A stretch of DNA of 37,934 bases from a virus. Positions 1 through 37,934 of the stretch are shown here, in pieces (position 1 is the stretch's first letter; each line of letters starts with the position of its first letter). A model generated the notes under the pieces. The model was not told where the DNA came from. It made no database searches and was given only the letters and a program-made list of their open reading frames with translations. The stretch lies in the IMG/VR virus record IMGVR_UViG_3300036770_008711, positions 1-37,934 of that record, one strand, 5' to 3'. A program made the position numbers and the translations under genes.

Positions 1-1359
1 TCAGACACGTGCACCTCCGCTGGATGTCTTTAAGTAGTAGCTGTAGCGGCCAGAGGTCCGCATGCTGTGGGTGTAACGGCTGCTGCTGCGTACAAACAAC
101 AATGCAACTGGAGCCGGAACTGCTGCTGGGTTGCCACCAGAAAGGGATATGGTTGCTGAAGCCAAAACGGCGAATGAGCCGAGGCCCAATTTGTAGCCAT
201 CGGCAGACAATGCTACAGCGGCTGCAAGTTTTGGTGTCGCCTGGCCGGTTTTGATGGCCTGCGCCACTATTGCAGCGTTCGCACTGGCAGTGACACTAGC
301 GGCACCTTGTTTAACAGCTGAGCTGTAAACAGCGGCTGCTGCAGCAAAATGCACCTGGCTTTGACCAACCTTCTCGCCCTGGACTGAAACAAGCGCCGTT
401 GCAGTGACAGAGAACGTCCCTTCGCCAATAACGATGTTGCCTGCATAAAGGCTGATTTCTGCAACAGCTTCGACATAAAGTGGAGCGACGCCGACTTTGT
501 TTGCAGCTATACCCAGCACAGCATTAATTGGCATTGTGATAATGGATGAGGCGTTTTTACTGGCCGACAAGAGGATACCGGCGGTTATGGGCAGGCTCAG
601 TACTGCAGAGCCAGTTTTACTTCCCTGGCAGGCCGCCACAGCTGCAGCAACAGCCGACACAGATGCATTGCCGACTTTGGAGCTGGCCAACTCTGCTGAT
701 GCTGTCGCGCTAATACTAATTGTGCCCTCACCAACATAGAAGTTGCTGTAGAAAAACCACCAGCTGTTTGCAGCACCGGTGTGGCCCGAAATAGTGATAT
801 TGCGAGTCGCGGTATCATCCGCCCAGTTCACACTAGCGCCGCTGGCCCCGGTATCGTCCCACTGCGTCTGATAGGTTGCATTCGCGCCATAGGTGCGAAC
901 ACCATAAAGCTCAAACGTCTGCGGGGATGGCGAAGATGTGCCGACCCGACCAATCTGATTCCAGGCGATATTTGTGGTTAGTGAGTTCGCTGCAGCAACG
1001 TATGGCCCGGCGATCCTTGCACCGTTTTTGGTTAGATAAAGGGAGGTTGTCGACTCTTCGTATTCCGCCCCATATTTTGCACGTTCGTTCATCGGCGCTA
1101 CGCCAGCTGCACTAGCTAAGTAAACTGTCCCGCTATATCGCCATTGGAGCGTCCCTGTCGAAACCTCAATCCGTAACGCCGTGGTGTTATTGCCGCTAAT
1201 CCCAGCAATATTGTAAAAACCTGCCGCGTTCCCGGCGATCGGCTTGATATCGTATTCGATGCCGCTGACATCAGTATTGGCGCCAGCATTGATGGAACAG
1301 GCGGGCATTGTCAGAAAAACCGCGCCGCCTTGTCCGACTGTTGTTATCGCATAAGGCAT
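1..1359 (-). CDS. Repeat-rich distal tail protein (lectin-like N-terminus)
   Basis: This 452-residue protein is the last gene of the tail operon and its stop codon is the first three bases of the window. Residues about 1-200 are rich in Gly, Thr and aromatic residues and look like a laminin-G/concanavalin-type jelly roll (for example YGVRTYG and NSWWFFYSNFYVGEG). From about residue 205 to 425 the chain consists of degenerate repeats of roughly 21-23 residues, each centred on a K-x-G turn followed by alternating small and hydrophobic residues, which suggests a beta-solenoid or stacked beta-strand stalk. The C-terminus is short, basic and rich in Ser/Arg/Tyr. The gene starts 1 bp after the stop codon of the upstream gene. 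Position and architecture suggest a receptor-binding or fibre protein on the virion; no family is recognised with certainty. Confidence 0.7.
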   Translation of the reverse strand: MPYAITTVGQGGAVFLTMPACSINAGANTDVSGIEYDIKPIAGNAAGFYNIAGISGNNTTALRIEVSTGTLQWRYSGTVYLASAAGVAPMNERAKYGAEYEESTTSLYLTKNGARIAGPYVAAANSLTTNIAWNQIGRVGTSSPSPQTFELYGVRTYGANATYQTQWDDTGASGASVNWADDTATRNITISGHTGAANSWWFFYSNFYVGEGTISISATASAELASSKVGNASVSAVAAAVAACQGSKTGSAVLSLPITAGILLSASKNASSIITMPINAVLGIAANKVGVAPLYVEAVAEISLYAGNIVIGEGTFSVTATALVSVQGEKVGQSQVHFAAAAAVYSSAVKQGAASVTASANAAIVAQAIKTGQATPKLAAAVALSADGYKLGLGSFAVLASATISLSGGNPAAVPAPVALLFVRSSSRYTHSMRTSGRYSYYLKTSSGGARV

Positions 1360-1360
1360 A

Positions 1361-2050
1361 TCAGACCGCCGTCACAATGCCGTTAATCCGGTACTCACCA
1401 CCACGCCAGCGCATCCGGCGTGGCAGCCCGTTATTTGGTACTGCGAAGGTGTAAGGCCGCAACTGATGAACGCCGTGCAGTGCTGTGGCGTGGTACCACT
1501 CAGACCACTCGCCGTCGTTTTCCTGCATCTGCACCACTATATATGTGGGTTCTGGCGTTGCAGTCGTCAGCTTCAGCCGCAACTGGCGAGATTGACCCGG
1601 ATCCAGTTCTACCCAATCGCCAACATCAACCAGGTCTGGTTCAAAATGGCCGACGACATCGCGCAGCGTCGCATTTGGCCAGAGCGGCTTATGATAAGTG
1701 GCCAGTTGCACCAGATAGGCTCTTTCACCGGCACCAAGCACTCCAGCCGTGACCGCGTCAGTCAGTAATTTTGCGACCTGCGGATCTGCCAAATTGATAC
1801 TGTAGGAGTCCTCCCTGGCTAAATAAGCCGGCTGAATGGCTTCCGTTACTGATGCAGCTGCTGCGGCCTGCTCTGGTGTTGCATTGGCCAGTCGATTCCG
1901 TAACCCGGTGGCACCGATAAACGACTGCAGCAACTTCAGCTGACTGCCTTGAATTTTGCCTATGGCAGGCTCAGTTTGCAGGCGCAAAGCGCTCAAAATG
2001 ACTTGGTACGGTTGGCCACGCATGGCCTCCATTGCTGCGGATAAACTCAT
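1361..2050 (-). CDS. Distal tail protein of unknown function
   Basis: This encodes 229 residues in the distal tail operon. Residues 1-125 are mostly helical and Ala/Leu-rich. The C-terminal half (about 145-229) has beta-type sequence with WVELDPGQSRQLRLKL and a GEWSEWYHA segment, resembling an immunoglobulin-like or carbohydrate-binding fold. It starts 1 bp after the preceding gene ends and is followed almost without a gap by the repeat-rich fibre-like gene. I do not recognise a family. A role in the tail tip or fibre is inferred only from position and co-transcription. Confidence 0.6.
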   Translation of the reverse strand: MSLSAAMEAMRGQPYQVILSALRLQTEPAIGKIQGSQLKLLQSFIGATGLRNRLANATPEQAAAAASVTEAIQPAYLAREDSYSINLADPQVAKLLTDAVTAGVLGAGERAYLVQLATYHKPLWPNATLRDVVGHFEPDLVDVGDWVELDPGQSRQLRLKLTTATPEPTYIVVQMQENDGEWSEWYHATALHGVHQLRPYTFAVPNNGLPRRMRWRGGEYRINGIVTAV

Positions 2051-2051
2051 A

Positions 2052-2489
2052 TCAAAGCTCCCATGCTAAAGGCTGTGACACTATCCACAGGTGTTCAGGC
2101 GCCAAACGATTCAGGCGTTCTGGCCGTAACGTGCCAAGGATGATGCCCACATGATGGCTGCACCACAGCGCATCCGGGTTATCCAGTTTGCGCGTCCCAA
2201 TACCAATGCCAAAGGCGCCCCAGAAATCGTATTCAAGACCAAGTAACCCATTAGCCCGCATCTGCCAGCCTGGCGCGGCCTGTGCGATTGCGATTTCCCA
2301 ATTGCCCTGGCCATAGCGGTCTTTAAATTCCTGCAGCGGCGTCTTAACGACGCCATCAGGGTAGATGGCCTCGTGAACCACATCGCCAATAATGATGGCG
2401 ACATGGGACCAGCGGGACTGGTAGCGCAGGCGGATGGCATAACTGCCGACTGAGTGCCCACGCGCAAAAATTAACTGTGCTTTTTCCAC
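2052..2489 (-). CDS. Permuted NlpC/P60 (YiiX-like) papain-fold hydrolase in tail operon
   Basis: This 145-residue protein has the order of a circularly permuted NlpC/P60 or YiiX/LRAT-type cysteine peptidase. An early histidine lies in WSHVAIIIG (about residue 30) and a late cysteine in ALWCSHHVGIILG (about residue 110). In this superfamily these are the catalytic His and Cys, and the order is the reverse of classical NlpC/P60 proteins such as lambda K. The likely substrate is a peptide or amide bond in the cell envelope, so a tail-associated role in peptidoglycan penetration is plausible. It lies between two tail genes, with only a 14 bp gap upstream. The fold call rests on motif order and hydrophobic context, not on a database match. 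Confidence 0.6.
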   Translation of the reverse strand: MEKAQLIFARGHSVGSYAIRLRYQSRWSHVAIIIGDVVHEAIYPDGVVKTPLQEFKDRYGQGNWEIAIAQAAPGWQMRANGLLGLEYDFWGAFGIGIGTRKLDNPDALWCSHHVGIILGTLRPERLNRLAPEHLWIVSQPLAWEL

Positions 2490-2503
2490 GGTTTAAACCC
2501 CGC

Positions 2504-3019
2504 TTAAACGTCGATTTCATAGCCAGCAGCAATAAAACTCTGCTGGATAGACGGTGGTAACTCTTTCCACTGGACAGGTGCAGAGAGGATTGCACTGGCT
2601 CTGGCTGAAGTAAGGATCCCGGCCGAAACCAGAGCAGGCATCGCGACTGCAGAATATGTTGGGTCGTCCAAATCAACATGCGTGGCCACAACGGCCACCA
2701 AACGTTTGTCCAACACACGCAGCTCAGCGCTGATCGCCAAAGCATTTTCAAAAGCAACTGACTCCGGCCACGTAAACCGGGCACGGAATGCATTGACGGT
2801 AATTTTTCGGCCAAGGTTGGCTTCGCTGATTTTCGGTGCCGGCGGCGGTAACACCGGTTCTGGCCGGCTGAACTCTGCCGTGTCTCTGTTGTAGTGGTCT
2901 CCGGTCTGTACCCCAGAATCAGCACTGAGCATGATGTAGTCCGGAAGGTCTACCGGGCCTGATAAATCAGCGACGCTAATCACGGAGCCACCGGCGTCCA
3001 AAATTGCATATCTGAGCAT
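2504..3019 (-). CDS. Tail-associated protein, possible fibre assembly factor
   Basis: This 171-residue protein overlaps the upstream gene in a TAATG junction, so it is translationally coupled. The N-terminus (about 1-65) has a short beta-type domain and a Pro-rich linker (VLPPPAPK). The C-terminal about 100 residues are helical and alternate small hydrophobic segments, similar in layout to tail fibre assembly chaperones, which pair a variable N-terminus with a helical tail. There are no catalytic motifs. The function is uncertain; assembly chaperone for the adjacent fibre proteins is an inference from position. Confidence 0.55.
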   Translation of the reverse strand: MLRYAILDAGGSVISVADLSGPVDLPDYIMLSADSGVQTGDHYNRDTAEFSRPEPVLPPPAPKISEANLGRKITVNAFRARFTWPESVAFENALAISAELRVLDKRLVAVVATHVDLDDPTYSAVAMPALVSAGILTSARASAILSAPVQWKELPPSIQQSFIAAGYEIDV

Positions 3020-3423
3020 TATTTAGTCTCCACGATTTGCCAGCGGCCAATGAACTTGCAGTCCGACAAAGTGATTTCATCCGAGTTGAGGGTTGTTATT
3101 GTTGAAAGGCGCAACGTCGTTGCATTGATGAGTCTTGCTCGCACGTTTTGAAGTAAGTGATAGACACCGTTGTTGCTGTCAATCGTATTCGCACGGAGGT
3201 AATCGACTGAAAAACCAAATCCCGAGCCACTGGCTCCCGTCGTGCGAATAAACATGTTGCCATCGAAAGTGGCGATTGCTTTCGCAACATCCACAGCGGC
3301 AATCGTCACATCGAGGTAGATACCATCCTCGCCGTTTACCGTGCCGTAAAGCGGGTTTGAGGCCGATACAAAAGCGGTCTGATTACTCTTAATGCCGCTA
3401 CCGAGCAGCGAAGGAAGCTCCAT
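3019..3423 (-). CDS. Small tail fibre-associated protein, unknown
   Basis: The product is 134 residues long and mostly beta-type, with repeated Thr/Asn/Asp-rich turns and several phage-fibre-like patterns (TTGASGSGFGFS; LRLSTITTLNSDEITL). It lies directly downstream of the long repeat-containing fibre gene and shares its stop codon with the start of the next gene (TAATG). The C-terminal part resembles a short beta-helix or fibre-tip segment. No family is recognised. It is probably a virion or fibre component. Confidence 0.55.
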   Translation of the reverse strand: MELPSLLGSGIKSNQTAFVSASNPLYGTVNGEDGIYLDVTIAAVDVAKAIATFDGNMFIRTTGASGSGFGFSVDYLRANTIDSNNGVYHLLQNVRARLINATTLRLSTITTLNSDEITLSDCKFIGRWQIVETK

Positions 3424-3436
3424 TGTAATCTCCTAA

Positions 3437-5062
3437 TTAACTGACAAATAGCTGCCACGTGGTGCCGTTATGAACCGCCGTGACGTTGATATGAATCGGG
3501 CCTGTGATGGTGTGAGACGTCCCCGCCGTGCCGCCAGTGACGCCCATGCTTGTCGCAGATGCCAGCGTGACGACTGCGGTACCGGCGATAGCAATGACTA
3601 AGTCGACCCGGTCATTGGCGCCGTAACCGGTGCCGATCGTGACCGTAAAGTTGGTGGCGTTTGCCGTGATTGCCGCGCGGGTGACTTTGTCCTGGCGCGC
3701 AATTGTCGCAGTAGTTGTGATAAGCCCAGTGTTATCCCGCGTATCGTTGAGGGCTTTTGAGCCGATATTGGCGGGAGTCAGCGTGATGTTTGCTGAGCCA
3801 TCAAACGACACACTATTAATAGTAACGGCAGTAGCAAGCGCTACCGCTTTGCCATCTGTGCGCCCGGTACCGCCATAAGTGATGGGAAGTGTGCCACTGG
3901 TAATTTTACTGGCTGGCAGTGCTGGAATTTGAGCGACTGCTGCAGTCCCGGTGACGTCAGTAAAGGCCGGCACCCAAGAGCTGGAACGTGCGCCCACATC
4001 TGCTGCCGTTAGCGTGATGTTTGCCGTCAGCGCATAGCCATTGACTGTACGCGACGTTTTCACCACATCGCTGTCCTGAGCGTCCACATGGTCCCATTGA
4101 CCATCACTGCGTTTGATGATGATGTCGCCAGGATTCACCGGCCGCGTCACACTGTCTGCAAATGGCCCCAGCGTGCCAGCCGTTGAAATGCGATAGGTGT
4201 AGCCTGCAACGGCTCCAGCCGGCCAGGTATTAGACGATGCGTTGTACGCACCGACATACACCATGGCGCCCGTCGATGCAGCAGCGGCCTGCTGTGCCCA
4301 GTATTCGGCTTTTAGCGCATAGTGATTGGCAGAGTACTTGCCACCCGATACCACCACGTTTTCATTCGCAGATGCCCATTGCTGTGCAGTACTGACATGA
4401 CCGGAGGCCGTGGTGACATGGCCTGCAGCGGTAGTCGCGGACGCCGCAGCCTTAGCCGCGTGATGTTTTGCCGAGTATTTACCCGTTTCAACCAGCACGT
4501 TTTCTGCCTTTTCGGCCCAATCGCCGGCCTTTGTGGCGTGGTTTGATGCGGTCGTCACATGACCTGCAGCAGTGCCGACATGGCCACCGGCTGTGGTCGC
4601 AGATGCGGCAGCCTTGGCCGCGTGGTGTTTTGCTGAGTATTTGCCGGCTTCGACCAGCACGTCCTCAGCCTTTTCGGCCCAATCACCGGCTTTCGTCGCG
4701 TGATTTGATGCTGTTGTCACATGTCCGGAAGCCGTTGATACATGGCCTGCAGCGGTGCTCGCAGACGCCGCTGCTTTGGTGGCATGGTGCTTGGCGCTGT
4801 ATTTACCGGTTTCAACAATGACGTCGACGGCTTTTTCGGCCCAGTCGCCCGCTTTGGTGGCACTGGCCGCCGCTGTTGAAAGAGAGCCTGCCAAGGCAGC
4901 CGCATGCTCCTGCGCGTCATTTGCGGCCGCCAATTGCAGGTTAAATCCGGTAATGGCCGTGTCGATTGCTGCTGCAATTGCGTTCAGCTTGAACATGTAC
5001 TGACCACCACGGTCTGTGGTCGCAAATGTGATGTTTGGTACGGTGATCGGTGTTGCTGGCAT
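3437..5062 (-). CDS. Tail fibre with 54-residue tandem coiled repeats
   Basis: This 541-residue protein has three parts. The N-terminal about 40 residues probably attach to the tail. A stalk (about 45-255) is built from near-identical Ala/His/Lys/Thr-rich repeats, each carrying WAEKA, GKYSAKHHA and TAAGHV motifs. The C-terminal region (about 265-541) is beta-rich with the ITYGGTGRT pattern common in phage tail fibres and a hydrophobic final segment. The repeats suggest a trimeric coiled-coil or collagen-like shaft. The neighbours are tail genes on both sides. A host-recognition fibre is the most likely role. The repeat number is likely to vary between relatives. Confidence 0.75.
   Translation of the reverse strand: MPATPITVPNITFATTDRGGQYMFKLNAIAAAIDTAITGFNLQLAAANDAQEHAAALAGSLSTAAASATKAGDWAEKAVDVIVETGKYSAKHHATKAAASASTAAGHVSTASGHVTTASNHATKAGDWAEKAEDVLVEAGKYSAKHHAAKAAASATTAGGHVGTAAGHVTTASNHATKAGDWAEKAENVLVETGKYSAKHHAAKAAASATTAAGHVTTASGHVSTAQQWASANENVVVSGGKYSANHYALKAEYWAQQAAAASTGAMVYVGAYNASSNTWPAGAVAGYTYRISTAGTLGPFADSVTRPVNPGDIIIKRSDGQWDHVDAQDSDVVKTSRTVNGYALTANITLTAADVGARSSSWVPAFTDVTGTAAVAQIPALPASKITSGTLPITYGGTGRTDGKAVALATAVTINSVSFDGSANITLTPANIGSKALNDTRDNTGLITTTATIARQDKVTRAAITANATNFTVTIGTGYGANDRVDLVIAIAGTAVVTLASATSMGVTGGTAGTSHTITGPIHINVTAVHNGTTWQLFVS
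4345..4860 (-). repeat. 162-bp tandem repeats inside tail fibre gene
   Basis: The same segment (TTTTTCGGCCCA-like core) occurs near 4507, 4669 and 4831, exactly 162 bp apart, with a more diverged unit further left near 4345. Each unit encodes 54 residues. Differences are mostly third-position changes, so the protein repeat is under selection. Such repeats allow the fibre shaft to lengthen or shorten by slippage or recombination. Confidence 0.85.
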
Positions 5063-5065
5063 CTG

Positions 5066-5914
5066 TTATGCCTCCTGTACAACGAAACGGGTTTGATAGT
5101 TGTTAAATGCACTGCCAGCTAAGGGCGGCAGGCTTTGAAATTTGCAGGCCATGGCGTACTCGATCTCTTTTTGGCCGCCATTGCCCGGATAGAGGCTGAC
5201 AAACCAGTCGCGGGACAGACCTACATGTTTAATGCCTTCGGATAAGTGCGGGCGCTCTTCTTCCACCAAGTAAGCCAATTCAAAGCTGAACTGACGTAGG
5301 CGTTCTTTTGCAGCGACAAAAATGCTGCCACCGGCGCTTCGTTTGGGTTGCTCGTTGGACTGCCAGGCATGTTCAGCGCCCCAGCTAAAATTGACGCCCG
5401 GTTGGATGCTGTGGCCAAGGTAAATGCGGTCGAATTCGTGGATCCCGTCGCGGCTGAGCGTATCAATCAGCGTGATGCGGCCACTGTGGGCATAGAGCGG
5501 TTCATCCATCCACAACTGGCTGAACTTAAATGGCCAAGTCTCAAAAATGGTCGCAACCAGAGGATCGGACAGCCACATTAATTCGCCGAGATTCTTGGTT
5601 TGTACCGCTTCGATTTCGCCGCTGTCATACACTTTGTTGCCGGCGCAGTTGATGCCATCAAACAGCTCCAGACGCCACAACGCGCCACTGGATAGCCAAT
5701 GCCGGTAAATCACCAGGCCATCAATCAGGAAAAAACCGTCCAGATTAAACTGCACCGCGGACTTGCCGGTGCCGTCTGGCGTGATGCCGGCGGTGAGGCT
5801 ACGGCCATACACCTGGCTGCTCGTCAGTGGCAGTGTCGGAACTAGTGCGCCAGTCGTCACCGACACGGCCGCGTCGTCCCACAGGTTTTTCATCAGCATG
5901 CGAATGTTGCTCAC
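5066..5914 (-). CDS. Minor tail protein (tail tip)
   Basis: This 282-residue protein follows the 478-residue tail protein with a 4 bp overlap. The first 120 residues contain a beta-sandwich-like stretch (GFFLIDGLVIYRHW, LWRLELFDG) of the kind seen in discoidin-like or tail-tip domains. Residues 130-250 are Trp/Tyr-rich with IDTLSRDGIHEFDRIYLG. Proteins of this size and position occur after the tape-measure gene in Mu-like siphophages. The role is probably structural, in the tail tip complex. The exact family is not identified. Confidence 0.6.
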   Translation of the reverse strand: MSNIRMLMKNLWDDAAVSVTTGALVPTLPLTSSQVYGRSLTAGITPDGTGKSAVQFNLDGFFLIDGLVIYRHWLSSGALWRLELFDGINCAGNKVYDSGEIEAVQTKNLGELMWLSDPLVATIFETWPFKFSQLWMDEPLYAHSGRITLIDTLSRDGIHEFDRIYLGHSIQPGVNFSWGAEHAWQSNEQPKRSAGGSIFVAAKERLRQFSFELAYLVEEERPHLSEGIKHVGLSRDWFVSLYPGNGGQKEIEYAMACKFQSLPPLAGSAFNNYQTRFVVQEA

Positions 5915-7347
5915 CGGATCACCTCCAGCGTGCAGGTGTCGGACAGCAGTTCATCACGCAGCCGGGTAATGACGGCCGTGCCGCCGGCGACAAAATATTG
6001 CGGATATTGAATGGTCACGGTCTGGCCTAAATCGAGGTTAAAAGGAGCGGCAAATGCCGAAAATTCAAAGACGGTACGCGGTACCGCTGCCCATGTGGCC
6101 CGGCGGTTCGCCTCAGTGGTCGCATCGGCCTGCTGCACAATCAAGGTGCTGACAGAAACATCTGCTGCATCCGGATACGTGGCGGCAACACCGGCATTGG
6201 TGATCGGCAGCGTGGATTCAGGCTGTTCATAAGTGGTTGCCAGCGCCGGCGTGGTCTCGCGTACAGAGCCTGCTAAACCATCGGCTTGCGGTGTCCAGTT
6301 GCGCCGGTACCCGACTTTGACGGTTTTGGCCGGAGCGATGCGCCGGCGTGGCCAGAGGCTATTGTCTTCAATGCCGTCGGCGCTTAACGTCGCCACCGAC
6401 GCTGTTGGGCCATTAAAGTGCAGCCACTGCAGCTGACCGAGCCGACTGTAGTACCAGGCTGCGCCAACGCTGGCGCTGATATCGTCCAATACCGTCGCCA
6501 GGGTTTTATCGCCGGTGATGTAAAGTCCAAGCTGATAGGAAGGAAGCCCCGCCAGGCCGGTAGGCGCGGCAATCCCAAAGCGACTCAGCAAGTGTGTGAT
6601 CATCTGTGCTGCGCTCTGCAGCCAGACGCCGGCAGGTTTGGCGCCGTCGACGTCGGCTGTCACCCGCCCTTTGGCATTATTGGTCAGCGTAAAGGTACCG
6701 GCAGCCAGATTGGCTGTGTACGGAATGGCCACACCGTTTTCACGCACAGCAGTAATGGCCTGAATTGCGCCGTCATGTACCTGGTATGTTTTGGTTGCGT
6801 CGTTTAGCAAGATCGGCGACACGTTAAAACATCTGCCAAGGCATACGGGCACCGGCTGGCCAGCATTGGGGCCAGTGGCAATTAAAGTGGTTTGCAGCTG
6901 CCGGCGCAGCAGCTCGCTGCTATCGCGCAATGTCAGCTGGGCCGTGTCGTAACTCGTGGCCTTCAATGCCTCAGCGGTGGCTGAGATCACAATGCCAAAT
7001 TGTGCCAATGGCCAGCTGGCATCGCCACAGCGGATAGTGACAGGCAGACCACCGACGTTAGCGGTTTCCAGTAGACTCAGCAGTTCATCGTCCAGGAACA
7101 GCTCAATGCTGACGCTGGCCGTGGTGCTATAGCCGGTAAACAGCTCGGTCAGTTCGCGGCCCCAGCTACCGACTGACAGCACGGTATCCGGATACGGCGT
7201 AAAGGCTGGCGAGTCATTCGGGCCAGACCGGTACGGATGCGTTGCCCGGCGCACGGTCTGCAGTTGGCCGGCTACCCGCATTTGGAACTCCACCAGGTAA
7301 CAGCGGTCCATACCTGGCGTTTTAATCCAGTCAGCAAACGACATCAT
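5911..7347 (-). CDS. Tail tip / distal tail protein
   Basis: This 478-residue protein overlaps the tape-measure gene by four bases (ATGA), and two consecutive Met codons (7347 and 7344) could start it. Residues 15-160 are a beta-rich domain resembling distal tail proteins (SVGSWGRELTELFTGY). Residues 240-350 include a helical segment (DKTLATVLDDISASVGAAWYY) reminiscent of hub proteins. The C-terminal third ends in a DLGQTVTIQYPQY beta-domain typical of baseplate or tail-tip hub proteins. It probably builds the tail tip at the end of the tube where the tape measure is anchored. This is inferred from order and composition, not from a precise family match. Confidence 0.65.
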   Translation of the reverse strand: MMSFADWIKTPGMDRCYLVEFQMRVAGQLQTVRRATHPYRSGPNDSPAFTPYPDTVLSVGSWGRELTELFTGYSTTASVSIELFLDDELLSLLETANVGGLPVTIRCGDASWPLAQFGIVISATAEALKATSYDTAQLTLRDSSELLRRQLQTTLIATGPNAGQPVPVCLGRCFNVSPILLNDATKTYQVHDGAIQAITAVRENGVAIPYTANLAAGTFTLTNNAKGRVTADVDGAKPAGVWLQSAAQMITHLLSRFGIAAPTGLAGLPSYQLGLYITGDKTLATVLDDISASVGAAWYYSRLGQLQWLHFNGPTASVATLSADGIEDNSLWPRRRIAPAKTVKVGYRRNWTPQADGLAGSVRETTPALATTYEQPESTLPITNAGVAATYPDAADVSVSTLIVQQADATTEANRRATWAAVPRTVFEFSAFAAPFNLDLGQTVTIQYPQYFVAGGTAVITRLRDELLSDTCTLEVIR

Positions 7348-10300
7348 GCCTGCCTCCGCTGCGCAAAGATCATGTCCTGGGTGCGCTGCTGGTCATCTTG
7401 TATCGAGGCCATTTGGCGCTGCAGTGCAGCATTCGCTGCGCGCTGCTCGTCCAGCTGCTGCTGCAACAGCTCAACTACAGCACGATTGGTTTCATCACTC
7501 CCGGCATTGCTGGTGGCTGCTGGTGGCGGCGCCGGCGGGTTAATGATGATGATTGGCGGTTCGATTTTGCCAATGGCATCCACAACCGACGCAAACCCAT
7601 TTTGCAGCGTGGCCAATTGATTATCGCGTTGTAAGGCAGCGGCTGCTTCAAGTGTCGCCAGGGCGGCCTGTAGGTCGGTCAGCTCAGTGATAGCACCTTG
7701 TTGCAGCTCCAACTGTTTCGCCTGGTACGCGGCCAGTTCCGCCTTGGCTTTCTCTTCTGCTTTGGCTTTCTCTTCTGCCGCTTTTTTCTCAAGCTCAGTC
7801 AGCACTTTTTGCAGCTCTTCCAACTCCGCAATGGTGTCGGACTGCATGCTGATCGATGCGCTGTAGTACTGCTGAGTCGGGCGCGGTACCGAGTTGTCGC
7901 TGCCGTTGGCCATGCCACTAAAACTGCGATATGCGGCCTGCACCTCTTTGAAAATGGCCGAGTATTCCGAGCTGCCGCTGGCATAGTAATTTTTAGCCAC
8001 GTCCAGGTAACTTGAGCCAGCCGACTGCAGGTCGCGCATGGCATCCATGTCGCCGCCTTTGGCGCGAACCAAGAGCTGTGTGAATTGTTTTTGCGCCTGG
8101 TTAAATTGCTCGCCCATTAAGGCCGGCGAGTAGTCAGAGAGCAGCAACGCATCGGCCGCAGAGAGCAGCTGGCGCGCTGCATCACGCAGGGCGTTGTATG
8201 CGGCTAAATCCGCCTCATACCGGGACTCTGCGGCTTGCTGCAGTTGCTGATTGGCCGCCAGTTCCGCGTTATAGCGATCGACAATCGCTTGCTGCAGAGC
8301 GCCGACAACATTGATTTGCTCCAGCACGCTGCCAACCCCGAGTTTGGCGCGCAGTTCACTGATATTGCCTTTCTGATAACCGACTTCATTCCAGCCACTA
8401 CCCTGGCGGCGGATATCTAAAATCGCGGCGGAAATAGAGCTTCGCACGCTGGCCAGTGATGATGTCAGCTCGCCCCAGCTGGCGTTCAGGCTATCGAGTG
8501 CCGCCTGCGCTTGCTGCATCAGCAGGTTATTGGCGCTGATGTCGGCCTGATACCGGCTGACGATGGCGCCCTGCAGGTTCTGGATGGCTTTGATTTGGGC
8601 GGTGATGTCGCCGGTACCGAGCTGGCCACGTAGCTGTTTGACCTGGCCACTCTGATAGGCCGATTCATCCCAGCCCGCGCCCTGGCGGCGAATGTCCAAA
8701 ATCGCATTGCCAATGCCGGCACTCGCCGTGTGGATACTATCCACCAGCTGCTTAAAGGTGTTGTTGATGTCGGCTGTTGCTTTTTCCAGCTCTGCGGCAA
8801 TCAACGCGGCCCGCTTACGGTCATACAGAATTTCCAGCAGGCTGGTATCTGCACCCAGTTCTGCCGCTTCTTTGATTTGCGCGTCGTACCAGGCTTTTAA
8901 ATCAAACAGGCTCTTTTGCAGGTCGGTCATATCGAGCTTGGCCAACTCGTCGCCGATGGATTGGTTGAACCCGGCCAGCTCCCGCGCCTTGCGCTCTTGC
9001 TGGTCATAGAACTGATCCATTGCCGGTACCAAAGCCATCAGCGCCGCAAACATGCGCTGTCCAGCGTCGGTCGTTAAATCCAAGCTATCGACTAGCGCCT
9101 TAAAGCCCTCGCGACTTTGTGGCATGGCAATGCCAAGGCTTGCAAACTGTGCGGCAGCAGATTTGGTGATGGCAGCCAGCTGCTCTTGCTCAGAGTAGAA
9201 CTCGGCAAAATAGTCTGCAGTCGCACTCTGGAACTGTTCAATGCCGCCCATCAGTTCAATAATGGATTGCGCAACTTCCAACTCAATGGTCTTGGTGACG
9301 CCGGCGAACCGGCCAAGCTGCAGACCCAGATTATCCAGCGCCGAGTTAAACACGGCTTGTTCCTGGGCAACCCGGATCAAGGTGTCATATAACCCTTCGC
9401 CCATTTGTTGAAACTCAGCGATACCTGGCACCAGGTACTGCACCATTAAATCGCCTTGCTGGCTGAACATCGCCTGCAGCTCTTTTTCGATTTCGTCGCC
9501 TTTGAGGTCTTTAAACGACAGCGCCGGCAAGTTGATGACAAACGATTCCAGCGTTTTGTTGGTTTGCAGACCAAGCAGGTTGACTGCTTCGGTGACGGAC
9601 TCGCCCATGTGGGCAAAGATGCGGGCAAATTCAGTACGCAGCGCGTTATCGACGTCGCGATATTCGGTGGATTCGCTCGATGATTTACTCAGGCCAAACA
9701 GCTTTTTCTTGGTCGTTTTAATGACGTCGTAGACGGTCGCATTCATCAAACCACTGCTGATGATATCGCCCAGTTCCTGCGCCGCAAAGCTCAGGCCACT
9801 GTCGACCAGTTCAGTCTTTTTGCTGCCGAACAAGCCGCCCAGCAGCTTATTGGTGAGGCCGCCGACCAGACCGCCGAGCAGCTTATCAGCCACTAAACCA
9901 ATGACACCGCCCCCAACCATCGACGCCAAGCCGCTACCCAGTTGCAGGTTGTATTCTTTGCCCAGTTCACCTGGATAGCTGGATTCGTTGAATTTGCCAT
10001 AGCTGGCCACCAGGTTGACGGCCAGACTTTTAATGCCGGCAGAGAGTTCGCGGATGCTGCCGTTAATCGAGCGCAGCTCTGCGTATTGGTCCAGCTCTAA
10101 ATCCTCGATACGGCCAAGGGCATTGGCGATAGATTCAGATTTGGCGCTGTCATCACCAAGGACGGTGCCGGTGCCCTGGGATTTCTGCCGGTCTTCGGCG
10201 CTGACACCGCCGCCACCGGCAGAGCCGCTAAACACACCAAGGCCAGCCATCAACGCTGCCATGGCAGCAATCCGGGCAAAGGCAGAATATGGGTCGCCGC

Positions 10301-12965
10301 CGCCCTGGTTGGTAATTGCGGTCAGCGCATTTGCTGCCGCTTTTTTTAATGCCAACGCTGTTTCAATAGCCGCAAAAGTCACTTCCAGCTTGTGCAGTAC
10401 CTGGCGGCCTTTGCTCTGCTCAGAAAACATCTTGCTGGCCGCGCCGGCTAAAGTGGCATAGTTGCCCATCTGCAGCCGGGCTTGGTCTTCCAGCAGTTTG
10501 CGCTCTGTGCTATCAGCTTTCTCCAGGGCTTTGGTGCGTTTTGCCGGGTCGACTTCTTTTTCTGCCTTTTTACGGGCTTCGCTGAGCGTCAAAAACTTCT
10601 TGGTAAATTCATCCTGCTGTTCAGCCATGCGGGCAAACTGGTCCGCCACAGAACCAAAGCTATCGACTAAGGCATTGCCGACTGAGCTTCCGGCATCACC
10701 GATTTTGGTCAGGCCATCCAGCAGTTCGTCATAACTGCCATCGGTTAAATACTTGCGAACATCCAGCTGTTCATTGAGTAAACGCTGGCGCTCAATTTCA
10801 TTGTCGAGCTGCTTAATCACCGCCGGATCCGTCACTTTCAAATCGCGGATCATCTTCTGCAGCTGATACTCTTTTTCGCCTTTGGTGAGGCGAATTTGCA
10901 GCAGGTCGTTTTCGGCCTTCAGTGCTTTAAGGGCGTCACCCTGGGTTTTGGTCTGATTGATCTGCCGCTGCAGCGCCAGAGTGTCCTGTAGCAGTTTCAG
11001 CTGCTTCGGATCTGTGACTTTCTGGCCGCTAATTGCTTTTTGCAGCTCATACTCGGCTTCGCCCTGGGACAGGCGAACCTGCTGCAGGCGCACTTCTTCT
11101 TTCAGGCCGGTCAGATACTTGTCGTTGGCGGCTAATCGCTGCGAGGCTTCCGCAGTTTTGAAAAACTGTTTAATGGCTGTTTCAGCGTCTTTAGGCAGCG
11201 TTGTCGCTTCTTTAAACTGGGTTTTAAACAGCTCTAAATCAATGCCAGACAAAGCGCGGCCACTGGCGTCTACAGCCTGCGCATTGAGCATTTGGGCGTT
11301 GTAGAGTTTGAGCAGCTCATCTGAGGCGTTGGCGGCACTTTCGGCAAATGGATCTGTGGCGCCGGAGAAGTCAAAGAACAACTGAGCCAGTTTTTCACTG
11401 TCATCCATCAGCACTTTTTGTGTAGCTGATAATTCGGCCAGCTCGCGCTTCAGGTCGCCCATTTCCCGATATGCTTTTTGGGCTTTATTGCTACCAGGTG
11501 CGCCGTCGATAACCTTGCGGTTCTCAGCCATCTTTTTCGTGATTTCGGCAATGCGATCAGCATTCGTGGCCAGCTCTTTGGTATTGCTGGCCACCGCTTT
11601 CTGGATGTTCGATTTTGAGACTTCACCATAGGCGCCAGAAAGTTTGCTTAAGCGCTCAGTCAGCAAGTCTGCCCTTTCCGCGCCTAAATCACTGTTCTTG
11701 GCAAATTCATAAATGGCAAATCCAGCCAGTACCGCAAGACCAATCGGACCGCCCAGCAAGGCCATCGCTCTGCTGGCAGCAGCACTGGCGATACCAAGCG
11801 ACGTAATTCGTCCGGTAGCAACTCCCGCAGCTGTTGAGACACCCATAAGTGCAGCAGTTTTCTGCAACAAAGTCAGCGTCAGGCCCGCAGACGTCGCACC
11901 GATCGCTTTAAGACCGATGTTGTAGCGTGACAAAAAGAGCAGAGCGCTCGCGCCGCCGGCGATGGCCAGCAAAGTTGCAGACGCGTTCTGCAGCTCAGAC
12001 GCACTCATGCCGTCCAATGTTTTGGAAATAGACACCAACACATCTGCCCAGGCCTGTGTCGCGCCGGTGACCTCGTCAACCCGACTTAGGGCAGCATTGA
12101 AGCTGTTGTCGAGCATGGTGCCAGCACGGCCAACACTGACCGGCATTTTGCCAAACTGCTTTTCAATTTCTGGCAACTGCACCAGGATTGATTTGAGTAC
12201 ATCATCTGATAACAGCTTGCCTTCCAGCACCAGCTTGCGCAGATCGCCAAGGCCCAGCTCATTTTCAGATTTGCCGATATCATCCATCCCCTTGCCAATG
12301 CGGCTGGCCACTTCAGGGATATTTTCCAGCAGTGAATTGAATTCCTCGGCCCGCAGTACGCCACCCGACAAACCCTGACTTAATTGCATCAGGCCCGCTT
12401 CTAATGCCGTGGTACTGGATCCGCCAATCACGCCCAGCTTTTGCACAGCATCGGTAAAATCCAGCATTTGGGCATTGGTAGCTTTAAGGTCTTTACGGCT
12501 GGTCGATAAGCGCTGAAACAGTTCAACCGTAGGCGCCAGGGCGGCGCCATTGCGCTGTGCAATGGCATACATCTCCGCGCTGACCGTGTTGTAATCGTTG
12601 GTCTCGGCCGTTGCTGTACGGATGCGTTGCTGCAGGACATTAAAATCATCGGCCCGCTCAATCAGGGCTTTGACACCGGCAAAAGACTGCAATGCGGCAA
12701 AAAGTACGGCACTGACGCCTGCCAGCGCCAACATCCGGCCATGCATAGAATCCAGCTCAGTCTTGGCCTGTTTTGCTTCCTGGCTTAGCTCATTTGCTTC
12801 CTGTGCAGTTTTCCCAATTCCAGCAGCAGCCTGACCACCAGCTTGACCCAACTGGCCCACTGCCTGACCGGCATTTCGACTAGCCTGAGTCACCGCAGAC
12901 AGGTCTTTGACCACCAGTTGACCGCCTTGGGTGGTCAACTTGAGTGCAAGTACTAAGTCATTCAT
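7344..12965 (-). CDS. Tail tape measure protein
   Basis: This 1873-residue protein is the largest gene in the window. An N-terminal domain (about 80-330) has the TMP pattern of long helices with a FNSLLENIPEVASRIG segment. Hydrophobic stretches lie near 340-430 (for example GGPIGLAVLAGFAIYEFA), then long coiled coils up to the C-terminus. Two kinds of internal repeat are visible: a KVTDP-containing coiled-coil unit near 660-760, and a unit of about 95 residues containing DIRRQGxGW and LRxxLGxG (at about 1425 and 1520). The length implies a long tail, on the order of 280 nm by the usual 1.5 angstrom per residue rule. It follows the chaperone pair, as expected for a siphovirus tail. Confidence 0.93.
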   Translation of the reverse strand: MNDLVLALKLTTQGGQLVVKDLSAVTQASRNAGQAVGQLGQAGGQAAAGIGKTAQEANELSQEAKQAKTELDSMHGRMLALAGVSAVLFAALQSFAGVKALIERADDFNVLQQRIRTATAETNDYNTVSAEMYAIAQRNGAALAPTVELFQRLSTSRKDLKATNAQMLDFTDAVQKLGVIGGSSTTALEAGLMQLSQGLSGGVLRAEEFNSLLENIPEVASRIGKGMDDIGKSENELGLGDLRKLVLEGKLLSDDVLKSILVQLPEIEKQFGKMPVSVGRAGTMLDNSFNAALSRVDEVTGATQAWADVLVSISKTLDGMSASELQNASATLLAIAGGASALLFLSRYNIGLKAIGATSAGLTLTLLQKTAALMGVSTAAGVATGRITSLGIASAAASRAMALLGGPIGLAVLAGFAIYEFAKNSDLGAERADLLTERLSKLSGAYGEVSKSNIQKAVASNTKELATNADRIAEITKKMAENRKVIDGAPGSNKAQKAYREMGDLKRELAELSATQKVLMDDSEKLAQLFFDFSGATDPFAESAANASDELLKLYNAQMLNAQAVDASGRALSGIDLELFKTQFKEATTLPKDAETAIKQFFKTAEASQRLAANDKYLTGLKEEVRLQQVRLSQGEAEYELQKAISGQKVTDPKQLKLLQDTLALQRQINQTKTQGDALKALKAENDLLQIRLTKGEKEYQLQKMIRDLKVTDPAVIKQLDNEIERQRLLNEQLDVRKYLTDGSYDELLDGLTKIGDAGSSVGNALVDSFGSVADQFARMAEQQDEFTKKFLTLSEARKKAEKEVDPAKRTKALEKADSTERKLLEDQARLQMGNYATLAGAASKMFSEQSKGRQVLHKLEVTFAAIETALALKKAAANALTAITNQGGGDPYSAFARIAAMAALMAGLGVFSGSAGGGGVSAEDRQKSQGTGTVLGDDSAKSESIANALGRIEDLELDQYAELRSINGSIRELSAGIKSLAVNLVASYGKFNESSYPGELGKEYNLQLGSGLASMVGGGVIGLVADKLLGGLVGGLTNKLLGGLFGSKKTELVDSGLSFAAQELGDIISSGLMNATVYDVIKTTKKKLFGLSKSSSESTEYRDVDNALRTEFARIFAHMGESVTEAVNLLGLQTNKTLESFVINLPALSFKDLKGDEIEKELQAMFSQQGDLMVQYLVPGIAEFQQMGEGLYDTLIRVAQEQAVFNSALDNLGLQLGRFAGVTKTIELEVAQSIIELMGGIEQFQSATADYFAEFYSEQEQLAAITKSAAAQFASLGIAMPQSREGFKALVDSLDLTTDAGQRMFAALMALVPAMDQFYDQQERKARELAGFNQSIGDELAKLDMTDLQKSLFDLKAWYDAQIKEAAELGADTSLLEILYDRKRAALIAAELEKATADINNTFKQLVDSIHTASAGIGNAILDIRRQGAGWDESAYQSGQVKQLRGQLGTGDITAQIKAIQNLQGAIVSRYQADISANNLLMQQAQAALDSLNASWGELTSSLASVRSSISAAILDIRRQGSGWNEVGYQKGNISELRAKLGVGSVLEQINVVGALQQAIVDRYNAELAANQQLQQAAESRYEADLAAYNALRDAARQLLSAADALLLSDYSPALMGEQFNQAQKQFTQLLVRAKGGDMDAMRDLQSAGSSYLDVAKNYYASGSSEYSAIFKEVQAAYRSFSGMANGSDNSVPRPTQQYYSASISMQSDTIAELEELQKVLTELEKKAAEEKAKAEEKAKAELAAYQAKQLELQQGAITELTDLQAALATLEAAAALQRDNQLATLQNGFASVVDAIGKIEPPIIIINPPAPPPAATSNAGSDETNRAVVELLQQQLDEQRAANAALQRQMASIQDDQQRTQDMIFAQRRQA

Positions 12966-12998
12966 ACTGCTGCTACTTTCCCGGATAAGGTTAACGAC

Positions 12999-13082
12999 AT
13001 GAGTTTCTTAATTGCTGTGGGTATAGTGATTGTTCTGGTTGTGCTGGCCCTGTGGGCATTTATCTTCAAGTCACCGCGCTAA
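12999..13082 (+). CDS. Possible 27-residue membrane peptide, opposite strand
   Basis: In the 113 bp gap between the tape-measure gene and the DUF1799 gene, the opposite strand has an ATG-initiated ORF of 27 codons. It is preceded by a plausible ribosome binding site (AAGG, 8 bases upstream). The peptide is one hydrophobic helix (FLIAVGIVIVLVVLALWAFI) followed by a short basic end (FKSPR). It would be the only + strand gene in the structural region. The ORF ends over the stop codon of the chaperone gene. A chance ORF cannot be excluded at this length, but a clean transmembrane helix with a positive tail is not a typical chance product. Confidence 0.35.
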   Translation: MSFLIAVGIVIVLVVLALWAFIFKSPR

Positions 13083-13378
13083 GCGTTGTCTTGCCAGACT
13101 TTAAGCGCGGCGGCTTCCATCACTTGCAGCCCCTCCCAAACCCAGTTTTGATCGTCTAATTCCAACGCCTGAAAATCGGGCATTTTTGCTGACCGGACAT
13201 CAACTGATTGGTAATTAAGTCCGGTACGGATACCCGTCATTCCGGCATAGTTCCACTGAGTAGTGCAGGTAAAGAAAAGCCGGGTGGTGATTAGGTTGGC
13301 GGGTTGCACATCTGGGGTACCAGTGTCTTTGGCCACAACCTGATCAATCAGCTCCTGGGGAGCGCCTGCTTCCTGCAT
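13079..13378 (-). CDS. Tail assembly chaperone, C-terminal (GT-like) part, DUF1799
   Basis: The ORF encodes 99 residues from its first Met, with the DUF1799 pattern: TRLFFTCTTQWNYAGMTGIRTGLNY, here split by a typical TQW motif, and LQVMEAAALKVW at the end. The same frame stays open upstream of this Met into the end of the preceding gene and is the -1 frame relative to it. It is therefore most likely translated as the C-terminal extension of that gene by ribosomal frameshifting (see the slippery site). A separately initiated product is unlikely because no convincing ribosome binding site precedes the Met. Confidence 0.7.
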   Translation of the reverse strand: MQEAGAPQELIDQVVAKDTGTPDVQPANLITTRLFFTCTTQWNYAGMTGIRTGLNYQSVDVRSAKMPDFQALELDDQNWVWEGLQVMEAAALKVWQDNA

Positions 13379-13887
13379 GCGCCTTGTAACTTCATCCGTT
13401 TTATTTACTGCCCCGGCCGCCCACCACTGCGCTACTTCTTGGAGTTTTTTACCAGCAGTTCTCCAGTGCGGGCTTTGTTGTATGTGTCTTCAACTGCGTC
13501 GCGGATCTCTCGCACATTCAAAAGCTCTGCAATCACATCAGGTGTGATTTCTGCATCTGTCTGGCCATCAGCTGCGATAAACGGAAACGGATGCTCCGGG
13601 TGTTTTTCGATACCCAGGACATAACTTTTGGTCTGCGCCAGGCTTTCGTTCAGTAGTTCATCCAGCGGCGCATCTTCGGCGCGCAGCTGCTGCACACGTT
13701 GCAAGTTCTGCCGAGCTTCGTCTGCAGGGATCGAACGAAAACGGGCGATAAAATGCAATGAGTCGTATTGCATCGCGCCCTTAGCGTCGACACTGTCACT
13801 TGGCAATTTCACTTCGACTGGGGCTTTAAACTGGCGCTGCTGCAAGGCTGCAACTTGAAAACGTTTTTGTGGTGTTGGAGTTGTCAT
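13079..13887 (-). CDS. Frameshifted G-GT-type tail chaperone fusion
   Basis: Reading from the ATG at 13887 and slipping back one base at the A AAA AAC site (13450-13444) continues without a stop through KKLQEVAQWWAAGAV into the DUF1799 ORF and ends at 13079. The fusion is 269 residues. In lambda and many other siphophages the short and long chaperone products are both needed for tape-measure assembly. Here they sit directly upstream of the tape measure, as expected. The frames and the heptamer are seen directly; the slippage itself is inferred. Confidence 0.75.
13432..13887 (-). CDS. Tail assembly chaperone, N-terminal (G-like) protein
   Basis: This 151-residue protein lies between the tail tube gene and the tape measure, the standard place of the G chaperone. 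It begins with a short basic, Gln-rich segment, has a beta-type domain (DSLHFIARFRS) and ends in a helical acidic region followed by the Lys-rich tail LLVKNSKK, which is encoded over the slippery sequence. It would bind the tape-measure protein during tail assembly and be absent from the mature virion. Confidence 0.75.
   Translation of the reverse strand: MTTPTPQKRFQVAALQQRQFKAPVEVKLPSDSVDAKGAMQYDSLHFIARFRSIPADEARQNLQRVQQLRAEDAPLDELLNESLAQTKSYVLGIEKHPEHPFPFIAADGQTDAEITPDVIAELLNVREIRDAVEDTYNKARTGELLVKNSKK
13444..13450 (-). other. -1 ribosomal frameshift slippery heptamer
   Basis: On the minus strand the codons GTA AAA AAC contain A AAA AAC, a canonical X XXY YYZ slippery heptamer, 9 bases before the zero-frame stop TAG. 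The downstream ORF is in the -1 frame and open across the junction. A GC-rich stretch (GTGGGCGGCCGGGGC) follows and could form a stimulatory structure. Confidence 0.8.
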
Positions 13888-13923
13888 GGGAACCTCTGTT
13901 TTTTAAATGCTGAAATGTCTTTT

Positions 13924-13949
13924 AAAAGCCGGGCATCCTTGCCCAGGCT
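13924..13949 (-). terminator. Hairpin with short U tract after tail tube gene
   Basis: Just after the tail tube stop codon, the transcript can form a stem AGCCTGGGCA / TGCCCGGCT (one bulge, 4-base loop) followed by TTTT. It may lower transcription between the highly expressed tube gene and the chaperone genes, or act as an RNA 3'-end stabiliser. The T tract is short, so termination would be partial. Confidence 0.55.
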
Positions 13950-13955
13950 CAAGAG

Positions 13956-14903
13956 TTATTTGGTAACGAGGGTGTAATCGCTGTTTTTCGTCAACGGACG
14001 GATACTGAGCTTGATATCGAGATAGAGCTTGCCGGCATCCTTACGTCGACTGACGCTACCAAGCTGCAGATTTGGGAAGTTCAGCAGCAGAATATTGGCA
14101 ACATCAGCAACCTTGCCGCGCTGATAGGTCAACGCGCCCTGGTCACCGTTCTTCGCTTTGGTCCACCAGTTGATGGTCGCGATTGGCGGCTCGACAATTG
14201 AGATGTCGACAGTGCCTTTACGTGAGTCAAAAGCAATTTCTTCCTGGTTGGTCACATGCATGTGGCTGAAGACGTTGCCGAAACTGATCGTCATGTTTGC
14301 CATGCCCACGGCCTGCCCAAACAGCGTCATCGTTTCTACGGTGTTCGCAGCGGTATGCATTGGCGTCGTTAAACCAGACCAATCCACAACAGGCAGAGTA
14401 CCCGCCGTCACTGGCCCGTTATCCAGCCCCATGAATTCAAATTCGTAATAGTCTAAAGAACCGACTTTACTGACGAACTTGACTGATCCGCGCACGCCGG
14501 TCAGCTTATGCAGCACACCTGCGGTACCGCCGATGTAGTAATAAATAGTGCCGTGTTCGTGACTGTCCGTAGCCGGCGCATAAGTCACACTGGTGGTCGC
14601 AGTCACGGTCTCACTGTTGCCACACAGGCGCAGCAATTTACCGTTGGGTGTTGGGACATCTTTACCCGACGAACCGCGGACATAAGCTTTGAAGCTGATT
14701 TTCTGATAACCACCCGTTGTTTTTTCGGACTGACCACCAGGGAAACCCAGCGCTTCATTCATCGTTTCTTTGGTGTATTCAGTGCTGTAATTCACGTCAA
14801 ACACAGCAACAGCATCAGCGGCAAGTAACGCGACATCGGCACCATAAGCACCGGAACTGACCTTCACCAACACGTATTCTTCTTCAGCACGTAATGCAGG
14901 CAT
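13956..14903 (-). CDS. Major tail tube protein (siphovirus type)
   Basis: This 315-residue protein is preceded by the gp35-gp38-type connector genes and followed by the chaperone pair. It has the layout of tail tube proteins: an N-terminal beta-barrel part (about 10-180) and a C-terminal half rich in beta strands, ending in GKLYLDIKLSIRPLTKNSDYTLV. Mu itself has a sheath (L) and a tube (M) at this position. Only one protein, much longer than Mu M, is present here, which is one reason to call the tail non-contractile. It starts a few bases after the small upstream gene. Confidence 0.8.
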   Translation of the reverse strand: MPALRAEEEYVLVKVSSGAYGADVALLAADAVAVFDVNYSTEYTKETMNEALGFPGGQSEKTTGGYQKISFKAYVRGSSGKDVPTPNGKLLRLCGNSETVTATTSVTYAPATDSHEHGTIYYYIGGTAGVLHKLTGVRGSVKFVSKVGSLDYYEFEFMGLDNGPVTAGTLPVVDWSGLTTPMHTAANTVETMTLFGQAVGMANMTISFGNVFSHMHVTNQEEIAFDSRKGTVDISIVEPPIATINWWTKAKNGDQGALTYQRGKVADVANILLLNFPNLQLGSVSRRKDAGKLYLDIKLSIRPLTKNSDYTLVTK

Positions 14904-14905
14904 TT

Positions 14906-15046
14906 TTAATCTCCGCTTGGTTCTGGATCTGTCACTTCATCTTCTGTGACAGGCACCGGTACACCATTAATTAGTTGAAAACGACCACCACCTGCAGGCG
15001 GGGTAAACGGTGCCGGCTCAGCCGGCAGGTCTTTTGATTTAGCCAT
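14906..15046 (-). CDS. Small gp38-position protein
   Basis: This 46-residue ORF starts with ATG at 15046, preceded by an excellent ribosome binding site (AGGAG, 6 bases upstream) that lies inside the end of the gp37-like gene. The protein starts MAKSKDLPAEPAPFTPPAGG, has a single beta-like segment (RFQLINGVPVPV) and an acidic C-terminus. It occupies the place of Mu gp38 (DUF2635), a small protein between the connector genes and the tail tube or sheath. Similarity to that family is not clear from the sequence alone. Confidence 0.65.
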   Translation of the reverse strand: MAKSKDLPAEPAPFTPPAGGGRFQLINGVPVPVTEDEVTDPEPSGD

Positions 15047-15049
15047 CTT

Positions 15050-15487
15050 TTACTCCTGGTGCACCCGCACCATAGTTTTGAATCGGTACAGCATCCAAAG
15101 GGTGTTTTCTTTGATGCCGATAGGTTCTGCCCGGGTTATTTCGATGCGGTCTGCATCAGGCGTAGGCGTTCTCCCCAGCAGGCATGCCGTGATGTTCTTT
15201 GTGGTCTGGTCCATCAATGCAGGGCCTTTTTCGCCTTTGGGGTCGTCCACCAGGCGAAGGCCAACCACCACACCAAATTCATACCGGCATTGCTGCAACA
15301 ACGGGCCAAGGTCTTGTGTGGCTTGCCCAAAGCCTGAAGGCAACGGGATGACATAAGCCTCAATGGGCCGCTTGATGCCTTCTTTCATGGCACTGGCCAC
15401 GCTAAACGCACTGCCTACTAATCCAAATGCCGCTTTGCCATCCACCGTGTAGGCGCTTAACAATCCGGCGATAGTTGCCAGTAACAT
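15050..15487 (-). CDS. Mu gp37-like protein, DUF1834 (head-tail connector)
   Basis: The protein has 145 residues, with an N-terminal helix followed by a beta-alpha arrangement (RYEFGVVVGLRL, DQTTKNITACLLGRTP, LWMLYRFKTMVRV) characteristic of the gp37/DUF1834 tail terminator-like proteins of Mu-like phages. It probably closes the tail or connects tail to head. Its ATG shares one base with the stop codon of the DUF1320 gene, so the two are translationally coupled. Confidence 0.8.
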   Translation of the reverse strand: MLLATIAGLLSAYTVDGKAAFGLVGSAFSVASAMKEGIKRPIEAYVIPLPSGFGQATQDLGPLLQQCRYEFGVVVGLRLVDDPKGEKGPALMDQTTKNITACLLGRTPTPDADRIEITRAEPIGIKENTLWMLYRFKTMVRVHQE

Positions 15488-15903
15488 CAGATAAACCCTT
15501 TGCTGGCGTCGCGGTGCCAGACGTTGCCACCGCTTTTGATTTCAATGGCTGCATCGGTGGCCGGCGTTGCCTGGCTGGTACTTAATCCCAGTGATGCTTT
15601 GCCGTCAGCCACGTCGCGTAACCAACGAACGGCAGCCAGGTAGCGCTCTTTGACCAGCTCCGGCACTGCATTGCGGTACAACGCATAACGGGTCAGGTCA
15701 GCGCAAATACCTGTCAGGATCACCGGTGCAACAGTCAATGGCAGTGTGTAGCGACCCGCCAGATAGCTGTCGATGGAAGCACTGGCGGTTGCCAGTTCTG
15801 CCTGGGCTATCGACTCATCCGGTCCAGTCCCGTCCGGATCAATCAGCTGATTAATCTCGTCCAGGCCAAAGCGAATGCGCAGTTCTGTCAGGTCGCAATA
15901 CAT
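15487..15903 (-). CDS. Mu gp36-like head-tail adaptor, DUF1320
   Basis: This 138-residue protein matches the DUF1320 pattern. It starts with YCDLTELRIRFGLDEINQL, followed by an IDSYLAGRYTLPL helix-turn, then ADLTRYALYRN, then YLAAVRWLRDVADGKASLGL. In Mu this is gp36, a helical head-completion or adaptor protein that binds under the portal. It overlaps both neighbours by one base, so the gp35-gp36-gp37 genes form one coupled unit. Confidence 0.88.
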   Translation of the reverse strand: MYCDLTELRIRFGLDEINQLIDPDGTGPDESIAQAELATASASIDSYLAGRYTLPLTVAPVILTGICADLTRYALYRNAVPELVKERYLAAVRWLRDVADGKASLGLSTSQATPATDAAIEIKSGGNVWHRDASKGFI

Positions 15904-16346
15904 CAGACGCTACCTGCCGCTTTGTAGGCGTCCCATGCACTGTCGCGCTCGCCGCCACTGACCGGACGGCCCAGCATTTTGCTTAAGGGATCCAGCTGTG
16001 GCTTGTTGCCCTGGGTAAAGTGGTCCGGGTTTGACGGGTCAAGCAGCGCAAAGGCTTCTGCCAGCGTGTTCACTGTCACCGTACTTTGCGTGCCGTCTGT
16101 TGTTGCGCCTTGACCGTTGCCAGCCAGCAACGACTGGATCGCGCTTGTGTCGACGCCATCTGGTATCTGGTCCGGAGTAACTTCACGTACGGACAGACGT
16201 TTTTCACCAATGATTTGTTGGTACTGGTCATCAGTAAGTTGTTCGGGCAGTAACGCGGTGCCTTTGTCGGTAAAGCCAAATCCGGCCCGTCGAAAGCTGT
16301 CTGCCAAAGCTGTCACCAACAGAATTTTTTTCGAAGTTATAGACAT
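15903..16346 (-). CDS. Mu gp35-like protein (FluMu HI1506-related)
   Basis: The start at 16346 (MSITSKKILLV) is chosen because GGAGA lies 7 bases upstream. The longer reading from 16367 would start within the stem-loop and lacks a site. The 147-residue protein has an N-terminal FluMu-type domain (AGFGFTDKGTALLPEQLTDDQYQQI) that wraps two helices, a Gly/Thr-rich linker, and a C-terminal helix (RPVSGGERDSAWDAYKAAGS). It lies between the major capsid gene and the gp36 adaptor, as in Mu and FluMu. It is thought to be a minor virion or decoration-type protein. Confidence 0.75.
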   Translation of the reverse strand: MSITSKKILLVTALADSFRRAGFGFTDKGTALLPEQLTDDQYQQIIGEKRLSVREVTPDQIPDGVDTSAIQSLLAGNGQGATTDGTQSTVTVNTLAEAFALLDPSNPDHFTQGNKPQLDPLSKMLGRPVSGGERDSAWDAYKAAGSV

Positions 16347-16356
16347 AACAATCTCC

Positions 16357-16378
16357 AGCCCCGGCAACCGCCGGGGCT
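16357..16378 (-). other. Strong GC stem-loop between capsid gene and gp35
   Basis: A perfect 9-bp stem AGCCCCGGC / GCCGGGGCT with a 4-base loop lies 11 bases after the major capsid stop codon. No T tract follows. The ribosome binding site of the next gene begins directly after it. It probably protects the 3' end of the capsid mRNA or lowers expression of the next gene relative to the capsid. Confidence 0.65.
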
Positions 16379-16388
16379 ATGCCAGGGG

Positions 16389-17315
16389 TTACAGGAAGTC
16401 GGCGACCAGAACGTCGAACTTGTCTTTGAGGTCGTTACTGACTGACGTACCACCGTCATCAATCAAGTCGCGGACCTTCATTTGATTGGCAATTTTCTGT
16501 TTACTGTTCGGGACCACCAGCAACAGTTTGTTTTTGCCAAGGCCAAGCGGCCGGCCACCATCGGCTTTGAAACCACCCATCATTTCAATGGCCTGCCAAA
16601 GCGTGGCGTATGTCAGTTCTTTTTTGACACCAATCGCCATCTGCCAGAAACCGAAACCAACGTTGGCCCGCAGATCAACACCGTAACGGAACAGCTTTTT
16701 GGTAAAGACCTGCTCATCGTTCGGGTTATCCATCGCCGCAAACTGCGGCTTGCTGCGTTCCTGGTAAATCAGCGGTTTCAGAGAGCGGCTTACATCGAGC
16801 AGGAACCAAGGCTCACCAACATAGGCGCCGTCGATAATGACGTTGGACACAGAATTATTGGTGCCAGAGCCGTCGACTTTGGTGTTGACCGGATGGTCGG
16901 TATCGAGGAAGTACTGACCGTCATAACACAGCGTGGTGAAACCCGCTTTGAGCAGTGGGAACACCAGTTCATCCGGGAACACTTCAGAGGCATAACCCAT
17001 TTCATCGAACATCGGGTTATAGACGCCCAGGTTGTCGTCTGCGATATCGTTGCGGTCGACACCGACGCTGCTTTCGAAGTCTTTGTTCTGAATGGAATAG
17101 GCGTGTTCTTTCATCGAATTGATGACGCGATCGCCAATCCACTCCCGAAAGCCAGGCCACTGACCTAACCAGCCATAGGTATTACTTTTGGTGGTACTGG
17201 GGACCACTGTGGCCACTTGCAGATATTGCGGCTTGGCCCGGACTTTGCCCTGTTCAAAAACTTTGTTAAAGGCAACGCGCATCGCGTTTAAGGTTGCGTT
17301 GGTAATAAGTGCCAT
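16389..17315 (-). CDS. T: Major capsid protein (Mu T / gp34-like)
   Basis: This 308-residue protein is the Mu-type major head subunit. It starts ALITNATLNAMRVAFNKVF, followed by the signature FGWLGQWPGFREWIGDR-like segment (here YGWLGQWPGFREWIGDRV) and FESSVGVDRNDIADDNLG, then FLDTDHPV, all typical of the Mu/FluMu family. It adopts the HK97 fold by family knowledge. It is preceded by protease/scaffold and followed by gp35 and gp36 equivalents, the canonical order. The gap to the protease stop codon is 4 bp. Confidence 0.93.
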   Translation of the reverse strand: MALITNATLNAMRVAFNKVFEQGKVRAKPQYLQVATVVPSTTKSNTYGWLGQWPGFREWIGDRVINSMKEHAYSIQNKDFESSVGVDRNDIADDNLGVYNPMFDEMGYASEVFPDELVFPLLKAGFTTLCYDGQYFLDTDHPVNTKVDGSGTNNSVSNVIIDGAYVGEPWFLLDVSRSLKPLIYQERSKPQFAAMDNPNDEQVFTKKLFRYGVDLRANVGFGFWQMAIGVKKELTYATLWQAIEMMGGFKADGGRPLGLGKNKLLLVVPNSKQKIANQMKVRDLIDDGGTSVSNDLKDKFDVLVADFL

Positions 17316-17319
17316 GTGC

Positions 17320-17874
17320 TTAAGCTCCTAAGCCCTGGGCCAATTCAGCGTGCGAAATGCCGATTTGGTCTGCGACTAATTTCTGGTCCGCCGTTAATGA
17401 CGCGACCGGTGATTTATCCTGTGTATCCGGCGCTTTGCGCTGTTCGGTCTGCTTTGCCGTTAAAGCCGCAACAACCGGACGGGCAGCAAGCTGTGCTGTT
17501 AATGCAGCCATGTTTTGCTTGCCGAGGCTCACCAGGTAGTCTTTTTCCGACGCCAGGATCAGCTTGCCGTCCTGCTCGGCCTGAGCAATCACTTGCTCCA
17601 CCGTCAGGCTCGCTGTGGTCGCCGTCAGCGCAGCCACCTGTGTCAGCGCAGCGTTGTACTGCGCGATGGGCACGTACTGCGACAGGTCGACATTGCCGGC
17701 TCCGGCAGATTCGAGGGTTTCGATTTTTGCAGTTAAGGCAGCAACGTTGCCGGCACTGCTTTGCAGGGTAGTCACAGCGGTCAGCGCAGCCTGGGCTTGC
17801 TCGTCAGTCAGGTTGTCGCCTGGCTTCAGAGTAATGCCCAGCTTTGCCATCAACTGGATCAGCAAATCAGACAT
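17320..17874 (-). CDS. Z: Internal-start scaffold protein (Mu Z-like)
   Basis: An in-frame ATG at 17874 inside the protease gene has a well placed ribosome binding site (GGAGA, 7 bases upstream) and begins MSDLLIQLMAKLGITLKPGD. The 184-residue product would be Ala/Leu/Gln-rich coiled coil, the composition of a scaffold. In Mu the scaffold Z is made from the same frame as protease I, giving free scaffold plus a protease fused to scaffold. The site is visible; production of the shorter protein is inferred. Confidence 0.6.
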   Translation of the reverse strand: MSDLLIQLMAKLGITLKPGDNLTDEQAQAALTAVTTLQSSAGNVAALTAKIETLESAGAGNVDLSQYVPIAQYNAALTQVAALTATTASLTVEQVIAQAEQDGKLILASEKDYLVSLGKQNMAALTAQLAARPVVAALTAKQTEQRKAPDTQDKSPVASLTADQKLVADQIGISHAELAQGLGA

Positions 17875-18432
17875 GGGTTTATCTCCGTGGGTGGGTTGTT
17901 CAAACCGAGCCACCAGAGACGCAAGCGCCTCCATACCGATGGCGCCGGGATTGTTGGTTAGCGCCGCCATCAGAATTTCTGTTGGCTCGCCGGTAGTGGT
18001 GTCATAAGGGAAAACGGCAGACAGGTAACGGTACTCTTTGGCATCAACAAAGCCCTGAGCACGTGGCGTCCATAAAGGTTTAACGTAAAGTCCCTTGCCT
18101 GGCTGATATTGAAATTCACGAAAGAAGCCAGCAGCAGGTGCTGCAATGCCAGTAGTGGCAGCGTTTAGTGTTTGATGTTCGTAATCAATCACCAGGTCAT
18201 TTTGGCGAAGTGCTGCTTTAGCAATGAGACGCGCAGCAACTTCGGCATTCATCCGCCATTTGCCACCTAGGACGTCATGCGGCCTGCCATCAACGGCAGA
18301 GAACTCGCCATCAGGCAGCAACATTTTCCAGTCATCGCCTTCGCTCAGTTCTGCCGTCAGAACGGCATAACCCAGTTGGCTAGCACTGGCAGCAGAGAGA
18401 ACGGCGATGGATAAAGCAGATTTGGAAAACAT
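17320..18432 (-). CDS. I: Head maturation protease with scaffold C-terminus (Mu I-like)
   Basis: This 370-residue protein starts with a hydrophobic Ala/Ser-rich segment. Its protease domain (about 25-165) carries LLPDGEFSAVDGR, IDYEHQT (catalytic His) and EYRYLSAVFPYD (catalytic Ser in the YLS motif). A linker follows, then a helical scaffold region (about 187-350), then a C-terminal helix that ends ISHAELAQGLGA. It cleaves scaffold and itself during prohead maturation. The start codon lies 4 bases after a terminator-like hairpin and lacks a good ribosome binding site, so translation initiation here may be weak or structure-dependent. The gene follows the DUF2971 cassette instead of G. Confidence 0.88.
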   Translation of the reverse strand: MFSKSALSIAVLSAASASQLGYAVLTAELSEGDDWKMLLPDGEFSAVDGRPHDVLGGKWRMNAEVAARLIAKAALRQNDLVIDYEHQTLNAATTGIAAPAAGFFREFQYQPGKGLYVKPLWTPRAQGFVDAKEYRYLSAVFPYDTTTGEPTEILMAALTNNPGAIGMEALASLVARFEQPTHGDKPMSDLLIQLMAKLGITLKPGDNLTDEQAQAALTAVTTLQSSAGNVAALTAKIETLESAGAGNVDLSQYVPIAQYNAALTQVAALTATTASLTVEQVIAQAEQDGKLILASEKDYLVSLGKQNMAALTAQLAARPVVAALTAKQTEQRKAPDTQDKSPVASLTADQKLVADQIGISHAELAQGLGA

Positions 18433-18462
18433 AAAAGCCCAGGGTTAAAAACTCACTGGGCT
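18433..18462 (-). terminator. Terminator hairpin touching protease start codon
   Basis: After the DUF2971 gene the transcript can form AGCCCAG / CTGGGCT with a 13-base loop, followed by TTTTATGTTTT, in which ATG is the protease start codon. A second upstream strand, AAAAGCCCCAG (18492-18482), can pair with the same CTGGGCTTTT, giving a longer alternative stem. It looks like an intrinsic terminator for the accessory gene and would shape transcription of the protease and capsid genes. Confidence 0.6.
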
Positions 18463-18506
18463 GATTTTGAGGTAGTTGACTGGGGCTTTTGATTTAAAAC
18501 GTTTTG

Positions 18507-19433
18507 CTATTTAACTTCGTCTTTCAGGTATTCCATCTTGTATGTGATTGGACTTAACTGTTGCCGGAACACGTCAACTATTCCATTTTGAGAGTTAGAT
18601 AGGTTTTGTGCAGTTTGGCGTATTTTTTTAATTGTCGCTGCTGATGCTTTCGCTCCTGCTGTAATTGACTTCACTCTGAACCCTCCAGGGAGGCTTATTG
18701 CTACACCGTGACCATCTTCAAGCCTTTCATCGAATCGATGTACGAGCCTAACCTCTTGTTCATGGGACCAATTCATTGATTTTGTGGCGAATAGTTCTCT
18801 AATGCAATTTGTGAATAGTATCTTCCAGAGGTCAAGCTTCGGCCTAAGCGAACGATACTCTACGGTATGAAGCATCTGCTTTACGCTAGGTTCACTTTCA
18901 TTCTTCCGCGTTGCTGCATAGTGGATTTCAGAGAATTCGTAAGACACAACAAAGCCCCTGTGTCCGCTTGCATAGTAGGCCCACATTAGTTCGCTGTCGG
19001 AACGTTTTGAAAAACACGTAACACCATAATGCTTCAGTTCATTACTTAGGTAGGTCTTAAAATCCGCTCTAAAATCAGTCGAATTTATGAATTTCCCGGT
19101 GGAGGGACTCAAATGCAACAGCAATAGCTGAATCAGTTCATCCGTAACCATAAACCTAGGAGAACCAGATTTACTGTGCATCGAATCAATGTATGCATTT
19201 ATCAATGTCGACGGATTATCAGTAATCATCATCTGAGTTGCGTCAATACTCACATCAAGCTCAAATGGGTCATTAAACTTTAAAGGATTGGCCGACCAAA
19301 TTTGGCCTGCTTCAATAGTGTCTAGCCTTTTCATTTCGTTAGGACAATATATATGCAGGTCTTTCCTAAATTTCTGGAGAAATGATTCTAGCGATAAATC
19401 ATTTGGCCCTATTCCTATTCTTATCTTCCCCAT
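18507..19433 (-). CDS. DUF2971 family accessory (moron) protein
   Basis: This 308-residue protein is a DUF2971 member. It shows the ANPLKFNDPFEL motif (about residue 55), then GVTCFSKRSDSELMWAYYA-type core (about 140-155, here with GHRGFVVSYEF), then the WSHEQEVRLVHRF motif near residue 225. The biochemical activity of the family is not established; members occur in accessory regions and near defence genes of bacteria and phages. It is more AT-rich than its neighbours and is not part of the Mu head module. It sits between G and I and carries its own likely promoter and terminator, the structure of a moron. A defence or superinfection role is inference. Confidence 0.85.
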   Translation of the reverse strand: MGKIRIGIGPNDLSLESFLQKFRKDLHIYCPNEMKRLDTIEAGQIWSANPLKFNDPFELDVSIDATQMMITDNPSTLINAYIDSMHSKSGSPRFMVTDELIQLLLLHLSPSTGKFINSTDFRADFKTYLSNELKHYGVTCFSKRSDSELMWAYYASGHRGFVVSYEFSEIHYAATRKNESEPSVKQMLHTVEYRSLRPKLDLWKILFTNCIRELFATKSMNWSHEQEVRLVHRFDERLEDGHGVAISLPGGFRVKSITAGAKASAATIKKIRQTAQNLSNSQNGIVDVFRQQLSPITYKMEYLKDEVK

Positions 19434-19466
19434 CGTTTAAAGCCCTTTTAAATCCAGTTAAGAGCG

Positions 19467-19487
19467 ATTATGTCATCACGATTGATG
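19467..19487 (-). promoter_or_regulatory. Extended -10 promoter candidate for DUF2971 gene
   Basis: Upstream of the DUF2971 gene the minus strand reads TGACATAAT (19475-19467), an extended -10 element (TGN plus a 5/6 match to TATAAT). The -35 region is poor. An imperfect inverted repeat CATCA/TGATG (19474-19487) overlaps it and could be an operator. This is weak evidence on its own, but together with the downstream terminator it fits an independently expressed cassette. Confidence 0.35.
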
Positions 19488-19527
19488 GAACGGGGCAAGT
19501 TAACTTTAAAATCCAGCAGAAAGCGTC

Positions 19528-19974
19528 CTAAGGAGAATTTAACCAATCTTTCAAAATGCCCAAAACTTCCACACTATCTTGCCAGGGACCATCAGTGATG
19601 CCGACAAAAGATCGCGCCTCAATGCCGTCTTCTTCTCGGCCAAATTGATGCGTTGCGGCATATTCCAGATTTGAACCAAACAGCAGCTCAGATGCAGTCG
19701 CTTCATAACTTAAAGTGTCACGCAGTGTACCTTGGTCCTGCAGGATGCGATCTTCACCTTTTTTACGGGCCAGCGTTTCTGGTGCCAACGGTGCCCAGGG
19801 CGTGCCATCAGGTGCAACTTCAAGTTGAAAGCGGGACTGATGAGACTCCAGAAGGTATTCGCCGACTTGCGAAAGGGCTGGCTGCAGATCCCGGGTTTTA
19901 TTCATCAGCTGATTGAGGGTGTCGACCAGCTCCGATACGCCGCTCAGCTGAGCGGCAAGGTTTACGCCGGCCAT
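19528..19974 (-). CDS. G: Phage virion morphogenesis protein (Mu G / gp31-like)
   Basis: This 148-residue protein has the virion morphogenesis (tail completion) family pattern: a central SRFQLEVAPDGTPWAPLAPET segment, here split by Q and V, then KKGEDRILQDQGTLRDTL, then LEYAATHQFG and a C-terminal RSFVGI. In Mu, G follows F. Here it follows a small acidic ORF and overlaps it by 13 bases. It is needed for joining or completing head and tail. Confidence 0.9.
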   Translation of the reverse strand: MAGVNLAAQLSGVSELVDTLNQLMNKTRDLQPALSQVGEYLLESHQSRFQLEVAPDGTPWAPLAPETLARKKGEDRILQDQGTLRDTLSYEATASELLFGSNLEYAATHQFGREEDGIEARSFVGITDGPWQDSVEVLGILKDWLNSP

Positions 19975-20234
19975 TCATTATCATCCGACTGCAAAAGTGC
20001 AAACTCTTCGGCGCTGGCGTCTGCATACATACATTCGACCACTGAGCTGAAACGCTGATAGTCTTCACCGCCTGCAGCTTTGGCTTGCCTGGTCAGCTCC
20101 TTCACACGCTGGATTTTCTGGCTATACGGCAGATCACTTTTCAGCACTGCGAATGCTTCATCAGCCAGCGGCGTTTCAGGCTCTTGGTCAAAATCGCCTG
20201 CCATGGCGCGTTTGAGTGCTTCTTCTATCGACAT
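19962..20234 (-). CDS. Small acidic protein after MuF-zincin gene
   Basis: This encodes 90 residues, strongly acidic (about 19 Asp/Glu against 9 Lys/Arg), with two predicted helices and no membrane segment. Its ATG shares one base with the stop codon of F, and it overlaps G, so it is co-translated with both. I do not recognise a family. Its placement directly downstream of a gene with a C-terminal putative metalloprotease domain makes a cognate binding or immunity partner one possibility. A structural accessory role is equally possible. Confidence 0.6.
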   Translation of the reverse strand: MSIEEALKRAMAGDFDQEPETPLADEAFAVLKSDLPYSQKIQRVKELTRQAKAAGGEDYQRFSSVVECMYADASAEEFALLQSDDNEWPA

Positions 20235-21658
20235 CAGTTCAACGCCTGTTTCATTAATTGGTCAAAGTATAATGCAACATCTTCATTCCAGGCGGCCAGC
20301 GCTTTGCGGTTCAGTAACCACATCACAAAGTGTTCGGCATGCCATTCTTTGAAGTTTTCCGTTGCGTATTTGGTTAGCCAGCCGGAAATACCACTTCTGC
20401 CAAGGCCTGTTTTATAATGCAGCTGATGGCCCATCTCGTGCAGCCAGTCACTTAAAAGGCGCCCATCTGCACCATCTGTCACCTGCTTTTTAATCACATC
20501 CGAAAGAGTCCAGGCCGGTTTCCCACCCTGCTTTAGCAGGATGACTAAATCGACGGCCCGGCGCATTTCGTTTATTGCCGCCTTACTCAAGGCGTTATCG
20601 GCACTCACTTTAATGACTACATGATTGTAACTCCTCGATGTAAAACCGTCGGCCAGACGGTAACCTTTGGTGGTGTAACAGTGCAGCGGGTGAACACCTG
20701 GCACTTTGCCCAGGTAATCATTTACTTCCGCCAGAATTTTGGTGGGCGCAATAGCCTTGGGGTTCATCTGAGCTTGGGTAATAAACATCGTTTTAATGTC
20801 GTGCTTTTGCAGGAACTGCGACAACAGCTGCACTTGCGGGCCAGCTGACGTTGCCGCCAGTTCTGTTAGCTTTTCATTTAGTCGATGGATGTTGACGCCT
20901 GGCACAGTGCTAAAAGCCGAAGGCACCAACCGGTCCGGTAAACGTTCGGCCAGCGGCAACTTGTTGGCCAGTTGCTCTTTAACCTGCGCACTGGGCTTGT
21001 TTGCGCCCGGAGCATAATCAAAGCCCGGATCAATCCCCTTTGGTACCTGATGAACTTCGCCGGTCTTTTTATCGACCCATTCCCGGCGCTCAATTTCCGG
21101 CTCTTTCGATACGCTCAGCCCTTTTCGTTCCAGACTTTGTTTAGTCTCGCCGATGACTTTGCACTTGCAGCCCCAGCCGTTTTGCGGGAACCAGATCTGC
21201 CAGAAGGCGGCAGTCCTGGGTAAAACCAGCCCGTGTTTAGCCTGGTGGGCCGGGCGTGGATACCGGCTATCGCCATGGACATAGCGCCAGAATTCAAATT
21301 GCTGCAGTTGCTGGTAGCGGCCGGCGTTATACGCCTGGCGCATATTGGTGTCGTAGATAGTGCGTGCCCGCCAGGCGGCATCGCCGGTATGTTCCCATCC
21401 GGTTCGTTTAACAATGTTTTTAAACTCGCGTTGAAACCATTTTAAACTGCGCCCTTCAGCAATCGCTGCATCCACAGCCTGGCGTAAATCGGCCAGTAAA
21501 TCGGTTTTCATCGCACCGGCGACCATAAAGCCGACATTGTGCTGCTCGCGCCAGATATCTGCCCAGCGTTCACTTGGCAGGTTCGCCTTCGCTCTGAAAA
21601 ATGCGATGGCCTCTTTAAATGGCAAGCTGCCGTACTGAGCGGTATTTGGGGTTTTCAT
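20234..21658 (-). CDS. F: MuF head morphogenesis protein with C-terminal zincin (HEXXH) domain
   Basis: This encodes 474 residues. The N-terminal about 215 form the SPP1 gp7/Mu F domain, with TIYDTNMRQAYNAGRYQQL, HGDSRYPRPAHQAKHG and the terminal FPQNGWGCKCKV signature. Residues 215-300 are a linker. The C-terminal part has H407-E408-M-G-H411 (DWLHEMGHQLHY), followed by YATENFKEWHAEHF (E438/E442), the HEXXH...EWxAE arrangement of zincin metallopeptidases such as those in MuF-linked toxins. Mu F proteins are injected or virion-associated and often carry variable C-terminal enzymatic domains. The start overlaps the portal stop codon (TGATG). Confidence 0.88.
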   Translation of the reverse strand: MKTPNTAQYGSLPFKEAIAFFRAKANLPSERWADIWREQHNVGFMVAGAMKTDLLADLRQAVDAAIAEGRSLKWFQREFKNIVKRTGWEHTGDAAWRARTIYDTNMRQAYNAGRYQQLQQFEFWRYVHGDSRYPRPAHQAKHGLVLPRTAAFWQIWFPQNGWGCKCKVIGETKQSLERKGLSVSKEPEIERREWVDKKTGEVHQVPKGIDPGFDYAPGANKPSAQVKEQLANKLPLAERLPDRLVPSAFSTVPGVNIHRLNEKLTELAATSAGPQVQLLSQFLQKHDIKTMFITQAQMNPKAIAPTKILAEVNDYLGKVPGVHPLHCYTTKGYRLADGFTSRSYNHVVIKVSADNALSKAAINEMRRAVDLVILLKQGGKPAWTLSDVIKKQVTDGADGRLLSDWLHEMGHQLHYKTGLGRSGISGWLTKYATENFKEWHAEHFVMWLLNRKALAAWNEDVALYFDQLMKQALN

Positions 21659-23232
21659 CAGTTACCTGCGGACACGTCAAACCGGCCTGCGACATCTGCA
21701 GCGCTTAGAGCCAACTGCATCACTTCGGCCAGCTCTGACTCATCCAGCTTGCCTTCAAGCAGCAGCAGTTGTTGCAGCAAGTCTTCCAGGCTGGTGGCAT
21801 TTGCGACCAACTCTTCAATTGGCTTAAGTAATTTGCCCATCGCCGGCGCAGCTTTTGCGCGTAGTTGGCCAGCCAGTTGGTCGGCTAAATCCTGCTCTGG
21901 CAATTCCGCTTTCAGGCTGGCAATAGCCATGGTCAGTGCGGCAGCTTTATCTTTTGCGGGTACCGCTGGTGCGGCCGGAGTCTGTGCGCCCAGCACCGGC
22001 TCGTCGTTTTCGGGCAGCGGAATAGACAATTTTTGGTGCGCCCAGGCAGTTGGGATCTTCATGCCGGCATTGGCCAAAGCTGGCAACGCTTCACTGAACA
22101 GTTTGATATCTTCGGCTTCCTCGATATCAAATTTCAGCTGCGGCATTCGGCGCGGGTCGCCGGTGTACGATTTGCCGTTTAGCATGTGCATTGGCCACAG
22201 TAAATCGCGGTTCAGCGTGCTGGCCAGTTGGCGCAGGTCATGATTTCGGATATCAAGCCGCACCTCATTGTGCACATTCCCCAGAGCCTGGCTGCCGGTA
22301 CTGTCGACTTGTGCTGTTAATGTCTGGCCCAAAATAACCTTGGACTGTACGCGCTCACACCAGGACATCATGGTCATAAACGGATCGCCGCCGCCCTTCG
22401 CCGCTTCGACAAAGTCCATTTCCATGCCTTTGGGCATAATGCCGGCGCTGTTGTGCCCAACACTCCAGACCGCCTGCAGCAGCCGGTTCTTTTCATCATC
22501 ACTGGCGCCGGCCGGATATTTACCAATCCGGATCGGAATACCGTAAATCTCTAAAAACTCAGCCAGGTCTCGCACCGAATAATTCTTAAAGATAAATGGC
22601 CAGGCTAATTGGCGGATCAAACCAGTGCGAGCGACATAACCACTTTTGGCGGCGTGGCGATGCTGGATCCAGCCGAACTGCGCCAGCGCTTCACCTTCGG
22701 CTGTGCCGTTACGTAACACCAGCTGATCCTGATTGTGTGGAGACAGTTGGAACCAGGTGGCTGGCCTGTGTTGAAAATCCGCCGGCAAGCGAAAGTCGTT
22801 ATAGCGCTCCCAGTGAAACTCCAGATTACTAAAGCCCTTTAAAATACCGTCGGCCATATTGAAGATCACATCTTCAAAGTTGGGGGTATCAGCCAGCACA
22901 TCGTTGTACGTGGCCGCGTCTTTCTTTTCCTGGGCACTGGCGTTGCGTGGCGGTTCAATGCGATACGGCACACTGGTCAATGCCATGCGGCGCTTAAACA
23001 GCTCGGCATAAATGTGGCCGTCCTTTTCCTCAACATCCTCTGCCAGGTAACACTGCGCCAGTAAGTTGCCCTGCTCTGCATCGGTCATAATGGCGGCCAG
23101 CGTCATCGGCGTTAAGCCGCGGCTTGGATGTTCGGCGAACTCCCGGCGCAACTGCAGAATACGAGGGCTGTTATCGGTCTGTTTTTGTTTCTCGCGCACC
23201 CGGTACATGGTGCCGTTTTTATCTGTTTGCAT
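21658..23232 (-). CDS. Portal protein, DUF935 (Mu gp29-like)
   Basis: Portal of the DUF935 type. From the ATG at 23232 it has 524 residues; this start makes a TAATG overlap with the terminase stop and has AGGA 9 bases upstream, while an upstream ATG at 23241 is also possible. Typical features are SRGLTPMTLAAIMTDAEQG, a helix-rich core with LEFHWER, IYGIPIRIGKYPAGA and GSQALGNVHNEVR, and a long acidic/Ala-rich C-terminal region. It forms the dodecameric portal through which DNA is packaged and is followed by F as in Mu. Confidence 0.92.
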   Translation of the reverse strand: MQTDKNGTMYRVREKQKQTDNSPRILQLRREFAEHPSRGLTPMTLAAIMTDAEQGNLLAQCYLAEDVEEKDGHIYAELFKRRMALTSVPYRIEPPRNASAQEKKDAATYNDVLADTPNFEDVIFNMADGILKGFSNLEFHWERYNDFRLPADFQHRPATWFQLSPHNQDQLVLRNGTAEGEALAQFGWIQHRHAAKSGYVARTGLIRQLAWPFIFKNYSVRDLAEFLEIYGIPIRIGKYPAGASDDEKNRLLQAVWSVGHNSAGIMPKGMEMDFVEAAKGGGDPFMTMMSWCERVQSKVILGQTLTAQVDSTGSQALGNVHNEVRLDIRNHDLRQLASTLNRDLLWPMHMLNGKSYTGDPRRMPQLKFDIEEAEDIKLFSEALPALANAGMKIPTAWAHQKLSIPLPENDEPVLGAQTPAAPAVPAKDKAAALTMAIASLKAELPEQDLADQLAGQLRAKAAPAMGKLLKPIEELVANATSLEDLLQQLLLLEGKLDESELAEVMQLALSAADVAGRFDVSAGN

Positions 23233-24935
23233 TACCAACATCCTGATGAGGATTGCATCTCTGAGGGAGAGTCTTTGTTTTGTGTAAGGGCTGTAATAGG
23301 GGTGAATTCGATTTCACCGCCTTCCATCCAGCTAGCACGCACGGCCATGGCAAGAGCTACTGCAAAGTCACCGTGGCGTTGCTGGCCATCTGTGCCTTTG
23401 CCGGAGCCTTTTTCGATTTGTGGCACGCCGTTTTTCAGCTGGATTTTGCAGAGGTCGTCAAGAATGTCCTGGTGGCGCGGGATCTCGATAAAGCCATCGT
23501 CAAACTCGGCTTTAAGCTTGGGCATCCACTCGCGATACCAGGTTTGGCTCAGCATCACGCAGTCGACCATTTCAGTGCCAAACTTCAGCCTGGCAGTTTC
23601 AGCCAGATAGCCACCGTTACCGGTGCTATCAAATGCCGCCCCGGTAAAACGTGGCAGGCGTTCCATGACGTACATCAGGATTTGGCGCTGAGCTTCATAG
23701 GTGCCGTTGGAGATCTCAACTACAAAAGGCACCCGTTTGGTCAGGTCTGGCCGGATGGTCAGCGGTACAAATACTGACAAGTCGCCTTTGCGGGCAAAGT
23801 CTTCACCGAATACATGCCGGCAGTTCGCCGGCAGCTGCTCCAGCAAAAACTGCACATTGTTTTCCAGCCATTCACTGACAATACGCTGCCGGTCTGCATC
23901 GGATAACAGCTCAAAGTCTTTGGGCGCGGTAAAACGTACGATTGGAATACTGTGGTCTTTGACCATGGCCCGCTCGATGAGCGTGCGTTTTAAATAGATT
24001 CCGGCGCCGGCTTTCGGCACACAGAAATATTCTTCAAGCGCATCTTCTTCGGTGGCCGTGTCTTTAAGCAGACCTTCCTTCCACTCGATTTCTTTTTCCA
24101 GGCTCCAGCTGAGCTTTCGTGTCTGGCAGATGCGCTGATACAAGCCGTCGCGGCAGGCATCGTCGAGCGTGATGGTATGGATTGAGTAGCGTTTTTTGCC
24201 GGCGCGGCTGTCCTGAACTAGCTGGTTAAACAGGTTTTCAATGCCGTTATGAGTACTGATTAAACGGACTTTACTGCCCCACATGGTCAGTGCCAGAGCG
24301 GCTTTTAATACTTCGGCCAGACGTTCGTGGAATGCGGCTTCGTCGATGGTGACGTTACCCTGCATACCGCGAAGGTTCGATGGGTTGGAGCTTAATGCCT
24401 GAATTTTATAGCCGCTGGCAAAATGCACGACAAAGGTCAGGATCTCTTTGCCTTCCTGGCCATCATCAACAAATAGCTCTTCCTGAATTTCTGAGCCGGC
24501 TTTGTTAAAGACCCGCGCCCACATGGCCGCCGCTTCGATAAACTCGCGGGCCATCTCTTTATTGCTGCCCACATAGAAATGGTTGCAGCCGCCATCCTGG
24601 CGCCGGGTGGATGCACATAACACCGCATCACAAGCTTCTGCCCAGGTAATGCCGGTTCGCCGGCTTTTCTCGGCAATTTTTAATGGGCTTTCGTCGGCTA
24701 TCCAGCGTTTCTGATACCCCAGCAAGACTTCACCAGGATCAAACAGACTGAGCTGGCCGGCGTTGTGATCAGCAACAGCCTGCGCGTTCTGCGCGGCTGT
24801 CACCTGCAGCACTGGCGCTTGGGTTGCGAGGGCTGATTGACTGGCCGGGGCTTTGGCCTGAATAGCCTGCGCCAATGGCGACAGCACCAGGCTGCTGGTC
24901 AGCACGGTCGCCTGAATGACCTTACGCAGCTTCAT
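23232..24935 (-). CDS. Terminase large subunit (Mu gp28-like) with signal-like N-terminus
   Basis: This encodes 567 residues. The ATPase part has the degenerate Walker A EKSRRTGITW (about 89-98, as in Mu gp28) and Walker B VTIDEAAF (about 195-202). The nuclease part contains GEDFARKGD and AAFDSTGNGGY with acidic catalytic candidates. It packages phage DNA together with the DUF3486 protein. The first 30 residues are odd: MKLRK, a hydrophobic run and LAQA-IQA, the shape of a Sec signal peptide, followed by an Ala/Gln-rich linker to residue 65. The ATG lies in a TGATG overlap with the upstream gene, which supports this start. Confidence 0.9.
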   Translation of the reverse strand: MKLRKVIQATVLTSSLVLSPLAQAIQAKAPASQSALATQAPVLQVTAAQNAQAVADHNAGQLSLFDPGEVLLGYQKRWIADESPLKIAEKSRRTGITWAEACDAVLCASTRRQDGGCNHFYVGSNKEMAREFIEAAAMWARVFNKAGSEIQEELFVDDGQEGKEILTFVVHFASGYKIQALSSNPSNLRGMQGNVTIDEAAFHERLAEVLKAALALTMWGSKVRLISTHNGIENLFNQLVQDSRAGKKRYSIHTITLDDACRDGLYQRICQTRKLSWSLEKEIEWKEGLLKDTATEEDALEEYFCVPKAGAGIYLKRTLIERAMVKDHSIPIVRFTAPKDFELLSDADRQRIVSEWLENNVQFLLEQLPANCRHVFGEDFARKGDLSVFVPLTIRPDLTKRVPFVVEISNGTYEAQRQILMYVMERLPRFTGAAFDSTGNGGYLAETARLKFGTEMVDCVMLSQTWYREWMPKLKAEFDDGFIEIPRHQDILDDLCKIQLKNGVPQIEKGSGKGTDGQQRHGDFAVALAMAVRASWMEGGEIEFTPITALTQNKDSPSEMQSSSGCW

Positions 24936-25516
24936 CAGGCGATCCCCAAAATTTCACGTTTAAGCGTGGCCACGCCTTCGGCAGTTAAGCCGGCTTGCTT
25001 TGCTACTTTTTCCGCAGCTTCTACGGCCTCTGCAGCGAACAACTGGCGGATCTCTTTTTCGCGTTTATGGCTTTGCATCGCCGCAGCCTCTAGGCGCTGC
25101 GCGGCCAGCATGGCGTCCTTAATCAGGCCGATATCCATTTCTTCTGCTGAGGACTGCTGCATCATGGCTTTAAACAGCTGTGTGCGGCCGATCTCCAAAA
25201 TCATCTTGCTGACATCACCAGTAGGTTTGTCGCCAAGCTGGGCCACTAATGCATTACTGACTTCTCGCAGTTCGCGGATGTCCTTACCGATAGTTTCAAG
25301 ATGGGTCGCGTAGCGATTGAGGCCAGAGCGGCTGATTTTCAGCTCTGACTTTTCGTCTTCAGGCAGTTGGCTTTGTTCGATAAGGTCGTTGATATAGTCC
25401 AGCACGTCTTGCTGGGTCAGGCGGCCATCGCGCAGCTTGGCGTCCAGCTCACGCCGGATCTCTTCGGGTAACAGATGGATTTTGCTGCGACGGCCCCTGG
25501 TGACTTTGTCATTCAT
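24935..25516 (-). CDS. Small terminase subunit-like protein, DUF3486 (Mu gp27-like)
   Basis: The protein has 193 residues and the DUF3486 pattern. It starts with a basic segment (VTRGRRSKIHLLPEEIRREL), contains a helix-turn-helix-like region (GRLTQQDVLDYI...SRSGLNRYATHLE) and ends in long helices. In Mu this protein (gp27) acts with the large terminase, binding DNA near the phage end. It is followed directly by the terminase, with one shared base. Confidence 0.9.
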   Translation of the reverse strand: MNDKVTRGRRSKIHLLPEEIRRELDAKLRDGRLTQQDVLDYINDLIEQSQLPEDEKSELKISRSGLNRYATHLETIGKDIRELREVSNALVAQLGDKPTGDVSKMILEIGRTQLFKAMMQQSSAEEMDIGLIKDAMLAAQRLEAAAMQSHKREKEIRQLFAAEAVEAAEKVAKQAGLTAEGVATLKREILGIA

Positions 25517-25527
25517 CGGGGCACCTT

Positions 25528-25818
25528 TTATTTTGGTGTTGGGCGTTTAATCCCTGGGATGCGGGCACGGCCATTGGCAGCATCTAAGCCACGTTCGGAC
25601 AGTTTCGCGACCTGCACTGAGCCTACTTTGTCGAGCTGCACACAGCCCTGCTCACTGAGCCAAGCTAATTGCGTCCGCAGCTGGTCCCGGCTGATATCCA
25701 ACCCCAGCGCGTTCACGCCATCATGCAAAATGGATTCGTTCAGGTCATACCCGGAATCCTCAGCCAGCAGCCGTAAAATGGCTAGCCGCTGATGTTCGGT
25801 CATCAATTCCTGCAACAT
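25528..25818 (-). CDS. Winged-helix phage protein (VpaChn25_0724 type)
   Basis: This encodes 96 residues from the ATG in a TGATG overlap with the upstream gene; the second Met (25803) also has a ribosome binding site (AGGA). It contains a winged-helix-like domain (EHQRLAILRLLAE...SRDQLRTQLAWLSEQG). Proteins of this type occur next to DUF2730 and DUF3486 genes in Mu-like prophages. The function is unknown, and DNA binding near packaging is plausible. Confidence 0.75.
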   Translation of the reverse strand: MLQELMTEHQRLAILRLLAEDSGYDLNESILHDGVNALGLDISRDQLRTQLAWLSEQGCVQLDKVGSVQVAKLSERGLDAANGRARIPGIKRPTPK

Positions 25819-26156
25819 CAGGATTTCCCTCGCAGTTCGTTTTCAATGAGTAAATCGAGTTTCTGATCCACCGAGCGCATCCGGCCATGTACGTTGTCCA
25901 TCTTGCCGACCAGCTCAGAAACCTTTTTGTCCAGGGCGTGGAATTCGTCCTGGTCTGGAATGAACTGCAGCTTTAACTCCAGTTCTCCCAGTCGACGGTC
26001 TTGCGCCACCAAAATTTCTTTTAGTTGTTCGGTGGCAATTTTGTTTTGCTTGGTTGGCTTACTAAGCCAGACATACAAGCCAATCAACGCGGTAAAAACG
26101 ACCTGCAGAAAGTCCAGCCAGAACTTGGCCCCGGTGTAATTGATGTCTTCAAACAA
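25818..26156 (-). CDS. DUF2730-type membrane-anchored protein
   Basis: The most probable start is TTG at 26156, preceded by AAGGAAA 6 bases upstream, giving 112 residues. Longer readings run antisense-like into the zinc finger gene. An N-terminal transmembrane helix (DFLQVVFTALIGLYVWL) is followed by a long coiled coil of Lys/Glu/Leu residues. This matches the DUF2730 proteins near the lysis genes of Mu-like phages, sometimes suggested as spanin- or holin-associated. It overlaps the upstream gene by 8 bases. Confidence 0.75.
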   Translation of the reverse strand: MFEDINYTGAKFWLDFLQVVFTALIGLYVWLSKPTKQNKIATEQLKEILVAQDRRLGELELKLQFIPDQDEFHALDKKVSELVGKMDNVHGRMRSVDQKLDLLIENELRGKS

Positions 26157-26382
26157 AGTGCTTTCCTTTGTGTTCGCGGATGGTTTGGCAGTCGATACAG
26201 CACACGGCATGGGGCACTGCAGCAATGCGTTTGGGCGGGATCTGAATGCCGCAGTCATTGCAGTAATAATTACCCGATTCGTCGATATCCTGAGATTCAA
26301 GCGGTTTGCTAAGGACAGCATTGATTGCTTGTTGTCGGATCTGTTCTTCCCGCAATGCAGCCTGGTCGATTAAATCTGTCAT
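26149..26382 (-). CDS. TraR/DksA-type C4 zinc finger protein
   Basis: This 77-residue protein has an N-terminal helix (ALREEQIRQQAINAV) and a C-terminal C4 zinc finger: YYCNDCG, an 18-residue spacer with KRIAAVP, then CCIDCQ. This is the TraR/DksA signature, short form. Such phage proteins can bind the secondary channel of RNA polymerase and alter host transcription. It overlaps the holin gene by ATGA. Confidence 0.85.
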   Translation of the reverse strand: MTDLIDQAALREEQIRQQAINAVLSKPLESQDIDESGNYYCNDCGIQIPPKRIAAVPHAVCCIDCQTIREHKGKHFV

Positions 26383-26957
26383 GCCGGCTTTCCTGGCTTC
26401 TGGCTGCTGTTTTTACCAAATGGGGCAAAACCATCCAGTGTCCGCAGACCCATGTAACTGAGCGCCGGGGTATAAATCGCCATGGCCAGCGCCCAATCGG
26501 CGCCAGTGGTCGCTTTACCAAGCGTCAGCAACAGCTCCATCGCGATCACATATAGCGACCCGAGATAAAACGACTGCCGGGCCATCATCGGCCGGGTGCG
26601 CCGGACGTATTCGTCTGTGGCGTTATCACCGTTTCGAATTGTCATTTGGGTTTCGCGGTGCGTGGTTTGCTGGTCGGTATATGCCAGCTCCTGGCGCCGG
26701 GTTTGTTCTTTTTCCAGCTCCACTTTGAGCTGCTCTAAGCCAAGCAAAACTTCAGGTGGCAGTGCTGCGATTTTCTCGGCGACTTTCGCAACTTTTTGCT
26801 CCTGACTAATACCGGTGATACTGCCGACCTGCTCCACAATGTCGGCAACTTTATCGGCGGTGTCATTCCCACCAAATAATGATGCGATACCGCGGATCAC
26901 GTTCGGGCCTTGGCGTACGGCCATAGCGGCCACACTGGCCACAAGTGCAATAGACAT
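26379..26957 (-). CDS. 3TM-type holin
   Basis: The product is 192 residues long. The N-terminal helix (IALVASVAAMAVRQG) is followed by a Gly-rich segment. A long charged central coiled coil (about 60-110) precedes two hydrophobic helices near residues 130-170 (FYLGSLYVIAMELLL and WALAMAIYTPALSYMG). The order matches the holin-of-3TMs family used for phage and gene-transfer-agent release. It sits downstream of the DUF5675 gene in the lysis region. Confidence 0.75.
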   Translation of the reverse strand: MSIALVASVAAMAVRQGPNVIRGIASLFGGNDTADKVADIVEQVGSITGISQEQKVAKVAEKIAALPPEVLLGLEQLKVELEKEQTRRQELAYTDQQTTHRETQMTIRNGDNATDEYVRRTRPMMARQSFYLGSLYVIAMELLLTLGKATTGADWALAMAIYTPALSYMGLRTLDGFAPFGKNSSQKPGKPA

Positions 26958-26959
26958 AA

Positions 26960-27217
26960 TCAGATTCCTAACAGGTCGCGCAGGCGTTGGTTCGTTTTGA
27001 GCTGTAAACCAAGCGGCGGCGGTGGGTGGATATGACGCTGGATCTCAACCGGTGTTGGCGAGGCCCAGCCATTTTCGAAGAAAGATTGCATGGTGCCGTC
27101 ATGGCTATGCAGAGGTGGTTTAACCGGCACCGGAGCGCCGCCGTGGGCAGCAGCATGTTCTGCCTGCAGGCGCTTTTCGCGGCCACGCTCAAAGCTCCAG
27201 TCCCAGTTCCGCCCCAT
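26960..27217 (-). CDS. Small conserved lysis-region protein, unknown
   Basis: This encodes 85 residues with a basic N-terminus (WDWSFERGREKRLQ), a His/Pro-rich centre (HIHPPPPLG) and a short helix at the end. The start codon shares a base with the DUF5675 stop, and the gene ends 2 bp before the holin start. No signal peptide or lipobox is visible, so a spanin assignment is not supported. Coupling to both lysis neighbours suggests it belongs to that module. Confidence 0.6.
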   Translation of the reverse strand: MGRNWDWSFERGREKRLQAEHAAAHGGAPVPVKPPLHSHDGTMQSFFENGWASPTPVEIQRHIHPPPPLGLQLKTNQRLRDLLGI

Positions 27218-27651
27218 CAGGCACGCTCGATACGCAGCGGCACTTTATCGTTGCCAACCAACACCAATAGTTTGTCGAGCGCTTTGCGCGAATCCAGTAC
27301 AGCCCAATCGCCTTCAACAGAGCCAAAGCGCACACCTGGCGCAATACAGCCTTTGAGTTCAGACGCCCGGTTAGCTGCATGGAATAAGCAGTGAGTGCGA
27401 AGGCTCGGGCCTTCGTGGGTAACACCAAGGCTTGGCGCAGCAATTATCAGGGATTGTCCAAAGCGTGGGCTGACATGCAATTCAACGACATAGTCGCCGG
27501 CCGGTACACAGCTGCGGCCAGATTCGTTGTTTAGCCAAGGGCATTCGACCGTAACGCAAAGCCGCTCGCCGGTATTACCGTCAAAGAGTTCGCCGTACGT
27601 GCCGTGGGTAAAAGAATGGGTTTTTAAATGGAGTTTAAGCTTGGGGGACAT
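27217..27651 (-). CDS. DUF5675 protein, putative lysis enzyme
   Basis: This 144-residue protein is a DUF5675 member, with the sequence pattern ECPWLNNESGRSCVPAGDYVVELH and GVTHEGPSLRTHCLFHAAN (split by internal residues) and a final DKLLVLVGNDKVPLRIE. The conserved Cys, His and Asn residues suggest an enzyme, and the location before the holin suggests a murein hydrolase or related lysis function. The catalytic activity of the family is not established. The ATG follows a large hairpin by 1-2 bases, so its ribosome binding site is inside structured RNA. Confidence 0.8.
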   Translation of the reverse strand: MSPKLKLHLKTHSFTHGTYGELFDGNTGERLCVTVECPWLNNESGRSCVPAGDYVVELHVSPRFGQSLIIAAPSLGVTHEGPSLRTHCLFHAANRASELKGCIAPGVRFGSVEGDWAVLDSRKALDKLLVLVGNDKVPLRIERA

Positions 27652-27652
27652 C

Positions 27653-27695
27653 GGCCTAATCTGCGGTTGGTCATTGGTGACCGCAGATTAAGGCC
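27653..27695 (-). other. Large inverted repeat before lysis genes
   Basis: A 15-bp stem GGCCTAATCTGCGGT / ACCGCAGATTAAGGCC (one bulge) with a 12-base loop lies directly before the DUF5675 start codon at 27651. There is no T tract on either side. It marks the boundary between the accessory island and the lysis operon and could control translation of the lysis gene or stop transcripts from the island. Confidence 0.75.
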
Positions 27696-27702
27696 ATAAA
27701 AG

Positions 27703-27999
27703 TTAACGCGTTAATTCAAGTGGTTTACTAACTAACACAAAATTCGAATCATCGAATTGAAATGAAATTGGGTCTGTGTCGAGCTTGATCAGTCTACGTC
27801 CGCAACCCGTTTCAAAATCAATTTCAAATTTTTCTAAGACAGATGATTCAGGTATTTCATAAGTACCACCTCGTTCCGCAATAGCAAGAGACTTGTGAAT
27901 TTCTTCACCACTAACAAAACTCGCATTTACCGAGAAGACTTCATAATCAACACCTGAAGGATGTTCAACAAATATACCCAATAGCTTTCTTTCTAACAT
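27703..27999 (-). CDS. Hypothetical 98-residue accessory protein
   Basis: This encodes 98 residues with a good ribosome binding site (AAGGA, 9 bases upstream of the ATG). The protein is mostly beta-type and acidic, with no transmembrane helix, zinc motif or recognised family. It begins 25 bp after the terminator of the small zinc-ribbon gene, so it depends on read-through or an unrecognised promoter. It is AT-rich compared with the phage core, in line with an accessory origin. Confidence 0.65.
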   Translation of the reverse strand: MLERKLLGIFVEHPSGVDYEVFSVNASFVSGEEIHKSLAIAERGGTYEIPESSVLEKFEIDFETGCGRRLIKLDTDPISFQFDDSNFVLVSKPLELTR

Positions 28000-28010
28000 A
28001 TCTTATATCC

Positions 28011-28046
28011 TTAAAAAATAAAAAATGCCCCAGAATTTGGGGCATT
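28011..28046 (-). terminator. Intrinsic terminator of zinc-ribbon gene
   Basis: The stem AATGCCCCA / TGGGGCATT (5-base loop, 28024-28046) is followed on the minus strand by TTTTTATTTTTT. This is a textbook rho-independent terminator, 20 bp after the stop codon of the 47-residue gene. Confidence 0.9.
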
Positions 28047-28065
28047 GAATTAGTAAAAGCGTTAA

Positions 28066-28209
28066 TTAATCGTGTTTGCAACACTTGCACAGAGGGATGA
28101 CAAATACTGACCGATTTTTCGGAAAGTAAACTTTGCCATTTTTCTTCACAAACTTCGTGAAGATAACCTCGCAAGTGTTACCACACTTAGGACAGTAACC
28201 TGTCTTCAT
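28066..28209 (-). CDS. 47-residue zinc-ribbon protein
   Basis: This short gene starts with ATG at 28209, with GAGGG 8 bases upstream, and ends in TAA at 28066. The protein starts MKTGYCPKCGNTC, has a Lys/Phe-rich middle and ends in CKCCKHD, giving two cysteine clusters (CxxCxxxxC and CxCC) about 27 residues apart that would bind zinc. It is followed by a strong terminator and preceded by the small-RNA intergenic region, so it is a monocistronic accessory gene. No function can be assigned; zinc-ribbon miniproteins often bind nucleic acid or RNA polymerase. Confidence 0.75.
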   Translation of the reverse strand: MKTGYCPKCGNTCEVIFTKFVKKNGKVYFPKNRSVFVIPLCKCCKHD

Positions 28210-28250
28210 GTGATGACCCTCAAAGAGTCCGCAAAAAAGAACCCACTTTC

Positions 28251-28279
28251 TTGCAGTTTTAATAGAGAGCCGCTACAAT
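28251..28279 (+). promoter_or_regulatory. Promoter candidate for the small RNA
   Basis: On the + strand TTGCAG (28251-28256) and TACAAT (28274-28279) are separated by exactly 17 bp. The -10 matches 5/6 and the -35 matches 3/6. A transcript would start near 28285 and run into the terminator at 28366-28397. Confidence 0.5.
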
Positions 28280-28284
28280 ATTCC

Positions 28285-28397
28285 ACGCAAATTTGAAATG
28301 TGCAGCGGGGGTTACTCCCTTACTGTATGAAGCATGCGATGCGCTAACATCGTTCAGCTTCAGCAAAAGCCTCTCGCTAAAGAGGCTTTTATTTTTT
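28285..28397 (+). ncRNA. Candidate small RNA, about 113 nt
   Basis: The interval has a promoter-like sequence at the right distance, no sizeable ORF, and an intrinsic terminator at its end. Internal stems are visible (GGGGGTTACTCCC region; CGATG cgctaa CATCG at about 28337-28352). It runs opposite to the surrounding phage genes and ends over the 3' end of the ImmA-type gene. Its place between Xre-ImmA and a small zinc-ribbon gene recalls phage-encoded regulatory RNAs. No similarity to a known RNA family is recognised. Confidence 0.5.
28366..28397. terminator. Bidirectional intrinsic terminator
   Basis: The stem AAAGCCTCT / AGAGGCTTT has a short loop, with TTTTATTTTTT on the + strand side and TTTTGC on the minus strand side. 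It can end both the + strand small RNA and the minus strand Xre-ImmA transcript, whose last stop codon is at 28389. Confidence 0.85.
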
Positions 28398-28934
28398 CTT
28401 CATGTCTCTTATTTTCATCGCTGCAGCAGTAGCACTTGTGCCAAATTTACTAGCAACTTCAGATGCAGACTTGTTTGGGTCAACCAATCGTGAATCCATC
28501 AAAAGCTCGCTTGCAAAAACGTCTGCTTGCCACTCACTATCCTCGTATATCTCATGCTTCGGTATTTCGCCCCTAGCATAGCTTACAGGCTCTTGATCCT
28601 TGTGAAGTAGCAGATGACCTAGTTCATGAGCCAATGTAAATCGACAGTGTCCGTCACCTTTTGCGGCAAGGTCATAGACACTCTGTCTGATTTGTATAGA
28701 GTCATCGTCTGGCTTGGTTTGAGCTTCCATTCCAAGTAATTCCCAGTCGTCAACTATTTCAAACTCTAAAAACCCCATATCTTGAAGAAGCTCATATAGA
28801 GCACAGATATTAATTTTTTCGCTTTTAATCCCTACACTATCTCGAAAGGTTTGTGCCACTCGTTGAACAGCGACTTTCCTCAGTGGCTTTACTTTGTGTC
28901 CAAGTTTTCTGTGCTGTTGGCTCAAATTAATCAC
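28389..28934 (-). CDS. ImmA/IrrE-type metallopeptidase (DUF955)
   Basis: This 181-residue protein has the zincin motif H103-E-L-G-H107 in FTLAHELGHLLLHKD, and a third ligand region EWQADVFASELLM (E134), the ImmA/IrrE (DUF955) signature. The C-terminal helices (SASEVASKFGTSATAAAMKI) are the usual tail. In ICEBs1, phi105 and related systems ImmA cleaves the repressor encoded next to it. It overlaps the upstream Xre gene by 8 bases and shares its promoter, so the two form one regulatory or toxin-antitoxin-like pair. It is not part of Mu. Confidence 0.88.
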   Translation of the reverse strand: MINLSQQHRKLGHKVKPLRKVAVQRVAQTFRDSVGIKSEKINICALYELLQDMGFLEFEIVDDWELLGMEAQTKPDDDSIQIRQSVYDLAAKGDGHCRFTLAHELGHLLLHKDQEPVSYARGEIPKHEIYEDSEWQADVFASELLMDSRLVDPNKSASEVASKFGTSATAAAMKIRDMKKK

Positions 28935-29286
28935 CTTCTAGTAGTTGCTTCAGTCTTTGCTGCTGCTCAGAGGTCAAATGTCTGTACTTCCGAGCAAATG
29001 CCATAACGACCTCCCTCTCATTGGGAGTGCTTTCCTTAAGATCTATTTTTACCTGAGGCTGACTTTCGCTTGCTATACGGTGCAACTCAGCCCGCTCCTG
29101 AGGGGAAATGCCAAAACGGACTACCAGCTTGTCAATAAAGCTCTCTGGGATATTTTTTTTCCCTAATTCAACTGCTGAGATATAAGACGAACTAACGCCT
29201 AATGCATCAGCCAAATCTTTTAAGATCATGCCATGGTCTATTCTTAGTTTTCTTATGTAACGACCAAATTGGGTAACCTTCAGCAT
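28927..29286 (-). CDS. Xre-family repressor partner of ImmA
   Basis: From the ATG at 29286 the protein has 119 residues; the start is chosen because GGAG lies 6 bases upstream, and the upstream Met codons lie in the promoter. Residues about 8-60 form an HTH_3 domain (MILKDLADALGVSSSYISAVE-type, here with GKKNIPESF). The rest is helical with PNEREVVMAFARKYRHL and ends in LLEGD. It probably represses its own promoter through the palindrome at 29305-29321 and is the substrate or partner of the ImmA protein. Confidence 0.85.
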   Translation of the reverse strand: MLKVTQFGRYIRKLRIDHGMILKDLADALGVSSSYISAVELGKKNIPESFIDKLVVRFGISPQERAELHRIASESQPQVKIDLKESTPNEREVVMAFARKYRHLTSEQQQRLKQLLEGD

Positions 29287-29304
29287 ACGTATCTCCATTT
29301 TTAA

Positions 29305-29321
29305 AGCAGAATATATCTGCT
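29305..29321. promoter_or_regulatory. Palindromic operator for Xre
   Basis: AGCAGA ATATA TCTGCT is a perfect 6-5-6 inverted repeat located between the -10 element and the xre start codon, where bound repressor would block initiation. It is the clearest dyad in this intergenic region. Confidence 0.7.
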
Positions 29322-29329
29322 CATCTTCA

Positions 29330-29358
29330 AATCTATCATTGAAAGTGAAATTTGTCAA
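29330..29358 (-). promoter_or_regulatory. Sigma70 promoter of xre-immA
   Basis: TTGACA (29358-29353, consensus) and TAGATT (29335-29330) are separated by 17 bp on the minus strand, directly upstream of the operator and the Xre gene. This gives the accessory pair expression independent of the phage middle and late promoters, for example in the lysogen. Confidence 0.8.
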
Positions 29359-29383
29359 CCTTTTTTTTGTTCTTTCGCTGAAC

Positions 29384-29806
29384 CTATAACAACTTCATCT
29401 GACGCCGACCCCGTTCAGTTAAAGTCTGTTCCCGCACTATGTGATAAATCTGAATCGCCGTCAGACCATACTGGCGGGCCAGCTGCTCTGTGTTACCGCC
29501 ACGGTGTTGCTGGTAGATCCGGATATTGCGAAGCTCCAGCGCCAGCTTGTCGTTGCGCGGTAAATACAGCTGCATGCCGCCGAAGTAGTTCGCCATACAA
29601 ATCACCAGGTGCTCTGCCAGCCGCTCTGGATCCTTGGCGCCTTTGCTACGCAGCTCACTGGTAAACAGCGCCATCAGACTTTGCAGCATCGCCGGAATAC
29701 GTTTCACCACATCCTGACGCTGATCGTCCGGCAAATTCTCCAGCTGCTGCAGTAAATCCTGCAGCTCTTCTGGCATCGAAAAGGCATCTAACTGCTGTTC
29801 GCTCAT
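29384..29806 (-). CDS. mor: Mor-family middle transcription activator
   Basis: This 140-residue protein is of the Mor/C family. It has an N-terminal acidic helical dimerisation part (MPEELQDLLQQLENLPDDQR-like), then YLPRND, then the C-terminal HTH with RIYQQHRGGNTEQLARQYGL and IYHIVREQTLTERGRRQ. In Mu, Mor activates the middle promoter, from which C and then the late genes are expressed. No separate C gene is visible here, so this activator may control the late genes directly. Four-base overlap with the upstream gene. Confidence 0.88.
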   Translation of the reverse strand: MSEQQLDAFSMPEELQDLLQQLENLPDDQRQDVVKRIPAMLQSLMALFTSELRSKGAKDPERLAEHLVICMANYFGGMQLYLPRNDKLALELRNIRIYQQHRGGNTEQLARQYGLTAIQIYHIVREQTLTERGRRQMKLL

Positions 29807-30285
29807 GGTTCCACCTTGGTAAATACACGGCCGCCTAACTGCTGCATGCGCTCTTCAAATAATCTGCGGTCTTCCGCCGGTGACAGCTGGTGCTGTTGTT
29901 TCAGTTCGATACTGGGCGAACGGTTGGCAACCGGCGCTTGCGCTTTGGCTTCCATCACCCGCTTTAAATAGTTGTGATTGGCCAGCGGCTTGTTTTCGCC
30001 CTGGTGCCGTTTGTTGTGAATGCTTTGCACGGTTTCGCGCAGTGCTTCGGCCAGTAGCGGCTGGTTAGATGTCAGGGCCAGTGTTTCCTGCGCCAGATTT
30101 AAGGCACGGCCATTGGATAAGTCTTGCTTCGCTGGCCGGAACAGGCCCAGATAACTTACAAGGGCTGGCGCCAGCTGATAACCCAGCTTTGACATCAGGC
30201 CAAGCAACTGCCGGCCGGCTTCATCCTGGATCAATGCATCCAGCTGAATGTGACTGTGACAAACAGGACAGCGGCCTAACTTCAT
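29803..30285 (-). CDS. Zinc-motif early protein
   Basis: This encodes 160 residues. The N-terminus contains CPVCHSH (C6, C9, H10, H12), a likely zinc knuckle or half site, followed by a helical region (about 20-95) and a basic Gln-rich C-terminal part. It is located between gemA and mor and overlaps both by four bases. Many Mu-like phages have a protein of this size here, with unknown function. A regulatory or nucleic-acid-binding role is likely. Confidence 0.7.
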   Translation of the reverse strand: MKLGRCPVCHSHIQLDALIQDEAGRQLLGLMSKLGYQLAPALVSYLGLFRPAKQDLSNGRALNLAQETLALTSNQPLLAEALRETVQSIHNKRHQGENKPLANHNYLKRVMEAKAQAPVANRSPSIELKQQHQLSPAEDRRLFEERMQQLGGRVFTKVEP

Positions 30286-30848
30286 GCACTCTGCCCTTCA
30301 TAAATTCGTTGCCATTTCGACAGCACCTGGCTGTAACTGGCTTGCGGGTGGATTTCGTGACCGTCGGACCGCAGAGCGTTAAACATTTCACGCCGGCACC
30401 AGCGCTTTAAGGACTCCAGCACTTTCACGGCCATGCCATCCTGGAGCCACTGCACTTCAGCCACACCCATGCCACCATTCATTTCAGCGGTCATGCGTTG
30501 CACCCAGCTATTCAAAGCGGTTTCACTGCCATTGTTCAGAAACTCTGCCTTGGCCATAAACACCCAAATGGCGCGGATCACTGCCCGTATATCTTGCGGG
30601 CCATCGCTACTGGTTGGGCTTAAGCGTTTTTGCCCCGGTTTAACCGGCTTTTTAACGACCTTAAAACCCAAATTAACCATGACATCTAACACAGCCTGCA
30701 GTTCTGCAATGGTCAGCTGAGTGCTACTTGTTTTTCCTTTGCCGTGGTGGGCCAATAGCGCCCGATAGCTTTCGTCGGCCATGTGCAGTTGGCTTTTGCC
30801 AATGTGGAGCATCTTTATCAAATGCTGCTTTGATGTTTTCGTTTGCAA
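30282..30848 (-). CDS. gemA: GemA-like regulatory protein (Mu gp16, DUF1018)
   Basis: This 188-residue protein has the GemA/DUF1018 pattern: LIKMLHIGKSQLHMADESYRALL at the start (here interrupted by family variation), AELQAVLDVMVNLGFKV, then IRAIWVFMAKAEFL and the C-terminal ALRSDGHE. The start is TTG at 30848, with AGAGG 9 bases upstream; the next Met would cut into the conserved region. In Mu, GemA modulates host gene expression and DNA topology functions. The upstream leader is one of the two composite repeat copies. Confidence 0.85.
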   Translation of the reverse strand: MQTKTSKQHLIKMLHIGKSQLHMADESYRALLAHHGKGKTSSTQLTIAELQAVLDVMVNLGFKVVKKPVKPGQKRLSPTSSDGPQDIRAVIRAIWVFMAKAEFLNNGSETALNSWVQRMTAEMNGGMGVAEVQWLQDGMAVKVLESLKRWCRREMFNALRSDGHEIHPQASYSQVLSKWQRIYEGQSA

Positions 30849-30863
30849 AACTGCTTACCTCTT

Positions 30864-30920
30864 CGCTGCTCATCAGTACCCAGCCACGACGCTGGATAGA
30901 CGCCAATTGGCGTTTCGCTT
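30864..30920. repeat. Composite repeat, copy 1 (gemA leader)
   Basis: Bases 30864-30901 are identical to 31349-31386 (38/38). They are followed by a perfect palindrome CGCCAATTGGCG (30901-30912) and GTTTCGCTT (30912-30920), which is also shared with copy 2. The copy ends just before the ribosome binding site of gemA. The 38-mer contains its own small stem, CCAGC/GCTGG. Confidence 0.95.
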
Positions 30921-31338
30921 ATTCGCTCTCGGCGACAACACTTAACCCATCCAATTTTTTAAACTGCCGAATGAGCGTTTTTTCACTGGTAAACAGTGGA
31001 GAGAAATATGAATAGGTTTTATCCAAATCCGGAAAATACTGTTTGATCCGACGCTTGCCATACTCGTTGATGAGCTTCTGTTTCTTTGCCGGTGAGTAAA
31101 GATGCTTTGTGCGTTTGCACCACACCTGACTTGTGAGCGGGTTAAATAAACTGCTGGATTGAATTCCTTGGGACGGTTGAATAACCCCGTCTATGTAAAC
31201 CACTAAGCCGAGTTTGTTTTTTTCGACAAATGTCTTGCTGACGGATAATAAAGTTTCGCCCAACTGGAATTTTTCAGTGTGAAACACTCGCTCACTGAAG
31301 TGTTTTTCGATTGTCGCCCACTGCTCTTTGCTAATCAT
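30919..31338 (-). CDS. Cargo-like protein of unknown function between repeats
   Basis: The start is the ATG at 31338 (MISKEQWATIEKHF), with GGGAGC 6 bases upstream. It overlaps the end of a tiny upstream ORF by ATGA. The 139-residue product is basic, with WCKRTKHLYSPAKKQKLI and KRRIKQYFPDLDKTYSYF, and has no membrane helix or recognised domain. It is not part of the Mu backbone as I know it. It lies exactly between two copies of a 38-bp repeat, so it looks like an inserted accessory gene, possibly directed against a host function. Confidence 0.7.
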   Translation of the reverse strand: MISKEQWATIEKHFSERVFHTEKFQLGETLLSVSKTFVEKNKLGLVVYIDGVIQPSQGIQSSSLFNPLTSQVWCKRTKHLYSPAKKQKLINEYGKRRIKQYFPDLDKTYSYFSPLFTSEKTLIRQFKKLDGLSVVAESE

Positions 31339-31421
31339 TGAATGCTCCCGCTGCTCATCAGTACCCAGCCACGACGCTGGATAGACAGCCCGGTCATCAA
31401 TACCGGACTGTTTCGCTTCAC
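31335..31421 (-). CDS. Possible 28-residue coupled mini-gene
   Basis: Starting from GTG at 31421, which overlaps the stop codon of the upstream gene by GTGA, a 28-codon ORF runs through repeat copy 2 and ends in a TGA that overlaps the ATG of the next gene (ATGA). The peptide contains SIQRRGWVLMSS, encoded by the repeat; copy 1 encodes the same residues in the frame that ends the cargo gene. Two perfect coupling junctions suggest that ribosomes really cross this leader. No ribosome binding site of its own is visible. Confidence 0.4.
   Translation of the reverse strand: MKRNSPVLMTGLSIQRRGWVLMSSGSIQ
31349..31418. repeat. Composite repeat, copy 2 (cargo gene leader)
   Basis: The same 38-mer as copy 1 (31349-31386) is followed by a different dyad (CAGCCCGGT / ACCGGACTG, 7-base loop, 31386-31410) and then the same GTTTCGCTT (31410-31418). 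The copy ends just before the ribosome binding site of the cargo gene. The two copies are 485 bp apart. Confidence 0.95.
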
Positions 31422-31645
31422 ACTGTTTTATGGAATTCGACAAACTCCTGCAGCTGCTCAACGCTTTCGCAAGTGTTTTCGAACCAGTTCCAAAGCGTGT
31501 CTTCGTCGATGCCGGCTGTACTGGCGATGCCTTTCATCAGGCATTCATAGCCAGGCACTTGCGGCCATACGTCCAGCTTGTAGAGCACACAGAGTGAAAT
31601 CATGTGCTGGCGCATTTCCCATAAGGCTTTGGTCAGTTCATCCAT
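31418..31645 (-). CDS. Small early protein, unknown
   Basis: This encodes 75 residues from ATG at 31645, with a strong ribosome binding site (GGAGG, 7 bases upstream) inside the preceding gene, which it overlaps by 13 bases. The protein is helical and acidic towards the end (DEDTLWNWFENTCESVEQLQEF). No domain is recognised. Small proteins of this kind are usual in the early operons of Mu-like phages. Confidence 0.65.
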   Translation of the reverse strand: MDELTKALWEMRQHMISLCVLYKLDVWPQVPGYECLMKGIASTAGIDEDTLWNWFENTCESVEQLQEFVEFHKTV

Positions 31646-31836
31646 CCCTTGACCTCCCCGTTTGGCAGTTCGCCATTGCCGAGTACCCAGAGCAATGCGG
31701 CTGCAACGCCTTGCTCAAAGGTGTCACCTGGGTGATTAGTGACGTACTGCTCCCGAATGGCCAATGACACCGCGATTTCGCGCTGAATGGCTTCATCGTC
31801 AGGCCGTGGGACTGGCTTACGTGCTGGCGCTGTCAT
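31633..31836 (-). CDS. Small early protein, unknown
   Basis: This encodes 67 residues, with a Pro/Arg-rich N-terminus, a helical centre (AIQREIAVSLAIREQYV) and the sequence GDTFEQGVAAALLWVLG. It overlaps the upstream DUF3164 gene by four bases (ATGA). No function is known. The helix-GxTxxxG arrangement is seen in small Mu-like early ORFs. Confidence 0.6.
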   Translation of the reverse strand: MTAPARKPVPRPDDEAIQREIAVSLAIREQYVTNHPGDTFEQGVAAALLWVLGNGELPNGEVKGWMN

Positions 31837-32462
31837 AACTGCACCGCCGCGATATCCAAAGGAATGGACCGGTACATTTCAGAATCGCCGATGCGCTCAT
31901 ACACCCGGATATAAGCTTTGCTACCGACAACCTGCACCGCTTCACCAATCGCAGTCATGGCTTTAAGCCAGCGTTCGTCTTTAATATCGAGTCGACGCAA
32001 GCCCAACACGCGGCTGGTACTGATGTTGCCTGCTTTATCCGTGTTGAAGGCGTTGGCCACAATGGCTTTTAATTCCGGAGCAGCGCCGGCCGTCCAGTCA
32101 GCCAGGCATTCGTCAATCAGTGCCCGCGCCGCCTGCAGCCGTTCATCAAATTGCAGGTGTTCCTGAATAGCGCGCTGCACTTTGTAGCGGCCATCAAAGC
32201 TGTATAGCGTCAGGTTGCCCTTTTTACCGCCAACGTTGGTGTCGTACTGCTCCAGCGACAGGTCAACAAAAGCAGCGATGTCAGCAAAAGCTGAAGTCTT
32301 AAACTCGGCCATTAATTGGCTCAGTTCGGTGGCCTTTTGCACCAGTTCATGCACCAAATCATTCCGTGCCCGGTCAATCGGTTTCACCATATTCACAGGG
32401 ATTAACGCCCCTTGAGCGTTCCGCCAGTAGCCGGCGGGAATTGCATGTGTAGAAGTATCCAT
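31833..32462 (-). CDS. DUF3164 early phage protein
   Basis: From ATG at 32462 (GGAG 7 bases upstream) the protein has 209 residues. It has the DUF3164 pattern: YWRNAQGALIPVNMVKP, then DRARNDLVHELV, an acidic helical core with ALIDECLADW and a C-terminal RVLGLRRLDIKDERWLKAM segment. DUF3164 proteins are a hallmark of the early region of Mu-like phages. Their function is not established. The reading from 32585 is an artefact of the open frame upstream. Confidence 0.85.
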   Translation of the reverse strand: MDTSTHAIPAGYWRNAQGALIPVNMVKPIDRARNDLVHELVQKATELSQLMAEFKTSAFADIAAFVDLSLEQYDTNVGGKKGNLTLYSFDGRYKVQRAIQEHLQFDERLQAARALIDECLADWTAGAAPELKAIVANAFNTDKAGNISTSRVLGLRRLDIKDERWLKAMTAIGEAVQVVGSKAYIRVYERIGDSEMYRSIPLDIAAVQL

Positions 32463-32493
32463 GGGGTCTCCAATAGCGATGGTTGTTGGCGGG

Positions 32494-32769
32494 TTACTGC
32501 ATGGCCGAATCGTCGGCATTCCAGGTGACCAGGCACCCACTGAATACCGCAGCCATAATTCTTTCTGGCGCAGCGCCACGCTCACGGATACAGCGGATCT
32601 CTGTACCCTTTGGCGTTTTGTTGGCCGGTGGTGTGCTGATGGTGATGATTGGCTGAACGTGGTTCATGCTCAGGCCAATCACCTTGTAGCCGCGTTTATC
32701 CAACAGGTTCACTGCGTTGGTGGCATCGCGGAGTGCCAGCTTGATATCGTTTGCGTTTTTCATGGTCAT
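32494..32769 (-). CDS. Small early protein, unknown
   Basis: This encodes 91 residues. The start ATG at 32769 overlaps the upstream stop (AAATGA) and has AGGA 7 bases upstream; Met3 is an alternative. The N-terminus resembles a helix for DNA or protein contact (ANDIKLALRDATNAVNLLDKRGY), followed by a beta hairpin and a basic loop (PKGTEIRCIRERG). No family is recognised. Confidence 0.6.
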   Translation of the reverse strand: MTMKNANDIKLALRDATNAVNLLDKRGYKVIGLSMNHVQPIITISTPPANKTPKGTEIRCIRERGAAPERIMAAVFSGCLVTWNADDSAMQ

Positions 32770-33263
32770 TTATCCATCCTGTTGAATTTAATGCTCAAAC
32801 TCACTAACTCAGCCTGCAGCAACTCGATCAATTGCAGTGCCCCACCGCCTTCTGATTCAACCTGACGTTTTAGGCGACCAATTACTGCCGCAGCGTCGTA
32901 ATGAGAGGACGACTTAGTTCGGTCTGTTCTAGCTTCGAGCGCCACCCCCTGAGTTACCGGCAAATCCGAATGCTGGCACCCAGACCGGCAAGCTTTGTAC
33001 AACCTGAGTTTTTGCGGATTGCTCGTGTAATGGTTCTTCTGATGCTGCTGACACGTATGCCAGGCAATATTGCCCAGAACTGGACAGCTAACAGATTTCG
33101 CCATATACACGCTTTCAACTAACGCTTGGATGCGCCCCATATCCCCTGGATATTTTTCATTGACGACCTGACTGACGACCGTATTACTAACTCCGAGCCT
33201 TTCCGCAACTGGCCGCTGCCCGTTAAGCTCTACTTGCTCCCGAAGAACTGCTAACCACTTCAT
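32766..33263 (-). CDS. HTH protein with cysteine cluster, early region
   Basis: This 165-residue protein has an N-terminal Cro-type HTH (NGQRPVAERLGVSNTVVSQVV). A conserved CPVLGNIAWHTCQQHQ and YKACRSGC segment in the centre gives four Cys and several His that could bind zinc. A C-terminal helix with EGGGALQLIELLQAELV follows. The same arrangement occurs in early proteins of D3112-like Mu-like phages. It overlaps the upstream gene by ATGA. It is probably a transcription regulator. Confidence 0.75.
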   Translation of the reverse strand: MKWLAVLREQVELNGQRPVAERLGVSNTVVSQVVNEKYPGDMGRIQALVESVYMAKSVSCPVLGNIAWHTCQQHQKNHYTSNPQKLRLYKACRSGCQHSDLPVTQGVALEARTDRTKSSSHYDAAAVIGRLKRQVESEGGGALQLIELLQAELVSLSIKFNRMDK

Positions 33264-33838
33264 GAATTACTGTCCTTCTGCAAGTACGGATAGAGCTTCT
33301 GCTCGTTTTGATCCCAACAAGCACAGCTGTCGCGACGACCAATCGGAGCTTTGGGGCCGGTATCTCTTATGAGGTGCCAACATGTTTCAGTTCCGGCCCT
33401 TTCTTTTGGTGAAAGGTTCTTACTTACTCGGCGCCCTCGGATATATCCCGACTTTTCAAGCTCAGCCAGATAGCTTTTGATGCTCTTGGGAGAACATCCA
33501 GTTACTGACTCAATAGTTGCCGCAGTTGTGGTTCTGTTGATTCGTAGACTGTTCCATACAAGCTGCCGACCTGTTGTACCGTTGCGCTTTTTGGCTGCGC
33601 CCCGGTTGCGCCCTTTTCCAAACACCGGGGCAGAGTCGTTTTGCGCGATCACTTTGTATACAAGCGGGTTTCCTTGAACCCCACGGCCACGCTCAACGGC
33701 TACAAACCCTTGTTTCTCAAGTCTTTTGATAATTGTTCTGCACAGTTCAAGTTCCATCTCAACGGCATTAGCTACGTCGGAAGTTGTGAAGCACTCCGCT
33801 TGCTTCATAAAGTTCCAAGCTAATTCGCTTTGGCTCAT
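33260..33838 (-). CDS. Winged-helix early regulator
   Basis: The protein has 192 residues with two winged-helix-like units: residues 1-65 (SDVANAVEMELELCRTIIKRLEKQG) and 90-150 (TAATIESVTGCSPKSIKSYLAELEKSG). The linker between them is basic, and the end has CACW. It starts with a good GGAG 6 bases upstream, 14 bp after the MuB-like gene. It probably binds DNA, and may control early transcription or replication. The precise family is not recognised. Confidence 0.7.
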   Translation of the reverse strand: MSQSELAWNFMKQAECFTTSDVANAVEMELELCRTIIKRLEKQGFVAVERGRGVQGNPLVYKVIAQNDSAPVFGKGRNRGAAKKRNGTTGRQLVWNSLRINRTTTAATIESVTGCSPKSIKSYLAELEKSGYIRGRRVSKNLSPKERAGTETCWHLIRDTGPKAPIGRRDSCACWDQNEQKLYPYLQKDSNS

Positions 33839-33851
33839 GCATGACTCCTGC

Positions 33852-34574
33852 TCAACGATGGTTCAGGAACAGTTGGCCATCACCCCAAGCGGCGCGGTCG
33901 ATAAAGCTCTCACCACTTGCTATTGCTGCGCGCTCGACTTTTTCTAGAGCGATCAGTATCCGACGGACTTCGCCACCTGAGCGTTGCCGGATGTATTCCA
34001 GCAAATCCTCGCCAACAGCAATTCGCTCATCCAGCAGTTCTTGTGAAAATTTGAAAACGTCTTCCAAATCAGCTGCTTTGAATTCAACCCATTCACTAAT
34101 CCGGTTAAAAAGCTGTTTGCGATGTGAAATACGTCGGGCAATTTCTTCCATCCCGATCAGGACAATTGGCTGTTCTGTGCTGTCATATAAGTCGCGGATG
34201 GTTTCCATCGTTTTTGGCTGGCCAACGATATGGTCTGCTTCATCAATAAACAGAGATAAAGCTCTCTCATTCATTGCCCGAACGATAAAATCGACCATCT
34301 TTCTTAGTGGATACATCGGTTCAGAACCAATTTCGGTCATGACTCGCGCCAGGAAACTACTTGCTGTATCTGTCGCGTAACAACGGACGTAAAGCGGCTG
34401 CTGACCTGCAACTGTCAGCTCATTAAACATGTAGGTCACTGTTGTCGTTTTGCCGAAACCACTTGGGCCATGGATAAGACCAATCCCTGGAGTGATCATG
34501 CTCCGAGTCAACAGCGTCTCGAACATATGCTGTGTCCGGACCACGTTTTTCACTTCGACTGTTTTATTCTTCAT
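33852..34574 (-). CDS. B: MuB-like transposition AAA+ ATPase
   Basis: This 240-residue protein has Walker A GPSGFGKTT (36-44), Walker B LSLFIDEADH (about 107-115), a sensor-type VLIGMEE and a basic C-terminal helix bundle. It lacks the N-terminal HTH of Mu B (312 residues), as in the D3112/TnsC-like forms. By analogy it binds target DNA, stimulates the transposase and gives target immunity. A 74 bp gap with a 6-bp stem-loop (ATGGCT/AGCCAT, 34600-34618) separates it from the transposase gene. Confidence 0.92.
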   Translation of the reverse strand: MKNKTVEVKNVVRTQHMFETLLTRSMITPGIGLIHGPSGFGKTTTVTYMFNELTVAGQQPLYVRCYATDTASSFLARVMTEIGSEPMYPLRKMVDFIVRAMNERALSLFIDEADHIVGQPKTMETIRDLYDSTEQPIVLIGMEEIARRISHRKQLFNRISEWVEFKAADLEDVFKFSQELLDERIAVGEDLLEYIRQRSGGEVRRILIALEKVERAAIASGESFIDRAAWGDGQLFLNHR

Positions 34575-34648
34575 CTATATACTCCGTGTTGTAGATTGCA
34601 TGGCTTTGCAACAGCCATACGATTTGCCTGGCAGGCGCGCGGCAGGGC

Positions 34649-36886
34649 TCAACCGTTAGCGCGCTTGCCCTCTTCTAAAATCCTGTCTAATCGTTTTCTG
34701 GTCATGGTGTGAGTCAGTCGGAACTGTGTTAGCCAACTTTGCTCGCGCTCAGTGAGTTGCCGGATCAAACTTTCTCTTGTGAGCCATTCAGCTTGTTCAT
34801 GTTCGGTCCGAAGCACTTTGCTCGATTGCTCTTGCAACACCGCTTTGCGGCGTTCTAGCTCTTCACGTTTTGCACTAATGGCATGCAGTTCTTCTTCCGT
34901 GTATCGACTTTCCGATTTGTTGGCCAACAAGCTGGATGCGGTTTTACTCAGCGCGTTTAATGCCTCATTTGAAGTATCAAACTGCGTTGGGTTGAATCCT
35001 ACGATGGACTGGTTGGCTAATTTCTTCTGCGCAAGCTCAACTGCCGCTAACTGATTAATGCCGAATTGCTGCTGCAGGTTCTCAGCAGTGCGCTTAAAGT
35101 CCCTAAGCCCTTTCATGGCGTTTTTACGGCGTTCTTTGAATTCTGCGGGGTCAATATCGCGACCAATGAGGTCCATATTTACTGCTTCGACATAGGTGTC
35201 ACCCCATGAATCCACTGGGTAAAGTGTTGCCCGGCCTACATCTGACGGATCTAAAAAAACCCTGACACTTTTACGGTTCCATTTGCTTTCCATCAGCTCC
35301 GGTGCAGTAAATCTGATGTTCATTATTGAAACGCCACCGCGAACAACTGTCGCCGTCCCAACAAAGTTCAAAAGCAGATCTAAACTGTGAGGATTTGCAG
35401 GTAAACGAGGGCGGTAACCAGATTCCGCATAGACCTGGAGCGGAGTTTTACCCTCTAATCCAGAATGCGGTTTATGGTGGTAGTCATAGTTCAAGTAATC
35501 GTCGAGAATCTCTTGAAGTGCGCTCGGCGTCAGTGATAGGTCGAGTAACTTCCGGTCCCGATTACGTCTCTCCGCACCGATACTTTCTGCGAAACTTTGC
35601 ATTTCCTGCAGACGCTTTTTGTCAGATACATTGTGCCCAACATAGGCTGGCAACTTTTCCATCAGGCCGTGGCTAATAGTTTTAAAAGCACGCTCAATGA
35701 ACGGTTTTTCCCAACCACTGAACGCAGCTGCCTTGCTCTGGTTTAAGTTGAGCATCTCGAACAAACCAGAAGTCTTCCGACTTACATAGTCACTACCGTT
35801 ATCCGTACGGATCAGGCTTTCTGGCTCTGGAATACCCCAGGTGAGCAAACACTTCCGCATAAGCAGACAAATGCCCTCACTGCTAGAAGTCGGCATTAGG
35901 GTTAGCATCAATCGACGAGTGTAAACATCGATCGCGCCGATAATGCTGTAGCGTCTAGCTTTCCCATTAACATTCAATTGAACATCGGTTGGTGTGGAAT
36001 CAAGCTCCCATACCTGATTAGGCCCGGTGACCCATGGATACATGGTCCCGAATAGTGGGCGATGCGAGTTGTTAAACTCACGTGGATTCGTTGCGTAGGC
36101 CAGCTCGGTCACGAAGTGCGCTTTAATCTTCCTCAAGTGCCGGGCAACTGAACTGGTAGACACTGCCGGCCAGTGAGGAAAGCTTTCTGCTCTTTTGACT
36201 GAAATAAGGTTATGTACTTCGCTCGGCTTATCAGCAAAATGTGGCTTTGCGGTGATTACAGCCAGTACAAACTGAGCAAGCTCTGCATGCTGATCAAATT
36301 TACTGACGACATTGCTTTTGTATTTACCTGCTAACGCCGCAGCTCCATCTTGTGCAGCAGTTGCTTTCCAGCGCCTCAGTGTCATTGGACTGACAGAAGG
36401 AACTAACGACCTAATCCATGATTCAACAGTCAAAGCACCACTGTTGTACTGCTCACAAAACTTCTTTTCACCAATTGTGCTCTGGCGCTGCTTAACAAAA
36501 GGCGTTAAGAACTGATCCATGACACGCAGTACGCAGATTTTTGCTTGTGCAAGATTCTGTTTTTCCTCTGGTAGAGCGCTTAGCTCTTGCAGCACTTTTT
36601 CAGATTCCCGCTGTTTTTTTCTTGCCTGACTTTTGCTATCAGCGTCAATTAATTCTGCAAATTGCTTACTAATTTGGCTGGATGAAACAGCAGATTCTTT
36701 ATCTGAATTCAGGTACTCAACAGTTTCTGCAGGCAGGCTATTAATGCTGAATTCAACACCTTTGCCTTTGATCTTGGGCTGTTGCTCCCAGTTTTGTTTG
36801 GATGCACGAAGCAGCACAGCTCGTTCAGTTTTTGGCATACCGGGAATCCCGGCTAATTCAGCAGCTGAAAACCAGTTCTTCATCAT
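34649..36886 (-). CDS. A: MuA-like DDE transposase
   Basis: The start is ATG at 36886, which overlaps the ner stop (TAATG), giving 745 residues. The N-terminus is an HTH_Mu domain (NWFSAAELAGIPGMPKTERA), homologous to that of the repressor. A Mu-type II/IIIA region follows; the catalytic core has ELDSTPTD (D296), RTDNGSDY (D362) and FIERAFKTIS (E398). A C-terminal beta-barrel and a coiled basic tail complete the protein; the tail probably contacts the MuB-like ATPase. It replicates and integrates the phage by transposition. Confidence 0.95.
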   Translation of the reverse strand: MMKNWFSAAELAGIPGMPKTERAVLLRASKQNWEQQPKIKGKGVEFSINSLPAETVEYLNSDKESAVSSSQISKQFAELIDADSKSQARKKQRESEKVLQELSALPEEKQNLAQAKICVLRVMDQFLTPFVKQRQSTIGEKKFCEQYNSGALTVESWIRSLVPSVSPMTLRRWKATAAQDGAAALAGKYKSNVVSKFDQHAELAQFVLAVITAKPHFADKPSEVHNLISVKRAESFPHWPAVSTSSVARHLRKIKAHFVTELAYATNPREFNNSHRPLFGTMYPWVTGPNQVWELDSTPTDVQLNVNGKARRYSIIGAIDVYTRRLMLTLMPTSSSEGICLLMRKCLLTWGIPEPESLIRTDNGSDYVSRKTSGLFEMLNLNQSKAAAFSGWEKPFIERAFKTISHGLMEKLPAYVGHNVSDKKRLQEMQSFAESIGAERRNRDRKLLDLSLTPSALQEILDDYLNYDYHHKPHSGLEGKTPLQVYAESGYRPRLPANPHSLDLLLNFVGTATVVRGGVSIMNIRFTAPELMESKWNRKSVRVFLDPSDVGRATLYPVDSWGDTYVEAVNMDLIGRDIDPAEFKERRKNAMKGLRDFKRTAENLQQQFGINQLAAVELAQKKLANQSIVGFNPTQFDTSNEALNALSKTASSLLANKSESRYTEEELHAISAKREELERRKAVLQEQSSKVLRTEHEQAEWLTRESLIRQLTEREQSWLTQFRLTHTMTRKRLDRILEEGKRANG

Positions 36887-37104
36887 TATTTTGATTTCCG
36901 TACATAACGACTGGGCCAAATTTTCTCGGGTGTTGTGCCAATTGCTTCAGCGACTAAACGCTCACCTTTTGGCCAGTGCGCAACCAATACGTTGTAAAGA
37001 GTGCCGCTATGCAATCCATGCTTTCTGGATAAAGACGCCATCGACCAGCCTGCTTTTTTAAGCGCGGAGATCACATCAGCTCTGTGCCAGTCTTTGCTTT
37101 CCAT
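36886..37104 (-). CDS. ner: Ner-like DNA-binding regulator
   Basis: From ATG at 37104 (AGGGG 6 bases upstream) the protein has 72 residues, close to Mu Ner (75). It is a small HTH protein of the Nlp/Ner family: WHRADVISALKKAGWSMASL, then SRKHGLHSGTL and IGTTPEKIWPSRY. It limits early transcription and repressor expression during the lytic phase. It is divergent from the repressor across the operator region. An ATG at 37125 is also in frame but has no site. Confidence 0.92.
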   Translation of the reverse strand: MESKDWHRADVISALKKAGWSMASLSRKHGLHSGTLYNVLVAHWPKGERLVAEAIGTTPEKIWPSRYVRKSK

Positions 37105-37125
37105 TCCAATCCCCTGAAATTTCAT

Positions 37126-37286
37126 TTAATCTTTTATAATAGATCTAATAAACATGGTTGATTATTAGTTTATATAGAAACCATCAATTATCAATAGGTT
37201 TATTTCAAAACAGCTTGAGCTTTTAATTAACTCAATGTTTTATATGAACTTTTAATTATTAACCGGATTATTATTCAGGGGCTATT
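37126..37286. promoter_or_regulatory. Operator / internal activation region
   Basis: This 161-bp, very AT-rich region lies between divergent ner and the repressor. It contains a 13-bp direct repeat (GAGCTTTTAATTA at 37217-37229 and GAACTTTTAATTA at 37246-37258, 29 bp apart) and an imperfect palindrome around AGATCT (about 37132-37152). In Mu the corresponding region holds the operators, which are also the transpositional enhancer bound by MuA. A + strand promoter for the repressor may be TTGAGC (37215-37220) with TTATAT (37240-37245). Confidence 0.6.
37167..37194 (-). promoter_or_regulatory. Candidate early promoter (Pe)
   Basis: On the minus strand TTGATA (37194-37189, 5/6) and TAAACT (37172-37167, 4/6) are separated by 16 bp. 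A transcript would start near 37160 and run into ner and the transposase. The surrounding AT-rich palindromes are probable repressor sites. Confidence 0.45.
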
Positions 37287-37934
37287 GTGAACACAGAACG
37301 TTGGTTGACCCCAAAACAAATCACTGAATTGCAGGGAATGCCGTCGACCATCCAGGGCGTTCATAAAAAGGCGAAGAAGGAGCAGTGGCCAGTTAGGAAA
37401 CACGAGGGTGTAAGAGGCCCAGGCGTGGAGTATTCGATTCCTGAGACTATTAAAGTTGTAGAAAAGAACGTTGAGATAAACCAGGAAAACCAAGATGTAA
37501 TCCAGTTTATGAATGACTTTGTACTGATCCCAGGATACTCAATTCAGGTTTCTGCTGGGCATGGGGCAATGGCCAATACCAACGAAGCACCATCCAGGTT
37601 TTTAGCCTACCGCAAGAAATGGCTTCAGTTTCGGGGCTTTAAAGAAAGTGATTTAGTAATTGTGTGGGCTAAGGGCGACAGCATGGAACCCACTATCCAT
37701 AACAACGACACAATCGTCATCAATACAAGCCGGAAAAAGCCAGTTGACGGGCATATTTACGTGATCCGCCATGAAGATTCGCTTTTAGTTAAAAGGATGC
37801 AGATTCACGCAACGTCTTGGATATTACTGAGCGACAACAAAGCCTACCCTCCAATGGAGATTAAGCACGAAGAGCAATCGAGTTTCGAAATAGTCGGACA
37901 AGTTGTGAATGTTTCAAAGGATTTCGGCGATTAA
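37287..37934 (+). CDS. c: Phage repressor: HTH_Mu plus S24 peptidase domain
   Basis: This encodes 215 residues with a GTG start and AGGGG 5 bases upstream. Residues 1-55 are an HTH_Mu domain (LTPKQITELQGMPSTIQGV) like that of the transposase. Residues 80-215 form a LexA-type S24 domain: putative cleavage site A90-G91 in VSAGHGA, nucleophile S132 in GDSMEPTI and base K169 in LLVKRM. RecA-stimulated self-cleavage would make this prophage SOS-inducible, unlike Mu, whose c repressor has no S24 domain. It is the only large gene on the + strand. Confidence 0.93.
   Translation: MNTERWLTPKQITELQGMPSTIQGVHKKAKKEQWPVRKHEGVRGPGVEYSIPETIKVVEKNVEINQENQDVIQFMNDFVLIPGYSIQVSAGHGAMANTNEAPSRFLAYRKKWLQFRGFKESDLVIVWAKGDSMEPTIHNNDTIVINTSRKKPVDGHIYVIRHEDSLLVKRMQIHATSWILLSDNKAYPPMEIKHEEQSSFEIVGQVVNVSKDFGD

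Follow-up and report, generated by a model that had tools for sequence, protein, structure and literature searches.

Introduction

Antisense RNAs that act on structured mRNA leaders are a well-known kind of regulatory device. In the I-complex plasmids, Inc RNA of ColIb-P9 (RNAI in IncB/O and IncK) competes with a leader pseudoknot needed for repZ translation, and loop changes set the specificity, as described in PMC10724649 and in the references given there. The pIP501 RNAII/RNAIII and bsrE/SR5 pairs use two loop pairs for antisense recognition, and U-turn loop motifs mark the contacts between antisense and target RNAs and allow fast contact (PMC6562991). Phages encode antisense RNAs as well. 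The sar RNA of phage P22 lies between two genes of one operon. This small antisense RNA represses translation of the antirepressor gene ant (PMC13397905). Lastly, the TisB/IstR-1, SymE/SymR and RalR/RalA systems each combine a small protein, a long 5′ leader and an antisense RNA.

The phage locus described here shares with the last group its small protein, long leader and antisense RNA; in contrast to those proteins, its zinc-ribbon protein is not hydrophobic, and a toxin role for it is conjectural. It resembles the I-complex systems in a predicted kissing contact through a UU-starting loop. It differs from them in being carried by a phage and not a plasmid, in having no replication gene and in its putative target, the zinc-ribbon gene. 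The contact would be made by two hairpins with identical loops (twin loops below), which are not the pseudoknot partner; that partner is an internal loop of one arm of the leader (arm 1). No conserved leader peptide of the repY type was found. As for P22 sar, no sequence relation was found, and the small RNA proposed here, unlike sar, ends short of the ribosome-binding site of its target, whose leader has a long-range pairing. Identical, co-changing loops, as seen here, are not described for pIP501 or bsrE/SR5 in the portion of PMC6562991 cited.

Genomic setting

The window, by which we mean the whole stretch analyzed (37,934 nt), is a virus contig of 37.9 kb whose genes are those of a Mu-like phage: GemA, Mor and DUF3164 are encoded, as are a transposase and head and tail proteins (the transposase and the structural genes were recognized by eye). 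The antisense element sits downstream of Mor, at a position where near relatives, collected through Mor (94–96% identity), exchange genes. The interval between Mor and a conserved terminator preceding DUF5675 holds an Xre-ImmA pair and a zinc-ribbon ORF in four relatives (L004, L005, L006 and L008) and another cassette in two (L003 and L007). The protein genes of the module in the window are:

28066–28209, minus strand: 47-aa zinc-ribbon ORF, unannotated; 64–70% identical in near relatives; dN/dS 0.07
28389–28934, minus strand: ImmA/IrrE (M78) metallopeptidase, CapP-like; Pfam PF06114, E 6e-11; PADLOC capP, E 1.5e-18
28927–29358, minus strand: Xre-type repressor, CapH-like; Pfam HTH_31, E 2.1e-11; PADLOC capH, E 4e-11

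The HTH-ImmA pair resembles, by its PADLOC capH and capP matches, the CapH-CapP pair, in which single-stranded DNA triggers repressor cleavage and derepression (PMC10904395). In L004 and L008, ImmA is only 28% identical, yet the intergenic stretch can be aligned and the zinc-ribbon ORF is 64–70% identical. Judged from its sequence, this ORF is a real gene under purifying selection, with a median dN/dS of 0.07 over 295 pairs of homologs. The protein has 43–49 aa across elements, with conserved CxxC and CxC cysteines, and is modeled as a Cys/Lys-rich, all-beta protein that is not hydrophobic, unlike the usual type I toxin. It reached no family in the family libraries at the family's own cut-off, and a fold search with the model found no solved fold at E ≤ 0.001.

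In nearly all loci, 149–235 nt separate the end of the gene just upstream from the zinc-ribbon start. This upstream gene falls into at least four unrelated types, namely ImmA, the gene in third place of a HicAB operon, a 163–209-aa protein ending in DLTxxEAxRI, and a 304-aa protein. At L068 (4388–4828), a 146-aa protein without a Pfam or PADLOC match stands third after HicA-HicB, as it does in related loci. SOS-type genes are often found near the module; in Enterobacter wuhouensis (L060, 2727–6450) these are a DinI-like gene, an HMCES/YedK-like gene (by eye) and a UmuC-type polymerase gene, and at L058 a DinI gene is present.

Other features of these phages were noted on the way. The swap site spans 27692–29384 in the window and lies at the same place in L003–L008; in L003 it holds a 482-aa ParB-like protein and a DNA adenine methylase-like protein (by eye). 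Two type II hammerhead ribozymes are arranged as a direct repeat around about 485 bp in the window (30860–30920 and 31345–31418, minus strand; 62.4 and 61.5 bits) and likewise in L003. Since the ribozyme is single-copy in L004, L006, L007 and L008, the intervening sequence looks like an optional ribozyme-bounded cassette. A terminase-like and a Mu I protease-like protein (23232–24935 and 17320–18432, minus strand; by eye) have first residues, about 25 in each, that look like a signal peptide, which is odd for such proteins.

A predicted antisense RNA

The earlier note had proposed a + strand transcription unit, opposite to all neighbors, made of a promoter with 17-bp spacing, a stretch of about 113 nt with stems and no real ORF, and an intrinsic terminator. 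Its parts, with the RNA start at about 28286 taken from the promoter position, are:

28251–28279, + strand: antisense promoter, −35 TTGCAG (28251–28256), 17 nt, −10 TACAAT (28274–28279); conserved in 58/62 elements
28286–28397, + strand: predicted antisense small RNA of about 112 nt, from promoter and terminator; z −4.0
28329–28361, + strand: hairpin 2 of the small RNA, from the fold; loop CGCTAA (28342–28347), the same as the terminator loop
28365–28397, + strand: intrinsic terminator; loop CGCTAA (28375–28380); T-rich tail overlapping the immA 3′ end

From one sequence, the promoter does not rise above chance, because it matches the consensus at 8/12 positions, below the threshold of a consensus scan that listed the terminator and missed the promoter, and because the same scan found 4 promoter-like sites against 4.0 expected. 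Folding cannot choose the strand either: the + strand folds at −40 kcal/mol with a z of −4.0 against shuffles, and the opposite strand folds equally well (z −4.3). Comparison therefore had to decide.

We collected 62 distinct elements by searches with the 47-aa zinc-ribbon protein. The pattern TTGNNN-17-TANNNT is present on the antisense strand in 58 of these 62, against a mean of 2.1 and a maximum of 7 in shuffled regions, and spacings other than 17 nt occur in 0–4 elements each. This conserved geometry is what raises the promoter above chance, and the promoter of the earlier note is indeed at its place. A promoter-like + strand site is also kept in a Pantoea group (L066, L091–L098) and in a KCKQ group (L081, L085, L088, L093; 16-nt spacing); the members of these two groups that were tested do not match the leader covariance model described below.

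The terminator stem-loop (28365–28390) is followed by ATTTTTTC. Across 19 distinct stems, reading the + strand gives nine G·U wobbles and reading the opposite strand gives none, and in most elements a T tract follows the stem in the + direction only. All neighboring genes lie on the minus strand, as first described. The wobbles of hairpin 2 are strand-neutral (11 versus 12). Predicted lengths in homologs are 94–126 nt. No conserved ORF was found in the 113-nt stretch; the sole + frame listed there (28293–28493) leaves it to extend into immA.

The small RNA does overlap the 3′ end of immA by a few bases (28389–28397, 9 nt, at the stop codon). ImmA is probably not the relevant target, given this 9-nt overlap and the 28% identity of ImmA between relatives that keep the RNA. 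The more probable target is the structured leader of the zinc-ribbon gene, the next one downstream. The note had also named relatives that keep only the terminator as evidence that would speak against a regulatory RNA; those collected here keep promoter, spacing, hairpins and terminator, and the sequence comparison supports a + strand phage regulatory RNA, antisense to phage genes, as the best reading.

The structured leader of the zinc-ribbon gene

On the minus strand, the stretch between immA and the zinc-ribbon gene is predicted to form an mRNA leader with the following parts:

28210–28388, minus strand: structured leader of the zinc-ribbon mRNA, putative target of the small RNA; covariation; z −4.3
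28301–28319, minus strand: arm 1 (GGGAGTAACCCCCGCTGCA), pairing with arm 2; its AACCC (28309–28313) pairs with the hairpin 3 loop
28265–28277, minus strand: arm 2 (TGTAGCGGCTCTC); 18 sense wobbles versus 4 on the other strand in the arm pairs
28231–28254, minus strand: hairpin 3, directly preceding the ribosome-binding site, with the loop TGGGTT (28240–28245); covarying stem and loop pairing

Arm 1 (GGAG..ACCGCUA) lies wholly within the antisense RNA. Arm 2 (UAGCGGU..CUCC), read on the + strand, corresponds to the spacer plus a portion of the −10 box of the antisense promoter and lies outside the small RNA, so the helix between the arms is possible in the sense RNA only. Its wobbles favor the sense strand, 18 versus 4, in a count where the arm 1 match was picked by a score slightly favoring sense wobbles and its location was the same in nearly all elements. 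A long-range pairing joins AACCCA of arm 1 with UGGGUU in the loop of hairpin 3, adjoining the ribosome-binding site. It covaries, the variants being AAUCCA/UGGAUU, AAUUCA/UGAAUU, AAUCUA/UAGAUU, AACUCA/UGAGUU and CACCCA/UGGGUG, and its score of 14.07 is above all 5000 re-dealings of the partners (maximum 13.43).

In a 38-sequence alignment, the leader structure is 89.5% paired, 14 pairs are changed on both sides, and 48 doubly changed cells are seen against 15.7 in shuffles; it lies above 500 of 500 shuffles on every measure. Slid versions fall below it without exception, and the margin is wide for cells paired, for doubly changed cells and for the covariation score. The window row is off by one column at GGAG in this alignment, and the window pairs were set by hand (CCGCUGCA/UGUAGCGG, GAG/CUC and AACCC/GGGUU). 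A covariance model of the leader recovers two elements absent from its build (E 2e-5). A further pseudoknot, GUGU/ACAC, is weakly supported (72.8% paired).

Several other candidates were considered. A LexA-box-like site, CTG-N10-CAG, is present at hairpin 3 in most relatives, where it recalls the TisB/IstR-1, SymE/SymR and RalR/RalA group, and is absent in the window; a LexA box fits most enteric elements, and the Rheinheimera-type elements, the window among them, have another hairpin with the same loop. A resemblance of GGAUUACCUCC to the 3′ end of 16S rRNA was dropped because this stretch varies and is compensated by arm 2. In some relatives, an open frame (..RNLYGFTG..) spans hairpin 3; in the window, that frame holds a stop. 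The elements showed no conserved promoter from which the sense mRNA could start, and read-through from upstream is therefore assumed.

Twin loops

Hairpin 2 and the terminator carry the same 6–7-nt loop in most elements, despite differing stems. Both are CGCTAA in the window; CGTCAA, TTGACG, TTAGCG, TGCCAA, TTGGCG and CGGCAAA occur in other elements, with further twin loops elsewhere (TTCTCAG, TTAGAG, TTTGCAG, TTCGAAG and TTCCTAG). At least 5 nt are common to both loops in 18 of 26 distinct loop pairs, a count in which two more pairs were miscalled by the script, compared with a mean of 1.9 and a maximum of 8 in shuffles. The loops change jointly between phages: of the near relatives L004 and L008, one has the reverse complement of the other's sequence in both loops. 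They are unequal within the element in L064, L074, L114, L082–L090 and L136.

When one or the other strand is read, each of the 13 loop kinds begins with UU (chance 12% each), and 12 of 13 have a U-turn motif, YUNR, near the loop start (chance 19%). The pattern is that of kissing loops and, by this analogy, suggests that the twin loops kiss their complements. The loop UUGGCG of L065 is the target motif of ColIb-P9 Inc RNA, going by a title cited in PMC10724649.

Distribution and novelty

Elements were found in prophages of Rheinheimera, E. coli, Enterobacter, Klebsiella, Pantoea, Providencia, Vibrio and others. Searches with the zinc-ribbon protein gave 46 and then 66 viral loci, plus 10 loci in named genomes (Enterobacter, Atlantibacter, Providencia, Rheinheimera, Vibrio, Pantoea, Kosakonia and Kluyvera), and most of the viral loci hold the module within prophage DNA. 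The element is accessory: it occurs in 56 of 5426 complete E. coli genomes, chromosomal in every case, and the leader model matched, with strict filters, 2 of 394 genomes sampled from the order of Rheinheimera pacifica, namely R. pacifica itself and one partial match. In R. pacifica, the module adjoins a TniQ gene and an Abi-like gene. At L062 (4466–5130, Providencia rustigianii), leader and zinc-ribbon gene are duplicated in tandem with identical loops, the antisense promoter match being kept in the second unit and lost in the first; since the loops are shared and the first unit has no promoter match, one RNA may serve both leaders.

An Rfam search at gathering and permissive thresholds gave nothing credible and no family above its curated threshold, querying phage and plasmid DNA with the element gave no match, and an exact-pattern scan of viral contigs gave none. 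We found no description of the element in the open-licence literature and no annotation that describes it. As far as tested, the phage family, the twin-loop rule and the zinc-ribbon protein are new. As a separate observation, a C4 antisense RNA (Rfam RF01695, 80.9 bits) lies near a distant ImmA relative in L002 (2210–2296, minus strand).

Discussion

The best explanation, to which we assign a probability of about 0.7, is that a cis-encoded antisense RNA kisses the leader of the zinc-ribbon gene and blocks a fold that promotes translation. The HTH-immA operon would probably be read through into a leader of about 180 nt and the 47-aa zinc-ribbon gene. The leader would fold through arm 1/arm 2 and the long-range contact between arm 1 and the hairpin 3 loop by the ribosome-binding site, a structure that probably favors translation. 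The + strand RNA, whose promoter contains arm 2, would be complementary to arm 1 and to two hairpins upstream of it and would end at immA. First contact may be loop to loop, through the 6–7-nt UU-starting loops, from where pairing would spread into arm 1, remove the long-range pairing, much as Inc RNA acts on the repZ pseudoknot of the I-complex plasmids, and keep the zinc-ribbon protein from being made, perhaps with cleavage by RNase III. DNA damage, through HTH-ImmA derepression and read-through into the zinc-ribbon gene, is a plausible trigger. Transcription of the + strand, inhibition, the direction of the effect and read-through from upstream are what we infer; whether the leader fold activates or represses translation was judged by that analogy with repZ. 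The small RNA stops short of hairpin 3 and of the ribosome-binding site and start codon of the zinc-ribbon gene, which counts against this explanation, as do the missing sense promoter, the elements whose two loops differ, and the Pantoea and KCKQ groups. IstR-1 likewise has its binding site well upstream of the start (PMC4147584).

The same RNA mechanism is compatible with a type I toxin-antitoxin system of the RalR/RalA or SymE/SymR kind, which differs in the role of the protein: the zinc-ribbon protein would be the toxin and the small RNA its antitoxin. A small protein, a long structured leader, an antisense RNA placed off the start codon and a prophage setting all fit, genes of toxin-antitoxin systems, known or predicted, often lie next to it upstream (HicAB, Xre-ImmA), and the existence of non-membrane type I toxins such as SymE and RalR (PMC4147584) counts in favor. 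However, the protein is not hydrophobic, and neither its sequence nor its fold resembles that of a known toxin; a toxin role is possible, and we lean against it. We think it quite unlikely that the RNA is instead a trans-acting regulator whose twin loops are seeds for another phage or host mRNA. That each RNA has two identical loops, which differ between phages, would suit such seeds, as would the shared loops of the Providencia tandem units, where one RNA may serve two leaders; yet the conserved sense leader is explained by a cis target alone. The target prediction that the earlier note had called for, run within the window, gave no trans target that stood out, the best duplexes with start regions lying within the shuffled background.

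Two further readings dispense with a regulatory + strand RNA. The strong covariation of the leader could mean that only the sense strand matters, as a riboswitch-like or protein-bound leader, with the + strand promoter match a by-product of arm pairing. Yet that fold does not require the exact 17-nt spacing to TTG, the + strand T-tract terminator or the + only wobbles; the promoter and the wobble counts overturned the sense strand as the sole functional RNA, and we regard this reading as improbable. That the hairpin is an ordinary bidirectional terminator of the immA operon next to a chance promoter would agree with its position at the immA stop codon and with a single-sequence promoter scan at chance level, but the minus side lacks a T tract in most relatives and promoter and spacing are conserved, so that we hold it to be highly improbable.

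The cis-antisense reading leaves the identity of the two loops to be accounted for, and we know of no system that explains why both must be identical. One speculative proposal, which we put forward tentatively and consider unlikely, is that they serve as an identity tag: the RNA of a resident prophage would silence only those incoming or neighboring elements that have the same loop, plasmid-like incompatibility groups of phages would arise from a 6–7-nt code written twice, and the zinc-ribbon protein would be the effector released by a non-matching or induced copy.

If the main reading is true, these phages carry an undescribed mobile family of antisense RNAs joined to upstream operons of at least four unrelated kinds (Xre-ImmA, HicAB and two uncharacterized ones) and always followed by the same tiny zinc-ribbon protein, often missed by annotation. 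It would extend to temperate phages a logic known from the control of plasmid copy number, and the twin-loop code would offer a direct test of how antisense specificity evolves.
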